Under the pieces are notes generated by a model. It did no database searches and had not been told where the DNA came from. It worked only from the letters and a program-made list of their open reading frames with translations. DNA of 64,000 nt, taken from NCBI GenBank assembly GCA_019351975.1, contig JABBOG010000012.1:1-64000 (forward strand), written 5' to 3'. Shown here one piece after another: positions 1 to 64,000 of the stretch. Source of the DNA: Acidobacteriota bacterium. Its GTDB lineage: Bacteria > Acidobacteriota > Terriglobia > Terriglobales > Acidobacteriaceae. The position numbers and the translations under genes are program-made. Position 1 is the stretch's first letter. Every line of letters starts with the position of its first letter.

Positions 1-631
1 CCTCCCCCCCCCCACCTTCTAGCCGCGCCACGTCTACAATCCAGCGCGCAACCCACCGCAAAGCCCACCCCGCCGCTCCTCATCATCGCCAACCACGTCA
101 CTGCCTACGACGTCCCCCTCATCCTCACCGCGCTCCCACCGCACCTCCGCCCACCACCTCGCCATCGCCATGTCCGGCGAGATGCTCCTCGATTTCCGCC
201 ACGCTCGCGGAGCCGCCAACCGCATTCTTGACCCCCTGATGCCCATCGCCTACTTGCTCCTGACCATCCTCTTGAATGTCTTCCCACTCCCCCGCCTCGG
301 TGGTTTCCGCCGCAGCTTCGAGCACGCCGGGTGCGCCCTCGACCGCGGCTACTCCGTCCTCATCTTTCCCGAAGGCCGCCGCTCTCCCGACGGCACCCTG
401 CAGCCCTTCCGCTCCGGCATCGGTCTCCTCGCCCAGCAGGCCGAAGCCGCCATCCTCCCCGTGGCCCTCATCGGCCTCGACGAACTAAAACGCAACCACA
501 GCCGCTGGTTCCGCTCCGGACGCCTCGCCGTCCGCGTCGGCGCCCCCATCCCCTATAACCTGACCGCCACCCCTGGCCAAACCACCCAACAACTCCAAAC
601 CGCCCTCGCCAACCTCCTTAAAAATACGTAG
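1..631 (+). pseudogene. 1-acyl-sn-glycerol-3-phosphate acyltransferase (PlsC-like), 5'-partial at window edge, apparently frameshifted near 150
   Basis: Frame 1 from the window start reads ...PLLIIANHVTAYDVPLILTALPPHLR, with the HX4D motif (HVTAYD). The continuation HHLAIAMSGEMLLDF...FPEGRRS is in frame 2 (ORF 170..631). Confidence 0.75.
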
Positions 632-652
632 CCGCGCCTTCTCTAGGCGCGG
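632..652. terminator. hairpin downstream of the acyltransferase
   Basis: CCGCGCC-TTCTCTA-GGCGCGG: 7-bp perfect stem with 7-nt loop just after the TAG stop. T-tract is weak. Confidence 0.5.
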
Positions 653-827
653 TACCCTTACTGAAGCTCGGATTGGTTGGTTTCGGCTTCTTATGCCTCT
701 TGTACACGTTAAGTGCATGGCGCGAGAGCCTCGAAAACAGTGTTCGCGGCGCGCGCTGGCGCGGCATCGACCTGCGTCGCACCGCAACGACTGCTACGCG
801 AAAAAACACACCTCCACCATCAACTAT

Positions 828-1964
828 CTACTCCGACAGAACAGCCTTGGTCAGATTGCGCGGGTGGTCCACATCGATGCCATTATTAATCGCCATCCAA
901 TAAGAAAGAAGCTGTAGCGGTATCACCTCACAGATCGCCAGCAACGGCTCTCGCATCTCCTGAACGAAAACAGTGTGATCGGCCAACGCCGCAATCACGC
1001 TGTCACCCTCATTTGCGATAGCAAGAATACTTGCACGCTGCTCGCGCATGTCGCGCATCAGTTGCACAACCTTCTCGTACCGTAAAACCGACCCTGCATC
1101 CGATCGATCCACCGTGGCGATCATCACCAGCGGCGTCCCTTCGGCTACGAGTGCGTTGGGGCCATGCTTCAACTCACCGCTCGGATACCCCTCCGCGTGC
1201 AGATACGCCGACTCCTTGAGCTTAAGAGCACCCTCGCGAGCGATCGGATAGTGAACGCCGCGCCCCAGGAACAGGAAGTTCCTGGACGAACGGTATTGAT
1301 CTGCGATCTCCCGCATCGCATCCTCCCAGCCTTGCAACTGACTTTCAATCCGCTTCGGTAGATCGGTCACCTCAGCGAGGCGTTGGCGAAGTTCACTTGC
1401 GGACATCGAATCGCGCGTATCCGCTGCCATAAGCCCAAGAAGATAAAGGTTCAGCAGTTGTGCCGTAAAGCTTTTCGTCGCTGGGATGGCCCGCTCGCGA
1501 CCCGCAACCGTAGGAAAAGAAACCGTCGCTTCACGCTCCATCGTGGAATCATCCACGTTCGTTATCGCGAGCGTCTCGTGTCCGGAGAGATTCGCCTTGC
1601 GCAGAGCCGCAAGCGTATCCGCGGTCTCACCCGATTGCGAGATGACCATCACTGCCGAATGGACCAACGCTTTCTCGGATCGGTAACAGTATTCGCTGGC
1701 GTATTCCACCTCTACCGCCAGTCCACTCAGATCTTCGATCATAAGTTCAGCGAGCATGCCCGCATGCCGGCTCGAACCGCTGGCCGCGATCACAAGCTTC
1801 GCCTCAATCCGCTTGAGCCACGCCATCACCTCAGCGCAATTTCCCATCCGGAAGCCAGAGCCATCCAGGTAATGCTCAATCGTCGCCGCCAATGTCGCGG
1901 ACTGCTCATAGATTTCGCGCAACATCCAATGATTGAATTGCTTCGAGGAGTTTAATGTGTCCAT
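828..1964 (-). CDS. SIS-domain sugar isomerase/deaminase (GlmS C-terminal-like, no glutaminase domain)
   Basis: HWMLREIYEQ, ASGSSRHAG, SQSGETADTLAAL, SYLHAEGYPSGELKHGP and DVDHPRNLTKAV are GlmS isomerase-half motifs. No N-terminal Cys/Ntn domain. Start taken at MDTLNSS. Confidence 0.85.
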   Translation of the reverse strand: MDTLNSSKQFNHWMLREIYEQSATLAATIEHYLDGSGFRMGNCAEVMAWLKRIEAKLVIAASGSSRHAGMLAELMIEDLSGLAVEVEYASEYCYRSEKALVHSAVMVISQSGETADTLAALRKANLSGHETLAITNVDDSTMEREATVSFPTVAGRERAIPATKSFTAQLLNLYLLGLMAADTRDSMSASELRQRLAEVTDLPKRIESQLQGWEDAMREIADQYRSSRNFLFLGRGVHYPIAREGALKLKESAYLHAEGYPSGELKHGPNALVAEGTPLVMIATVDRSDAGSVLRYEKVVQLMRDMREQRASILAIANEGDSVIAALADHTVFVQEMREPLLAICEVIPLQLLSYWMAINNGIDVDHPRNLTKAVLSE

Positions 1965-1985
1965 AATTACCTTCATACTCGCTGA

Positions 1986-2018
1986 ATTATGATCATTAGA
2001 GAATAATATGATCATAAT
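1986..2018. promoter_or_regulatory. candidate operator between the divergent SIS isomerase and DeoR regulator
   Basis: Perfect 11-bp inverted repeat ATTATGATCAT-N11-ATGATCATAAT in the divergent intergenic region. Confidence 0.55.
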
Positions 2019-2103
2019 ACGGGCATGCCCAACTCCTACAACATAGATAATTTTTATTTGTTCGCGCGTATTAGGCTACACTCATGCTGTCTCCGAAATC
2101 CTT

Positions 2104-2889
2104 ATGTCTACAAAGACTGATATACGTGCAGATCGAATCATGAAAGCACTGCTACGCGCAGGCGACATCTCCGTGCAAGAGCTTGTCGATCAAGTCGGTA
2201 CCTCAGCACCTAGCATCCGCCGAGATCTTGCGCGGCTGGAGAAGCGCGGACTCGTCCTGCGAACCCACGGCGGCGCGACCCTCCTTGAACCCCTCCTCTA
2301 CGAACCTTTCCGCCATGACACCTCCTTTCAGGCAAGAGAGCTACGTTCCGCCGACGCGAAGCGCAGAATCGGCCTGGCTGCGAGCGAATTAGTAGGCGAG
2401 AAGGAGACCATCGGTCTGACTGCTGGCACCACTACGACTCAAATCGGACGCGCGTTGCGCCATCGTCGCGGCATCTCGGTCATCACAAATGCAGTGAACA
2501 TCGGCATGGAGTTGTGCAATCAGCCGGCGATCAAAACAATGTTGACGGGTGGCACGCTCGCCTGGGCATGGACATTCGCTCTGGCCGGGCAGCCCGCTCT
2601 CAATTTCCTGCGAGATGTTTATCTGGATAAAGCATTCGTAGGCGTCACAGGGTTCGATCTCGAACGCGGCATCACCACACTTGAGTCAGAAGAGGCGTCC
2701 GTCTCTCAGGCGATGATACGAAATGCAAAACAGGTGATCGTTGTCGCGGACTCGAAAAAAATGGGACATGTCAGCCCCGCTCTCATCTGTCCAGTGTCAG
2801 CGATCCACGTGCTTGTATCCGACACAGGTCTGTCCGAGGACATCCAGCAGTCTCTGCGCGCCAGAAACATTGAAGTCATACTGGCCTGA
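2104..2889 (+). CDS. DeoR/GlpR family transcriptional regulator
   Basis: N-terminal HTH (SVQELVDQVGTSAPSIRRDLARLEKRGLVLRTHGGA) and DeoR sensor domain (IGLTAGTTTTQIGRAL, VITNAVNI, KAFVGVTGFD). Confidence 0.92.
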   Translation: MSTKTDIRADRIMKALLRAGDISVQELVDQVGTSAPSIRRDLARLEKRGLVLRTHGGATLLEPLLYEPFRHDTSFQARELRSADAKRRIGLAASELVGEKETIGLTAGTTTTQIGRALRHRRGISVITNAVNIGMELCNQPAIKTMLTGGTLAWAWTFALAGQPALNFLRDVYLDKAFVGVTGFDLERGITTLESEEASVSQAMIRNAKQVIVVADSKKMGHVSPALICPVSAIHVLVSDTGLSEDIQQSLRARNIEVILA

Positions 2890-3194
2890 CCCTGTCTTCC
2901 CTCTCCATCCACCTTCTTCAACATCAACAGCTACTTCAACGCGGTGGGCAACGCGAATCCGTACAAGTAGAGCATAGATTCTAGCCTCCACCCACGCATA
3001 GCGTGCTCTATCGTCCGTCTTCTTACGACAACGTGCACGCAGAGTAGCCAGATCTTCCCTTCGTAGCCGGTTCCCTCGCGGCCTCAGCTGCATTAGTCGG
3101 CCCATCGGATGGAATTAGCCCGCGTTCGCCGCCTCATGATATATTTCGTAAATTCCATCGAACCAGCACCATCCGAAATCGGAGGGCACCGCGC

Positions 3195-4091
3195 ATGGCA
3201 CTTGCGATCCACAATCTTTCGAAGACCTACCCCAATGGGGTCAGGGCGCTCAAAGATCTTTCCCTCAACATCGGCAACGAGATGTTCGGCCTGCTCGGTC
3301 CAAACGGCGCCGGCAAATCCTCTCTCATGCGTACGATCGCAACACTCCAGGATCCAGACTCAGGGACCATCCAACTCGACGAAATCAACGTGCTCAAAGA
3401 TAAATCCGCGGTTCGTCGCGTCCTTGGATACCTGCCACAGGAGTTCGGTGTCTACCCCAAGATGTCTGCACTGGAGATGCTCCACCACCTCGCCATTATG
3501 AAAGGCATCGCCAGCAAAGCTGAACGAAATCAAATGGTGGACGCCCTGCTCAACCAGACAAATCTATGGGCTGCACGCAAAAAATCTCTGAGCACCTACT
3601 CAGGAGGGATGAAGCAAAGGTTCGGGATCGCGCAGGCTCTTCTCGCCAATCCAAAGCTCATCATCGTTGATGAGCCCACCGCCGGTCTCGACCCCGCAGA
3701 GCGTAACCGCTTCCTTAATCTGCTCAGCTCCATCGGATCCAATGTCACAGTCATCCTCTCGACACACATCGTCGAAGACGTCCGGGAGCTTTGCCCGCGC
3801 ATGGCCATCATTGCGAACGGTGAAGTCTTGCTCGAAGGCTCTCCAGCCTCTGCCCTCGAAGCGCTGCGTGGCAAGATCTACTCCAAAGTCGTCGCAACCG
3901 ACGATGAGCTTCGCGCTCTTGAGTCCTCGTTCAACGTCATCTCCACCCATCTCGTCGGAGGTCTGCATGAGGTTCGCATCCATGCCGACTCTAGTCCTGG
4001 CCAGGAGTTTCGTCCTGTAGATTCCGGGCTTGAGGATGTCTACTTTCTCAATCTCACACATCATGCCGCTCGCAGTGCAGCAATCAATTAA
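3195..4091 (+). CDS. ABC transporter ATP-binding protein
   Basis: Walker A GPNGAGKSS, signature YSGGMKQR, Walker B LIIVDEPTAGLDP, H-loop STHIVED. Confidence 0.95.
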   Translation: MALAIHNLSKTYPNGVRALKDLSLNIGNEMFGLLGPNGAGKSSLMRTIATLQDPDSGTIQLDEINVLKDKSAVRRVLGYLPQEFGVYPKMSALEMLHHLAIMKGIASKAERNQMVDALLNQTNLWAARKKSLSTYSGGMKQRFGIAQALLANPKLIIVDEPTAGLDPAERNRFLNLLSSIGSNVTVILSTHIVEDVRELCPRMAIIANGEVLLEGSPASALEALRGKIYSKVVATDDELRALESSFNVISTHLVGGLHEVRIHADSSPGQEFRPVDSGLEDVYFLNLTHHAARSAAIN

Positions 4092-4145
4092 TGCAGTACC
4101 GCCGATACGCAACGATATCCAGAGATTTGGAGACGCAAACGATCT

Positions 4146-7100
4146 ATGGCACAGTTCTGGGAATTCTTTACGTTTGAACTCAAATTTCGCGGCAAAAGCC
4201 TATCCACCTACGTCTACTTCGCACTCTTCTTCTTTCTTACCTTCCTGTCGATTGCGGCACAAGACTTCTTCAATGTCGGTAACGACAAGGTTCTTCTCAA
4301 CGGCCCAGCATCCACATCGATCCTGTACATCCTGTTTAGCTTCTTCGGAATGATCGTCATCGCCGCGATCTTCGGCACCTCAATCCTGCGGGACTTCCAG
4401 CGCAACACCTACCAGATCATCTTCACCAAACCAATCACGAAGATCGCGTATCTAGGTGGCCGCTGGGCCGGTTCCTTCGTCGCTACGGTCTTTGTGTTCT
4501 TTGGCCTTGTCCTTGGAGAAACCGCTGGAACCTTCGCTCCATGGGCAGATCACACTCGTATCGCAACGGGTCACTTCGGCTGGTACATCCACGCCTTCTT
4601 GGCCATCACCGTCGTTCAAATCTTCTTTCTTGGATCCGTCTTCTTCACAATCGCCGCCCTCACACGCAAGCTTTTCATTGTGTACCTTCAGGGCGTCGTA
4701 CTCTTTATCGTCTACCTCGTCATCAACGCTGTCTTCTCTGCGACACGCTCCCTCGAGCACTTCTGGTCAGCGATCTTCGATCCCGTCGGCCTTCGACTCT
4801 TCAGCGTCATCACCCGCTATTGGACCCCGGTCGAACAGAATACCCTTCAACTCAACTGGACAGGCGTGTTCCTCTATAACCGGCTCGTCTGGATCAGCGT
4901 CGGCCTCATCTTTCTCGCCGCTGTTTACAAGTTGTTTCCTCTGTCGGTCGAAGCGCTCACCGCTGTATCCCAGGGTCGGCGAGCCGCTCGCGACCGCGAA
5001 AACGATGCAGCGAATACACCCTCCGTTCGGTCTCTCGTCGCTCCTCGGCTTCCCCTCGTCCACCAGGTATTTAGCACCTCCACAACCGTGGCCCAGTTTC
5101 TCTCGCTCACGCGGCTTCGCATCAAAAATATCGTCACCGAACTTCCCTTCTGGGCGATCTTCTGCGTGATGGTTATGTACGCACTTCTTCTTGGCCACTT
5201 CGCCGGACGAGTCGAAGACGGCAACGTGTATCCAGTCACCTTCCTGATGGTCAGCGCTGTCGAAGGTAACGCGTTTATCTTCCTCCTTGTCATCGCCACG
5301 CTCTACGCCGGTGAGCTCGTCTGGCGCGAGCGAGATACGCACTTCGACGGAATCCAGGATGCGCTCCCCATGCGCGAGTCCACCGATTGGCTATCGAAAC
5401 TCGCTGCTCTGGTCACCGTGGAACTCATTCTTCTTACCGTCATCATGTTCTGCGGAATTCTCTCCCAGATCTTTGCCGGCTACTTTCACTTCGAGATCGT
5501 CGAGTACATCAAAGAACTCTACTTCGTTACCTTTCCTCAGGTACTCATCTTTGTCCTTGTCGCTCTCTTCCTCCAGACCATCGTCTCGAATAAATTCATT
5601 GGGCACGGCATCGTCATTGGTCTCTTCGTTCTAAATGCCGTCCTCTTTGCGCACGGATGGGAAAATACCCTCTATCTCTTCGGCAATACACCTCCCTACA
5701 CCTACTCGGACATGAACGGCTACGGCCACTTTGCGCCGGCGCTCTTCTGGTCGCTCCTTTATTGGCTATCGATCGCTGCATTCCTCAGCGTGCTGTCGAT
5801 TGGCCTCGCTCTACGTGGCTCCGACGATGCATGGAGTTCGCGGCTGCGCCTATTGCGCCAACGCGCCCCAAGACTCGTACCCGCAGCTGTTTTCTTCGCT
5901 CTCCTCGCGGTCGCCAGCGGCAGCTGGTACTACTACAACAGCCATGTACTCAATGAATTCATCTCTGCCCCTCATCAGCGCGATATCCAGGCCCAATACG
6001 AGCGCGATTTCAAGAAGTACTGGCATCTTCCCCAGCCAAAGATTATCTCGGTTGACGCAAACATCGACATATTTCCCGAACACCGCGCGTTTTCTGGAAC
6101 CGGGCACTACCTGCTCCAGAACAAGACCTCAACGCCTGTTAGTCAAATCCATATCGTCGATTCGAAACAGTCAATTTCGAACGTTCGCTTCGATCGTCCC
6201 TTTCATAAAATATCTTCAAGCCCCCGCAATCTCTACACCATCTACGCTCTCGATCAACCGCTCGCGCCCGGAGACAAGCTCAATATGGACTTCTCCGTTG
6301 GATACACGCCGCACGGCTTCCGCGACGGAGGAGAGCGTCCCGAACTCGCCTACTCCGGCACCTTCTTTGACGTCTCGTACTTCCCCGAGATCGGCTACGA
6401 TACAAACCTCGAACTCACAGACCCTCGCCGCCGTCGTGAAGAGCACCTCGGTCCCGTCACCGATCTCCCTCAGCGCGGTGACCCGCTCGGCAGCCGCACA
6501 AACCTGTTCACCCCCGACTCCGACTGGATCTCCTACAACACGACCGTCAGCACATCCGACCATGACTCCGAAGGCAAACCCCAGATAGCGCTCGCTCCCG
6601 GCTACCTGCAAAGGGATTGGCACGCCAACGGCCGCCACTACTTCCAATACAGCATGGGCGACGTCAAAACTCTCGACTTCTTTTCCTACGTCTCCGCTCG
6701 CTACGACGTCAAAAAAGTTGTCTACCAAGGCGTCAGCGGCCCCATCAACATCGAGGTCTACTACGATCCCCACCACCCGTACGACGTTGACGACATGATC
6801 GCCTCCGCCAAGGCTGGCCTTGCCTACTACGAGCAGAACTACTCGCCGTTCCAGTTCAAACAGTTCCGCATCCTCGAGTACCCCCGCTACCGCAACTTCG
6901 CGCAGTCCTTCCCCAACACCGTCCCCTACGCCGAAACGGGCTTCATCGGACGCGTCGTCGATCCCACCACAGATATCGATCGCACCTACTTCGTCACCGC
7001 ACACGAACTCGCTCATCAATGGTGGGGCCACCAACTCATCGGCGGAGCCGTCGCCGGCTCTAACATGATGTCCGAATCACTCGCCGAGTACTCCGCGCTG

Positions 7101-7805
7101 CGTATCGCACAAAAGAAATACGGCGACGTCCAGATGCATAAGTTCCTCCGCCACGAGCTCGACGGCTACCTCCGCGGACGCGCCGCCGAAGCTCACAAAG
7201 AGCCGCCAATCGTCCTCGTACAGCGAGAAGCCTATGTCTGGTATCAAAAGGGGTCCCTGGTTCTTTATGGCCTCGCAGACTATATCGGTGAAGATAAGGT
7301 CAACCTCGCCCTGCACAACTTCCTCATGCAATATCGTTACGCCAACGCCAATACCGCTCAAGACGTTCCATATCCCGACACGCGCCAGTTCGTCGCCGCC
7401 CTTCGTGCCCAGACCCCACCTGAGTATCAGTACTACATCACGGACGCCTTCGAGAACATCGTTCTCTACGACAACAAGGCTCTGACTGCAACCTACATCC
7501 AGACTCCAGACAAGAAATACAAGGTGACCCTAACAGTTCAGGCACGGAAGTTAAAATCCGATGGCTCCGGCAATGAGTCCCCCATGCCCCTCGCCGACTA
7601 CATTGACATAGGCATCTTTTCCGGTAAAAAGGATCACGAAAAGACGCTGTACCTCGCAAAGAATAAGTTCCTTTCTGCGAATGACGGCAAACAGACATTC
7701 ACTGTTACCGTCGATCAGATGCCTACACGCGCAGGGATCGACCCATTCAATAAACTCATCGACCGCATTCCCGATGACAATGTGATCGACATCACCAAGC
7801 CGTAG
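4146..7805 (+). CDS. ABC-2 type permease fused to M1-family metallopeptidase domain
   Basis: 1219 aa. Many hydrophobic segments in the N-terminal ~600 aa; C-terminal zinc peptidase motif HELAHQWWGHQ with downstream SESLAEYSAL. Confidence 0.9.
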   Translation: MAQFWEFFTFELKFRGKSLSTYVYFALFFFLTFLSIAAQDFFNVGNDKVLLNGPASTSILYILFSFFGMIVIAAIFGTSILRDFQRNTYQIIFTKPITKIAYLGGRWAGSFVATVFVFFGLVLGETAGTFAPWADHTRIATGHFGWYIHAFLAITVVQIFFLGSVFFTIAALTRKLFIVYLQGVVLFIVYLVINAVFSATRSLEHFWSAIFDPVGLRLFSVITRYWTPVEQNTLQLNWTGVFLYNRLVWISVGLIFLAAVYKLFPLSVEALTAVSQGRRAARDRENDAANTPSVRSLVAPRLPLVHQVFSTSTTVAQFLSLTRLRIKNIVTELPFWAIFCVMVMYALLLGHFAGRVEDGNVYPVTFLMVSAVEGNAFIFLLVIATLYAGELVWRERDTHFDGIQDALPMRESTDWLSKLAALVTVELILLTVIMFCGILSQIFAGYFHFEIVEYIKELYFVTFPQVLIFVLVALFLQTIVSNKFIGHGIVIGLFVLNAVLFAHGWENTLYLFGNTPPYTYSDMNGYGHFAPALFWSLLYWLSIAAFLSVLSIGLALRGSDDAWSSRLRLLRQRAPRLVPAAVFFALLAVASGSWYYYNSHVLNEFISAPHQRDIQAQYERDFKKYWHLPQPKIISVDANIDIFPEHRAFSGTGHYLLQNKTSTPVSQIHIVDSKQSISNVRFDRPFHKISSSPRNLYTIYALDQPLAPGDKLNMDFSVGYTPHGFRDGGERPELAYSGTFFDVSYFPEIGYDTNLELTDPRRRREEHLGPVTDLPQRGDPLGSRTNLFTPDSDWISYNTTVSTSDHDSEGKPQIALAPGYLQRDWHANGRHYFQYSMGDVKTLDFFSYVSARYDVKKVVYQGVSGPINIEVYYDPHHPYDVDDMIASAKAGLAYYEQNYSPFQFKQFRILEYPRYRNFAQSFPNTVPYAETGFIGRVVDPTTDIDRTYFVTAHELAHQWWGHQLIGGAVAGSNMMSESLAEYSALRIAQKKYGDVQMHKFLRHELDGYLRGRAAEAHKEPPIVLVQREAYVWYQKGSLVLYGLADYIGEDKVNLALHNFLMQYRYANANTAQDVPYPDTRQFVAALRAQTPPEYQYYITDAFENIVLYDNKALTATYIQTPDKKYKVTLTVQARKLKSDGSGNESPMPLADYIDIGIFSGKKDHEKTLYLAKNKFLSANDGKQTFTVTVDQMPTRAGIDPFNKLIDRIPDDNVIDITKP

Positions 7806-8088
7806 TCCTCAACCAAAACCTTTGCGATTCGATGTAAAGTGATTCCACGAGCTGCGCGCAGAATCGGCGAAAATTCCTCCCGCGCTGAAGCCTGCTCTTA
7901 TTCATGCAAAGAAAAGACTCCTCCCCCGCGATCCATCTGGACTCACGAGAAGTTTCTATTTTGGCTCTTTACGAGAGCCATCCTTGCCCTTACTTTTACA
8001 TCACACGAACCGCTTGCATCATGGCGTCCTAACGTCATTCTTAAAGCTCCAGGCAGCGCGCGCACATTACGGCCAATCGAGGAGAACT

Positions 8089-8538
8089 ATGAGGACAGGA
8101 TTCAAGATCACGCTTGAGGTCGTTTTAACCTTTGGGCTTCTACTTCCTTCAATGCATGCCCAATCGCCTCCGCCAGCAGCTCCTCTCACAAGCAGTCAAC
8201 AGGAAAGCCAGGTTGAAATCTACCGCATCGCTCCCGGACAGCAAGAGGCATTCCTAAAATTCATAGCGCTCTGCGACGAAGCCAATCGTCAGGCAGGCAT
8301 GCAGCCGCGGCAACTCTTTGTCCACGAAGACGGTGCTGACTGGGACTTTCTTCTGATCCAGCCATTGCACAACACGGACCAGCAGAACAAGGCATGGTCC
8401 GCTGCTGCTGCCCGCTTGGGAATCCCCCACGGCGGCGACTTCTTTTTGGCAATCCGCCAGTTCATCGCGGGTCACACCGATACTGCGGTCATTGGTCCTA
8501 CGACCGCCTCCGATTGGCTGAATCAGCTGCACAAATAG
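8089..8538 (+). CDS. secreted hypothetical protein
   Basis: ATG at 8089 preceded by GAGGAGAACT. Signal-like MRTGFKITLEVVLTFGLLLPSMHAQ. Confidence 0.65.
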   Translation: MRTGFKITLEVVLTFGLLLPSMHAQSPPPAAPLTSSQQESQVEIYRIAPGQQEAFLKFIALCDEANRQAGMQPRQLFVHEDGADWDFLLIQPLHNTDQQNKAWSAAAARLGIPHGGDFFLAIRQFIAGHTDTAVIGPTTASDWLNQLHK

Positions 8539-8590
8539 CTGATCTCCCCCACTACAACGCAGCCCAGAACAACATCCAGCGGGATAACGT

Positions 8591-10015
8591 GTGACACCTC
8601 CTAAAGCACATGATCGGACCCATCAATTAGCTGCGGCGGTGGTTCGATCGCTCGCGTCCATTGTCCTCTGCGTCACGGCATCTCAAATACACGCACAATC
8701 GCCGCCACTTCCCGATCCGTTTCCCAGCACCTACAAGCCGATGCCACGCGTTGACACCGTGATTCAAAATGCCACGATATTCGATGGCATCGGCCACAAG
8801 CTTCTGCACGGAAGTATTCTTCTGCGCGATGGCAAAATCATCGCAGTTGGGCCTGCAATCCGCGCACCTGCCGGCACAAAAATTATCGATGCTCACGGTG
8901 GTTATCTGACTCCCGGCCTTATAGACGTTCACTCACACCTCGGCGATTTCGCAGCGCCGTACACGCTGCAGGATGCAAAAGTATCCGATGTAAACGAAGA
9001 AAGCGACCCCAACTCCGCCGAGGTTTGGGCACTGCACTCCATTCGCGTGCAGGATCCACAGTTCTCTCGTGTCCGCGCCGCAGGTGTCACCACCCTCCAG
9101 GTTCTTCCAGGCTCCAGCGATCTCTTCGGTGGCCGCGGCGTTGTTCTTAAGAACGTTCCTGCCGTTACGGTGCAGCAGATGGAATTTCCTGATGCAATGC
9201 CATCGCTCAAAATGGCCTGCGGCGAAAATCCAAAGTATACCTTCGGCCAGAAAGGAAAATTTCCTTCCAGCGAAATGGGGAACGTAGCCGGCTACAGGGA
9301 GGCATGGATCGCTGCAGCCGAGTACAAACGTACCTGGGATGACTACTACGCAAAGCACGATCCGACCCTCGCCCCACCTCCCCGCAATCTGAAACTTGAA
9401 ACCCTCGCAGCCGTTCTTCGCGGCCAGATTCTTGTCGATATGCATTGCTACCGTGCCGACGAGATGGCCATCATGATCGATGTCGCGAAAGAGTTCGGCT
9501 ACAAGATCAACGCGTTTCATCATGCTGTCGAAGCGTACAAGATCGTTCCGCTCCTCAAGCAGAACGGCGTCTGCGTTGCTGTCTGGGCCGACTGGTGGGG
9601 ATTCAAAGTAGAAGCCTTCGACGCCATTCGCACAAATGCCGCATTTGTGGACGCTGGTGGCGGTTGCGTCATGCTGCACTCGGATGCTCCCATCAGCGCC
9701 GAACATCTTCCTCAGGACGCGGCTCTCATCCTTGGCGCTGCCCGTCGCGTCGGCATCGATATCCCTGAAGAGCACGCCATCGAGTGGCTTACCATCAATC
9801 CGGCGAAGTCGCTCCGCCTCGACAGTAGGATCGGTGCACTTGAGCCCGGGAAGAATGCAGATGTCGTCCTCTGGTCTGGAGATCCTTTCAGCGTCTACAG
9901 CCGCGCTACGATGGTATTTCTTGATGGAGCCGTCATCTACGACCGTAACGATCCCGCCATGCAGCCCATCTCAGACTTCGATGTCGGACAGCCGGCGATG
10001 GAGCCACCGCAATGA
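8591..10015 (+). CDS. secreted amidohydrolase family protein
   Basis: GTG start. Metal motif PGLIDVHSHLGDF, C-terminal SLRLDSRIGALEPGKNADVVLWSGDPFS. Confidence 0.9.
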   Translation: MTPPKAHDRTHQLAAAVVRSLASIVLCVTASQIHAQSPPLPDPFPSTYKPMPRVDTVIQNATIFDGIGHKLLHGSILLRDGKIIAVGPAIRAPAGTKIIDAHGGYLTPGLIDVHSHLGDFAAPYTLQDAKVSDVNEESDPNSAEVWALHSIRVQDPQFSRVRAAGVTTLQVLPGSSDLFGGRGVVLKNVPAVTVQQMEFPDAMPSLKMACGENPKYTFGQKGKFPSSEMGNVAGYREAWIAAAEYKRTWDDYYAKHDPTLAPPPRNLKLETLAAVLRGQILVDMHCYRADEMAIMIDVAKEFGYKINAFHHAVEAYKIVPLLKQNGVCVAVWADWWGFKVEAFDAIRTNAAFVDAGGGCVMLHSDAPISAEHLPQDAALILGAARRVGIDIPEEHAIEWLTINPAKSLRLDSRIGALEPGKNADVVLWSGDPFSVYSRATMVFLDGAVIYDRNDPAMQPISDFDVGQPAMEPPQ

Positions 10016-11313
10016 GCCTCAGCTACGGCCGCAGCGTATGGTCAAGTGTTCTTTGCCTGGCGAGCATATGCTGCCACGCACAATCGCTCGCTATCACTCA
10101 TGCTACCGCCTATCTTCATCCCGGACGTCCGCCGCTTCAAAACGCAACCATCCTCATCGTCAACGGGAAGATCGCTGCGGCCGGCGATAGCGTCCCTGTC
10201 CCTCAAGGAACGCGTACCATCGACGCACACCATCACATGGTCACACCGGGCCTCATGAACTCCGACAGCCAGCTAGGTCTGCTTGAGACCGGCACCGATG
10301 ACACGTCAGACTCAGCCGTAGCAACAGGACCTTTTGGTGCAGCCTTCGATGTGCAGTATGCCCTCAATCCGAATTCGACGCTTCTTCCCGTCGCGCGCGC
10401 GGACGGTCTTACCCGCGCCATGGTGATGCCCACAAATTCAGCAACGCCTCCCTTCGACGGGTTGGGCGCCGTGCTCTGTCTCAGCGAAGGCGCTGGCATA
10501 TTGGATCGCCCACACGCCGCCGTCGTCGCTACAGTCGGAGGCATGGTCGCCCCAGCGTCTGGCGGCTCACGCAGCGCGCAATGGATGCTCCTTCGCATGG
10601 CACTCGATGCATCTTCCGCGCATCTCAAGAGGCCCGTTCGAAACGCACCCGCAACATCCGGCCCATCCGCAACGCTGCTTAGCCCAACCAATCTTGCGGC
10701 GCTTACACCAGTCCTCGAACGCAAAATACCACTCGTCGTGAACGCAAGTCGCGAGTCCGATCTTCGGCAGGCGATCGCGCTTGTGGACGACTACAAGATA
10801 CGCGTCGTACTCGTCGGCGCGGACGAAGGCTGGCGCGTGGCACCGCTCCTGGCCTCTCACAATATCCCTGTCGTGCTCGATCCCTACGCGAGCACATCCG
10901 CCACCTACGATCAGACCGGCGCTCGTCTGGATAACGCCGCGATTCTCGATCGCGCAGGTGTGACCATCTCCTTCAAGGCAGCCTTCGTGCATGTTAGCTA
11001 CAACGCAGGCATCGCGATTCGCGAGGGCGCTGGAATCGCCGTCGCCAACGGCCTGCCATGGGCAGAAGCACTCAAAGCCCTCACGACCAATCCAGCCGTC
11101 ACATGGGGCATCGAGAATCACTACGGCACACTCGATGCAGGCAAAGATGCTGACATCGTCATCTGGGACGGTGATCCCCTGGAGCCATCCAGCGCTCCGA
11201 CGCTGGTTCTCATCCGAGGCCGGCAAGTCTCCCTCGAAACTCGCCAGACGCTGCTTGAGAAGCGCTATCGTCCAGCGCTCACTGCAAACCCCTTACCGCC
11301 CGACTATCACTAA
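10012..11313 (+). CDS. amidohydrolase-like protein with degenerate HxH site
   Basis: Overlaps the upstream stop (ATGA). GTLDAGKDADIVIWDGDPLEPSS is typical of the family, but the HxH site reads PGLMNSDSQLG. Confidence 0.85.
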   Translation: MSLSYGRSVWSSVLCLASICCHAQSLAITHATAYLHPGRPPLQNATILIVNGKIAAAGDSVPVPQGTRTIDAHHHMVTPGLMNSDSQLGLLETGTDDTSDSAVATGPFGAAFDVQYALNPNSTLLPVARADGLTRAMVMPTNSATPPFDGLGAVLCLSEGAGILDRPHAAVVATVGGMVAPASGGSRSAQWMLLRMALDASSAHLKRPVRNAPATSGPSATLLSPTNLAALTPVLERKIPLVVNASRESDLRQAIALVDDYKIRVVLVGADEGWRVAPLLASHNIPVVLDPYASTSATYDQTGARLDNAAILDRAGVTISFKAAFVHVSYNAGIAIREGAGIAVANGLPWAEALKALTTNPAVTWGIENHYGTLDAGKDADIVIWDGDPLEPSSAPTLVLIRGRQVSLETRQTLLEKRYRPALTANPLPPDYH

Positions 11314-11322
11314 GGCTCCTCC

Positions 11323-14300
11323 ATGAAGTCTCTTCTCATCCTCGCCCTTAGCCTACCGTTCCTCGCTGCGTCTGCGGTATCCCCGTCCCCGCTCCATGCG
11401 CAACAATCCGCAACCATCCACGAAGAAGGCGACACACTTCCGCTGACTCCTTCTCGCCACATCAAATTCGACGAGCATCAGGGAACATGGGTCTCGCTCG
11501 ATGTATCACCGGACGGCAAAACAGTGATCTTCGAACTGCTCGGCGACATCTATCAAATGGCCGTCAGCGGCGGTGAAGCTCACTGCATCATCTGCGGACT
11601 TCCCTTTGACTCGCAGCCAACCTTCTCCCCCGACGGCACCGCGATAGCCTTCGTCAGCGACCGCTCCGGCGAAGAGAATCTATGGATCGCACGCCCCGAC
11701 GGGTCTCATCCACGACAGATCTCCGCCCTCACAGACAACAGCGTGTTCATCTCACCCGCGTGGTCTGCAGACGGCAAATCCATTTATATCTCCCGCTTCA
11801 ATCCCGACATCAATGCCTTCCAACTCTTTCGCTATACCGTAGCCGACTCTCACGTCGATCAGCTCACGTTTGCAAAACCAACGCCATCCACTCCCAAGGA
11901 GTTCCGTAACAGCGCGCTCGGCGCGGCACCCTCGCCTGACGGCCATTACCTCTACTACGCAGCAAAGACCGGCCTCGGGTTTGACGACGACAACACCTTT
12001 CCGCTCTGGCATATCGTCCGCCGCAACCTCGCCACCGGCGAAGAGAACAGCGTCGTTCATGCGCAAGGCAGCGCCTTCCGTCCGCAGGTCTCACCCGACG
12101 GCAAATCTCTCGTTTACGCCACTCGCTTTCAGGGAAGGACCGGCCTGCGAATCCGCAGCCTCGTCACAGACGAAGATCACTGGCTGCTCTATCCCATCCA
12201 ACGCGATGATCAGGAGACCAGCGCCTCACGCGATCTCCTTCCGCGTTACACATTCACACCGGACAGCCAATCTATCCTGATCAACTTTGGCGGCCTCATT
12301 CATCGGTTCGATATCACAACACACACCCTCACCACGCTTCCTTTCGTCGCGCATGTCAATCTCCCCATGGGCCCCTATCTGCGCCAGGACATCCGCGAAG
12401 ACCTGGGGCCTGTCCGCGCGCGCATCATCCAAACGCCCTCGCAAAGCCCGGACGGAACGCAACTCGTCTTTTCCGCGCTCACCCACATCTACGTCATGTC
12501 CTTTGCCGAAAACAAGCCGCGCCGTCTCACGCAATCCTCACAACCGGAGTTCGACCCGTCGTGGTCTCCCGACGGCCGCTCGATCGTTTACGTCACATGG
12601 ACCGCCATCGACGGAGGCAACATCTGGTGTGCAAATGCAGACGGCTCCGGCGAACCCACACGGCTCACCGACCATCCCGACCTCTATCGCAATCCCGTCT
12701 TCTCGCCCGACGGAAAATCGATCCTCGCACTTCGCTCCAGCAACTACGAATACAACCACACGTACATGGAGTTCAGCCCCTTCCAGTCCGACGCGATCGA
12801 GCTTCCCTCCGCAGGCGGCCCCGCCACAGTGCTTGCATCCGGCATCCTAGGCAACATCCCGCAATTCACCAGCAAGCCCGGCAGCGTCTATCTTAACTTT
12901 GCCGATGGCCTCTACAAGATTCCGCTCAACGGCGCACCCAAACATCGAGCCCTCAGAGTGACAGGTCCCACCTGGTACTTCGTCGATGGAACAGCCGACG
13001 CCGACGCAATTAAAATCAGCCCCGATGGACAGTGGGCACTCGCACAGATCACGGAGCAGCTTTACCTCCTCCATCTTCCCCATGGAACCACGCCATCCGG
13101 CAAGGAGTTTTCCATCGAGCTCGGCAAGCTCTCTCCCCTGGAGACAAGAATTACCTCCATCGGCGCCGACTTCTTCAACTGGGCCGACAGCGGTAAAACC
13201 ATCACCTGGGCCATCGGCTCGACCTACTTCCAACAGTCCCTCGCATCCGTCCTGAGCAGCCACCTCAACCCCCTTGTCACAGCAGAGGATCAGCGCCCCA
13301 ACGTTCACCTCACCTCCATCTCCGTAGAGGTTCCTCGCGACACACCCCACGGACAGCTCGTTCTCCGCGGTGCCACCGCCATCACCATGCGCGGCGCAGA
13401 GGTCATCCCCAACGCCGACATACTCATCCTCGACAACCACATCGCCGCCATCGGCCCCACCGGCACGCTCACAATCCCTCCCGGCGCTACCATCCGCGAC
13501 GTCACTGGAAAATATATCCTTCCCGGCTTCACCGATGTCCATCTGCACTGGGCCGACGTACGGCGCGGAGAGCTCACGCGACTCGACCCCGGTTTTCTCT
13601 CTTCCCTCGCCTTCGGTATCACCTCAGCGCTTGACCCTTCCCCTTTGTCCATCGACATGCTCGCATATCAGGATCTTCTCGATGCAGGCATGATGACCGG
13701 CAGCCGTGTCTTCTCTACCGGCCCCGCCGTTTTTTCCTTCAATCAACTGCAGTCCGAGCAGCAGGCATACAACCTCGTCCGCCGGTACTCTGACTTCTAT
13801 CGGATACAGAACCTGAAGGAATACCGCACCGGCAATCGCATGCAGCGGGAGTGGCTCCTCGAAGCCACGCAATCGCTGCACATGCAGGCGACCACCGAAG
13901 GCGCGCTCGACATGAAGCTCGACATGACCCAGATTCAGGACGGCTTCCCTGGAAACGAGCACGCCTTCTCCGCCGTACCTATCGCAGACGACATCGTCCA
14001 ACTCTTCGCCCGCTCAGGCGTAAGCTACACCCCTACCCTCCAGATCAGTAACGGCGGCCTAGCCGCGCAGGAGTTCTACTACACCACGCAACCATCCCCC
14101 GACGCCATCAATACCGACCGCCGCCTTCGCCACTTCATGCCCGGCTTCTTCATCGACGCCAAAACCGAACGCCTTCGCTGGGCTCTCCCGCGCGAATACG
14201 CATTTCCTCTTGTCGCTGCGGGCGCAGCAAGCATCCAGCGCGCAGGCGGCCTCGTCGCCGTCGGCAGCCACGGTGAAATCCCCGGCCTCGGCTATCACCT

Positions 14301-14616
14301 CGAGCTTCAGGCGCTCGCAACCGGTGGCATGACGCCGATGGAGATCCTCCACGCAGCCACCCTCGGATCAAGCAAGACCATCGGTCGCGACAGCCAGTTT
14401 GGCAGCCTCGAAGCAGGCAAGTTCGCCGATCTCATCATCCTCGACAAAAACCCGCTGAGCGATATCAAAGACACCCTCTCCATCCATTACGTGATGAAGA
14501 ATGGCCGACTGTATGACAGCTACACCCTCAACGAGATCTGGCCCCAACCACGAACCCTTCCACCGCTCTGGTTTCAGAACGACACAGCAGGTATCTCTCC
14601 ATCATCCCAGCCATGA
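11323..14616 (+). CDS. TolB/PD40 beta-propeller + amidohydrolase fusion, secreted
   Basis: Repeated SPDGKS/FSPDGTAIAFVSDRSG propeller motifs. C-terminal amidohydrolase with PGFTDVHLHW and FGSLEAGKFADLIILDKNPL. Confidence 0.92.
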   Translation: MKSLLILALSLPFLAASAVSPSPLHAQQSATIHEEGDTLPLTPSRHIKFDEHQGTWVSLDVSPDGKTVIFELLGDIYQMAVSGGEAHCIICGLPFDSQPTFSPDGTAIAFVSDRSGEENLWIARPDGSHPRQISALTDNSVFISPAWSADGKSIYISRFNPDINAFQLFRYTVADSHVDQLTFAKPTPSTPKEFRNSALGAAPSPDGHYLYYAAKTGLGFDDDNTFPLWHIVRRNLATGEENSVVHAQGSAFRPQVSPDGKSLVYATRFQGRTGLRIRSLVTDEDHWLLYPIQRDDQETSASRDLLPRYTFTPDSQSILINFGGLIHRFDITTHTLTTLPFVAHVNLPMGPYLRQDIREDLGPVRARIIQTPSQSPDGTQLVFSALTHIYVMSFAENKPRRLTQSSQPEFDPSWSPDGRSIVYVTWTAIDGGNIWCANADGSGEPTRLTDHPDLYRNPVFSPDGKSILALRSSNYEYNHTYMEFSPFQSDAIELPSAGGPATVLASGILGNIPQFTSKPGSVYLNFADGLYKIPLNGAPKHRALRVTGPTWYFVDGTADADAIKISPDGQWALAQITEQLYLLHLPHGTTPSGKEFSIELGKLSPLETRITSIGADFFNWADSGKTITWAIGSTYFQQSLASVLSSHLNPLVTAEDQRPNVHLTSISVEVPRDTPHGQLVLRGATAITMRGAEVIPNADILILDNHIAAIGPTGTLTIPPGATIRDVTGKYILPGFTDVHLHWADVRRGELTRLDPGFLSSLAFGITSALDPSPLSIDMLAYQDLLDAGMMTGSRVFSTGPAVFSFNQLQSEQQAYNLVRRYSDFYRIQNLKEYRTGNRMQREWLLEATQSLHMQATTEGALDMKLDMTQIQDGFPGNEHAFSAVPIADDIVQLFARSGVSYTPTLQISNGGLAAQEFYYTTQPSPDAINTDRRLRHFMPGFFIDAKTERLRWALPREYAFPLVAAGAASIQRAGGLVAVGSHGEIPGLGYHLELQALATGGMTPMEILHAATLGSSKTIGRDSQFGSLEAGKFADLIILDKNPLSDIKDTLSIHYVMKNGRLYDSYTLNEIWPQPRTLPPLWFQNDTAGISPSSQP

Positions 14617-14726
14617 CAACAATGCGCCTTCGTTAGCTGCTGATGGCCCTGCCGACGCCTAACCATGGATCACTCCTCATGAGTCAGGCGCCCGCAGCAG
14701 AACCCCGTTGTGTCGCGGCATCTTCC

Positions 14727-17700
14727 TCAGAACAGAATCTTCATCGCAAGCTGCGTATTGTACGGCTCACCCGAACCGATGCCGGGCGCTCCCTCCTGTA
14801 CGCCAATCGTCGATGTGCTCTGTCCAAACGTCGACCCATCACCAAGGCTGTTATTCGGCGGCGACAGGTTTATCCGGTTGAGAACATTGAACATCTCGAC
14901 ACGAAACTGCGCGCTCACCCGGTCCTTGTAAATCGGCGTTGTCTTCACCAGCGACAGATCCACATCCCCGAAGCCCGGCCCGTACACCTGATTGCGCCTC
15001 AGATTCCCGTAGGTGCCAACCGTCGGCTCGACAAAGCTGCTCGGATTCAGATACTGCACGTATGAATGTGCCTGCAAGGAACGATTGCTGTTCAGCGCCG
15101 GTCCGATGATGCTCGCGCGGTCTTCGTTCTCACTCGTGCCGCTGTTATTCTGACCGCTCAAAATATTAACCGGCTCTCCATCCTGGAACTTGAGCACACC
15201 ATTGACCTCCCAGCCATGCGTCAGCAGCTTAGGCCCACGCGCGTAGTGCGGAATCTCATAGGTGATATACGCTGAGAAGTGATTGCGGATATCAAAGTTT
15301 GAGTTACCCCAGTCTCCCTTCAGATCAGTCGAATTCTGCGGAAGAATGTTGAACGCGGTGGAGTCGTCCATGTTGTGGCTCCACGCATACGCAAACTGAG
15401 CCGTCAGCCCGTGCCACGCACTGCTCCGCAGCGTCACCTGCAGTGAGTTATAGCTCGCGGACGCAGCCGAGTTCAACTGGTTGATGATCCCGAAGTTAGG
15501 ATACTGACTGAAATATGGACGTGAGCATTGCTGATCATTTCCTGGTATCGTCGGTGTTGCTCCGCTAAACGCCGCCGGGCACGTCGCTGAGCTATACGGC
15601 ACAGCCACATTCAAGCTGTTCAGTGCTGGCTGGTTGATATCCTGCAACACGAGGTTATGGCGGCTGAGCGATCCTACATAGCCAATGTTCAACTGCCAGT
15701 TCGAACCAAAGCTCTGCTCCAGGTTCACCCCAAACAACTCCGCATACGGAGTCTTGAAGTTCGGCGTGACCGAGTAGATTGAAACCACATTGCTACCCGT
15801 TGGCTGACCCTCCGCCGGCGTGAATAACGGCGTAGCCGGGTTGCTGATCGTCCAAATCGGTGCAAGCGGGCTGGGCGCGCCACGAACGATCGACTCATTC
15901 GGCTCCGTTCCGGCGGGATTGTTGTTCACGCCGCCTGCTCCGTTGTTCGGAATGCCGATGTTGCCGAAGAAAGCCTGCCCAGCCGGCTGGTCAAAGTAAA
16001 TGCCATAGTTTGCACGCAGAACCAGACTCTCGTGCACCTGGTACGTGACGCCGATGCGCGGCGAAAAATCCAGCTTGTTGCTCTTGTAGAAGTACTGCTG
16101 CGAACCCTTTGCACCCGCCACGACCAGCCCGCCGTTGTTCGGCTCAAAGGTCGAAAGATTTGGCTCATTGGTATAAAACGGCTGCTGATAGTCGTAACGA
16201 ATGCCAAGATTCACATTCATCTTCGGCGTCACCTGCCACGAGTCCTCCGCAAACGTCGTTCCAGTGTGCGTATAAATGAACCGCTCTTCATTGCCCAGAA
16301 TATTGCTGTATTGGCTCGAGTACCCAGCAAGATAGTCCGCCAGATTCTGTACATTCGGATCCGAAATCGCCGTCGAGTTGGCCCACGGCCCAAGCACGCC
16401 GTTGGTCCCGAAGTAGAACGCTCCCAGTGCACCGAAGTTGTAATAAAGGTCGATATAAGCGCGCCGGTATTCCACGCCCAGGCGCACCTGGTGCTTGCCA
16501 ATGGTCCACGAGAGCGTGTCCGAAATATGCCCCGTAATATCGTTACGCCCAGACAAAGGCGTAATGCCGATCGAGTCGAAGCCGTTGATGCTAACCTGCG
16601 GTGATCCCGTCAGCGTCGATCCAGTATCCAGCCCCGTCATCGCCAGAACATCCTGGGTATGCACAGCATCCACAAAGCCCTGCGTGAAGAAGCTCGCACC
16701 GGCTGCAACCTGGTTGGTCAGGTTCGGACGCAAAATGTAATTCCACACCACATCATAGTTCTGGATGTGCGATGGTACCGTCTGAAAGTACTCCGGCAGA
16801 TAGCTGCAGACATAGATGCACTCGGGTGCATCAGCATACCCTTGACCGAAAAACCAGCGCGCCGACAAGTGGCTGCGCTCGCTGAAGTTGTTGTCCAATT
16901 TGACAACAAGGTTGTGGCTATAACCGCTCTGCGGCGCATTGCTGGAGTAGTTATTCGGCGTGCCTGGCAGATTCGCAATCACCGACGGATCCCACAGCGT
17001 ACTCAATATATTCTCGGAGATCTGGCTTGGCGCCACCGGAGCATACGTTCCATACGCCCCATTCGCGTTCGCCAGCACTGCCAGCGCCTCCTGCACATAC
17101 GCAGGCGACGGCTCAGTCACCGTATGCGACTCCCCAATGACAAACTTCTGCTCCTCGTAAGCGAGGAAGAAGAAGGTATGGTCCTTCCAGATCGGTCCGC
17201 CCACCGAGCCGCCATAGTTCTGGTTACGCAACGGCAGCGACGGCGAACCCGGCGCCGTGAACGGATTCGCCACCGCCAGCGCTTCATTGCGGTTGAAGTA
17301 GTACGCCGTTCCGTGCACCGCATTCGTGCCGGACTTCGTCGAAACATTCAGATTACCGCCGGGGCTCCGGCCCGTCTCGCTCTCGCCATTCGTCTGCAGC
17401 GAGTACTCATCGATCGCATCCATCGGATAGATGACTCCGGCAATCCCACTGATACCGCCCTGATTCACCGCATCCGCATTCAAGTACAAATCATTGTTGT
17501 CGGTTCCATCAATCGTGTAATTCACCTGGTCATTGCGCATGCCGTTCACAGAACCAGAGTTCCCGATGCCCGCGAACGCCACCGACGTCCCAAGCAGTTG
17601 CGTGAAATCGCGCCCGTCCAGCGGCACGTCCTGCAGCGCTTTACCATCCAGCACCGTCGTCTGCGTCGTAGAAGTCGTGTCGAGCGACAGAGCATTCGCC

Positions 17701-18074
17701 GCCACTTCCACCGTGGTCGCCGCCTGCGCAAGCGCCAGTTTGATCGGCAGCGTATACACCTTTCCAGCAATCACTGAAACGCCGCTCACATCGATGGTCT
17801 GGAAGCCAGCCGCCATCGCCGTAACCTTGTACGTGCCAAGCGGCAGATCGCTGAAGTTAAACTCGCCTGCACTGGAAGCCACAACGTTGTACACCGTGCC
17901 TGTCGAGGTCTCCGTCGCGACCACATGCGCCTGCGGAATATCCGCACCCGAAGGATCAGTGACAGTGCCATTGATGCTGCCACGGAACGTCTGTCCCAAC
18001 GACGCCGTAGAAAACAGCGACAAAACAACCAGCAGTGCCGAAGCGGCTACAAACCATTTCCTGAGCAGATTCAT
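14727..18074 (-). CDS. TonB-dependent receptor with N-terminal carboxypeptidase-regulatory-like domain (Oar-like)
   Basis: Signal peptide; GTVTDPSGADIPQAHVVATETSTG; plug and barrel regions ending NTQLAMKILF. Start taken at MNLLRKWF, preceded by GGAGGAAC. Confidence 0.92.
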   Translation of the reverse strand: MNLLRKWFVAASALLVVLSLFSTASLGQTFRGSINGTVTDPSGADIPQAHVVATETSTGTVYNVVASSAGEFNFSDLPLGTYKVTAMAAGFQTIDVSGVSVIAGKVYTLPIKLALAQAATTVEVAANALSLDTTSTTQTTVLDGKALQDVPLDGRDFTQLLGTSVAFAGIGNSGSVNGMRNDQVNYTIDGTDNNDLYLNADAVNQGGISGIAGVIYPMDAIDEYSLQTNGESETGRSPGGNLNVSTKSGTNAVHGTAYYFNRNEALAVANPFTAPGSPSLPLRNQNYGGSVGGPIWKDHTFFFLAYEEQKFVIGESHTVTEPSPAYVQEALAVLANANGAYGTYAPVAPSQISENILSTLWDPSVIANLPGTPNNYSSNAPQSGYSHNLVVKLDNNFSERSHLSARWFFGQGYADAPECIYVCSYLPEYFQTVPSHIQNYDVVWNYILRPNLTNQVAAGASFFTQGFVDAVHTQDVLAMTGLDTGSTLTGSPQVSINGFDSIGITPLSGRNDITGHISDTLSWTIGKHQVRLGVEYRRAYIDLYYNFGALGAFYFGTNGVLGPWANSTAISDPNVQNLADYLAGYSSQYSNILGNEERFIYTHTGTTFAEDSWQVTPKMNVNLGIRYDYQQPFYTNEPNLSTFEPNNGGLVVAGAKGSQQYFYKSNKLDFSPRIGVTYQVHESLVLRANYGIYFDQPAGQAFFGNIGIPNNGAGGVNNNPAGTEPNESIVRGAPSPLAPIWTISNPATPLFTPAEGQPTGSNVVSIYSVTPNFKTPYAELFGVNLEQSFGSNWQLNIGYVGSLSRHNLVLQDINQPALNSLNVAVPYSSATCPAAFSGATPTIPGNDQQCSRPYFSQYPNFGIINQLNSAASASYNSLQVTLRSSAWHGLTAQFAYAWSHNMDDSTAFNILPQNSTDLKGDWGNSNFDIRNHFSAYITYEIPHYARGPKLLTHGWEVNGVLKFQDGEPVNILSGQNNSGTSENEDRASIIGPALNSNRSLQAHSYVQYLNPSSFVEPTVGTYGNLRRNQVYGPGFGDVDLSLVKTTPIYKDRVSAQFRVEMFNVLNRINLSPPNNSLGDGSTFGQSTSTIGVQEGAPGIGSGEPYNTQLAMKILF

Positions 18075-18434
18075 CGTTCCTCCATAAATGATGCAGCGAT
18101 GCGGACCATCTTGCTGAAGCGAATTCCTGCTCCGCAGACGGTTGATGTACGTAGTGAATGACTGAACAAGCAAGCTGCACGGAGCAGCTCACAGATATTG
18201 CAGTTTGATACAGCCCGGCAACGTCATGAACAACAGGTGACGCAACAGCAAAAAATCAAACATTCGCTTCGGGCGCCTTTGCAAGATCAACAACAACCGC
18301 GCAGCCTTGAAGCTTGATGCAACATGGAATGAAATGCAGCATACCACATATCGTCAGAGTTGCAGCCCCCATCACCGCGCCACACCCCAACCTCACCCTG
18401 TGGACGCACGGCTCCGCATCCATCCCGCGCCCAC

Positions 18435-19061
18435 CTACCCCACAACCACCTTCGCCCGATTCTGCCAGTGCGTCCACACAAAATACGCAATCCCCACCAC
18501 CAGCACCAGCTCCACACCCAGATGAAATCTGTTGAAGAACGCCTTGAACCGAGGATCGCTGTTCCACCGCGCTCCCAGCTTCATCCCGATATACGCCAGC
18601 GCATAGCACCACGGAAACGACCCTACGAACGTATAAATCTGAAACCGAACCTGATTCATCCGCGCAATCCCCGCCGGAAACGCGATAAACGTGCGCACAA
18701 TCGGCAGCATCCTCCCCACCAGCACCGTAATCGACCCATACTTCGTAAAAAACTTGTCCGCCAGGTCCAGGTCCCGATGGCTCAGCAACAGATACCGCCC
18801 GTACTTCTCCACCATCGGCCGCCCGCCCTTCGCACCCACCCAGTACGCCGGATACGACCCCACATTCGACGCCAGCGAAGCCAGCGTCGCCAGCAAAATC
18901 AGCTGCGCCTGCGTATGCGCCAGCGCATACCCCGCCATCGGCATAATCACCTCCGACGGAATCGGTATACACGCCGACTGCACCGCCATCAGCAGCAGAA
19001 CAATACCATAACGTGCGCCCAGCGACAGTCCAAGAAATAACGCAATAAGTTTTGCAGCCAT
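18435..19061 (-). CDS. DedA family membrane protein
   Basis: IPSEVIMPMAGYA, GSYPAYWVGAKGGR, KYGSITVLVGRMLPIVRTFIAFPAGIARM. Confidence 0.92.
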   Translation of the reverse strand: MAAKLIALFLGLSLGARYGIVLLLMAVQSACIPIPSEVIMPMAGYALAHTQAQLILLATLASLASNVGSYPAYWVGAKGGRPMVEKYGRYLLLSHRDLDLADKFFTKYGSITVLVGRMLPIVRTFIAFPAGIARMNQVRFQIYTFVGSFPWCYALAYIGMKLGARWNSDPRFKAFFNRFHLGVELVLVVGIAYFVWTHWQNRAKVVVG

Positions 19062-19076
19062 GAGCGTCCAGTATAC

Positions 19077-19961
19077 CTAGTCCGCCACCACCCGCGCCTT
19101 CCGTTGCATCCCCTGTCGCCGCGCCGACGCCTTCACCGTATTCGACAGCAGACACGCAATCGTCATCGGCCCCACCCCACCCGGCACCGGCGTAATCGTT
19201 CCCGCAATCTCCACCGCCTCCTCAAACGCCACATCGCCGCGCACCCGGTAGCGTCCATCCCCCACCGGCACCCGCGTCGTTCCAACGTCGATCACAATCG
19301 CCCCAGGCTTGATCCAGCTGCCCCGCACCAGCCCCGGCTTCCCCACCGCCGTAACCAGCACATCCGCCTCCCTGCAGATCGCTTCAATATTCCGTGTATG
19401 AATGTGCGTCTGCACCACCGTCGCCCGCTCCGCCAGCAGCAGCGACGCCATTGGCTTGCCCACAATATTCGAATTCCCAATCACCACCGCATGCACCCCC
19501 GTCAGGTCAGGCATCACCGAGTGAATAATCGTCATACATCCCAACGGCGTGCACGGAATCAGCCCGTCGGAACCCTGCACCAGCCGCCCCGCATTCAGCG
19601 TATGCAGCCCGTCCACATCCTTCTCCGGGTCGATCGCCGCCATAATCCGCAGCGTATTCACATCCTCCGGCAGCGGCAGCTGCACCAGAATCCCATCAAT
19701 ATCCTCGCGTGCATTGAACGCCTCCACCGCCTCATGCACCCGCGCCTCACCCGCATCCGCCGGCAGCTCCATCACCTCGGCCAGAAACCCCGCCTCCTGC
19801 GCCCGCTTCTGCTTGCCCCGAACATAGATCTGGCTCGCAGGATCATTGCCCACAATCACCACACCCAGCCCCGGTCGCCGCCCCAGCGTCGACGCACGCT
19901 CCATCGCCTCCAGAACAACCTCATTCGCCAACTTCCGCCCATCCACAATCGTCGCGCTCAT
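19077..19961 (-). CDS. folD: bifunctional methylenetetrahydrofolate dehydrogenase/cyclohydrolase
   Basis: VGNDPASQIYVRGKQKRAQEAG, GILVQLPLPEDVN, IPCTPLGCM, VVIGNSNIVGKPMA, TPVPGGVGPMTIACLL. Confidence 0.96.
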   Translation of the reverse strand: MSATIVDGRKLANEVVLEAMERASTLGRRPGLGVVIVGNDPASQIYVRGKQKRAQEAGFLAEVMELPADAGEARVHEAVEAFNAREDIDGILVQLPLPEDVNTLRIMAAIDPEKDVDGLHTLNAGRLVQGSDGLIPCTPLGCMTIIHSVMPDLTGVHAVVIGNSNIVGKPMASLLLAERATVVQTHIHTRNIEAICREADVLVTAVGKPGLVRGSWIKPGAIVIDVGTTRVPVGDGRYRVRGDVAFEEAVEIAGTITPVPGGVGPMTIACLLSNTVKASARRQGMQRKARVVAD

Positions 19962-20003
19962 CTCTCCAGTTTGCACTATCCAGCCCGAACCACGCGACAT
20001 CAC

Positions 20004-20213
20004 CTGTCATCCTCAGCAAAGCTATTGCGCAATCTGTCATCCTCAGGGAAGCTATCGCATACCCTGTCATCCGAAGCTCAGATGTTCCTTACCCTGTCAT
20101 CCTAAGCTGAGCGATCAAATACCCTGTCATCCTGAGCTGAGCGATCAAATACCCTATCATCCTAAGCTGAGCGATCAAATACCCTGTCATCCTGAGCGAA
20201 GCTATTGCGTACT
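20004..20213. repeat. seven tandem 30-bp units beginning CTGTCATCC (one CTATCATCC)
   Basis: Units at 20004, 20034, 20064, 20094, 20124, 20154 and 20184, exact 30-nt spacing. Followed by a GCTATTGCG/CGCAATAGC hairpin. Confidence 0.92.
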
Positions 20214-20294
20214 TCGCAATAGCGCAGTCGAAGGACCCCGACGCGCTACACCTCACCCATAGCCTCCCTCGCTTTTCACCCCTCCAGCCCGTTT

Positions 20295-20332
20295 TTGCCT
20301 TTCTTTCTGTCATTCCCGCAGGGAATCTGCTT
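20295..20332. repeat. dispersed intergenic palindromic repeat, copy 1
   Basis: TTGCCTTTCTTTCTGTCATTCCCGCAGGGAATCTGCTT; 37/38 identical to 61061..61098. Core ATTCCC/GGGAAT. Confidence 0.85.
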
Positions 20333-20581
20333 TCTGCCATAAGCGTCTTCACAGCTACTACCGTCATGGAAAGTATTCGTTGACACGTACAATAAAAGAG
20401 TCAGACCATGAGGTCATGACCGAATACCACATATCGAACTGTATTGGAGGCGCCTGGCCCCGAACTGCAGACTTTCCCGACTTCGGAGAACTGATTCTTC
20501 CGGATCTTCAGGATCGATCCTCACTTAGACTGAACATCAGAGAGCAGATACCTTCAATCCAGAGCCAGGAAGTCACACGGT

Positions 20582-21844
20582 ATGTTTGAAGTCCGTAGTC
20601 ACGACGCACTCACGGGCAGACGTTTCTTTGTAACGATCTTACTGTTTTGCTGCTCTGCAATCTCAGTCTGCTTTGGACAGACAACTTCAACTCCCAACCT
20701 GCAAACACTGTCTGATTCGCATCAATGGTTCGCATTGCGCGATGCCACAGAGCATAAAAAAGCCCCTCTGATTTACCGTGCTATCACTGAATACGCGTTC
20801 AATCAGGTAAGGCCCGCGCAGAAACATCTCAACGCTGTCATCAAGACTGCGCCACACTCCGACAACGCATACGACGCACACGGAATGCTGGCGAACCTGG
20901 ACTTCCGGAATGGCCTCTATCGCGAAGCGTATCTCCAGCTAGAGGCGATGCTGTCGGAAAAGCCGAACGCAGCAGACGTGAAGAATATGATCTCCATGTT
21001 CCGCGCACTGAGCCAATCGGACCAGAGCGTGGTGGCAAAGAAGGCATCCACTCTTCCAATGGCTATGAACGAAAACGGGATGTTCATTCCCCTCGTCTTG
21101 GACGGGCGTGAGGCTCGCTATCTTCTCGACACCGGCTTTAATTTGTCCGCAATGAGCGAATCTGAGGCGAAGCGGCTTGGGTTACAGGTTCAAAGTGTTG
21201 AGACACAATTTGGTTCGATCACCGCGGCGAGTCTGTCTGTACGCGTTGCCTTCGCGAAAGATGTGTTCGTCGGTGGCCTTCATCTGCGGAACGTTGCGTT
21301 TGATGTGATTCCAGATGCACAGGAACCGTTTGTCGATTTGCCTTCTGGAGACCGTGGAATTTTAGGGATTCCCGTTTTGCTGGATATGCAGACGTTCCGT
21401 TGGAACCCGAACGGAACGTTTGCCTTCGGGTTTAAGCCAAAGCATAAGAATCTCTCCGCCTCAAATCTTGCCTTCGACGCACTTACCCCTGTGACGCAAG
21501 TGGCCGTTGAAAAAAAAGAGCTTGAATTTTCCCTCGATACGGGAGCAACGCGCTCGATCTTGTACGCTCCGTTTGCCAAAGAATTTCCCGGCCTGGTGAG
21601 TGCTTCTGGCCAAAAAGAATCGCACACCTTGACGGGAGTCGCCGGAACCTCGACCTACAACTCCGTCGTGCTCCCATCAGTAGACCTCGAGTTGGGTGGA
21701 CTGGATGTACACCTTACACCAGCCCACATTCTTACTCAAGACATCAACGCAAACTGGGCACCAGGAAATCTGGGCAGGGATCTACTGAACCAAGCCCACA
21801 CGATCACTTTCGACTTCAACGCCATGACACTCAGACTGCAATGA
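20582..21844 (+). CDS. secreted retropepsin-like aspartyl protease with TPR-like N-terminal region
   Basis: Signal-like FFVTILLFCCSAISVCFG. Two aspartyl protease motifs: RYLLDTGFNLSAM and EFSLDTGATRSIL. Confidence 0.8.
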   Translation: MFEVRSHDALTGRRFFVTILLFCCSAISVCFGQTTSTPNLQTLSDSHQWFALRDATEHKKAPLIYRAITEYAFNQVRPAQKHLNAVIKTAPHSDNAYDAHGMLANLDFRNGLYREAYLQLEAMLSEKPNAADVKNMISMFRALSQSDQSVVAKKASTLPMAMNENGMFIPLVLDGREARYLLDTGFNLSAMSESEAKRLGLQVQSVETQFGSITAASLSVRVAFAKDVFVGGLHLRNVAFDVIPDAQEPFVDLPSGDRGILGIPVLLDMQTFRWNPNGTFAFGFKPKHKNLSASNLAFDALTPVTQVAVEKKELEFSLDTGATRSILYAPFAKEFPGLVSASGQKESHTLTGVAGTSTYNSVVLPSVDLELGGLDVHLTPAHILTQDINANWAPGNLGRDLLNQAHTITFDFNAMTLRLQ

Positions 21845-21953
21845 GGGTTAACGCCACAGACGAATAACTCCCTCTTTCAGAATGTATCGGTTTCCAGCCG
21901 GTTCATGGGTCCGCGACCAGCATGCCTCCCCAGCCCTTTGGTAGCATGGAAGC

Positions 21954-22739
21954 ATGTCCGAAGCCGCAGTAGCACCGACACCCGCCGCACCGCAATCCCC
22001 CGCACAGCCCAGCGCCTACGGCAGCCCCGCCACCCACGCCGCGGCCCCCGTCAAGCAGCAGGTCGTCTGCTTCAGCTTCTACAAAGTCATGCCCGAGTGG
22101 CGCCGCCTCCCCGCCGAAGAGAAAGCCGCCCACAAGCAGGCCTTCGCCGACGTCCTCTCCCGCTGGAACAAGCCCGGCGAGTTCCTCTCCATCACCTACT
22201 CCACCATCGGTACGCGCGGCGATGTCGACATGTGCGTCTGGTCCATCGGCTACGCCGTCGACGAACTCAACCTCATGCGCTCCGAGCTCCTCCGCACCCC
22301 CCTCGGCGGCTACCTCACCACGCCCCACAACTTCCTCGCCATGACCCGCCGCTCCCAGTACCAGATCGACCGCGAAGACGAGTCCGAAGGCGAAGGCCGC
22401 GGCGCCATCCGCCCCGGCGGACAGAAGTACATCTTCATCTACCCCTTCTGGAAGACCCGCCCCTGGTATCGCCTCTCCGCCGAAGAGCGCCATCGCCTCA
22501 TGAAGGAGCACATCCGCATCGGCCTCCTCTACCCCCGCGTCAAAATCAACACCGCCTACTCCTTCGGCATCGACGACCAGGAGTTCACCGTCGCCTTCGA
22601 GACCAACTTCCCCGAAGACTTCCTCGCCCTCGTCGAAGCCCTCCGCGACACCGAAATCAGCCTCTACACCCTGAAGGATTTCCCCATCTTCTCCTGTGTC
22701 CGCCTCAAGCCCATGGAGATGCTTGACCGCCTCGGCTGA
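21954..22739 (+). CDS. hemQ: chlorite dismutase-family protein, probable coproheme decarboxylase (HemQ)
   Basis: GTRGDVDMCVWSIGYAVDELN and YPFWKTRPWYRLSAEERHRLMKEHIRIG match the Cld/HemQ family. Confidence 0.82.
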   Translation: MSEAAVAPTPAAPQSPAQPSAYGSPATHAAAPVKQQVVCFSFYKVMPEWRRLPAEEKAAHKQAFADVLSRWNKPGEFLSITYSTIGTRGDVDMCVWSIGYAVDELNLMRSELLRTPLGGYLTTPHNFLAMTRRSQYQIDREDESEGEGRGAIRPGGQKYIFIYPFWKTRPWYRLSAEERHRLMKEHIRIGLLYPRVKINTAYSFGIDDQEFTVAFETNFPEDFLALVEALRDTEISLYTLKDFPIFSCVRLKPMEMLDRLG

Positions 22740-22780
22740 AGACCACGCGATCCGGCCTGCAATTCCCCAAGCGCACCTCA

Positions 22781-23563
22781 ATGCCGACCTCAAAACCACA
22801 AAACCCGGCGAAGAACGCACGAACACCGGCGCAAGGTGCGCGAAACGCACCCAAACCCGCGTCGCAAAACGCGACCGCACCCTCCACCAAACCAAAGCGT
22901 TCCAGAACGATCAAGCCCCGCTCCCCTGAGCGCGTCGCCGCCATCCTCACCTCACTGCGCGCGGCTTACCCCAATGTTGTCTGCGCTTTAACCCACCGCA
23001 ACGCCTTCGAACTCACCATCGCCACCATCCTCTCCGCCCAAACCACCGACGTCAACGTCAACAAAGTCACCCCCGAGCTCTTCAAACTCTACCCCACGCC
23101 CCAAAAACTCGCCCAGGCGTCCCTCAACGAACTCGAAACCATCCTCAAGCCAACCGGCTTCTTCCGCTCTAAGTCAAAGAATATAAAGGCTGCAGCCCAG
23201 GTCCTCGTCGATACATTTCACAGCAAAGTCCCCGAAACCATCGACGAACTCATCCAGCTCCCCGGCGTCGCCCGTAAGACAGCCAACGTCGTCCTCGGCA
23301 GCTGGTTCGGTCTGCCCTCAGGCGTAGTCGTTGATACACATGTACTTAGGCTCTCCCGCCGCCTCGAGCTCACCACCTCCATCGCCCCTGAGAACGTCGA
23401 AAAGGACCTGCAGAAGATCATCCCGCAAGACCGCTGGATCCAGTTCTCCCACGAACTCATCCACCACGGCCGCCAGATCTGCATCGCCCGCAGACCCCTC
23501 TGCGCCGACTGCACCCTCGAACCCCTCTGCAACTCCGCCGACAAGACCTGGACTTCCCACTAG
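22781..23563 (+). CDS. nth: endonuclease III
   Basis: HhH LPGVARKTANVVLGSWFG, catalytic region VVDTHVLRLSRRL, 4Fe-4S cluster C-X6-C-X2-C-X5-C (CIARRPLCADCTLEPLC). Confidence 0.95.
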   Translation: MPTSKPQNPAKNARTPAQGARNAPKPASQNATAPSTKPKRSRTIKPRSPERVAAILTSLRAAYPNVVCALTHRNAFELTIATILSAQTTDVNVNKVTPELFKLYPTPQKLAQASLNELETILKPTGFFRSKSKNIKAAAQVLVDTFHSKVPETIDELIQLPGVARKTANVVLGSWFGLPSGVVVDTHVLRLSRRLELTTSIAPENVEKDLQKIIPQDRWIQFSHELIHHGRQICIARRPLCADCTLEPLCNSADKTWTSH

Positions 23564-23572
23564 AAAACTTAC

Positions 23573-24415
23573 TTAGTCCTTATCCATCAACGGTTTACTC
23601 TCCCCTACCCCAAGCCCGAACACCTCGGCAATCTTCGCAGCAAGCGACCCAATCGACGCCTCCTCAGCCTCCGCATGCGCCGGTATCCCATGCTCACGAA
23701 GCGTCTGCGACGTTATCGGCCCAATCGAAATACGCTTCACCTCCTCCGGCAACCTCATCCCAGCCTCCCCCAACAACGCCAACAAACTCGTCGCCGTAGA
23801 CGAACTCGTAAACGTCACACCATCCGGATAATTCTCCTTTTCACCGAATAACCTCTGTATTTCGCCCAGCGAAGCCTGCGGGGTAACCGTGCGATACGCC
23901 ATCGCGATCGTCACATCTGCCCCAGCCGCCCGCAGCCTGTCCGGCAGTACATCGCGCGCTTGTTCCGCTCGCACCAGCAGAAATCTCGTAGCCAATCCAT
24001 CCGCCTGCAGCGCAAGCGGCAACAAGGCCTCTGCAAATGACTCAGCAACCGCCTGTTCTGGCAACAAATCTGCACGCGAACCCACAACTTCCAGCGCACG
24101 CGCCGTTGCTGGCCCAATGACTGCGACCCGCCCTGCAAAATCACAAGCCGCCCTACCCTGCACCTGAGGATCAGATAGTCTTGCCACACGCCGATAAAAC
24201 GCATCAACAGCATTGGCACTCGTAAAGAGCAACCAATCAAAACTATTCAATCGCCGTAAAGCAGCATCAAGTGCCTCAAAAGTCGACGGTTCCGTCAACT
24301 CAATCGTCGGAACTAGAATCGCCTCCGCCCCAAGCGCACGCACCGCGTCAGCAAGTGCCGACGCCTGACGAGGTGAGCGAGTGATCAGAATACGTGGTCG
24401 CACCATACAAATCAT
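23573..24415 (-). CDS. hemD: uroporphyrinogen-III synthase
   Basis: ILITRSPRQASALADAVRALGAE, DWLLFTSANAVDAF, VAVIGPATARAL, VTFTSSSTATSLL, ISIGPITSQTLREHGI. Confidence 0.85.
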   Translation of the reverse strand: MICMVRPRILITRSPRQASALADAVRALGAEAILVPTIELTEPSTFEALDAALRRLNSFDWLLFTSANAVDAFYRRVARLSDPQVQGRAACDFAGRVAVIGPATARALEVVGSRADLLPEQAVAESFAEALLPLALQADGLATRFLLVRAEQARDVLPDRLRAAGADVTIAMAYRTVTPQASLGEIQRLFGEKENYPDGVTFTSSSTATSLLALLGEAGMRLPEEVKRISIGPITSQTLREHGIPAHAEAEEASIGSLAAKIAEVFGLGVGESKPLMDKD

Positions 24416-24453
24416 TCTCTCAGCGCACTTACGCCATCTTGCGGCCTGCCTGA

Positions 24454-27400
24454 CTAATTGCTTGCGCTCGCCTTCTCCGGATAAACAGCTTCAAGAGTCA
24501 AAATCTCGTATGGCTTGATCGGAACCGTAACTGTATCTCCCGCCAGCACGAGGTGCGGAGCGCCTGAGATCGGCGCTTCCATCATGTTTGTTTCCACCGC
24601 ATACAGTGCTCCCGCCGGAAGATGCAGCTTAACCTCGCTGCTCTTGCCTTCCCACTCGTACATGCGGAAAATCAGCCCATTCGCATCTTCAGCCTTCTTG
24701 ACCGCGCTCAGCACGACATTCGGATTCGCAACGTCCACAAACGAGTGGCTCGACGGCATCTCCCCTGTGTGCGAGAACACCTGCTTCGCAATCAGCGGCG
24801 TATTCAGTTCATAGCCCCGATGCACCGTGAGTGCCTGCTTCCACGATCCAGCATGCGGGTAGAGTTCATACGTAAACCGTTGCCGCCCGCGATCAGCGTC
24901 AGGATCAGGCCAGATCGGCGAGCGCAGCAGGGTCAACCGCAGCATATCTCCAACCGCATCATAGCCGTACTTCGAATCGTTAATCAGCGAAAACCCCTGG
25001 CGTTCATCGCCGAGATCGGCCCAACGCTGTGCCGGCACTTCAAACTGCGCCTTCTCCCAGCTATTCGTGCGTAACGTCGTGCGGGTAATCGATCCATAAG
25101 GAATCTCGTACGTTGCATATGCCGAGGTCGCAGCCAATGGGAACGCAGCCTTCAACAACACATGAGTCTCGTGCCAGTCAATATCATTCGCGACACGGAC
25201 AGTGTCCGCATCAGTGTCCAACGAAATCTCCTGATCAAAGTGCGATTTGCTCCATGTGCGTCGGATGCGAATCGTCTTGCGGAGCGGCCCATTGTCTGTG
25301 ATCGCAATCGAATCAACGCCGGAGATCGGCGTCATGGTGCCATCCAGCGTGCCCGGATCGATGTTCCACGCGTCGTATTGCTTCGGTGTGTCCACGAAGG
25401 TCTGCAGTTGGTTCCCGCATGCGTTCGGTGCCAGAAATTGCGTCTTCTCAGGCAGCGTCTTCAGGCTCGTAATGCAGCCGGTACGCTTGTCGATTACGAC
25501 CTGTACGTGACCGTTTCCAAGCGTGAACGCCGCCGCTGTATCGGTAACTTTCAGATCGCTGTGAGCATCGGTCGCGGCCGGTGCACCTTCGGCATGAAGA
25601 ACCGTATAGCCAAGCGCAGGTATGTCGTTAACGCGTGCAAGCAGCGTAAACTGGTGCGTTGCCGCGTCCACCGAAACGACCTGCGCGCGCAGCGCATTCC
25701 CATGCGCATCCACCAGCCTTACGCTGGGTGTCGATTCTGGAAGCTGCACTTGCAACGAAACAGTCTCAGAACGCGGCCACGCCATCGAGTTGAAAACAAG
25801 GATAGGCGCACCATTCAACGAACCACGGCTCCCACCCGCGCTCGTGTCGATGCGGGAGTCAAGCGTCTTCAGCGAACTGTCGTCGATGCTGTGGTCGTTC
25901 GCAAAAACCTGGTCGTAATCGCGCTGCGCATCACGGTAGATGACCGCGATACCCGATCCCGCAGCGAGATCGTGAAACTGGTTGAACGTGATGCTCTTCC
26001 AGTTCTCTGTCAGCTTTTCATTGGGGTAAGCGGTCCCGTCGAGCCACGCAACAGACGCCAGCTTCTCCGCATCCAGTGTGGCCGTTTCGCTTGTGCGCAT
26101 ATTGCGCTTATGCGCGGCCTGCGTCGTGTAGACGCCCCGATGATACTCCAAATAAAGCTCATCTTTCCACGTCGGAATGCCCATTTCCCCCGACGAAGAC
26201 GAAGGCGGTGGCGTATACCCTTTCGCAATTGTTGCGTAGTCCCACGTCGGCGAATCCGGATCCAGGTTCGACTGAACGTCGTCGAAGTAGTGCTGCGCCG
26301 TGCTGTAGCGCATCGTCGGCACCGCCGTGCCTGGTTTCTTGCCTGCTGCAATCCAGCGGTCCCCCTGGTCCAGCATGTCCCTCGTTGGCCCACCGCCGTG
26401 GTCCCCCACACCATACAGAATCGAGCATCTCCGAAGTCCCCGGATTGCGCTGTGCCGATTCCGCAAAATCCGCAGACAGCCGAGTCGGGTTCAAGTCTGT
26501 GTGTACATAATCCGTCGGAAAATAAGTCAGCACCTTGGACCCATCCGGCGACTCCCACCAGAAAAGGCGGAACGGCAGCTGGTTTGTGTCATTCCAGTGC
26601 ATCTTCTGCGTCACAAAATAGTCCATCCCGCTGCGCTTGTAGATCTGCGGAAGCTGCCAGTTATATCCAAATGAATCGGGGTTCCACCCAATGCGGGTCG
26701 TCACACCGTACTCTTTCTGGAAGTATCTTTGCCCAATCAGCAACTGCCGCACCAGCGACTCGCCACCCGGAAGATTCAGATCTGGCTCTACCCACATGCC
26801 GCCAACCAGCTCCCACCGTCCTTCCTTCACACGCTGCTTAATTTGCGCATTCAGGTCTGGATACTTGTCAGCCATCCACTCGTTATATTGCGCTGCGGGC
26901 TGCGTATAGACATAGTCAGGATATTCATTCATCAACTGTAGCGCCGTCGTAAACGTCCGCTTCACCACGTCTACCGTCTCCGACCTCGGCCATAGCCACG
27001 CAGCATCGATATGCGAGTTCCCATCAAGGTCCATCTTCGCCTGCTGCAGTACCGGGTGCAGCGGCGCCAGAATCGACTGCGCCTTTACCAGCGATGCATC
27101 AAACGCCTTCTGATCCGCAGTCTTCAGCGCATCGGTATCGATCGCCGCTATAGCCGCATTGACGACCTGAAGTAGGTCTTTGCGCGGCGTCGGAAGTTCA
27201 GGTAGCAGGTTCGCCGCCGTGATGCACTGGGTTCGAATATCATCAGGGTTGGGCCGTGCACTCCCCTCCATACTCGGTTCGACTCGCAGCGTAACACCCG
27301 CGAAGTGCTTGTCATCCACCGTGTGGAGTAGCTTCACAGCAACCACCACCTTATCGCCCGGCGTCGCAGGATCAAACAACACGATGGGCTCAAGGTCGTC

Positions 27401-27823
27401 GCCCAGCGCTACACGCCGTCCATTGAAATAGATAATCTGCGGCATCGGCCCATTCGCATCCGCACGAAACTGAAACCAGATCTTTGATCCAGTAATATCG
27501 TACCCATGAAGTGTTTTCGGCACTTCGATCGTGCGTCGATACCACACAGCTTCTTTCGGGGCACTTGAGTTCGGCGCTACCAGCGTCCACGATGAATCAT
27601 CCAAACTGGGCGATTCTCCATGAGGAAGATCGCCGGCATGGAAGTGCCACTCCCCCTCCGGAAGCTCTTTCAAAGTCTCAAGCGTGTGTAATTTCTCCAG
27701 GGCTGCGGGCGATAGATTTTTTAGTTCACGAACCGGGGTGAACGACTGAGCCGAAACCACCAAGCCGCTAATTGCCATCACAGCAGGCATTAAGAGAGCG
27801 CGAGAAAGAACACGAATCCGCAT
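24454..27823 (-). pseudogene. secreted GH38 alpha-mannosidase-like glycoside hydrolase, frameshifted near 26422
   Basis: N-terminal ORF 26159..27907 has a signal peptide and GH38 motifs (NSHIDAAWLWPRSET, GGMWVEPDLNLPGGESLVRQ, IGWNPDSFGYNWQLPQI). C-terminal ORF 24454..26466 continues LYGVGDHGGGPTRDML in another frame. Confidence 0.88.
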
Positions 27824-27922
27824 GCAGGCAAGGGTAGCAAATATGAGCGGAGTGCGATAGATAACAGATGTCTTTTCTCGCAGACGCCACAGCGACTCGC
27901 CCTGCATCGCCCTTAAACGATC

Positions 27923-29317
27923 TCAGTCGTTTCTTTGTGCTTTCTTCAGAGCCGTCCACTCTTTGGATCGCTTCAGCGCCACGCGGTCCTTCTCCGTCTT
28001 ATCTGCATAGGACCGGCAGAAACTGAGAATCGCATCATCGAACCGCTCCGAAGTTCCAAGATACGCCGCAATCGTGACCGGGTCTCCCGCACGCGCATGC
28101 CCACGGGCGATCAACTCACCACACACATCAGCATATCCAAGCAGCGATGCGGCATTCATCTCTGTCAAATCGAGCGACGCCTTGTGGTCGTTCAACTGAC
28201 GCACTAAATAATCACGCTTGTCGATCGTCGTATAGCCGAGGAAAGGATCAGATGTCAGTTGCATTGCGCGCTGCCCATCCACCACACGATGTCCTTGATG
28301 CGTATGCGCCGACCCCTCTGGAAGCGCGGCAGCGTACGCCGATGCAGTCTCTTCCTTGATCTGCAGAAATAGCGGGTCCGTTCCATCGGCGCGCCCCGAA
28401 CCCTCGCAGTAAATCACGTAATCCCGAAGCCCCACAGAGCCAGTCCCTACGACCTTGAAAGCCACGTCGAGCGGCACATACTGCTCCAGAAAATGACGCC
28501 GCTCCGGCTGAAGCGTGCGCGCGTAGGGCTCAAGCGAGGCAACAATCGCCGCAGCCTGCTTTGTCGAAACCCGCTCCAGCAATGGCGGCTCTGAACGGAA
28601 GATGCGCTTTGTCCCATCCGCACTCTTGGTTGCGCCGTCGCCGCACTGCGTTAAAGCTTTCATCAGCTTATGCGGCGTTGATCGTTTCGCTTGCCCAAGA
28701 ATTGCCGGCATCGGATCAACGTCCGCCAGTCTGTGGATCTGATAGCGCGCAACCTCCAGCACAGGCATCGACGCAAAGATACGCATCATGCGGCGGTACC
28801 GTTCCACAAAATGCAATACAGCCTCGTGACGCCCCGACCGGCTCACCCCGGCCTCACGCCCCGCGAGGATCAAGCTGGTCCCAAATCGCTTGACGTCGTA
28901 CTCAAATGGCCCGCGAATCGTCTCGTCGAAATCGTTAATGTCGAAGACTAACGCTCCATCCGGCGATTCATACGCACCAAGGTTCAGTACATGAGCGTCA
29001 CCGCAAAGCTGCGTCTCAATACCTGTATTCGGATGTGCCGCAAGGTCCGCCGCCATAATCGGAACCGCACCCCGGAAGAACCCGAACGGGCTTGCAACCA
29101 TCCGCTCGTATTTAATCGGTACAAGATGCGGCAGACGTCCGACCATCGACTTCCGCAGAAGGTCTAGCGGTGCCTCGTTGCATCGCGTTGGCGCGAACAC
29201 TCCGTGCTCACTCCTCGCCAACTGCTTCCGCGCTCGATGCCCACGCTTCTGACGATCAGCGTGCGTCTGCGGCGTCCTATTCGTCGTCATCTCTAAGTTC
29301 TGTACCCTATGCGACAT
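27923..29317 (-). CDS. DUF2252 domain-containing protein
   Basis: LCGDAHVLNLGAYESPDGALVFDINDFDETIRGPFEYDVKRFGTSL is the DUF2252 hallmark. MTTNR at 29290 is an alternative start. Confidence 0.9.
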   Translation of the reverse strand: MSHRVQNLEMTTNRTPQTHADRQKRGHRARKQLARSEHGVFAPTRCNEAPLDLLRKSMVGRLPHLVPIKYERMVASPFGFFRGAVPIMAADLAAHPNTGIETQLCGDAHVLNLGAYESPDGALVFDINDFDETIRGPFEYDVKRFGTSLILAGREAGVSRSGRHEAVLHFVERYRRMMRIFASMPVLEVARYQIHRLADVDPMPAILGQAKRSTPHKLMKALTQCGDGATKSADGTKRIFRSEPPLLERVSTKQAAAIVASLEPYARTLQPERRHFLEQYVPLDVAFKVVGTGSVGLRDYVIYCEGSGRADGTDPLFLQIKEETASAYAAALPEGSAHTHQGHRVVDGQRAMQLTSDPFLGYTTIDKRDYLVRQLNDHKASLDLTEMNAASLLGYADVCGELIARGHARAGDPVTIAAYLGTSERFDDAILSFCRSYADKTEKDRVALKRSKEWTALKKAQRND

Positions 29318-29586
29318 ACAGCCACCGCGTTCCCGTTAGATGATAGCAAAATGTTCACGCTGCTCCGATGTTCGCCTCCAACTCAAAGTTGTCGCTCGGA
29401 GAGCAGTGGCTGATTTATATGCAAGTCGCACTTTTGCACACAGGCCGAAGGCATGACGCTCCCATCGAACAATCGCACGCTGTCTTGACCGCTATAGTCC
29501 GGCAAGAGACAGGACAGGCAAGATCAAAACCTGTGCAACAGGTGCCAGCTTGTGTCTTCTAAGAAACGAGAAGCAAAGGATTCAAC

Positions 29587-30282
29587 GTGACAGGAACAAC
29601 GGGAAACCTACTGCTCGACGCGCTGTCCGTAGAGACGCGGACAACCATTTTGTCTCTCTGCCGACAGATCGAACTGCCTGTACGCACTCTGTTGCACGAA
29701 CAAGGAGAGACTCCAGCCTACGTCTATTTCCTATGCTCTGGCATCGCGTCTGTCGTCGTCACCATGGCTGAGGGCGGCAGCGCAGAGGTCGGTCTTATCG
29801 GGCGCGAAGGTCTCGTCGGCGCAATGCAGCTCCTTGGATCAACGCCCACGCCCTCGCAAACTTTCCTGCAGATGGAGGGTGTCACACTACGCATGCGCAG
29901 GGACGATCTCAAGACCCTCTTTGTGACATCCACGGAACTGCGCAATCGTATCCTTGAATTCATACAACAACAAAGCGTTACCCTGGAACAAATTGCCGCC
30001 TGCAATAAACTGCATGAGGCCGAGGAGCGGCTAGCCCGTTGGCTTCTCATGAGCCGCGACCGCGCGGACAACGACACCATGACCATGACGCAGGAGTTCA
30101 TGGCCGACATGCTCGGCACCCGCCGCACCACCGTCACCCTCGTCGCCAGTTCCTTGCAGCAGCGCGGCCTGATCAGCTACCGTCGCGGTAAGGTCACCAT
30201 CGTCTCGCGGCATGACCTCGAAAAGGCCGCCTGCGACTGCTATCGCGTCTGCCACGAAGCACTGACGGCACTCTACAAGTAG
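29587..30282 (+). CDS. Crp/Fnr family transcriptional regulator
   Basis: cNMP-binding-like domain and C-terminal HTH (MTQEFMADMLGTRRTTVTLVASSLQQRGLISYRRGKVTI). Confidence 0.93.
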   Translation: MTGTTGNLLLDALSVETRTTILSLCRQIELPVRTLLHEQGETPAYVYFLCSGIASVVVTMAEGGSAEVGLIGREGLVGAMQLLGSTPTPSQTFLQMEGVTLRMRRDDLKTLFVTSTELRNRILEFIQQQSVTLEQIAACNKLHEAEERLARWLLMSRDRADNDTMTMTQEFMADMLGTRRTTVTLVASSLQQRGLISYRRGKVTIVSRHDLEKAACDCYRVCHEALTALYK

Positions 30283-30384
30283 CCCCGCAGCAACCCTCAA
30301 ATCACGGTATACACTCCCTATGGAAGCCCCCATCCGCCCGCCGGCATCCAGGCGCGGCCTTTGGCTTCGATATCGGAGACGCAG

Positions 30385-31401
30385 ATGACAGCGAAACAGG
30401 ACGCTCTTGTATCGCCCGCAATGCCGCCGCTCGCTACCCTCTACGGCCGCGCACTCACCCCCAACCAGCGCATCCCCCTTAATCTCGACTGGGTCGAAGA
30501 GGTCCGCATCAACACCAGCGCGGTCGAGCGCCGCGCAGCCACCATCCCCTCCCGCCGCAGCGTCAAAAAGGACTGGCAGGCCGCATGGCTCCTCCGCGCC
30601 ATCGCCTGCATGGATCTGACCACCCTCTCTGGCGACGACTCAGCCGACCGCGTCAAGCGTCTTTGTGCGAAAGCACGGAGACCCCTTCAAGACCACATCG
30701 TCAAAGCCCTCGGCATCGAGGAGCTACATCTACAGGTTGGCGCAGTCTGTGTTTACCACGCCTTCGTCGAGACCGCCGTCAAAGCCCTCGAAGGCTCCGG
30801 CATCCCCGTTGCCGCCGTCTCCACCGGCTTCCCCGCTGGCCTCTCACCGCTTGAAACCCGCGTCGAAGAGATCCGCCGCTCCGTCGCCGCCGGAGCAAAC
30901 GAGATCGACATCGTCATCACTCGCGCCCACGTCTTCGACGGAGAATGGAACGCTCTCTACGACGAGATCGCAGCCTTCAAAGAAGCCTGCGGCCCCGCGC
31001 ACATGAAGTCCATCCTCGGCACCGGCGACCTCCTCACCCTGCGCAACGTAGCCCGCGCCAGCTGGGTCGCCATGATGGCCGGCTCCGACTTCATCAAGAC
31101 CAGCACCGGCAAGGAGGCCACCAACGCCACTCTCCCCGTCTCCCTCGTCATGGTCCGCGCGATCCGCGACTACGCCGAGCGCACCGGAATGGCCGTAGGC
31201 TTCAAGCCCGCCGGAGGCATCAAGACCGCAAAGCAAGCCCTCGACTGGATGGCCACCATGAAGGATGAACTCGGCCGCCCCTGGCTCGAACCCACCCTCT
31301 TCCGTTACGGCGCCAGCAGCATGCTAGCCGACATAGAGCGGCAACTACACCATCACACAACCGGCCGCTACAGCGCCACCCACCGCCACCCCATCGCATG
31401 A
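30385..31401 (+). CDS. deoC: deoxyribose-phosphate aldolase
   Basis: VAAVSTGFPAGLSPLETRVEEIRRSVAAGANEIDIVI, DFIKTSTGKEATNATLPV, VGFKPAGGIKTAKQAL. Confidence 0.95.
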   Translation: MTAKQDALVSPAMPPLATLYGRALTPNQRIPLNLDWVEEVRINTSAVERRAATIPSRRSVKKDWQAAWLLRAIACMDLTTLSGDDSADRVKRLCAKARRPLQDHIVKALGIEELHLQVGAVCVYHAFVETAVKALEGSGIPVAAVSTGFPAGLSPLETRVEEIRRSVAAGANEIDIVITRAHVFDGEWNALYDEIAAFKEACGPAHMKSILGTGDLLTLRNVARASWVAMMAGSDFIKTSTGKEATNATLPVSLVMVRAIRDYAERTGMAVGFKPAGGIKTAKQALDWMATMKDELGRPWLEPTLFRYGASSMLADIERQLHHHTTGRYSATHRHPIA

Positions 31402-32417
31402 GGCCTTCGATGGCATCAAGAGAAAACACCAAAGAGCACCTTCCGCGTGATGACGCGCGCAAACAAATGCGCGCTTTCTTCTTCGAGACCCAGAAAAGCA
31501 CCCTCAATAAGTGCTTAGCTCCCGGTGGCGTCTGCACGGCTCGAGCGATAAAGGCTCATTTTGTGCAGAACGGACGTGTCATGGAACTACTTGCTGAAAA
31601 TGGTCACGTCAAAGGCGTGCGTGGGATTGTGAAGAAAGATCGGTCGACGAGGATCGAAGGTCCAATACTCGAATTCGCAGATATCGGCAGGAATGAAGCC
31701 TCAACATTCGAGGGATTTTGCGGTCGTCACGACGCAGAGATATTCAAGAAGCTTGATTCCTCGCCGCTTGATCGCTCAAACGAAGAGCAACTGTACCTCT
31801 TGGCTTACAGATCGATCTCACACACTATCCATGCCCTAATGAGCTCGGGAATGCGTTCACAACGCGGTTATCAAGAGCGTATACGGGTTGGCTGGGACTC
31901 AGGTAACGAGCCGGAGCCCGCAGGAGAAATGGCCTTGCACTTTTTAATGCAAGGCTACGAGCTGTGGACCTATAGGGAACCTCTTAGCGAGGGTCTACTA
32001 CGAAGTGATTTCCAGATGCTTCATCATCGCGTGCTGACTCTCGAACATAATGCGCCGAGTTTTGCCGCAAGCGCTTGCTTCAATTACAGACTCAACGTTC
32101 GACAAGAAGCTGACTCATACATGGCGATTAATGTTTTTCCTATCTCGGAAACGGAGTCGCTGGCGATTCTGAGCTACATTCCAGAGGATTCGAAGAATGC
32201 CGATGTATTCCTCTCGCCAATCCTGGAAGCGAACGGTGATTATCAAAAGTACCTCTTATCTAAGTTGGTTTTGGCTCACTGTCAGAACTTTTACATCTCA
32301 CCGCGTCTTTTCAATACGTGGCCCACGAATAAAGTGAATGAAATCTTGTCGTTCTTCAATCAGACTCTGCTAAAGGATGCCGCTCTTGATAACGAACATC
32401 TTTTTTTATTCGCATAG
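31398..32417 (+). CDS. hypothetical protein of unknown function inserted between deoC and ALDH
   Basis: 339 aa; start overlaps the deoC stop, alternative start MRAFFFETQ at 31467. Visibly lower GC. Cys/His-containing N-terminal half (NKCLAPGGVCTARAIKAHFVQN...FEGFCGRHDAEIFKKLD). Confidence 0.8.
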   Translation: MRPSMASRENTKEHLPRDDARKQMRAFFFETQKSTLNKCLAPGGVCTARAIKAHFVQNGRVMELLAENGHVKGVRGIVKKDRSTRIEGPILEFADIGRNEASTFEGFCGRHDAEIFKKLDSSPLDRSNEEQLYLLAYRSISHTIHALMSSGMRSQRGYQERIRVGWDSGNEPEPAGEMALHFLMQGYELWTYREPLSEGLLRSDFQMLHHRVLTLEHNAPSFAASACFNYRLNVRQEADSYMAINVFPISETESLAILSYIPEDSKNADVFLSPILEANGDYQKYLLSKLVLAHCQNFYISPRLFNTWPTNKVNEILSFFNQTLLKDAALDNEHLFLFA

Positions 32418-32435
32418 CAGCGCGAGGAAAACCAA

Positions 32436-34835
32436 ATGAGCACCAGCATCATAGAAAAGTTCAACAGCATGGACTACGGCCCAGCACCCGAAGACGCCAC
32501 CGAAGTCACCCGCTGGCTCGACGCGCACCACCGCACCTTCGGCCACTACATCAATGGTGCGTTCACAACGCCCGGCAGCCAAACCTTCGCCACGCATAAC
32601 CCCGCCACCGGCGAGCACCTCGCGACGATCGCGAACGGCACCACCGCCGACGTCGACGCCGCCGTAGCCGCTGCGCGGGCCGCGCTCCCCGCGTGGCAAG
32701 CCCTCACCGGCCACGAGCGCGCCCGCTACCTCTACGCCCTCGCACGCCAGATGCAGAAGCACGCCCGCCGCCTCGCCGTCCTCGAAACCCTCGACAACGG
32801 CAAGCCCATCCGCGAGTCCCGCGACATCGATATTCCCCTCGTCGCCCGCCACTTCTACCACCACGCCGGATGGGCCCAACTCCGCGACGAGGAATTTCCG
32901 AACTACTCCCCCGTCGGTGTCGTAGCCCAGATCATCCCCTGGAACTTCCCGCTGCTAATGTTCGCCTGGAAGGTCGCGCCCGCACTCGCCGCCGGCTGCA
33001 CCATCGTCATCAAGCCAGCCGAGTACACCCCCCTCACCGCCATCGCCTTCGCCGAGATCGCCCACGAGATCGGCCTCCCGCCCGGTGTACTCAACGTCAT
33101 CCACGGCGACGGCGCGACAGGCGCGGCGCTAGTCAACCACCCCGGCATCGACAAGATCGCCTTCACCGGCTCGACTGAAGTGGGCCGCCTCATCCGCAAA
33201 GCCACCGCCGCCACACCCAAAAAACTCTCTCTTGAACTCGGCGGCAAATCCCCCTTCATCGTCTTCGAAGACGCCGACCTCGACTCCGCCGTCGAAGGCC
33301 TCGTCGACGGCATCTGGTTCAACCAGGGCCAGGTCTGCTGCGCTGGCTCCCGCCTCCTCGTGCAGGAGCGCGTCGCAGAACGCCTCTACGAAAAGATTCG
33401 CGCCCGCATGCAAACCCTCCGCATCGGCTCGCCGCTGGACAAGTCCATCGACATCGGTGCCATCGTCGATCAAGTCCAATACGACCGCATCCAATCCCTC
33501 GTCGCCACCGGCATCGCCGAAGGCGCCACCTGCCACCAGCCCACCACCGACCTCCCCGCACGCGGCCTCTTCTACAAGCCCACGCTACTCACCAACGTTG
33601 CTCCCAGCGCAACGGTCGCGCAGCAGGAAATCTTCGGCCCCGTCCTCGTTGCCATGACCTTCCGCACCCCCGTGGAAGCTGTAGAACTCGCCACTAACAC
33701 CACCTATGGCCTCGCCGCCAGCATCTGGAGCGAAAACATCAACGTCACCATCGACATCGCCGCACAAGTCAAAGCCGGAGTCGTCTGGATCAACGCCACC
33801 AACCTCTTCGACGCAGCCTGCGGCTTCGGCGGCTACCGCGAATCCGGCTACGGCCGCGAAGGTGGTCGCGAAGGCATGTACGAGTACCTCGAACCCGCAT
33901 GGCTGCACGAGCAATTTCCCCCACTCGCCACAACACCGGGTGAGCCAAGTCTCGCTTCTGATACCTGGGTTTCCACCGATCCCTCGGTGCCCGCCATCGA
34001 CCGCACCATCAAGAACTACATCGGCGGCAAACAAACCCGCCCCGACTCTGGCTACATCTATCCGATCTACGCACGCGACGGCAACCTCATCGGCGAAGCT
34101 CCCCTCGGCAACCGCAAAGACATCCGCAACGCCGTGGAGGCCGCCCGCAACGCCGCCTCCAAGTGGGCCAAATCCACCGCCCACAACCGCGCCCAGATCC
34201 TCTACTTCATCGCCGAAAACCTCATGCAGCGCCGTGCCGAGATCATCACGAAGCTCTCAGCTTTCGTTGGCCCCGACCAAGCCGCCAGCGAACTCGACAG
34301 CAGCATCGAGCGCACGTTCACTTACGCCGCGTGGGCCGACAAGTTCGACGGCACCGTACACAACCCACCCGCTCGCTTGATCACGCTGGCGATGAAAGAA
34401 GCCATCGGCACCATCGCCATTCTCGCGCCCGACCATGCTCCCCTGCTCAGTCTGCTCTCACTCATCCTACCCGCCATCGCCATGGGAAACGCCGTCGTTG
34501 CAATTCCCAGCCAAAGCGCCGCGACAACCGTCGCCGAACTTTACCAGGTCTTCGACACTAGCGATCTGCCCGGAGGCGTCATAAACTTCGTCTGCGGCAA
34601 CCCGCTAGAACTCGGCAAAACTCTGTCCGAACACGACGACGTCGATGCCATCTGGAGCTTCCGCGACGCAGCCGCTGCAGCGCTCGTCAAGGCTTCCTCC
34701 GTTGGAAACCTAAAGCAAGTCTTCACCACGCATGGAGCGGCCATCGACTGGTTCAACACCCAACAGGCCGAAGGACGATGGTTCCTCCGCCACGCAACGC
34801 AAGTCAAAAATATCTGGATTCCCTACGGCGAATGA
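32436..34835 (+). CDS. aldehyde dehydrogenase family protein, complete ALDH domain plus second partial ALDH-like domain
   Basis: First domain: PWNFPLLMFAWKVAPAL, FTGSTEVGR, LELGGKSPFIVFEDAD, catalytic GQVCCAGSR. Second domain from IKNYIGGKQTRPDSG lacks a catalytic Cys region. Confidence 0.92.
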   Translation: MSTSIIEKFNSMDYGPAPEDATEVTRWLDAHHRTFGHYINGAFTTPGSQTFATHNPATGEHLATIANGTTADVDAAVAAARAALPAWQALTGHERARYLYALARQMQKHARRLAVLETLDNGKPIRESRDIDIPLVARHFYHHAGWAQLRDEEFPNYSPVGVVAQIIPWNFPLLMFAWKVAPALAAGCTIVIKPAEYTPLTAIAFAEIAHEIGLPPGVLNVIHGDGATGAALVNHPGIDKIAFTGSTEVGRLIRKATAATPKKLSLELGGKSPFIVFEDADLDSAVEGLVDGIWFNQGQVCCAGSRLLVQERVAERLYEKIRARMQTLRIGSPLDKSIDIGAIVDQVQYDRIQSLVATGIAEGATCHQPTTDLPARGLFYKPTLLTNVAPSATVAQQEIFGPVLVAMTFRTPVEAVELATNTTYGLAASIWSENINVTIDIAAQVKAGVVWINATNLFDAACGFGGYRESGYGREGGREGMYEYLEPAWLHEQFPPLATTPGEPSLASDTWVSTDPSVPAIDRTIKNYIGGKQTRPDSGYIYPIYARDGNLIGEAPLGNRKDIRNAVEAARNAASKWAKSTAHNRAQILYFIAENLMQRRAEIITKLSAFVGPDQAASELDSSIERTFTYAAWADKFDGTVHNPPARLITLAMKEAIGTIAILAPDHAPLLSLLSLILPAIAMGNAVVAIPSQSAATTVAELYQVFDTSDLPGGVINFVCGNPLELGKTLSEHDDVDAIWSFRDAAAAALVKASSVGNLKQVFTTHGAAIDWFNTQQAEGRWFLRHATQVKNIWIPYGE

Positions 34836-34870
34836 CCTCGCCAGGAAATCCCCGTGCCTTACGAAAGAAG

Positions 34871-34894
34871 GGCCACGCAGCATGCTGCGTGGCC
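34871..34894. terminator. bidirectional terminator between convergent genes
   Basis: Perfect 24-nt palindrome GGCCACGCAGCATGCTGCGTGGCC between convergent CDS ends (34835 and 34918). Confidence 0.8.
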
Positions 34895-34917
34895 TCTTGC
34901 CCTCGGAACACGACCGC

Positions 34918-35790
34918 CTATGTGCCAGGTGTAGGTGCAGGCATTGGAGCGGGCGCATTCTTCGGTGTGCTCAAATATCCCGTCACAGTCTTCTTTCCAA
35001 TTCCATTCACCACAATCTCGAACAGTGCGGGCGTCTTCCCCGAATAGAACTGAATTGGCTCGTCTAACGTCCTGTCTTTCTTCTCCACAGACTTATCGTC
35101 CGAACTCACCTCAAGCGTAAACTTCGAATGCTTCAGATCGACCTTCTTCAGCGATAGCTTTATGGTTCCGACATTCTCCGCAGGTGCACCCTTGCGCAGC
35201 GTGAACTCGTAATAATTGCGATCACCCTTATGCTTCAGCTCCTCCAACTCAGACTTGTTCGTGGCGATGAGGCCACTCATCACGCCTGCATCTCCAATGA
35301 CGCTGGTAAGCTGCGTCTTCGTCGCTGCCAGATCTGCCTTTGTATTCGCAACGTCCGTCTTTACGCCACCCACGTCCGTCTTCACCGTCGATACATCGCT
35401 TTGAACCGCACCAACTTTTTGTGCCGTCGCCCGCTGTTCTCGCGCCAACTGCGCCGTCTGCGCCCGCGCGGCTTTCTGCGCCATCACGAGCTGATCGGAC
35501 TTGTCCTCCAACTGCTTCTGCGTCAACCCCATGCTCTGCGCAAGCGCCTCACCCTGCGCCTTCATCCGCTCGTTTGCATCATCTATTCTGTCCGAAAGTG
35601 CCGCATACTGCTGTGTGGAATTCGACAACTTTGCTTGCGTGTCTTGCAACCGGTTCTGCAACGTAAAGCTCCAGATCAATCCAGCTGCCGCCACCAACAA
35701 TGCGACAACAGCGACACCGACCAGCCACGATGGCGGCTTCGGTTCCACATAATCTGTCGTGCTCACTTGCTTATCATCGTACAGGCTCAT
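34918..35790 (-). CDS. membrane-anchored coiled-coil hypothetical protein
   Basis: Single N-terminal TM (WLVGVAVVALLVAAAGLIWSF) followed by long K/Q/A-rich coiled coil with heptad-like DVGGVKTDVANTKADLAATK repeats. Confidence 0.75.
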   Translation of the reverse strand: MSLYDDKQVSTTDYVEPKPPSWLVGVAVVALLVAAAGLIWSFTLQNRLQDTQAKLSNSTQQYAALSDRIDDANERMKAQGEALAQSMGLTQKQLEDKSDQLVMAQKAARAQTAQLAREQRATAQKVGAVQSDVSTVKTDVGGVKTDVANTKADLAATKTQLTSVIGDAGVMSGLIATNKSELEELKHKGDRNYYEFTLRKGAPAENVGTIKLSLKKVDLKHSKFTLEVSSDDKSVEKKDRTLDEPIQFYSGKTPALFEIVVNGIGKKTVTGYLSTPKNAPAPMPAPTPGT

Positions 35791-35966
35791 CGTCGTTCCT
35801 CCTTGCGAGCTTGCTCCAGAAGCGCTTCTCGCTTTTAGATGCATCTTCACTTCGGTTATCGCTCATCCCGGCAAAAAATGCATTGAACAGCGATTGTACG
35901 TCGATAGCCCTACTACTGACCATTCCCACACAAACTCCACCTCCCAGCGCATACCATGGACACAGT

Positions 35967-37088
35967 ATGCTGATTCAAAAACGACGAGGAGACTCCTCAC
36001 ACAGCGCAGATTGCCTCATCGTGGGCGGCGGCCTCATCGGTATGTCGATCGCGCTTGAATTACATCACCGCGATGTCACAGTCATCCTTCTTGATCATCG
36101 CCGCACCCTCGTTGGCGCTTCAATCGCCGCCGCCGGCATGCTCGCCGTCAACGACCCTCACAATCCCCCGGCCATCCAATCTCTCTCGCAATATAGTGCA
36201 GCGTTGTATCCTTCTTTCTTACAGCGAATCGCCGATCTCTCAGGAATTGTTGTCCCATTCCAAACCGACACCACCGTGCAACACTTCGCCGACGGTTCCG
36301 CTAAAAATCTCGTAGAAAACTCCATCGATCCGCGCCAACTCGCTTCAGCGTTGCGTCTCGCCGTCGCCAGTACGCCCATTCAGGTTCTCGAAAACACCTC
36401 GATCGCCACCTGCAACTCACTTCAAAACGCATCACGCATCACAACTTCGGCAGGAGACAGCATCCACGCAGCGGCCATCGTTTGCACCGCCGGCGCTTGG
36501 ACAGCATCTACGCTAGCGGTACTCGAAGCGAACTCACTCCCCGTCACCCCCCGCAAAGGGCAGATGCTTCGGGTGAAGATGCCCACCGCACTCTCGCTGC
36601 GAGAAGTACATCGCAGTGAGCACGTCTATATCGTCCCTCGCTCCACCGGCCATCAAGTAGGCTCCGCTCTCATCGGCGCAACCGTCGAAGATGCCGGGTT
36701 CAACACGGCAATCGAGGCCGGAGCGGTCGGCAACCTTCGACGACTTGCAGCAGAGCTACTGCCAGATCTCGCATCGCAGAGCCATGCTCCTCTCATCGAG
36801 ACTTGGACAGGCCTGCGCCCCTGCACTCCAGATCTCCTGCCCATCATCGGCGAGCTTCCTCAACCGGCCCGCTTCATCGCCACCGGGCACTACCGCAACG
36901 GAATCCTCCTCGCACCCGCAACAGCAGCCATCATCGCTGATCTCATCCAGCGAACGAAGCCAAAGATTGAGGTGGCAGCTTTTTCTCCGCTACGATTTTC
37001 TAGACAAGAGCCCGTCCCGCCTCCGCCGCACAGTCGTTTCGATATTCGCGCGGAGCCGGATGACAACTGCCAATCCTGTCTTCGATAA
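35967..37088 (+). CDS. thiO: FAD-dependent glycine/D-amino acid oxidase (ThiO-like)
   Basis: DCLIVGGGLIGMSIALELHHRDVTVILLD (FAD-binding), TPRKGQMLRV, WTGLRPCTPDLLPIIGEL, TGHYRNGILLAPATA. Confidence 0.85.
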   Translation: MLIQKRRGDSSHSADCLIVGGGLIGMSIALELHHRDVTVILLDHRRTLVGASIAAAGMLAVNDPHNPPAIQSLSQYSAALYPSFLQRIADLSGIVVPFQTDTTVQHFADGSAKNLVENSIDPRQLASALRLAVASTPIQVLENTSIATCNSLQNASRITTSAGDSIHAAAIVCTAGAWTASTLAVLEANSLPVTPRKGQMLRVKMPTALSLREVHRSEHVYIVPRSTGHQVGSALIGATVEDAGFNTAIEAGAVGNLRRLAAELLPDLASQSHAPLIETWTGLRPCTPDLLPIIGELPQPARFIATGHYRNGILLAPATAAIIADLIQRTKPKIEVAAFSPLRFSRQEPVPPPPHSRFDIRAEPDDNCQSCLR

Positions 37089-37116
37089 TCAGGTGTTGTT
37101 GATTGGAGATCCGTAA

Positions 37117-38283
37117 ATGTCAACCCTCGCGCCCAAAGGCTTGCAAGATGTCGTAGCAAATGAGTCCTCGATCTGTTTCATCGATGGTGGGAAAGGCATA
37201 CTCTCCTATCGCGGCATAGATATCCACGAGCTGGCACAGAAGTCTACATTCGAGGAGACGACGTTCCTGCTCTGGAACGGGACGCTGCCTACAGCCGCAG
37301 AACTCAACGACTTCTCTCATCAACTCGCAGCCGCACGCCAACTGCCCGATGACATCATTACATTCCTCCGCAACATTCCCAAGACCGCTTCCCCAATGGA
37401 AGTGCTGCGCACCGCCGTCTCTCTCCTCTCCATCTACGATCCCGACGAGAAGTCCGTCCAACACTCCGCCAACGTACGCAAAAGCTTCCGCCTCACCGCC
37501 CAGATTGCAATGATCGTCGCTGTATTCGACCGCATCCGCAAAGGCAAAGAGATCGTACGTCCCGATACCTCCCTCTCGCACGCAGGGAACTTCTTGTGGA
37601 TGCTCAACGGCGAAAAGCCGACCGAAACCGCAACCAAAGCACTCGACGTCGCACTGATCCTTCACGCCGACCACGAACTGAACGCCAGCACCTTTGCTGC
37701 GCGCGTCATCGCCGCAACACTCTCGGACATGCACTCCGCAATCACTGGAGCCATTGGCGCACTGAAGGGGCCGCTGCACGGCGGTGCCAACGAAGCCGTC
37801 ATGCATCTGCTCTATGACATCGATAAGGCAGGCGACGATCCGGTGGAACATGTCCGGGCCATGCTCGCAAACAAGGAAAAGATCTCCGGCTTCGGTCATC
37901 GCGTTTACACCACGGAAGACCCCCGCGCCACCCACCTGCGGCGCATGTCCGAGGACCTCGGCAAAGACGCGAATCCAAAGTGGTACGAGATGTCCCGTAA
38001 GATCGAGATCTTCGTCAAAGATGAAAAAAAGCTGAACGCAAACGTCGATTTTTACTCGGCGAGCACGTACACAACCTTAGGCATCAACATCGATCTCTTC
38101 ACGCCAATCTTTGCCATAAGCCGGATCGCCGGTTGGTGTGCACACGTCATCGAACAGCACGACGACAATCGCCTCATCCGTCCGCGTGCAGACTACACCG
38201 GCCCCGCCTATCCGGCGCCGTACGTACCTGTCGCGCAACGCGCCGCGCAGACACGTCCGTTGGACTCCGAGCACAGCGCTTGA
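37117..38283 (+). CDS. citrate/2-methylcitrate synthase
   Basis: SSICFIDGGKGILSYRGIDIHELA, HADHELNASTFAARV, GPLHGGANEAVM, GFGHRVYTTEDPRATHLRRM, NVDFYSASTYTTLGI. Confidence 0.93.
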   Translation: MSTLAPKGLQDVVANESSICFIDGGKGILSYRGIDIHELAQKSTFEETTFLLWNGTLPTAAELNDFSHQLAAARQLPDDIITFLRNIPKTASPMEVLRTAVSLLSIYDPDEKSVQHSANVRKSFRLTAQIAMIVAVFDRIRKGKEIVRPDTSLSHAGNFLWMLNGEKPTETATKALDVALILHADHELNASTFAARVIAATLSDMHSAITGAIGALKGPLHGGANEAVMHLLYDIDKAGDDPVEHVRAMLANKEKISGFGHRVYTTEDPRATHLRRMSEDLGKDANPKWYEMSRKIEIFVKDEKKLNANVDFYSASTYTTLGINIDLFTPIFAISRIAGWCAHVIEQHDDNRLIRPRADYTGPAYPAPYVPVAQRAAQTRPLDSEHSA

Positions 38284-38304
38284 ATCCCGAGGGATCACGA
38301 GCCG

Positions 38305-39657
38305 TCAAGCGATCGTAGATGCCTCAGCTGCACGGGGTGGCCCAAGCCGTGGAATCAGAATCTGGAAGATCGCCAGCGCCAGCAGATACGCAAACGCAGC
38401 TAGCAGGAAGATCGGCAGTGGGTGCAGCGAAAAATACTCCTTTACCAGCCAGGTAAACGCCGCTCCGCCCGCCGCTCCACACGCTCCGCCAAGCCCCACA
38501 ACCGTTGAGACTGACGTGGATGGAAACATATCCGTCGGCGTTGCAAACAAGTTCGCCGACCATCCCTGATGCGCCGCCGCGGCCAGTGAAAACAGGCCAA
38601 TCGCAGGCCACGCACTATGCGGCGAGAGCGTATGCATCCACGGCACGAACATGATCGGCAGCACGCACACCGCGGTCACGAGCAGCGCAATCTTGCGGCC
38701 ACCATTCAGAGTGAAACCACGTTTCATCAGTAGCCCTGAAAATCCCCCACCCGCAATGGAACCCACAGAGGACACCGAATATACGATGATCAGCGGATAC
38801 TTCGCATGGTTCAGATCAAGACCGTAGTTCTCATTCAAAAATTTAGGAAGGTAGAACAGGTAAAACCACCAGACCGGATCAGTCAGAGCCTTCGCCGCAG
38901 AAAACGCATACAGTCCGCGCGTGTGAAAAAGCTCACGGTAGACCGACCGTCCGCCAGCATTCTGCACTGGAGATGGTGCTATCACCTGCCTGGGAGCATG
39001 CGTCTTCAGGAGCTTGTTATACGGAAACAGAAGCCAAAGCACTAGCCAGCCGAGACCCATAGATCCCGTGCATAAGAACGCCGCTCGCCATCCAAAGTGC
39101 AGCGTCACCGCCGCAATCATAATGGGCGCAATGAAGAAGCTTGCGTTCGCTCCCGAATTGAACAAGCCAGTCGCTAACGCACGCTCATCCGACGCAAACC
39201 ACTCCGTGACCGCCTTCATCGCCGCAGGAAAATTACCGGCCTCACCCAGACCCAGAAAGATTCTCGCGATACAGAATCCGAGAACAGTGTGCACCGTAGA
39301 ATGGCTCAGGGACGCCAGCGCCCAGATCAAGATCGCGATAGCATAGCCGGTCTTCGTACCCAGCTTGTCGATAATCCGCCCCGCCGTTAACAGGCCGATC
39401 CCATAAGCGATCTGAAACGAGATCACAATATCGCCGTAGGAGTTGTTGAACGCCGTCTGATACCGCGCGTCCAACCCGGGCACCCATCCCATAAACGGCA
39501 AATGCAGCAGCGGCTCTATCAGCGAAAGAACCGATCGATCCATGTAATTTATCGTGGTGGCTAAAAATAGAAGTGCGCAAACAAACCAACGCATCTTCGA
39601 CGCTTGTGAGCGCGAGTCAAACGCATTCGTACCCGGTTCAGTTGTGACCATGGACAT
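38305..39657 (-). CDS. MFS transporter, ACS (hexuronate/sugar-acid) family-like
   Basis: 12-TM-like; LLFLATTINYMDRSVLS, GLGEAGNFPAAMKAVTEWFASDERALATGLFNSGAN. Start taken at MSMVTTEPG. Confidence 0.88.
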   Translation of the reverse strand: MSMVTTEPGTNAFDSRSQASKMRWFVCALLFLATTINYMDRSVLSLIEPLLHLPFMGWVPGLDARYQTAFNNSYGDIVISFQIAYGIGLLTAGRIIDKLGTKTGYAIAILIWALASLSHSTVHTVLGFCIARIFLGLGEAGNFPAAMKAVTEWFASDERALATGLFNSGANASFFIAPIMIAAVTLHFGWRAAFLCTGSMGLGWLVLWLLFPYNKLLKTHAPRQVIAPSPVQNAGGRSVYRELFHTRGLYAFSAAKALTDPVWWFYLFYLPKFLNENYGLDLNHAKYPLIIVYSVSSVGSIAGGGFSGLLMKRGFTLNGGRKIALLVTAVCVLPIMFVPWMHTLSPHSAWPAIGLFSLAAAAHQGWSANLFATPTDMFPSTSVSTVVGLGGACGAAGGAAFTWLVKEYFSLHPLPIFLLAAFAYLLALAIFQILIPRLGPPRAAEASTIA

Positions 39658-39904
39658 TCGGCGATCTGCTCCATCCGGGCTGCAACGACTGAGGCATACT
39701 GCGATAGAATCAATCCCCGCCCGGCCTGCTAATCGTTTGAGCATACCGTGCGCACCTTATCGAGTGTCAAGCCTAACTCATGCCCCACCGCTGCTACTCT
39801 TCAAATGGCTGGCCGTACTCGCACCATCGCCACGCATCCTCCCGCATTCAGCAGATGAATTGCTCGCAGCGCTTTTAAGAAAAGGCAGTATAAAATCGTA
39901 TGCA

Positions 39905-40318
39905 GTGAGACAACGAGCTACATGGGCGATGCTGTTGCTTCTGCTCTTCAGCGCGCAAACGCTCTTCGGTGCGTGTGTCACTCGTTGCGCGACCTTGCCA
40001 CTCGCCAGTTCCGCGGCCTCCTCTAGCACGTCTGATTGCAATTGCATGGCCGGTCGCACATCTCACCATAACCGTGCACAGGCCTCTGTCCTGGTTGCCG
40101 ACATCTGCTCCTGCTGCCTCTGTCATACGCAGTTGGAAGTAGTGCCGCCCAACGCTCTCGACAGCCACAACCAGCATTGGCGCCTCAGCGCGCTTCTACT
40201 CGCCCGCCAGACCACAGCAGCGACTTATCCAGCCACATCGGCGATTCGCTTCGCATCCATTCCGCACGCACGGCTGAGCCCTCCAGCGGCATCACGGCTC
40301 GCCAACCTGCGCATCTAG
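39905..40318 (+). CDS. small Cys-rich secreted/membrane protein upstream of copA
   Basis: GTG start VRQRATWAMLLLLLFSAQTLFGACVTRC..., with CxxxC, CxC and CSCCLC clusters plus HH; immediately upstream of the copper oxidase. Confidence 0.55.
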   Translation: MRQRATWAMLLLLLFSAQTLFGACVTRCATLPLASSAASSSTSDCNCMAGRTSHHNRAQASVLVADICSCCLCHTQLEVVPPNALDSHNQHWRLSALLLARQTTAATYPATSAIRFASIPHARLSPPAASRLANLRI

Positions 40319-40420
40319 ACGTACACGCCTGGTTCACCAGCCGCTGCTTCTCTTTACGGCACAGCTGTCCCATGCCGCCTGTACAATTCGCTCGCTCGAA
40401 TCGTCGTCGCAGGAGAACTC

Positions 40421-42385
40421 TTGAGTCCGCTCTCAAAATCAAATCACGCAGCATCCCACACCACACCCACACCTCTCAGCCGACGCCGCTTCGTCCAGGG
40501 AGCACTCGCAGGCGCGGCAGTCGCCTCCTGCAGTCTCACCTCCAATCAAGTATTCGCCGCACCAACGCAGCAGAGCCCAGCAAACCTCACAGGTCAACAC
40601 TTTGACATCAACATAGACACCATGCCCGTCAACCTCACTGGCCACAGTGCCATCGCGACAGCCGTAAACCGCTCGGTTCCCGGCCCCACCCTGCGATGGA
40701 CTGAAGGCGACACCGTCACCATCGCTGTTACCAATCACCTCGCCAAATCAACCTCAATCCACTGGCATGGCATCCGGTTGCCCGAGCAGATGGACGGCGT
40801 ACCCGGCCTGAGTTTCCGAGGCATCGCCCCCGGACAAACCTTCCACTACCGCATTCCTGTTGTGCAGCACGGTACCTACTGGTATCACAGCCACAGCCGC
40901 TTTCAAGAGCAGACTGGCCTGGGCGGCGCACTCATCATCGCACCCCAAGGCAAAGATCCCATCGACTCCGACCGTGAGCACGTTCTCTTCTTATCCGACT
41001 GGACCGACGAAGATCCGGAGACACTCTACAGCAACCTCAAGCAGGACAGCAGCTACTACAACTACCACCGCCTCTCCGCCTCAAACTTCATCACCTCTGC
41101 CCGACAGAAAGGTATTCTACAAACTCTCTCCCAGCGCGCCGCCTGGGCTCGCATGGATATGAGCCCAACCGACATTGCCGACGTCACCGGCGCGACCTAT
41201 ACCTATCTCATCAACGGCAACGCCCCCGTTGCAAACTGGACCGCGCTCTTCACTCCAGGAGAAAAGGTCCGACTCCGAATCATCAACGGCTCCTCTATGA
41301 CCTTCTTCGACGTCCGCATCCCCGGCCTGAAAATGTCCGTCGTTCAAGCTGACGGCAATGACGTCGAGCCCATCAGCGTTGACGAGTTCCGCATCGCTCC
41401 AGCAGAAACCTACGACGTCATCGTGCAACCCCACAACGACTCCGCCTATACCATCTTCGCCCAGTCCGAAGACCGTTTCGGCTACGCGCGCGGCACTCTA
41501 GCTCCGAGAATGGGCATGTCAGCACCGGTCCCCACCATCGATCCGCCACCCCAACGCACCATGATGGACATGGGCATGGGCAGCATGACCGGTATGGGCA
41601 GCATGGCCGACATGCACATGGCACACTCCAAAGCCACAGGCAACGCAGACGATCAAAGCATGTCCGGCATGGATATGGGAGACCGCACCACGGCGGCCGC
41701 ACATGCGATCCCTGATGCCGTCCAAACCTCTCCCACAACCTCTGTTCGGAGCCAAGACATGGACGGCATGCTCATGGGAAATGACTCCGGCATCACACCG
41801 TTCCCCCAGCCAGGCCCCAACACGATGCCGCTTATGATTGCTTCTGAATCCGCGCCGCATCTAAGGCCCTCCAACCCCGTGCACATGCACCTTGGCCCAC
41901 AAGTCGATAACATCCCCATGCAGGTCACGCAGCGTCTCAACGACCCCGGCGTAGGCCTCAGCGACAACGGCCGCCGCGTCCTCACCTACGCCGACCTCCG
42001 CGCACGCTTCCGCGGCGTCGACCCGCGCCCGCCCTCCCGTGAAATTGAGCTGCACCTCTCCGGCAACATGGAACGTTACATCTGGGGATTCAACGGCCAG
42101 AAGTTCTCCGCGGCCGAACCCATTGAGCTCAAGCTCGGTGAACGCGTTCGTTTCATCCTCATCAACGACACCATGATGGAACACCCCATTCACCTCCACG
42201 GCATGTGGAGCGAGCTCGAAAACGGCCACGGAGACCTCCGCCCCTACAAGCACACCATCATCGTCAAACCTGCCGAACGCGTCAGCTATCTCGTCAGCGC
42301 CGACACCCCCGGACGTTGGGCCTATCACTGCCATCTGCTCTACCACATGGAAGCGGGCATGTTCAGAACGGTAGTTGTCGCATGA
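40421..42385 (+). CDS. copA: multicopper oxidase, copper resistance CopA family
   Basis: Tat motif SRRRFVQGALAGAAV; copper sites HWHGIRLP, HYRIPVVQHGTYWYHSHSRFQ, HPIHLHGMWSEL, WAYHCHLLYHMEAGMFRTV; Met-rich MDMGMGSMTGMGSMADMHM. Confidence 0.95.
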   Translation: MSPLSKSNHAASHTTPTPLSRRRFVQGALAGAAVASCSLTSNQVFAAPTQQSPANLTGQHFDINIDTMPVNLTGHSAIATAVNRSVPGPTLRWTEGDTVTIAVTNHLAKSTSIHWHGIRLPEQMDGVPGLSFRGIAPGQTFHYRIPVVQHGTYWYHSHSRFQEQTGLGGALIIAPQGKDPIDSDREHVLFLSDWTDEDPETLYSNLKQDSSYYNYHRLSASNFITSARQKGILQTLSQRAAWARMDMSPTDIADVTGATYTYLINGNAPVANWTALFTPGEKVRLRIINGSSMTFFDVRIPGLKMSVVQADGNDVEPISVDEFRIAPAETYDVIVQPHNDSAYTIFAQSEDRFGYARGTLAPRMGMSAPVPTIDPPPQRTMMDMGMGSMTGMGSMADMHMAHSKATGNADDQSMSGMDMGDRTTAAAHAIPDAVQTSPTTSVRSQDMDGMLMGNDSGITPFPQPGPNTMPLMIASESAPHLRPSNPVHMHLGPQVDNIPMQVTQRLNDPGVGLSDNGRRVLTYADLRARFRGVDPRPPSREIELHLSGNMERYIWGFNGQKFSAAEPIELKLGERVRFILINDTMMEHPIHLHGMWSELENGHGDLRPYKHTIIVKPAERVSYLVSADTPGRWAYHCHLLYHMEAGMFRTVVVA

Positions 42386-43197
42386 CAGCACAGAACCATC
42401 TTCACCAATCCACAGCAAGGATCGCTTTCGTTCCACTGGCGGTCCTCCTCATCGTTATCACCGTGGCGTTACAACAGCCCGCATCTGCGCAGTCGATGAG
42501 CTCTTCGCGTGCATCCAGCCTCTCCTCGTCGCTTCCTAATTCCGAACCGCCCGTCATGGATAACACCGTCTTCAAACATGTCCTCCTCGATCAACTTGAA
42601 GACCGCTCCAACGGCCCCGACAACGAACTCCGCTGGGACGGACAAGCCTGGATCGGCACCGACATGAACAAACTCTGGTTAAAGTCCGAAGGCTTTAGTA
42701 GTCTAACGAATGCAAGCGATGGCGATCTGGAAGCACTCTACGATCATCCTCTCCCCCGCATCCGATACTTCGACGCCCAGGCAGGCGTTCGCGAAGATCT
42801 CGACTCCTACCCAGCACGTACATGGGCCGCGCTGGGCCTCGAAGGCCTCGCTCCCTTTTACTTCCAGCTAGAGCCCACCATCTATATCCGTGACGGTGGC
42901 AACATCGCCGCGCGCATGGTGGGCTCGTACGATCTCTTATTGAACCAACGGTGGGTGCTGCAACCGGAAGCCGAGCTGAACTTCTATAACAAGGACGACC
43001 CCGCGCGCCTCATCGGATCTGGCCTTTCGGATATCGACACCGGCATCCGCCTGCGCTACGAGATCACTCGCAAATTCGCCCCTTACATCGGCTTCGCATA
43101 CAATGGCAAGTACAGTACTACCGCGGTCTACGCACGCGCTGCATCGGAGTCCACCAGCGATCCAAGATTCGTCTTCGGCCTTCGTCTCTGGTACTGA
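42382..43197 (+). CDS. copB: copper resistance protein B (outer membrane)
   Basis: ATGA overlap with copA. FKHVLLDQLEDRSNGPDNELRWDGQAWIGTDMNKLWLKSEG, APFYFQLEPTIYIRDGGNIAARM, FVFGLRLWY. Confidence 0.95.
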   Translation: MTAQNHLHQSTARIAFVPLAVLLIVITVALQQPASAQSMSSSRASSLSSSLPNSEPPVMDNTVFKHVLLDQLEDRSNGPDNELRWDGQAWIGTDMNKLWLKSEGFSSLTNASDGDLEALYDHPLPRIRYFDAQAGVREDLDSYPARTWAALGLEGLAPFYFQLEPTIYIRDGGNIAARMVGSYDLLLNQRWVLQPEAELNFYNKDDPARLIGSGLSDIDTGIRLRYEITRKFAPYIGFAYNGKYSTTAVYARAASESTSDPRFVFGLRLWY

Positions 43198-43209
43198 AAA
43201 CCTTCGAGC

Positions 43210-46200
43210 TTATATCTCCAGATCGCCCTCCGGCTCGGGCAGCACATCGTGATCGCGCGCAATCCAAACATATAGCGTCGGCAGCAGAAAGATGCTCATC
43301 ACCAGATCGGAGACCAGACCACCTACAATCACAATTGCAAATGGGCGTTGCGAATCCGACCCAATCCCATGCGACATCGCTGCAGGCAACAGACCAAGCG
43401 TTGCAACAAGCATCGTCATCATGATCGGTCGCAGCCTCAATACCGCGCCCTCTACCGCAGACTCCTCAATCGAGTGTCCACGCACCCTCAATTGATTCAT
43501 GTATTCAAGCATGATCACGCCTGTCTGCACGGACACACCGAACAGCGCAAGGAACCCAACGCTCGACGACACACTGATATTTGTGTGTGTCACCAACAGC
43601 GCCAGCAATCCGCCCACACGCGCCAGCGCCACATTGATGAGAATCAACGTAGCCCACTTGAACGACTTGAACATCATATACAAGATGATGAAGATCAGTA
43701 GCACCGTCATCGGCACAATCATTGCCAGCCGCTTGTCGGCCCGCTGTTTACTCTCGTACTCACCCGCCCAAACAAAGTGATATCCCCGCGCGAGAGGAAC
43801 CTCCTTGTTCACCTTGTTGATCGCTTCCTCCACCGTACTTCCCAAATCGCGTCCACGCACGCTGTACTTAACTGCGATGTAGCGCTGTTCCCCCTCGCGG
43901 TAAATCTCCTCCGCACCATCCACCGTCTGTACTTTCGTCAACTGTGCAAGTGACACCCGCTCTCCTGTCGGAGACAGCAATCGCACATTCTCTATCGCCT
44001 CACGTGTATCCCGATACGGCTTCTGATATCGCAGCACCAAATCATACTGCGCATCTCCCTGAAGAATCGTGCTCACAGCGCCGCCACCCACCGCCGTCTG
44101 AATCGCATCCTGAATGTCCGCCACATTGATCCCGAACCGCGCCGCTGCTTGTCGGTCCACCGTAAACGTTAGGTTTGGCTGCCCAATCAAACGAAATAAC
44201 CCAAGGTCCTGTACGCCCGGAATCTTTCGCATCACATTGACGACGTCGTCACCCTTCGCCTCCAGTGTCTTCAAATCATCGCCAAAGATCTTCACCGATA
44301 ACTCACCCTTCACGCCGCTGACCGCTTCCTCCATGTTGTCTTCAATCGGCTGGGAAAACCCCCAAATGACGCCTGGAATCGTTTCTAACTGCTGGTCCAT
44401 CGACGCAATCAGATTGTCCTTGTTCTGATGAAAGATCGGCCTCCACTGGTCTTTGGGCTTCAGATTCACGTTATATTCCGTGTCAAAAAAGCCCGTCGTA
44501 TCGGTCCCATCATCCGGTCTTCCAATCTGGTCAACAACATCCGTCACCTCCGGATAGTTGGCAAGAATCAGACGCGCCTTATTCGCAATCGCAAGACTCG
44601 CCTCCGGTCCCGTCGATGGCGCAAGCGTCCCACGCACCCACATCGAGCCCTCATCCAGATGGGGCAAGAACTCCGAACCGATCACTCCGCTATACAGCAA
44701 GAAAATCGCCAATCCCAGCCCAGCGACGCCCACGCCCACCGTCACACCACGGTGATGAATTGCCCACGTTACGCCTTTTCTATAGCGCGCCGTCAGGTAC
44801 TCCATCACAACGTTCTTCCACTCTTTCGCACCCCTGCGAAAGAAAAAACTCGCTAGCACCGGCGCAACAATCATGGAGAAAATCAAAGCACCCAACAGCG
44901 CGAAAGCCACCGTCCACGCCATCGGCCGGAACAACCGTCCCTCGACAGATTGCAGCGTAAAGATCGGCAGATACGCGGTGATAATGATCCCTATCGCGTA
45001 AAACACTGGCCGCTGAATCTCATGCGCAGCAGCTTGGATCTTCTCCTGCGGCGTCTCTTCGCCCGCACTCTGTCGATTCAAGTGACGCACAATATTCTCG
45101 ATCATCACCACAGAGCCATCGACCACCATCCCGAAGTCCAGAGCGCCCAGCGACAGCAGATTCGCCGGTATGTGGCTCAAATCCAGGCAGATCGACGCAA
45201 ACAGCAATGCAAAAGGAATTGTGAGCGCAACAATAATCGCACCGCGTATATTCCCCAGGAACAACATGAGAATAATCACGACCAGCACAATGCCTTCGGT
45301 CAGGTTGTGCATTACTGTATGCGTGGTCAGCTGGATCAGCTCGCTTCGATCCAGAAACGGAACAATCTTCACTCCCTCCGGCAGCACATGCGCATTCAGT
45401 TCCTCTACCTTCGCGTGAATTCCCTTCAGCGCCGGATCAGCATTCGCGCCCTTCTGTAGCAGCACGGATCCCTCAACCACATCAGGATTATCAATCAGCT
45501 TCCCATTCACATCTCGATACGTCTTCGAGATCTGCCCCAGCCGGATCTTCGGTCCTTCTTCCACCACTGCAATATCTTTAATCCGAAGCGGCGTTCCATT
45601 CTGCGTCTTTACTAGCGTGTTCTCGATCTGCTGAACATTCGCGTACAGGCCCACCGCCTGCACATTTATCTGCTGTGAACCCGCAACAATGAAGCTTCCC
45701 CCAGCATTCGTATTATTGTTCGCTAACTGCTGCTCCACCTGCCCAATCGTCAATCCATACGAGATCAGCTTGTCCGGATCAAGCCGAACCTGATACTCCT
45801 TCGTCTGTCCTCCAAAGCTCGCAACGTCAACAATGCCGGGAATATTCTTGAACTGCTTCTCCAGCGTCCAGTCCTCCAGCGACTTCTGCTCCATCACATC
45901 AACCGCTGGATTCTTGCTCTCAATCGTGTACCAGTAAATCTGTCCAGCCGGACTCCAGTCTGTCTGCAATTGCGGCACCAGCCCTGCAGGCAGCGTCACC
46001 ATGCTCAGTCGTTCCAGCACCCGCTCGCGATTCCAACTATTGTCCGAGTCGTCATCGAAATTCATCACCAGGCTCGATATCCCTGCCAGGCTGAACGAAC
46101 GCAGATTCTTCATCTGCGGGATTCCCGCCATCTGTATCTCGGTAGGGACCGTAATCTGCTTCTCAATATCCTCTGCGGAGTGCCCAGGCCACTGCGTAAT

Positions 46201-46347
46201 GACGTTGACATAGTTGTCCGCAACATCCGGATACGCGTCCACAGGCAAATTATGGAACGCGATCGCTCCCCACACAAATAACACGATCGCTACGCCCACA
46301 ATCAACAACCGGTTCTTCAACGCAAAATCAACCAGCCTGCGGATCAT
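43210..46347 (-). CDS. efflux RND transporter permease, CzcA/CusA (heavy metal) family
   Basis: DAYPDVADNYVNVITQWPGHSAEDIEKQIT, DFGMVVDGSVVMIENIVRHLNR, LFGVSVQTGVIMLEYMNQLR. Confidence 0.94.
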   Translation of the reverse strand: MIRRLVDFALKNRLLIVGVAIVLFVWGAIAFHNLPVDAYPDVADNYVNVITQWPGHSAEDIEKQITVPTEIQMAGIPQMKNLRSFSLAGISSLVMNFDDDSDNSWNRERVLERLSMVTLPAGLVPQLQTDWSPAGQIYWYTIESKNPAVDVMEQKSLEDWTLEKQFKNIPGIVDVASFGGQTKEYQVRLDPDKLISYGLTIGQVEQQLANNNTNAGGSFIVAGSQQINVQAVGLYANVQQIENTLVKTQNGTPLRIKDIAVVEEGPKIRLGQISKTYRDVNGKLIDNPDVVEGSVLLQKGANADPALKGIHAKVEELNAHVLPEGVKIVPFLDRSELIQLTTHTVMHNLTEGIVLVVIILMLFLGNIRGAIIVALTIPFALLFASICLDLSHIPANLLSLGALDFGMVVDGSVVMIENIVRHLNRQSAGEETPQEKIQAAAHEIQRPVFYAIGIIITAYLPIFTLQSVEGRLFRPMAWTVAFALLGALIFSMIVAPVLASFFFRRGAKEWKNVVMEYLTARYRKGVTWAIHHRGVTVGVGVAGLGLAIFLLYSGVIGSEFLPHLDEGSMWVRGTLAPSTGPEASLAIANKARLILANYPEVTDVVDQIGRPDDGTDTTGFFDTEYNVNLKPKDQWRPIFHQNKDNLIASMDQQLETIPGVIWGFSQPIEDNMEEAVSGVKGELSVKIFGDDLKTLEAKGDDVVNVMRKIPGVQDLGLFRLIGQPNLTFTVDRQAAARFGINVADIQDAIQTAVGGGAVSTILQGDAQYDLVLRYQKPYRDTREAIENVRLLSPTGERVSLAQLTKVQTVDGAEEIYREGEQRYIAVKYSVRGRDLGSTVEEAINKVNKEVPLARGYHFVWAGEYESKQRADKRLAMIVPMTVLLIFIILYMMFKSFKWATLILINVALARVGGLLALLVTHTNISVSSSVGFLALFGVSVQTGVIMLEYMNQLRVRGHSIEESAVEGAVLRLRPIMMTMLVATLGLLPAAMSHGIGSDSQRPFAIVIVGGLVSDLVMSIFLLPTLYVWIARDHDVLPEPEGDLEI

Positions 46348-47489
46348 TGGGCCTCCAACGTCGACTCCAACTGCAGTACATTCGACACGACCTGCTGCCC
46401 TGGATCGATGCCCATCATGACCTCCTGTTGCCCGTTCAAAAGCATCTCGCCCGCATGCACTTCAACACGCCGAAAGTGATCTGCACCCGCAGGAACAAAC
46501 ACCCAATCGCGATCATGCAAATGCAGAATGGCGTCCGCTGGAACCACCGCATACGCCCTGTCTCTTCTCCTATCGAACGTTGCCGTCACAAACATTCCCA
46601 GTTTCAAATACCCCGGATTTTTTACTTCGATCCTGGCCTTCGCCGTCCGTATGCTCGGATCAAGCATCGGATCAATCTCCGACACCGTCCCAGTCAGCAC
46701 CTTATCCGGATACCCATTAACATGTATCGTCGCCATCTGCCCTATCTTCAACTTCGGCAGATCATTTTCATACACATCGCAGATCACCCACACATTGCTC
46801 AGATCCGCCAGCGTAAACGTCGTCGACGACCCAGAGTAAGTTACGCCCACTGCGGCCGCGTTCGTCACATTCTGCGCAATCACCACACCCGTAATCGGCG
46901 CATACACCGGTACGATGCTGCTCGGATGATTCTTATTTACACCCAGCGTCTTCAGCTGGTCTTCAGCCGCCGAAAGGTCCGCCTTCGCGTCCTTCTCCGT
47001 GTCATCCGCCTGCTCCACTTCACTCAGCGGAACCGCCCCATGCGCATAAAGATCATTCGCCCGTACATACGCCTTATTCGCCAACTGCTCGTCATTCACG
47101 GCCTTCAGATACTGGTCGAACGCATTCGTAATATCGTTGCTCTGCACCTGCAACAGCAACTGTCCCTTCTTTACATAATCGCCAAGCCTCGTCTTGATGT
47201 CGATCACACGCCCGCTTGCCAGTGAGATCACAGGGACCTCACGCGACACATCCGGATTCACCGAACCCGTCACATCCATCTGCGCCGGTGTGTCCAGCTT
47301 CCCCGCTGCGACGAGCGGAAACAGATTCGGCTTGTCCACAGTCACCAAAGCCATGTCGCCTGTTTCAACAGGCTTGCTGTCCTTCGGTATGCCATCCGAC
47401 GGATTAAACTTCTTGCCTTCGCATCCCGCCAATAGGAGGCAAGCGCACGCACCCACGGCAATATGTGCCAGTAACCTCTTGAGACTCAT
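46344..47489 (-). CDS. efflux RND transporter periplasmic adaptor subunit (CzcB/CusB-like)
   Basis: Lipobox-like CLLLAGCEGKK; biotinyl-lipoyl-like VIDIKTRLGDYVKKGQLLLQVQS; 4-bp overlaps with both neighbours. Confidence 0.92.
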   Translation of the reverse strand: MSLKRLLAHIAVGACACLLLAGCEGKKFNPSDGIPKDSKPVETGDMALVTVDKPNLFPLVAAGKLDTPAQMDVTGSVNPDVSREVPVISLASGRVIDIKTRLGDYVKKGQLLLQVQSNDITNAFDQYLKAVNDEQLANKAYVRANDLYAHGAVPLSEVEQADDTEKDAKADLSAAEDQLKTLGVNKNHPSSIVPVYAPITGVVIAQNVTNAAAVGVTYSGSSTTFTLADLSNVWVICDVYENDLPKLKIGQMATIHVNGYPDKVLTGTVSEIDPMLDPSIRTAKARIEVKNPGYLKLGMFVTATFDRRRDRAYAVVPADAILHLHDRDWVFVPAGADHFRRVEVHAGEMLLNGQQEVMMGIDPGQQVVSNVLQLESTLEAQ

Positions 47490-48958
47490 TGAATCACCTC
47501 ACGCCCCACAGCAAGATTCAGCTGGCCAGCGGCAGTCATGTAAGTTCCAATCAATTGCAAGTAAGCAAGTTCGACCGTCCGAAAATCACTCTGCGCATTC
47601 AGCAAATCCAGCAGCGCCGCACCACCGCGCATGTACGCATATGTCACAGTGTCGCGAACATGCGTGGCCTCATCCAGATAATGTCCCTTGTAAGGCCGCA
47701 GCAAATTCAATGTGCTCTGTACCTGCACATAAGCAGAATCCACATCCGAGAACACCTGCGCACTCGTCGCGTCTTCCTGCTGCTGATTCTTCGAAATGTC
47801 AATCTCCGTGCGCTTCTTCTCACCCTGATTACGATCAAAAATACGCAGCGGAATACTCACGCTCACTCCCAAGTATTGATTCGCGTAATTATTGTTGAAG
47901 GATCCGTTGTACGTATACCAAAGTCCAAACGTTGGATCGGTCGATCCATTCGCAACCGCCAGCTTATGGTTCGTATAAGCCTGCTGGATCGATTCATAGG
48001 CAGCCCTCAGGTCAGGCCTGCTGTTTAACGCTGCCTGCTGAAACTGCTCGAGCGGCGGCAACTGATCGCTGAAATCAAAATCCCCGCGCACCTCAAACTT
48101 CTCCACGGGCGTCTTATCATTCATAAGTTGCAGCAACACAATCTTGGCCTGCCGCAAATTGACGATCGCCGTCTCCAGGTCTGATTCATACTGCACGCGC
48201 TGCAGTTCAATCCTGTCGAAATCGATCTGTGCCATGTCCCCCTTCTGTAACCGGAAACGACTTATCTCAATCAGGTGGTCGTAGTACACAAGCTCTTCTT
48301 TCGTCAGCGCCAGCACGGCCTTCGCCTGCAACAACGCAACAAACTGCGATCGCAGATTAAACAGCAACGTCCGCCCAAGATCTGCGTGTTGCGCAACTGC
48401 GATCGCCGTCGCCTGCTGAGCACTCTTCAGCCGCAACTCGCGCTTGCCATCACGCTCGTGTAAATAGCTGAAATTTGGAGAAGGTGCCGTACCATGCAGT
48501 GGCTGCCAAACCCCTCCGTTCGGTGCCACCTGGGTACCATCCGCATTAAAAGTAAACTGCGGATTGGGTCTCAAGTCCGCTGTAATCTCTTCCGCCTTCA
48601 TCTCTTCCACATTCAACTCATCTGCCTTCAGCGTAGGATTCTGCGCCTCAAATTTTTGCTTCACCTCATCCCACGTCAAGCCATTCGGACTCGACGCCGC
48701 TGCCTGCGCCTCTTTCGCAGACTGTAGCGGCTGGTCCGGCAGTCCAGCCACACCCGATTGCCCCGCCTGCAGCACCTGCGGCCGCGGCGCAGAGATATCC
48801 TGCGCTCTCGCACTCCCCGAACACCACACCGGCGCCATCCCAAGCACAACAGCAATCGCCGCTACCAGCAACGAATTGCGCGTTGAAGGCCACCCCATCG
48901 CCGCAGCAGTCACTGGAATCATCTGCCATTCAAATCGCTGAAAGTTGGAAAACCTCAT
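47486..48958 (-). CDS. TolC-family outer membrane efflux protein (CzcC-like)
   Basis: Helical OEP pattern (EELVYYDHLIEISRFRLQKGDMAQIDFDRIELQRVQYESDL, VSIPLRIFDRNQGE). Start may lie downstream. Confidence 0.9.
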   Translation of the reverse strand: MRFSNFQRFEWQMIPVTAAAMGWPSTRNSLLVAAIAVVLGMAPVWCSGSARAQDISAPRPQVLQAGQSGVAGLPDQPLQSAKEAQAAASSPNGLTWDEVKQKFEAQNPTLKADELNVEEMKAEEITADLRPNPQFTFNADGTQVAPNGGVWQPLHGTAPSPNFSYLHERDGKRELRLKSAQQATAIAVAQHADLGRTLLFNLRSQFVALLQAKAVLALTKEELVYYDHLIEISRFRLQKGDMAQIDFDRIELQRVQYESDLETAIVNLRQAKIVLLQLMNDKTPVEKFEVRGDFDFSDQLPPLEQFQQAALNSRPDLRAAYESIQQAYTNHKLAVANGSTDPTFGLWYTYNGSFNNNYANQYLGVSVSIPLRIFDRNQGEKKRTEIDISKNQQQEDATSAQVFSDVDSAYVQVQSTLNLLRPYKGHYLDEATHVRDTVTYAYMRGGAALLDLLNAQSDFRTVELAYLQLIGTYMTAAGQLNLAVGREVIQ

Positions 48959-49187
48959 TCGTACCAGTCTATCTGGCTCGATGCATTCATTCAGGCTATC
49001 TTGTGGCCAACATCGCTAGCACCAGCCCACACACATATCGCAACTCGACCAAAGCGAATACACTTCAATCGAGAACGATGCAGTAAATCTCCTGACGTTT
49101 TAGTGTGACTCGCATTATCGGCTTCTGATGGATAGATAAAGATAATTTGCGGGAACCATAAGTTTCACAATAGATTCAATCAAGCCA

Positions 49188-50585
49188 ATGTATCCATCAC
49201 TCTTCCGAGGCAGCCGCACCTCCACCCTCATCTGGGGTGCCACACTCATCGCGCTCATCGCGCTCATCGATTGGCGCATCGTTGCGGACCTCCCGCTCGG
49301 CTTCCTCTATCTCCTCCCTATGCTCATGCTCGGGCGCATCCTACAGCCTTGGCAGATCATGACTGTAGCTGGTCTCTGCACGCTCCTCACTGAAGAGTTC
49401 GATCAGTTCACCTGGACCTTCCGCACCGGTCTTCCCCGCGATGTCCTCTACTTCTTCGCCTTCTTCGCCATCGGCATGTTCGTCCACGAAGCCAACCGCA
49501 ACCGCCAGATCATCGTCAGGCAGTTGCGCGAAATCGAACGCCAAAGCGAAGCTCGCCTCGAGGCCGAGCAACAGCTTAACGCCCTCATCCAAAGCAGTCC
49601 AGCAGCCATCGTCACGGCAGACTCCGACGGCTGCGTCCTCATGGCCAACGAAGCCGCACACCGCATGCTCGAACTCCACGCTCCCGCTCTCCTCGGCCGT
49701 TCCATTCAGCAATACTTCCCCTCCCTCTCACACATCTCCGGTCGCGAAACCCAGCAGCATCTCTTCCGCACCGTCATGCAGTCCCGCGGACATCGCGAAA
49801 GCGGCGAAGCTTTCCTCGCCGACATCTGCTTCTCCACCTATCCCACCCACTCCGGTCCACGCTTCGCCGCCATGATCCTCGACGCATCGGAGGAGCTTCG
49901 TACCCGCGAAGAATCCAGCCTCCATCAAATGCTCGCAGGCTCCCGCATCGCCGTCAGCGCTGTCTCCCACGAAGTCAGAAACATTTGTGGTGCCATCGCC
50001 GTCGTCCACCAGAACCTCGCTCGCGCCAACATCTTCCTCGGCAACAAGGACTTCGAAGCTCTCACCAATCTCGTCGTCGCCCTCGAACGCATCGCCGCCG
50101 TCGACCTTCGCCCCTACCCCGAGCAAACCTCCGAGGTCGATCTCGCAGCCGTCCTCGACGATCTCAAAATCGTCATCTCCCCGTCCCTCAGCGAGCACGA
50201 TATCGACTGCCAGTGGTCCATCGATCCTCATCTCCCTCTCGTCTGGGCAGATGGCACAAATCTCATCCAGGTCTTCCTCAACCTCACCACCAACAGCATC
50301 CGCGTTCTCTCGCAAATACCCTCCACCCGCAACCTCTTCATCTCCGCCTCCACGGAGGGTTCGCGCGTCATCGTGCAAGTCACCGACAACGGTCCGGGCA
50401 TCTCCCATCCCGACCGGCTCTTTCGCCCCTTCCAGGCCGGAGCCCAGAATACCGGCCTCGGACTCTATCTCGCCCGTGCCTTCGCCCGCTCCTTCGGTGG
50501 CGATCTCCACTACAAACCATCTCCCGAAGGCGCCTGCTTCGTCGTCGAACTCGCCTCAGCAGATGCGTCCAGAGACCTCCAGTGA
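49188..50585 (+). CDS. membrane sensor histidine kinase with PAS domain
   Basis: N-terminal TM segments, PAS-like ALIQSSPAAIVTADSDGCVLMANEAAHRML, H-box AVSHEVRN, N-box NLTTNSIRVL, G-box VTDNGPGI and GLGLYLARAFARSFGG. Confidence 0.92.
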   Translation: MYPSLFRGSRTSTLIWGATLIALIALIDWRIVADLPLGFLYLLPMLMLGRILQPWQIMTVAGLCTLLTEEFDQFTWTFRTGLPRDVLYFFAFFAIGMFVHEANRNRQIIVRQLREIERQSEARLEAEQQLNALIQSSPAAIVTADSDGCVLMANEAAHRMLELHAPALLGRSIQQYFPSLSHISGRETQQHLFRTVMQSRGHRESGEAFLADICFSTYPTHSGPRFAAMILDASEELRTREESSLHQMLAGSRIAVSAVSHEVRNICGAIAVVHQNLARANIFLGNKDFEALTNLVVALERIAAVDLRPYPEQTSEVDLAAVLDDLKIVISPSLSEHDIDCQWSIDPHLPLVWADGTNLIQVFLNLTTNSIRVLSQIPSTRNLFISASTEGSRVIVQVTDNGPGISHPDRLFRPFQAGAQNTGLGLYLARAFARSFGGDLHYKPSPEGACFVVELASADASRDLQ

Positions 50586-51241
50586 TCCGACCCATTCGCA
50601 TCCTCTTCGTCGACGACCACACCCTCTTCCGCGAAAGCGTCATTCGCCTCCTCGAACGCGAACCCGCCTTCACCATCGCCGGCCACTGCGCCTCACTCGC
50701 CGAAGCCCGCCTGCTCATCCGCGCCGCGCCCACCGACGTCGTCCTTCTCGACTACGATCTCGGCGCCGAACTCGGCACCGATCTCCTCCTCGATCTCCGC
50801 CGCTCCAGTCCCTCCACCAAAGTCCTCATGGTCACCGGCGGCATGGGCGCGTCCGCCATCCTCAACGCCGTCGATGCAGGTATCTCCGGCCTCATCCTCA
50901 AACATAGTGACCCGCGCCAGCTCATCGAAGCCATTCGCACGCTCGCCGACGGCGGTTCATGGTGGGATCCCGCAGCACTTCCACCACCCCACCACGCAGC
51001 CCAGGCCTCAGCCCCCGCCGAAGCTCCGCGCGCCCTCACCGACCGCCAACGGCACGTCCTCCGCTCCATCCTCGATGGCCTCTCCAACAAAGAGATCGCC
51101 GCAAAACTGCAAGTCTCCGAGTCGGCCATCAAAGCCAGCATTCAGGAGCTCTTCCTCAAAGCCGGCGTCCGCACCCGCAGTCAACTCGTCCGCGTCGCCA
51201 TCGAACGATACTCCTCCGACTGGCTCCAGCAATCCCGATGA
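50582..51241 (+). CDS. LuxR/NarL-family response regulator
   Basis: GTG start overlapping the kinase stop. Receiver RILFVDDHTLF...VVLLDYDLG...MVTGG; C-terminal LTDRQRHVLRSILDGLSNKEIAAKLQVSESAIKASIQELFLKAGV. Confidence 0.93.
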   Translation: MIRPIRILFVDDHTLFRESVIRLLEREPAFTIAGHCASLAEARLLIRAAPTDVVLLDYDLGAELGTDLLLDLRRSSPSTKVLMVTGGMGASAILNAVDAGISGLILKHSDPRQLIEAIRTLADGGSWWDPAALPPPHHAAQASAPAEAPRALTDRQRHVLRSILDGLSNKEIAAKLQVSESAIKASIQELFLKAGVRTRSQLVRVAIERYSSDWLQQSR

Positions 51242-51244
51242 GCC

Positions 51245-51829
51245 TCACGCCTCCGCCTTCATCCTCCGAAATCGCACCGTCCCAGCATCATCACCCTCAC
51301 CCACAAAGCTCATCCCACAGCGCTGCATCACCTTGATCGACTCCTGCACCTGCGGATACGCCTGCGCGCTCACCGACCTCACACCATCCTGTTCCAGCAA
51401 AAACTCCACCAGCCGCAGCGCAAACGCCGTCGCATATCCCCTCCGCTGAAACTCCGGCAGCGTCGAATACCCGATCTCCACGTCACCCGCTCTGCGCGGA
51501 AATCCACCCACCGCTCCCACCAGCGTCCCCTGCCGTCCCAGCCCGCCCTCCAGCAGCACATAACGGTGCCACCCAAAGCTCTCCGGCCACTCGTCATACT
51601 GCTTTTGGATGATCCGATACACATGCGGCTCCCACTCCACCGGCGGCCACGCAGCCGTCAGCTTTGCCCGTAGCAGCCTCCCCAACTCCGTCCCATTCGA
51701 TTTGTGCTCAGCATCCAGCATCTCCGGCGTAATCGCCACCAGCCGCAGCGATCCCGTGCGAAGATCCGCAACGCGCGCACTTCTCCCCTGCAAACTCTGC
51801 GCGACACTACGCTGCAAAAATCCGATCAC
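51245..51829 (-). CDS. GNAT family N-acetyltransferase
   Basis: LVGAVGGFPRRAGDVEIGYSTLPEFQRRGYATAFALRLVEFLL. Confidence 0.88.
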   Translation of the reverse strand: MIGFLQRSVAQSLQGRSARVADLRTGSLRLVAITPEMLDAEHKSNGTELGRLLRAKLTAAWPPVEWEPHVYRIIQKQYDEWPESFGWHRYVLLEGGLGRQGTLVGAVGGFPRRAGDVEIGYSTLPEFQRRGYATAFALRLVEFLLEQDGVRSVSAQAYPQVQESIKVMQRCGMSFVGEGDDAGTVRFRRMKAEA

Positions 51830-52962
51830 GCTTCGTCCTCATCGCCCATCGCATCACTCGCCTCTGCTCCCCGGCTGATCGCGAGCTTCTGATTCCTGTG
51901 CTGCGTCTCCGCCAACTGCTCCAGTTGCCGTCGCCAGTCCAGCTCCTCCACAAACCCACGCGAACTCCTCCACTCATCCTGCACCTTCACAAACAGCTCC
52001 AGGAACACCCTCATCCCCAGCAGCCCTTCAATGTCCTTGCGGGCCTTTGTCCCGATCTCCTTCAGCATCGCGCCCTGTTTGCCAATCAGGATAGCCTTCT
52101 GCCCTTCACGCTCGCAAAAAATCGCCGCCGTAATCTTCGTCACCGGCAGCTTCCCCGCCTTGCTCTTCTTCAGGCTCTCCGGCTCCTCATACCGCTCAAT
52201 CACCACCGCCGTCGCATAAGGAACCTCTTCGCCCGTCAACATCAGAATCTTCTCTCGAATCATCTCCGCCGCCAGGAACCGCTCCGGTTGGTCCGTCAAC
52301 TGGTTCTTCGGAAAGTACCGCTGCCCCTCCGGCATATACCCCACCACCTTATCCAGTAGCAGCTCCAGCCCCTCGCGCTTCTTCGCCGAAATCGGAATCA
52401 CATCCGCAAACGCATGCAGCGACGTCCAATGCGCAATCAGCGGTAGCAGCGCACTCTTCGGCAGCGCATCGATCTTGTTCAGCACCAGCAGCACCGGGCA
52501 ATCCAGCTTCTTCACCAGCTGTAGCGCAAAATCATCCTCACCCTTCGACAGCATCCGACGATGCTGCCCCAGCGTCCGCACCTTCCTCGCTTCAGCAAAC
52601 TCCTCGCTCGTCCTCGGCTTCTCCGCCACCGGCAGCCGATGCGTCACATCCACCATAAAAATCACCGCATCCCGAGTCTCCAGCGCATCATGCACCTCCT
52701 GCATCATCCGCTTGTCCAGCTGCGTCTCCGGCTTATGCACGCCCGGCGTGTCCACCACCACCACCTGCGCCGCCGGCCTTCCCGCATCGCCCTTCGCCTT
52801 CTTGCGCACCGGAAGCTCCAGCACACCCTGAATCCTCGTCCGCGTCGTCTGCGGCTTATGCGTCACAATCGCCAGCTTCTGCCCCAGCAGCGCATTCAAC
52901 AGCGTTGATTTGCCCGCATTCGGGCGTCCCACAATCGATACAAATCCAGAACGTAATGCCAT
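51826..52962 (-). CDS. era: GTPase Era
   Basis: GFVSIVGRPNAGKSTLLNALLGQKLAIVTHKPQTTRTRIQGV, DTPGVHK, NKID, KH domain AIFCEREGQKAILIGKQGAMLKEIGTKARKDIE. Start at MALRSGF. Confidence 0.96.
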   Translation of the reverse strand: MALRSGFVSIVGRPNAGKSTLLNALLGQKLAIVTHKPQTTRTRIQGVLELPVRKKAKGDAGRPAAQVVVVDTPGVHKPETQLDKRMMQEVHDALETRDAVIFMVDVTHRLPVAEKPRTSEEFAEARKVRTLGQHRRMLSKGEDDFALQLVKKLDCPVLLVLNKIDALPKSALLPLIAHWTSLHAFADVIPISAKKREGLELLLDKVVGYMPEGQRYFPKNQLTDQPERFLAAEMIREKILMLTGEEVPYATAVVIERYEEPESLKKSKAGKLPVTKITAAIFCEREGQKAILIGKQGAMLKEIGTKARKDIEGLLGMRVFLELFVKVQDEWRSSRGFVEELDWRRQLEQLAETQHRNQKLAISRGAEASDAMGDEDEA

Positions 52963-53203
52963 CCCTCTATCATGCCACCGATTAAACCTCCCACCCTCAA
53001 ACACCCCTCCCAATCCCATCCATCTCCGAACCTCACACACGACACCCTACGGACGCCGAAACGATCATCCCGTTCATGAAAGACGACGCCCCCGCACCTC
53101 TGGCACCTAGAGCAGTTGACTTGGCTTAAACCTCGAAAGAGTCAGATGTTGACGGGACGCTATACGATATAGCTGTTCTCATTCACGTTCCTGGAGAGCT
53201 GAC

Positions 53204-54169
53204 ATGTCCAGTCTCAGAACAAGCTCGTCTGTTTGCAGAGCGGTTTGGTCAGTTCTCGCGACACTGACGTGCGCCGTTGCAACTGCCTCAGCACTCGGAC
53301 AGATTGCTACGATCACGACCGTATCGCTGGCTCCCACGCCCGTTTACTACGGGCAGACTCCGGTCGCAACCGTCACCGTGACTGCCAGTGATGGCAGTAC
53401 GCCCGATGGGCGCGTTAGCTGCGCAATCCAAACAAGGGGTCATGCAGCGTCTTACTCCCGCCCTCTTCAGAACGGGCTGGCTTCTATACCCCTTACATCG
53501 ATCGCACAGGATCCGGCTCAGATCGACCCGTACACTCTCGCCTGTGCGTATCCAGGTGATGTTTCTGCAACGTACGCTGCGAGCACCGCTACCAGGCTGT
53601 CATTCGATATCCTCTACTTCTCGGCTTGGATCGTGAACGATAACGGTACCGTAAGCCAGCTGGACTACACGGGTAAGGTGCTCAGCACGCTAGGCACTCC
53701 CGGAGCACCAGCCAGCGCTGGCGGCCTCGCCATTGACGCCTCTGGCGATGCTTGGGCCGTCACCAACACGGCCAACTCTCTCGTCTTTGTCACTCCGGTC
53801 CCGAATCCGGACACGTACGACCCTCCGCCCGCAACCATTAGCACCTTCACCGGCGGCGGATTGCTACGGCCCAGCGCGGTCGCTGTCGACGGCGCGGGTC
53901 AGGTCTGGATCGCGAACGGCGGCAACTCGGTCTCGGCGTTCTCGAACAGCGGCGCAGCGCTGAGTCCCGCTACCGGCTACGGCGCAGCTACGGCCACAGC
54001 TGCCACCCCCTATAACACTCCCAGCGGTATTGCGATCGATCAGGCCGGATCAGTCTGGATCACAAATTCTGGCGGCGGATCCGTCACACGCATCTTCGGC
54101 AGCGCCGCACCTGTCGTCACACCGCTCGTCACAGGCACCACCAACGGCACCACAGGGACGAAGCCATGA
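53204..54169 (+). CDS. secreted Ig-like/NHL-repeat protein
   Basis: Signal peptide; Ig-like N-terminal region (YYGQTPVATVTVTASDGSTPDG); repeated GLAIDASGDAWAVTN, AVAVDGAGQVWIANGG, GIAIDQAGSVWITNSG. Confidence 0.85.
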   Translation: MSSLRTSSSVCRAVWSVLATLTCAVATASALGQIATITTVSLAPTPVYYGQTPVATVTVTASDGSTPDGRVSCAIQTRGHAASYSRPLQNGLASIPLTSIAQDPAQIDPYTLACAYPGDVSATYAASTATRLSFDILYFSAWIVNDNGTVSQLDYTGKVLSTLGTPGAPASAGGLAIDASGDAWAVTNTANSLVFVTPVPNPDTYDPPPATISTFTGGGLLRPSAVAVDGAGQVWIANGGNSVSAFSNSGAALSPATGYGAATATAATPYNTPSGIAIDQAGSVWITNSGGGSVTRIFGSAAPVVTPLVTGTTNGTTGTKP

Positions 54170-55566
54170 ACCGTGCCCCAAAGTCTTCCACCAAACCAAC
54201 TCTGGAGGCGTTCATGTCCCGCCTCTTTCAGCATCTTCTCCTTCTTGCCTGCGTTGCCGCGATACTGACCGGCTGCGAAGCTACCTCGTTCATCCATCGC
54301 GCGCCAATTGTCTCCGTGGACGGGGCTCCCGGCGCTATCCGTGGAACCGCGTTCGGGGGACAGCAACCAATCGTCGGCGCATCCCTACAGCTCTACGCAG
54401 CCAACCTGACAGGCTACGGCAGCGCCTCCCAGCCGCTGCTTCCCGCCAACACCATCACGACCGTCGCCAACGGCAGCTACGACATCACCGGGCAGTACAC
54501 CTGCCCCACGCCCGACGCTCCCGTATACCTGGTCGCGGCCGGCGGCAGCACCGGGGGCTCGGCCGCCAACCCCAACCTGACCGAGATGGTCGCGCTCGGC
54601 TCCTGTAATGCCCTCCAGTCCAACGCCAGCACGACCGTCGCCAGGATCAATGAGGTCACCACCGTAGCTGCAGCATACGCGCTGGCGCCTTTTATGACTG
54701 GGGTTGCTGACATGGGCACATCTCCCAGCAACGAGACCGGGCTGAACTTCGCCTTTGCCGATGTCAATCAACTCGTCGACAACGCAACCGGTCGAAGCCC
54801 CGGCACGGATCTTCCACAGGGAGCAAAGTTGCAGCTGGCCAAGCTCAATGCGCTTGCCAACTCCCTTGCTGCTTGTGTCAACTCAACCGGCGGAACGGCG
54901 GGAGACAATTCGTCTTGTGGCACACTCTTTACCGCCGCCACACCGCCCGGCGGTTCAGCACCCACAGACATCGTATCCGCGGTGATCAATATCGTGCAGC
55001 ACCCAGGCCAGAACGTCGCAACAATTTATGCGCTGGCCGCGGGCAACGTTGCCTTCCGCCCAACGCTTACCGCTATGCCAAACGACTGGACGCTCGCCGT
55101 GACGTACACAGGCGGTGGCTTGTCTGCTCCCTCCGCCGTTGCGGTGGACGCAGACGGCAATGTATGGATCACCAATCGCGGTGCCAACACTGTAACCGAG
55201 CTCGCTAACTCCGGCGAAGTGCTCGCGACCAGTCCCGCCGTTCTGAGCGCCCCGGCGGCAGTTGCGCTCGATGCAACGGGCGACCCGTGGATCGCCAACG
55301 CAACAGCAGATACGCTTACACATCTTTCAAACTCTGCCGCCGTCATGGGCAGCGCTTCCGGCGGCCTCGACATACCCTCCGCGCTAGCGATCGACCCGCA
55401 GGGGAACCTGTGGGTCTCGAACTCCGGAACAGGCAGCGTCTCAGAGTTTACAAGTACCGGATCGCCGCTCAGCGGCAACGGATTCTACAGCTCTGGAATC
55501 ACGAACCCTCTTGGGATTGCCATCAGTACTTCTTGTTCGCACACGAGCGCGTGCAAGCTGGAATAA
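54166..55566 (+). CDS. NHL-repeat lipoprotein
   Basis: ATGA overlap with upstream gene; lipobox ILTGC; repeated AVAVDADGNVWITNRG, AVALDATGDPWIANAT, ALAIDPQGNLWVSNSG. Confidence 0.85.
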   Translation: MNRAPKSSTKPTLEAFMSRLFQHLLLLACVAAILTGCEATSFIHRAPIVSVDGAPGAIRGTAFGGQQPIVGASLQLYAANLTGYGSASQPLLPANTITTVANGSYDITGQYTCPTPDAPVYLVAAGGSTGGSAANPNLTEMVALGSCNALQSNASTTVARINEVTTVAAAYALAPFMTGVADMGTSPSNETGLNFAFADVNQLVDNATGRSPGTDLPQGAKLQLAKLNALANSLAACVNSTGGTAGDNSSCGTLFTAATPPGGSAPTDIVSAVINIVQHPGQNVATIYALAAGNVAFRPTLTAMPNDWTLAVTYTGGGLSAPSAVAVDADGNVWITNRGANTVTELANSGEVLATSPAVLSAPAAVALDATGDPWIANATADTLTHLSNSAAVMGSASGGLDIPSALAIDPQGNLWVSNSGTGSVSEFTSTGSPLSGNGFYSSGITNPLGIAISTSCSHTSACKLE

Positions 55567-55616
55567 CAAGCAGGGGAGCATCGCCTACCGCATGCGCAAG
55601 CTCCCACCCACACCCC

Positions 55617-56963
55617 TTACTCCGGCTCACTCCCCATCGCCGCCTCCGTCAGCCCCACCCTCACCCGCTGCACCCGCCTGTCTGTCGACGCCACCACCTC
55701 CAGCCGCAGCGGCCCATCCTCCACCACCTCTCCCGGCAGCGGAATATGCCCCGCCATCTCGCTCACCAGTCCACCCACCGTCGTCGCCTCATACTTCGTC
55801 AGCAACTGCGCCAGCATCGCCTCCGCATCCTGCAACCCCGTATCCCGCTCATCCTCGTCACCCATCAACTCTTCATCCGGCGCAGCCAGCAACTCCCTCA
55901 GCCGATCCACCTCAAACCCACCCGGCACCACCCACCGCCCATCCCCCTCCACCACCGGAGCATCCGCCTCGCTCTCATCGTGTTCGTCCTCAATCTCCCC
56001 CACGATCGCCTCAATCAGGTCCTCAATCGTCACCAACCCCGCCACTCCGCCATACTCATCGATCACGATACTCATGTGCTGCTTCTGCCGCTGCATCTCC
56101 CGCAGCAGCACATTCACCTTCTTCGTCTCCGGGATGAATAACGCTGGCCGCTGCAACTGCGCCACCGTCCTGCTGGCCGCGTCCTTGTCCTGCACCCGCA
56201 ACAAATCACGAGCGAACGCAATCCCCGTAATCTGATCCAACGACTCCGCATACACCGGCACCCGCGAAAAATTGTGCGCATTCACCTCGACAGTAAACTG
56301 CTCCAGCGTCGTCTTTCCCGCCACCGCAAACATCTCCGGTCGCGGCGTCATCACCTCGCGCACCACCTTGTCGCCAAACTCCACCACGCTGCGCACCAGC
56401 TCGCGGTCCTCTTCGTCCAGCACACCCTCTTCTTCGCCCGCCTCCAGCAGCGCATCCATCGCCTCACCCGGATGCTCCGGCTCCGTCACCTCCGGCTCCG
56501 CCAGTCCCGCAATCGACAGCAGCAGCGCAATCGTCAGCGTGAGCGGCAGCACCACATAAAACAGCACACGAATCACCCCAGAGATCCGCGCAATCCACTC
56601 CCCGCGCGTCTTCGTAAAGATAATCTGCGGCAGCAGCCGGTCAAACACCAGCAGCACCAGCACCAGCTCAAACACCGTCCGCGCAATCTCTGCCGGACTC
56701 TCCCCCAGCCGCCCCTGCAGCCGTATCACCAGCACAAACACCAGCGCCACCAGCGCAATCTGCCGCAAAACCGACGCCGACATCGCCGCAGACTCCCGGC
56801 TCAAATGCAGCTTCGGTTCCACCCACCGCTCCCACGCCTCTATATTCTCCGTATACTCCCGCGACAGAAACTTCCCCATCTCGAAATAAATTCGATCCAC
56901 ATACGCCGCCAGCGCCAGCAGGCACAGCAGCAGCAGCACCGCAATGCTGAATCCCGAAATCAC
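55617..56963 (-). CDS. HlyC/CorC family transporter (CNNM-like, CBS domains)
   Basis: N-terminal TM domain; VREVMTPRPEMFAV, MSIVIDEYGGVAGLVTIEDLIEAIVGEIEDEHDE; C-terminal CorC_HlyC domain. Confidence 0.94.
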   Translation of the reverse strand: MISGFSIAVLLLLCLLALAAYVDRIYFEMGKFLSREYTENIEAWERWVEPKLHLSRESAAMSASVLRQIALVALVFVLVIRLQGRLGESPAEIARTVFELVLVLLVFDRLLPQIIFTKTRGEWIARISGVIRVLFYVVLPLTLTIALLLSIAGLAEPEVTEPEHPGEAMDALLEAGEEEGVLDEEDRELVRSVVEFGDKVVREVMTPRPEMFAVAGKTTLEQFTVEVNAHNFSRVPVYAESLDQITGIAFARDLLRVQDKDAASRTVAQLQRPALFIPETKKVNVLLREMQRQKQHMSIVIDEYGGVAGLVTIEDLIEAIVGEIEDEHDESEADAPVVEGDGRWVVPGGFEVDRLRELLAAPDEELMGDEDERDTGLQDAEAMLAQLLTKYEATTVGGLVSEMAGHIPLPGEVVEDGPLRLEVVASTDRRVQRVRVGLTEAAMGSEPE

Positions 56964-57490
56964 GACGCCACCCGCTTCCCCTGCCGCCCGTGCCGCACCT
57001 TCCCGCCACCTTCCACCCGCTCAATCAGGCCCACCGGCAGCCGCAGCTCCCGCCGCAACACCGTCTCCCGAGCCGCCATCTCGCCACCATCCACCTCATG
57101 GTCCATCCCCGATAAATGCAGCAGCCCATGCAGCAGCAGCACCCTCACCTCATCCCGCAGCGTATGCCCGTGCTCCGCCGCCTGCCGCGCCGCCGTCTCC
57201 AGCGATACCGCCAGGTCTCCCGCGTGCCCGCCCGCAAACCCCTCCGCAGCCGGAAAGCTCAACACATCCGTCGCCTTGTTCTTCCCACGGAACGTCCGGT
57301 TCAGCCGCCGCAGCGTCTTATCCCCCGCCAGCAGCACCTCAACCTCGCCCGACATCCCCACCGCCGCCTGCGCCCGCTTCAAAAATCCGCTCAGCCCCGC
57401 CCGCGACAGTCCCAGCTCCTTCCACAGCGCCGCCTCATCGCCCCGCGCAGCCGCCGCTTCCATCTCCCGTGTAGGTTCCAACGTAATCAT
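56960..57490 (-). CDS. ybeY: rRNA maturation RNase YbeY
   Basis: LNRTFRGKNKATDVLSFPA and HGLLHLSGMDHE (H3XH5XH-type motif). Start at MITLEPT. Confidence 0.95.
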   Translation of the reverse strand: MITLEPTREMEAAAARGDEAALWKELGLSRAGLSGFLKRAQAAVGMSGEVEVLLAGDKTLRRLNRTFRGKNKATDVLSFPAAEGFAGGHAGDLAVSLETAARQAAEHGHTLRDEVRVLLLHGLLHLSGMDHEVDGGEMAARETVLRRELRLPVGLIERVEGGGKVRHGRQGKRVAS

Positions 57491-57589
57491 GTGTCTATCG
57501 ATGCTACCGCAACCACGTTTCCACGCCATCAAAACAAAAGCCGCCACGCAGACCTCGCGCAGCGGCCCATCCCTCAAAATCACCTCAGC

Positions 57590-58621
57590 TCACTGCGGAT
57601 GAAGCACCCTCTTCGGCAGCTCTTCACCGGCAATCCCCAGCGGCACCCCATCCACCGCCAGCGGCATCTGCTCCGCCCGATGATACGTGTCATACGCCCG
57701 CACAATCCGCTGCACCAACTGGTGCCTCACCACGTCTACATCCTCAAAGTGGCAGAACTGAATGCCCTCCACACCATCCAGCACACGCAGCGCCTCATAC
57801 AGCCCGCTACGCTTCGGATTCGGCAGATCGCACTGCGTCAGATCCCCCGTAATCACAGCCTTCGACGAGTTCCCCAGCCGCGTCAGGAACATCTTCATCT
57901 GCTCGTTCGTCGTGTTCTGCGCCTCATCCATAATGATGAACGCGTCATTCAGCGTCCGCCCGCGCATAAACGCCAGCGGTGCGACCTCAATCACGTTCGT
58001 CTCCAGCATCTTGTCCACCTTCACCGGATCCAACAGGTCATACAGCGCGTCGTACAGCGGCCTCAAATACGGATCCACCTTCTCCTGCAGCGACCCCGGC
58101 AGAAACCCCAGCCGTTCTCCAGCCTCGACCGCCGGGCGCACCAGGATAATGCGCGCCACCTTCTTCGCCAGCAGCGCACTCACCGCCATCGCGACCGCCA
58201 GGTACGTCTTTCCCGTTCCCGCCGGCCCCAGCCCAAACACCATGTCGTTGGTCTCGATCGCCTCCACATACTTGCGCTGGTTCGGAGACCTCGGTTGCAC
58301 CGCGCGCTTGGTCCCAATCGCCCGTTGCTTCCCGCTCTCCACCAACCCGCGCAGCGTCACGCCCGGATCGCTCACCACCATCTTCAGCAGCGCATTCAAC
58401 TCACCATTATGCGGATGCACGCCCAACTTTCGCAGATGTTCAAAGTCGGAGAAGATCCCCTCCACCCTCGCCACCGCAGCACTCTCGCCCATCAACTGGA
58501 TCGAGTCCGATCTCAAATCGATCTGCACTGCCATCGTATCTTCCATCAGACGAAGGTTCTCGTCGCGTGTGCCGTATAACGGCTCGATTCCAGGGGTGAG
58601 CATCAACGCTTTTTTTATCAA
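57590..58621 (-). CDS. PhoH family ATPase
   Basis: RSPNQRKYVEAIETNDMVFGLGPAGTGKTYLAVAMAVSALL, ILVRPAVEAGERLGFLPGSLQEKVDPYLRPLYDAL, DEAQNTTNEQMKMFLTRLG. Confidence 0.96.
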   Translation of the reverse strand: MIKKALMLTPGIEPLYGTRDENLRLMEDTMAVQIDLRSDSIQLMGESAAVARVEGIFSDFEHLRKLGVHPHNGELNALLKMVVSDPGVTLRGLVESGKQRAIGTKRAVQPRSPNQRKYVEAIETNDMVFGLGPAGTGKTYLAVAMAVSALLAKKVARIILVRPAVEAGERLGFLPGSLQEKVDPYLRPLYDALYDLLDPVKVDKMLETNVIEVAPLAFMRGRTLNDAFIIMDEAQNTTNEQMKMFLTRLGNSSKAVITGDLTQCDLPNPKRSGLYEALRVLDGVEGIQFCHFEDVDVVRHQLVQRIVRAYDTYHRAEQMPLAVDGVPLGIAGEELPKRVLHPQ

Positions 58622-58938
58622 GGTATAGACTGACCTCCGTCAGGAGATTGCAAGAGAAACCCAACCACGGCTCCTCTGGTTTTAGATGCTTCGGGATTGG
58701 CATCGACTCTACGCCGCCATCTACAGCTCCGGTCGAACGCAGCAGCCACGCCTCGTTCCGTGCTCTGTACTGCCACCGGATTGGCCATCACCTGAATCAA
58801 GTTTGCCAATAGAGTATCGATGTTGCCGAGAGACTATCGCCGCACCTCTACACGAGTCAAGGCACACTGTGTAAATCTTGCACCAAATCCGACTCTTCCC
58901 CGACACCTCCAGTCATACAATTGCCGCAGAAGCAATCC

Positions 58939-60933
58939 ATGTCCGAACCCCTCGACCCCATCTCCGCATCCCAGATCCTCGACAGCGACCCCGCCCTCTT
59001 TCGCCACACCAAAACCCACGCCCCCGGCCCCGAAGGCTCGCTCCCCATCACCCCCGAGATGCTCCTCACCCAGCCCTCCGGCAACCTCTTCGGCCTCACC
59101 CAGAACGCCGGCATGGGATGGAACCCCACTCGCCTCCTCGATCCCGAATTCCTCATCCTCAGCACCCACGGCGGCCTCCGCGCCGCCGACGGCACACCCA
59201 TCGCCCTCGGCTTCCACACCGGCCACTGGGAGGTCGGCCTGCTCGTCGCCGAGTCCGCCCGCGAGCTCCGCAACCTCCACGCCCTCCCCTTCGCCGGCGC
59301 CTGCACCGACCCCTGCGACGGCCGCACCCAGGGCACCGTCGGCATGTTCGACTCGCTCCCCTACCGCAACGACGCCGCCATCGTCCTTCGCCGCCTCATG
59401 CGCTCGCTGCCTACTCGCAAAGGAGTCCTCGGCATCGCCACCTGCGACAAAGGCCTCCCCGCCATGATGATGGCGCTTGCCTCCTCCGGCCCGCTGCCCA
59501 GCATCCTTATTCCCGGCGGCGTCACACTCCTTCCCGAAGACGGCGAAGACGCAGGCAAAGTCCAGACCATCGGCGCCCGCTTCTCCCAGTCCCAGATCAC
59601 CCTCGAATACGCCGCCGAAATGGGCTGCCGCGCCTGCGCTACCCCCGGAGGCGGCTGCCAGTTCCTTGGCACCGCCGCCACCTCTCAGGTCGTCGCCGAA
59701 GCCCTCGGCCTCTCTCTTCCGCACACCGCCCTCGCTCCCTCCGGCCAGCCCATCTGGCTCGACGCCGCCACCCGCTCCGCCCGCGCCATCCTCCGCCTCA
59801 CCCACGCCCGCATCGCCACCTCCCACATCCTCACCGACGCCGCCATCCGCAACGCCATGGTCCTCCACGCAGCCTTCGGCGGCTCCACCAACCTCCTCCT
59901 CCACGTCCCCGCCATCGCCCACGCCGCTGGCCTGCGTCGTCCCTCCGCAGCCGACTGGACCGCCGTCAACCGCGCCGTCCCGCGTATCGTCGACGCCCTC
60001 CCCAACGGCCCCAACAACTTCGCCACCGTCCAGGTCTTCCTCGCCGGTGCCGTCCCCGAAGTCATGCTCCATCTCCGCCACGCCGGTCTCCTCGACACCT
60101 CCGTCCTCACCGTCACCGGCCAGACCCTCGACGAAAACCTCAACTGGTGGCAACAAAGCCAGCGCCGCTCCGCCCTCCACCAGCGCCTCCACGACCTCGA
60201 CGGCATCGACCCCGCCGACATCATCCTCTCCCCCGAACGCGCCCGCTCCCGCGGCCTCACCCCCACCGTCTGCTTCCCCACCGGCAACCTCGCCCCCGAA
60301 GGCAGCGTCATCAAAAGCACCTCCATCGACCCCTCCCTCATCGACGCCGACAACATCTATCGCCACACCGGCCCCGCCCGCGTCTTCATCACCGAAGCCG
60401 ACGCCATCGCCGCCATCAAGCACGGCGAAGTCTCCCACGGCGACGTCATCGTCCTCATCTGCGGCGGTCCCTCCGGCTCCGGCATGCAGGAGATCTATCA
60501 GATCACCTCCGCCCTCAAAAACCTCCCCTTCTGCAAGCACGTCGCCGTCCTCACCGACGCCCGCTTCAGCGGCGTCTCCACCGGTGCCTGCATCGGCCAC
60601 ATCTCCCCCGAAGCCCTCGCCGGCGGCCCCATCGGACGCATCCTCGAAGGCGACCTCATCGAAATCGTCATCGACCGCGCCAACCTCCACGGCACCGTCA
60701 ATCTCATCGGCGAAGCCCGCACCGATGCCACCACCGAAGCCCCAGCCACCTTCACCCCCGAAGAAGGCCAGCGCCGCCTCGCTCTTCGCTCCCCGCGCCC
60801 CGACCTCGCACCCCACCCCGACCTCCCCGACGACACCCGCCTCTGGGCCGCCCTCGTCCACGCCAGCGGCGGCGTCTGGGGTGGCTGCGTCTACGACGCC
60901 GACGCCATCATCGCCCGTCTGCACAACCCCTGA
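58939..60933 (+). CDS. IlvD/Edd-type sugar-acid dehydratase, YjhG/YagF-like (D-xylonate dehydratase candidate)
   Basis: [105 protein letters not shown]. Confidence 0.9.
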
Positions 60934-61060
60934 TCAAACGCCTCCCCTTAAACGTGATTCATCCCTCTGAAGGGAAAGGGCTTCAGCCCGTCCCTAAATT
61001 CGCAGCTACGGTGGCTTCAGAACAAAGTAGCGATTGCTATAAAGTTTTCAGCTTTTGCAC

Positions 61061-61098
61061 TTGCCTTTCTTTCTGTCATTCCCGAAGGGAATCTGCTT
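61061..61098. repeat. dispersed intergenic palindromic repeat, copy 2
   Basis: TTGCCTTTCTTTCTGTCATTCCCGAAGGGAATCTGCTT; one mismatch to 20295..20332. Confidence 0.85.
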
Positions 61099-61206
61099 CT
61101 TCGGGCCTCTACACTAGCTAAGCCGCTATAACCACTGAGGAAATACTTCGGACCGGCTCAAAGCTCCTCTCACGCAACGTCAGTACCCGCCCAAAGGACA
61201 CCCCGC

Positions 61207-62031
61207 ATGAAACTCTACCGCACCACCCTCGGCCCCATCGTCGAAGCCAACGGCATCTTCCATCCCATTACCACCCACGACTGGGACACCCTCCTCTCCA
61301 GCCCCAACCTCCACACCATCGCCCATGCCGCCGTCAATAACTCCGTCCCCGTACCCTTCGACCCCGCCACCATCCTCTCCCCCGCCCTTAGCCAGGAGGT
61401 CTGGGCGGCCGGCGTCACCTACTTCCGCAGCCGCAGCGCGCGCATCGAAGAGAGCAAAGACGCCGGCGGCGGCACCTTCTATGACCGCGTCTACGCCGCC
61501 GCCCGCCCCGAGCTCTTCTTCAAAGCCACCGGCCGCCGCGTCGTCGCCCACAACCAACCCGTCCGCATCCGCTCCGACGCCTCCTGGTCCGTCCCCGAAC
61601 CCGAACTCACCCTCTTCATCAGCCCCAACGGCTCCATCGTCGGCTACACCATCGGCAACGACATGAGTTCACGTGACATCGAAGGCGAAAACCCCCTCTA
61701 CCTGCCGCAAGCCAAGGTCTACGACGGTAGCTGCGCCCTCGGCCCCTGCATCCTTCTCTCCTCCGACCCCCTCAGCCCCTCCACCGCCATCCACCTGGAA
61801 ATCACCCGCAACAACCACACCGCCTTCGCCGCCTCCACAACGCTCGCCGAGCTCAAGCGCGACCCCAAAGACCTCGCCAGCTACCTCTTCCGCGACAACT
61901 CCTTCCCCAACGGCGTCTTCCTCCTCACCGGCACCGGCATCGTCCCCTCCGACGACTTCACCCTCCACTCCGGCGACCTCATCCGCATCTCCATCGACAC
62001 CATCGGCACCCTCCAGAACCGCGTCGCCTGA
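61207..62031 (+). CDS. fumarylacetoacetate hydrolase (FAH) family protein
   Basis: [90 protein letters not shown]. Confidence 0.93.
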
Positions 62032-62046
62032 CTCCGCGCTGCACCC

Positions 62047-63636
62047 TTACCGCGTCAGCGTCCCATTCACCATCCGCATAATCCCCAGCGGATTCCCCCG
62101 CTGCAGCGCCTTCGGCAGCACCGCATCCGGCATATCCTGATAGCAAACCGGCCGCGCAAACCGATAGATCGCCTGCGTCCCCACCGACGTCGACCGCCCA
62201 TCCGACGTCGCCGGGAACGGCCCCCCATGCACCATCGCATGGCACACCTCCACACCCGTGGGATACCCGTTGAACAGAATCCGCCCCACCTTCGTCTCCA
62301 GCACCGCAATCAACTCACCCGCCGCCGCGATCTCCTCCTCCGTCCCATGGATCGTCGCCGTCAGATGCCCCTGCAACCCTCGCGCAGCCTCCACCAACTC
62401 CTCCAGTCCTCCATACTCGACCAGCAGCATCGTCGGCCCAAAAACCTCCTCCGCCAGCGCCGCGTCCCCTAAAAACTCCCGCATCGACGTCCGAAACACC
62501 ATCGCTGCTCCCGCCGCGCGCCCCGCCTCCACAGCCGACTCACCGCCTGCCACAAGCTCGGGCCTTCCCTTCGCCCTCCGCTCCTCCACCGCCTTCGTGT
62601 ACTTCGCCGCAATCGACTGCGTCAGCATCCCATGCGCCGCCATCCCGCCCACACCCACCTTCACCGCCTCCCCAAACGCCTCACTCCGCTCCGGCACAAA
62701 CACCACTCCCGGCTTCGTACAAAACTGCCCCGATCCCATCGTGAACGACCCCTGCAACCCCTGCGCCAGCGACGCCGCACGCTCCCGCATCGCTCCCGGC
62801 AGCACAAACATCGGATTCGTGCTCCCCATCTCCGCATAACAAGGAATCGGCTCCGGCCGATCCGCCGCAATCCGCATCAGCGCCTGCCCACCCCCCGCAG
62901 ACCCCGTAAACGCAATCGCCTTCACTGCAGGATGCCGCGCCAGCCCAACGCCCACCTCAATCCCGTCATCAAACAGCAGCGCAAATACCCCCGCCGGCAA
63001 TCCACTCTTTCGCACCGCCTCCCGCACTACACGCCCCACCATCGCACTCGTCCCCGGATGCGCCGGATGCGCCTTCGCGATCACCGGATTCCCCGCCGCC
63101 AGCGCCGAAGCCGTATCTCCTCCCGCCACCGAAAACGCCAGCGGAAAGTTACTCGCCCCGAACACCGCCACCGGCCCCAGCGGTCGCAGCATCGACCGCA
63201 CATCCGGCCGCGCCATCGGCTTCCGCTCCGGCTGTGCCTCATCCACCCGCGCATTCACCCACGATCCCTCCTCCACCACCTCCGCAAACAGCCGCAACTG
63301 CCCCGTCGTCCTTCCCATCTCGCCCTGCAACCGCGCCATCGGCAAGCCCGTCTCCAGATGCGCCCTCTCCGTAATCCCCACCATCTCCGCCGCCAACCCG
63401 TCCGCAATCGCCCGCAGCAGCGCCGCACGCTCCGCCCCACTCAGCGCCGCTAAGCTCGCACAAGCCTCCTGCGCCAGCGTCGCCGCCACGTCGATCTCCT
63501 CGTCCGACGCCGCAAAAAACACCGGCTCCAGCCGCTCACCCGTCGCCGGATTCATCCCATAAAACCGCCGTCCGCTCCTCGCACACTCGCGCTCACCCAC
63601 CAGTGAAACTCCCAGAATCTCCGCTGCCTGCATCAT
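62047..63636 (-). CDS. aldehyde dehydrogenase, alpha-ketoglutaric semialdehyde (2,5-dioxovalerate) dehydrogenase-like
   Basis: GRRFYGMNPATGERLEPVFFAAS, GASNFPLAFSVAGGDTASALAAGNPVIAKAHPAHPGTS, FTGSAGGGQALMRIA, GSGQFCTKPGVVFVP. Confidence 0.9.
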   Translation of the reverse strand: MMQAAEILGVSLVGERECARSGRRFYGMNPATGERLEPVFFAASDEEIDVAATLAQEACASLAALSGAERAALLRAIADGLAAEMVGITERAHLETGLPMARLQGEMGRTTGQLRLFAEVVEEGSWVNARVDEAQPERKPMARPDVRSMLRPLGPVAVFGASNFPLAFSVAGGDTASALAAGNPVIAKAHPAHPGTSAMVGRVVREAVRKSGLPAGVFALLFDDGIEVGVGLARHPAVKAIAFTGSAGGGQALMRIAADRPEPIPCYAEMGSTNPMFVLPGAMRERAASLAQGLQGSFTMGSGQFCTKPGVVFVPERSEAFGEAVKVGVGGMAAHGMLTQSIAAKYTKAVEERRAKGRPELVAGGESAVEAGRAAGAAMVFRTSMREFLGDAALAEEVFGPTMLLVEYGGLEELVEAARGLQGHLTATIHGTEEEIAAAGELIAVLETKVGRILFNGYPTGVEVCHAMVHGGPFPATSDGRSTSVGTQAIYRFARPVCYQDMPDAVLPKALQRGNPLGIMRMVNGTLTR

Positions 63637-63679
63637 CGATCTCCTCTCCTCTTCCTGCGCCGAAGCTCACACCCTCAAC

Positions 63680-64000
63680 CTACGCAATTGGCGTTCCAGC
63701 CGCCTTGTAAATCGCCTCGATCGCAATCAAATCCTTCAGCCCTTCTTCACCATCCGACTCCGGCTGCTTGTTCTCCCACACGCATTGCGCAAAATAATCC
63801 GCCTCGATCGCAAACTGGAACGGCGCCTTCCCCGTCCCCAGGATGTCAATCGTCTTCCCACCCGCATGCCCCGTCAAATGCACACCGTCATACAGAAATC
63901 CAGGCTCAAATTGCAGAAAGCCCTTCTCCCCATTGATCGTCAAAAAGCTCGGCCCATCCTGCCCATACGAACACCCGCACGAAGCCAGAATCCCCGACGG
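63680..64000 (-). CDS. Gfo/Idh/MocA family oxidoreductase, C-terminal part, 5' end beyond the window
   Basis: Frame stays open to the window edge: PSGILASCGCSYGQDGPSFLTINGEKGFLQFEPGFLYDGVHL...DYFAQCVWENKQPESDGEEGLKDLIAIEAIYKAAGTPI. Confidence 0.75.
   Translation of the reverse strand, partial: PSGILASCGCSYGQDGPSFLTINGEKGFLQFEPGFLYDGVHLTGHAGGKTIDILGTGKAPFQFAIEADYFAQCVWENKQPESDGEEGLKDLIAIEAIYKAAGTPIA

What the first reader, a model, noticed from the sequence alone, without database searches (positions are those of the whole stretch)
3195..14616. Co-directional ABC ATPase, permease-M1 peptidase fusion, small secreted protein and three amidohydrolases
Six genes share a strand; the three amidohydrolase genes are nearly contiguous (ATGA overlap at 10012, 10-nt gap at 11313/11323). 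A membrane ABC-2 permease fused to a zinc peptidase, its ATPase, and a set of exported amidohydrolases/propeller fusions suggest a functional system for handling a peptide or peptidomimetic at the envelope. Individual families are known; I am not aware of a characterised role for the combination.
Basis: partly seen in the sequence, partly recalled or inferred. Interest (0 to 1): 0.65.

Follow-up and report, generated by a model that had tools for sequence, protein, structure and literature searches.

The report
Two unrelated operons, one with pseudoenzyme pair
The six genes are two separate units lying side by side: a widespread two-gene membrane transporter carrying a zinc peptidase, and an exported amidohydrolase operon in which a working enzyme is permanently paired with a dead look-alike, a pairing that is often fused into one protein in related bacteria.

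Summary

Unit A is the ATPase plus the permease-M1 fusion (3195-7805). It is a stand-alone two-gene ABC transporter found in Acidobacteriota, Bacteroidota and Pseudomonadota. The ATPase precedes the fusion in 72 of 75 assessable loci. No amidohydrolase of the present type was found in the flanks (up to 10 kb) of any of 80 loci, including an 82%-identical relative.

Unit B is small protein-AH1-AH2-AH3 (8089-14616). AH1-AH2-AH3 recurs in this order in three other Acidobacteriaceae. One of these, in the same genus, also has unit A, but on another contig.

The unexpected part is AH1/AH2. AH1 keeps all five metal ligands; AH2-type partners keep 0-2 of 5. In 48 other genomes of the class with AH1, AH2 is always present and follows directly in 47. 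In other Acidobacteriota AH1 is fused to a degenerate partner in one ORF, and each of 12 loci examined has exactly one intact domain. I infer a periplasmic complex of one catalytic and one or two non-catalytic amidohydrolase subunits. The substrate is unknown, perhaps peptide-like. No experiment was run and no paper was found on either unit.

The parts
3195..4091 (+). Unit A: ABC ATPase, 298 aa, DrrA/GldA-like; Walker A GPNGAGKSS, signature YSGGMKQR, Walker B LIIVDEPTAGLD
   Evidence: Pfam ABC_tran 107.9 bits; orthologue directly upstream of the fusion in 72 of 75 assessable loci
4146..7805 (+). Unit A: single-chain ABC-2 type permease (two six-helix halves plus one more helix, residues about 19-596) fused to an M1-type zinc peptidase (about 600-1219, zinc motif HELAH at 953, Glu977)
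   Evidence: Peptidase_M1 46.7 bits; hydropathy; alignment of nine relatives, H953, E954, H957, E977, E930, Y1033 invariant
8089..8538 (+). Unit B (probable): small exported protein, 149 aa, predicted signal peptide and dimeric alpha/beta-barrel (NIPSNAP/ABM-like) domain
   Evidence: 52 nt before AH1; its only homologue in 72,556 plasmids lies about 2.6 kb from AH1-AH2 orthologues on Novosphingobium pSA1; model pLDDT 71-85 in the domain, best fold matches NIPSNAP/ABM proteins, E 1.6e-3
8591..10015 (+). Unit B: AH1, exported catalytic amidohydrolase, metal ligands H114, H116, H285, H311, D365
   Evidence: Closest solved structure 3ooq, E 3e-60; ligands invariant in nine orthologues and in 65 of 74 AH1-class sequences
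10012..11313 (+). Unit B: AH2, exported degenerate amidohydrolase (D, Q, N, G, A at the five ligand positions)
   Evidence: Paralogue of the same 3ooq family, E 1e-27; AH2 class keeps 0-2 of 5 ligands in 54 of 54; always next to AH1
11323..14616 (+). Unit B: AH3, exported PD40 beta-propeller fused to an amidohydrolase domain (residues about 680-1065); conserved H740, H742, E859, H880, H983
   Evidence: Pfam PD40 and Amidohydro_1; orthologues follow AH2 in L176, L177, L178 at 60-76% identity
14727..18173 (-). Possible partner of unit B: CarboxypepD_reg + OMP_b-brl_4 outer-membrane receptor-like protein, convergent with AH3
   Evidence: PF25183 608 bits; a member of this family lies directly upstream of AH1 in L176 and L178 and next to AH2 in L181, but only 26-27% identical and the genome has about 40 such genes

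Best explanation
The stretch is two evolutionarily independent units that happen to be neighbours. Unit A is a two-gene ABC transporter: an ATPase dimer drives a single-chain permease whose C-terminal zinc peptidase domain faces the periplasm and probably trims peptides that the transporter moves or senses. Unit B is an exported degradative operon. AH1 is the catalytic subunit and AH2 is its obligate non-catalytic partner, probably bound to it as a heteromer; AH3 (propeller-amidohydrolase) and the small alpha/beta-barrel protein act on the same substrate or its products in the periplasm. Shown: gene content, two separate conservation units, ligand retention in AH1 and loss in AH2, fusion of AH1 to degenerate partners elsewhere. 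Inferred: physical complex, export, peptide-like substrate, transport direction.
For: Unit A: ATPase directly upstream of the fusion in 72 of 75 loci from several phyla, with no other shared neighbour family in more than 7 loci. Unit B: AH1-AH2-AH3 in the same order at 79/73/76% in G330, 66/59/61% in G277, and in G225; rare small-protein homologue near AH1-AH2 in a different phylum. Separation of A and B. AH1/AH2 obligate pair: 48 of 48 other class genomes, adjacent in 47, one split by a contig end. Ligands: AH1 65 of 74 with 5/5, AH2 none with 3 or more. Fusions: seven AH1-AH2 and five AH0-AH1 ORFs, exactly one intact domain at each locus.
Against: No expression or biochemical data. The AH2 model is poor (mean pLDDT 58), so retention of a complete barrel is not shown, although its best fold match is 3ooq. 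The permease domain is under the Pfam cut-off. AH3 and the small protein are linked to AH1-AH2 in few genomes; in most of the class AH3 relatives lie elsewhere. In the M1 domain the zinc Glu is 19 rather than 18 residues after HExxH and the GxMEN exopeptidase motif is not recognisable, so aminopeptidase activity is uncertain.
Confidence: 0.72

Rival explanations
1. One functional envelope system of all six genes for handling a peptide or peptidomimetic.
For: Same strand; all products membrane-bound or with predicted export signals; no terminator-like site on the + strand between the units.
Against: The linkage is unique to this genome: absent in 80 fusion loci, in 7 class genomes that hold both units and in a same-genus genome with both.
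Confidence: 0.04
2. AH2 is not a dead subunit but an enzyme that uses a different, relocated active site, and AH1 and AH2 act in sequence as two separate enzymes.
For: AH2 has its own conserved positions (for example W274, N331, D388, Y419). Loss of family ligands does not exclude new chemistry.
Against: AH2 relatives differ widely at the ligand positions with no new consensus of metal-binding residues, and AH0 partners are degenerate in other ways.
Confidence: 0.22
3. Only AH1-AH2 is a functional unit; AH3, the small protein and the outer-membrane protein are recent or incidental neighbours.
For: AH3 relatives are unlinked to AH1 in the class sample; the outer-membrane family is abundant; the small protein is missing from the other three triplet loci.
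Against: The triplet order is kept down to 60% identity in three genomes; the small protein recurs near AH1-AH2 in a sphingomonad although it is very rare.
Confidence: 0.2

Closest known systems
3ooq, Thermotoga maritima amidohydrolase (PDB, function not stated)
   Same: AH1 aligns over its whole length, E 3e-60, with the metal-site motifs (HSH, MHxxRAD, EAY) in register; AH2 is a more distant relative, E 1e-27
   Different: AH1 is paired with a degenerate paralogue; the PDB entry is a single protein species
Proteins annotated 'M1 family aminopeptidase' next to an ABC ATPase, e.g. Hymenobacter swuensis pHsw1 and Granulicella tundricola pACIX903
   Same: Same ATPase-fusion gene pair and same architecture over about 1200 aa
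   Different: In Hymenobacter a histidine kinase and a LytTR regulator precede the pair; not so in the window
Propeller-amidohydrolases (TolB-like PD40 + Amidohydro_1), e.g. Novosphingobium sp. RL4
   Same: AH3 matches end to end at about 41% identity
   Different: There AH1-AH2 were not found within the fetched flanks
Inactive amidohydrolase subunits such as the non-catalytic dihydroorotase PyrC' that stabilises aspartate transcarbamoylase in pseudomonads (from my own knowledge)
   Same: Works like: a dead amidohydrolase paralogue kept as a structural partner
   Different: Not the same family branch; here the partner of the dead subunit is the live paralogue, sometimes in one chain
Isopeptidase Atxe2 family of lasso peptide clusters
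   Same: AH3's propeller gives a weak match (65 bits, cut-off 400)
   Different: The match covers propeller repeats; AH3 carries an amidohydrolase domain instead of a serine peptidase

Membership tests
ABC transporter (ATPase subunit) | Walker A, signature and Walker B motifs | tested here: met
   GPNGAGKSS, YSGGMKQR, LIIVDEPTAGLD read in the translation; PF00005 107.9 bits, cut-off 25
ABC-2 type permease | Curated Pfam match and six-helix membrane domain | tested here: inconclusive
   ABC2_membrane_4 26.4 bits against cut-off 27; hydropathy shows two groups of about six helices and one more
M1 peptidase | Curated family score and HExxH motif | tested here: met
   PF01433 46.7 bits, cut-off 27.7; HELAH at residue 953, invariant in nine relatives
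M1 peptidase | Third zinc ligand Glu 18 residues after HExxH | tested here: inconclusive
   An invariant Glu (E977) follows, but with 19 residues between, in all nine aligned relatives
M1 aminopeptidase (exopeptidase) | GxMEN motif that anchors the N-terminus | tested here: not met
   The corresponding region reads PNTxPYxE with only the Glu (E930) kept; filed as M1-type peptidase, not as proven aminopeptidase
Metal-dependent amidohydrolase, AH1 | HxH, two further His and Asp metal ligands | tested here: met
   H114, H116, H285, H311, D365, aligned with 3ooq, invariant in nine orthologues
Metal-dependent amidohydrolase, AH2 | Same five metal ligands | tested here: not met
   D, Q, N, G, A in the window; 0 of 54 AH2-class sequences keep three or more. 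It belongs to the superfamily by descent, not to the catalytic class
Propeller-amidohydrolase, AH3 | PD40 propeller plus Amidohydro_1 with HxH and further conserved His/Glu | tested here: met
Pseudoenzyme-enzyme complex | Physical interaction and dependence of activity on the dead partner | not testable with these tools
   Only genetic linkage and fusion are shown

The most novel reading that the evidence does not exclude
Acidobacteriota and some sphingomonads keep an obligate exported amidohydrolase complex built from one catalytic subunit and one or two paralogous non-catalytic subunits (AH0, AH2), repeatedly fused into single chains. It would be an undescribed example of enzyme-pseudoenzyme co-evolution in the amidohydrolase superfamily.
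Probability: 0.5. Interest if true: 0.55.

Novelty: new variant of a known kind. Interest (0 to 1): 0.4.

Why it matters
It prevents a false composite system from being followed up. It also points to two testable things: a widespread, apparently uncharacterised transporter with a built-in periplasmic peptidase domain, and a conserved pairing of a live and a dead amidohydrolase. The second would make the role of pseudoenzyme subunits in this large superfamily directly testable with one co-expression experiment.

Tried and rejected
Six-gene system: rejected on linkage. A lasso-peptide or other RiPP link: only a sub-cut-off propeller match; the microviridin protease paper concerns an M1 protease without permease (PMC13039773). 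A shared third gene for the fusion pair: none recurred in more than 7 loci; the most frequent were histidine kinase (7 loci) and LytTR-type regulator (5) in Bacteroidota-rich sets. Terminator or promoter between the units: pattern scans gave no more than shuffled sequence, fold z-score -0.77. Small protein in Pfam, NCBIfam and PHROGs: no match. The outer-membrane gene as a firm partner: left as possible, because the family has about 40 members in this genome. Ten literature searches found no paper on the permease-M1 fusion or on the AH1/AH2 pair; subscription journals are mostly not held.

Full report
Observation. Pfam confirms an ABC ATPase, an M1 peptidase domain at the end of a long membrane protein, and amidohydrolase domains in the last three genes, the third after a PD40 propeller. 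The ABC-2 assignment of the membrane part rests on a score just under the curated cut-off (26.4 against 27) and on hydropathy, which shows two groups of about six helices plus one more before the peptidase. With a cytoplasmic N-terminus this would put the peptidase domain in the periplasm (inference). The four products from 8089 onward start with signal-peptide-like sequences (read from sequence).

Unit A is separate. Searched in 151 genomes of the class, the fusion occurs in 12 and AH1 in 49. Seven genomes other than the window's hold both, always on different contigs; in G069 and G097 both loci are more than 20 kb from contig ends. A scan of 84,980 named species gave 80 fusion loci with up to 10 kb flanks, from Acidobacteriota, Bacteroidota, Pseudomonadota, Ignavibacteria and others. 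In 72 of 75 loci with at least 900 nt upstream, an orthologous ATPase ends within 400 nt before the fusion; no locus has AH1, AH2, AH3 or the small protein above 100 bits. The closest relative, a Granulicella sp. at 82%, has only the ATPase and the fusion. The scan selected loci by two peptide patterns, one of them around HQWW, so motif conservation is taken from the nine-sequence alignment instead. The same-genus genome G330 carries both units far apart: fusion on C14 (79,245 bases, position 31,752), amidohydrolases on C4. Its fusion DNA matches that of Granulicella sp. S156 (L061) over the 2,000 bases compared.

How unit A probably works. ATPase motifs are intact and the fusion keeps the zinc motif HELAH, the following Glu977, Glu930 and Tyr1033 in all nine relatives. 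Two features are unusual for M1 aminopeptidases: the zinc Glu is one residue further away, and GxMEN is not recognisable. The domain is therefore called M1-type here, and exopeptidase activity is not claimed. The nearest solved M1 structures are ER aminopeptidases, matched only over the catalytic domain; no chain with the permease was found. In Hymenobacter swuensis a histidine kinase and a LytTR regulator precede the pair, and such genes recur in a few of the scanned loci. This arrangement resembles envelope-stress or peptide-sensing modules (inference). The pair is plasmid-borne in Granulicella tundricola and Hymenobacter.

Unit B. AH1-AH2-AH3 in this order recurs in G330 (79/73/76% identity), G277 (66/59/61%) and G225. 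In G330 and G277 an outer-membrane receptor-like gene of the OMP_b-brl_4 family lies directly upstream, and in G424 one follows AH2; in the window a member of that family is convergent downstream. These outer-membrane proteins are only 26-27% identical and about 40 exist in the genome, so this link is suggestive only. The small protein is rare: one further genome in the class sample and none in the phylum sample, and one hit in 72,556 plasmids, about 2.6 kb from AH1-AH2 orthologues on Novosphingobium resinovorum pSA1. This argues that it belongs to unit B. Its model looks like a dimeric alpha/beta-barrel (NIPSNAP/ABM-like) with modest confidence. In Qipengyuania citrea AH1-AH2 follow a peptide MFS transporter gene, the only direct hint of a peptide-like substrate.

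The live/dead pair. Aligned with 3ooq, AH1 has the ligands H114, H116, H285, H311 and D365, invariant in nine orthologues. AH2 has D, Q, N, G and A there. In a larger set, 65 of 74 AH1-class sequences keep all five ligands and none of 54 AH2-class sequences keeps more than two; several of the nine exceptions in the AH1 class are edge fragments that look misassigned. By hand comparison, each of 48 other class genomes with AH1 also has AH2, directly downstream on the same strand in 47; in G076 the pair is cut by a contig end. AH2 is thus not a decaying duplicate: it is kept wherever AH1 is.

Fusions. Unusually long open frames at AH1 hits in other classes led to 12 fetched loci. Seven have AH1-AH2 in one ORF and five have another degenerate copy (AH0) fused before AH1 with AH2 next. 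At every locus exactly one domain keeps HHHHD; the partners keep 0-2 ligands (one partner, in L194, fell into alignment gaps and could not be scored). Fusion of proteins that are separate elsewhere is accepted evidence for physical association (established reasoning). The best explanation is a complex of one catalytic and one or two non-catalytic subunits. The role of the dead subunit (stability, substrate binding or allostery) is not known.

Known or new. Each protein family is known, and NCBI annotates the fusion as 'M1 family aminopeptidase' and AH1 as 'amidohydrolase'. No paper on either unit was found in ten searches. Dead amidohydrolase subunits are known in principle (PyrC', from my own knowledge). 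The case is rated a new variant of a known kind.

Noticed in passing
L190, L193, L194, L196, L198, L199, L201 (AH1-AH2) and L191, L192, L195, L197, L200 (AH0-AH1): Natural fusions of a live and a degenerate amidohydrolase in one ORF; many loci hold three paralogues of which only one keeps the metal ligands.
   Followed up: yes
L175 7092-7971 (Granulicella tundricola plasmid pACIX903): The ATPase before the permease-M1 fusion matches in two pieces in different frames and is not annotated, so the gene looks frameshifted or mis-sequenced.
   Followed up: partly
L187 (Hymenobacter swuensis pHsw1), and several of L083-L121: Histidine kinase and LytTR-type regulator genes sit beside the ATPase-fusion pair, like sensor-transporter modules for envelope stress.
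   Followed up: partly
L173 849-5516, L176 275-4584, L178 1515-4030: A further exported-looking Amidohydro_3 gene lies near AH1-AH2 in three loci; in L176 and L178 with an FMN_bind_2 (PaiB-like) gene, in L173 with a TonB receptor and the small-protein homologue.
   Followed up: partly
window 14727-18173 and whole genome G000: About 40 OMP_b-brl_4 outer-membrane receptor-like genes in a 3.9 Mb genome, a large expansion.
   Followed up: no
window 4146-7805: In this permease-fused M1 group the zinc Glu is 19 residues after HExxH instead of 18 and GxMEN is not recognisable, so its peptidase chemistry may differ from classical aminopeptidases.
   Followed up: partly
window 20582-21844: TPR-like region with two retropepsin-like aspartyl protease domains (Asp_protease_2), one ORF.
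   Followed up: no
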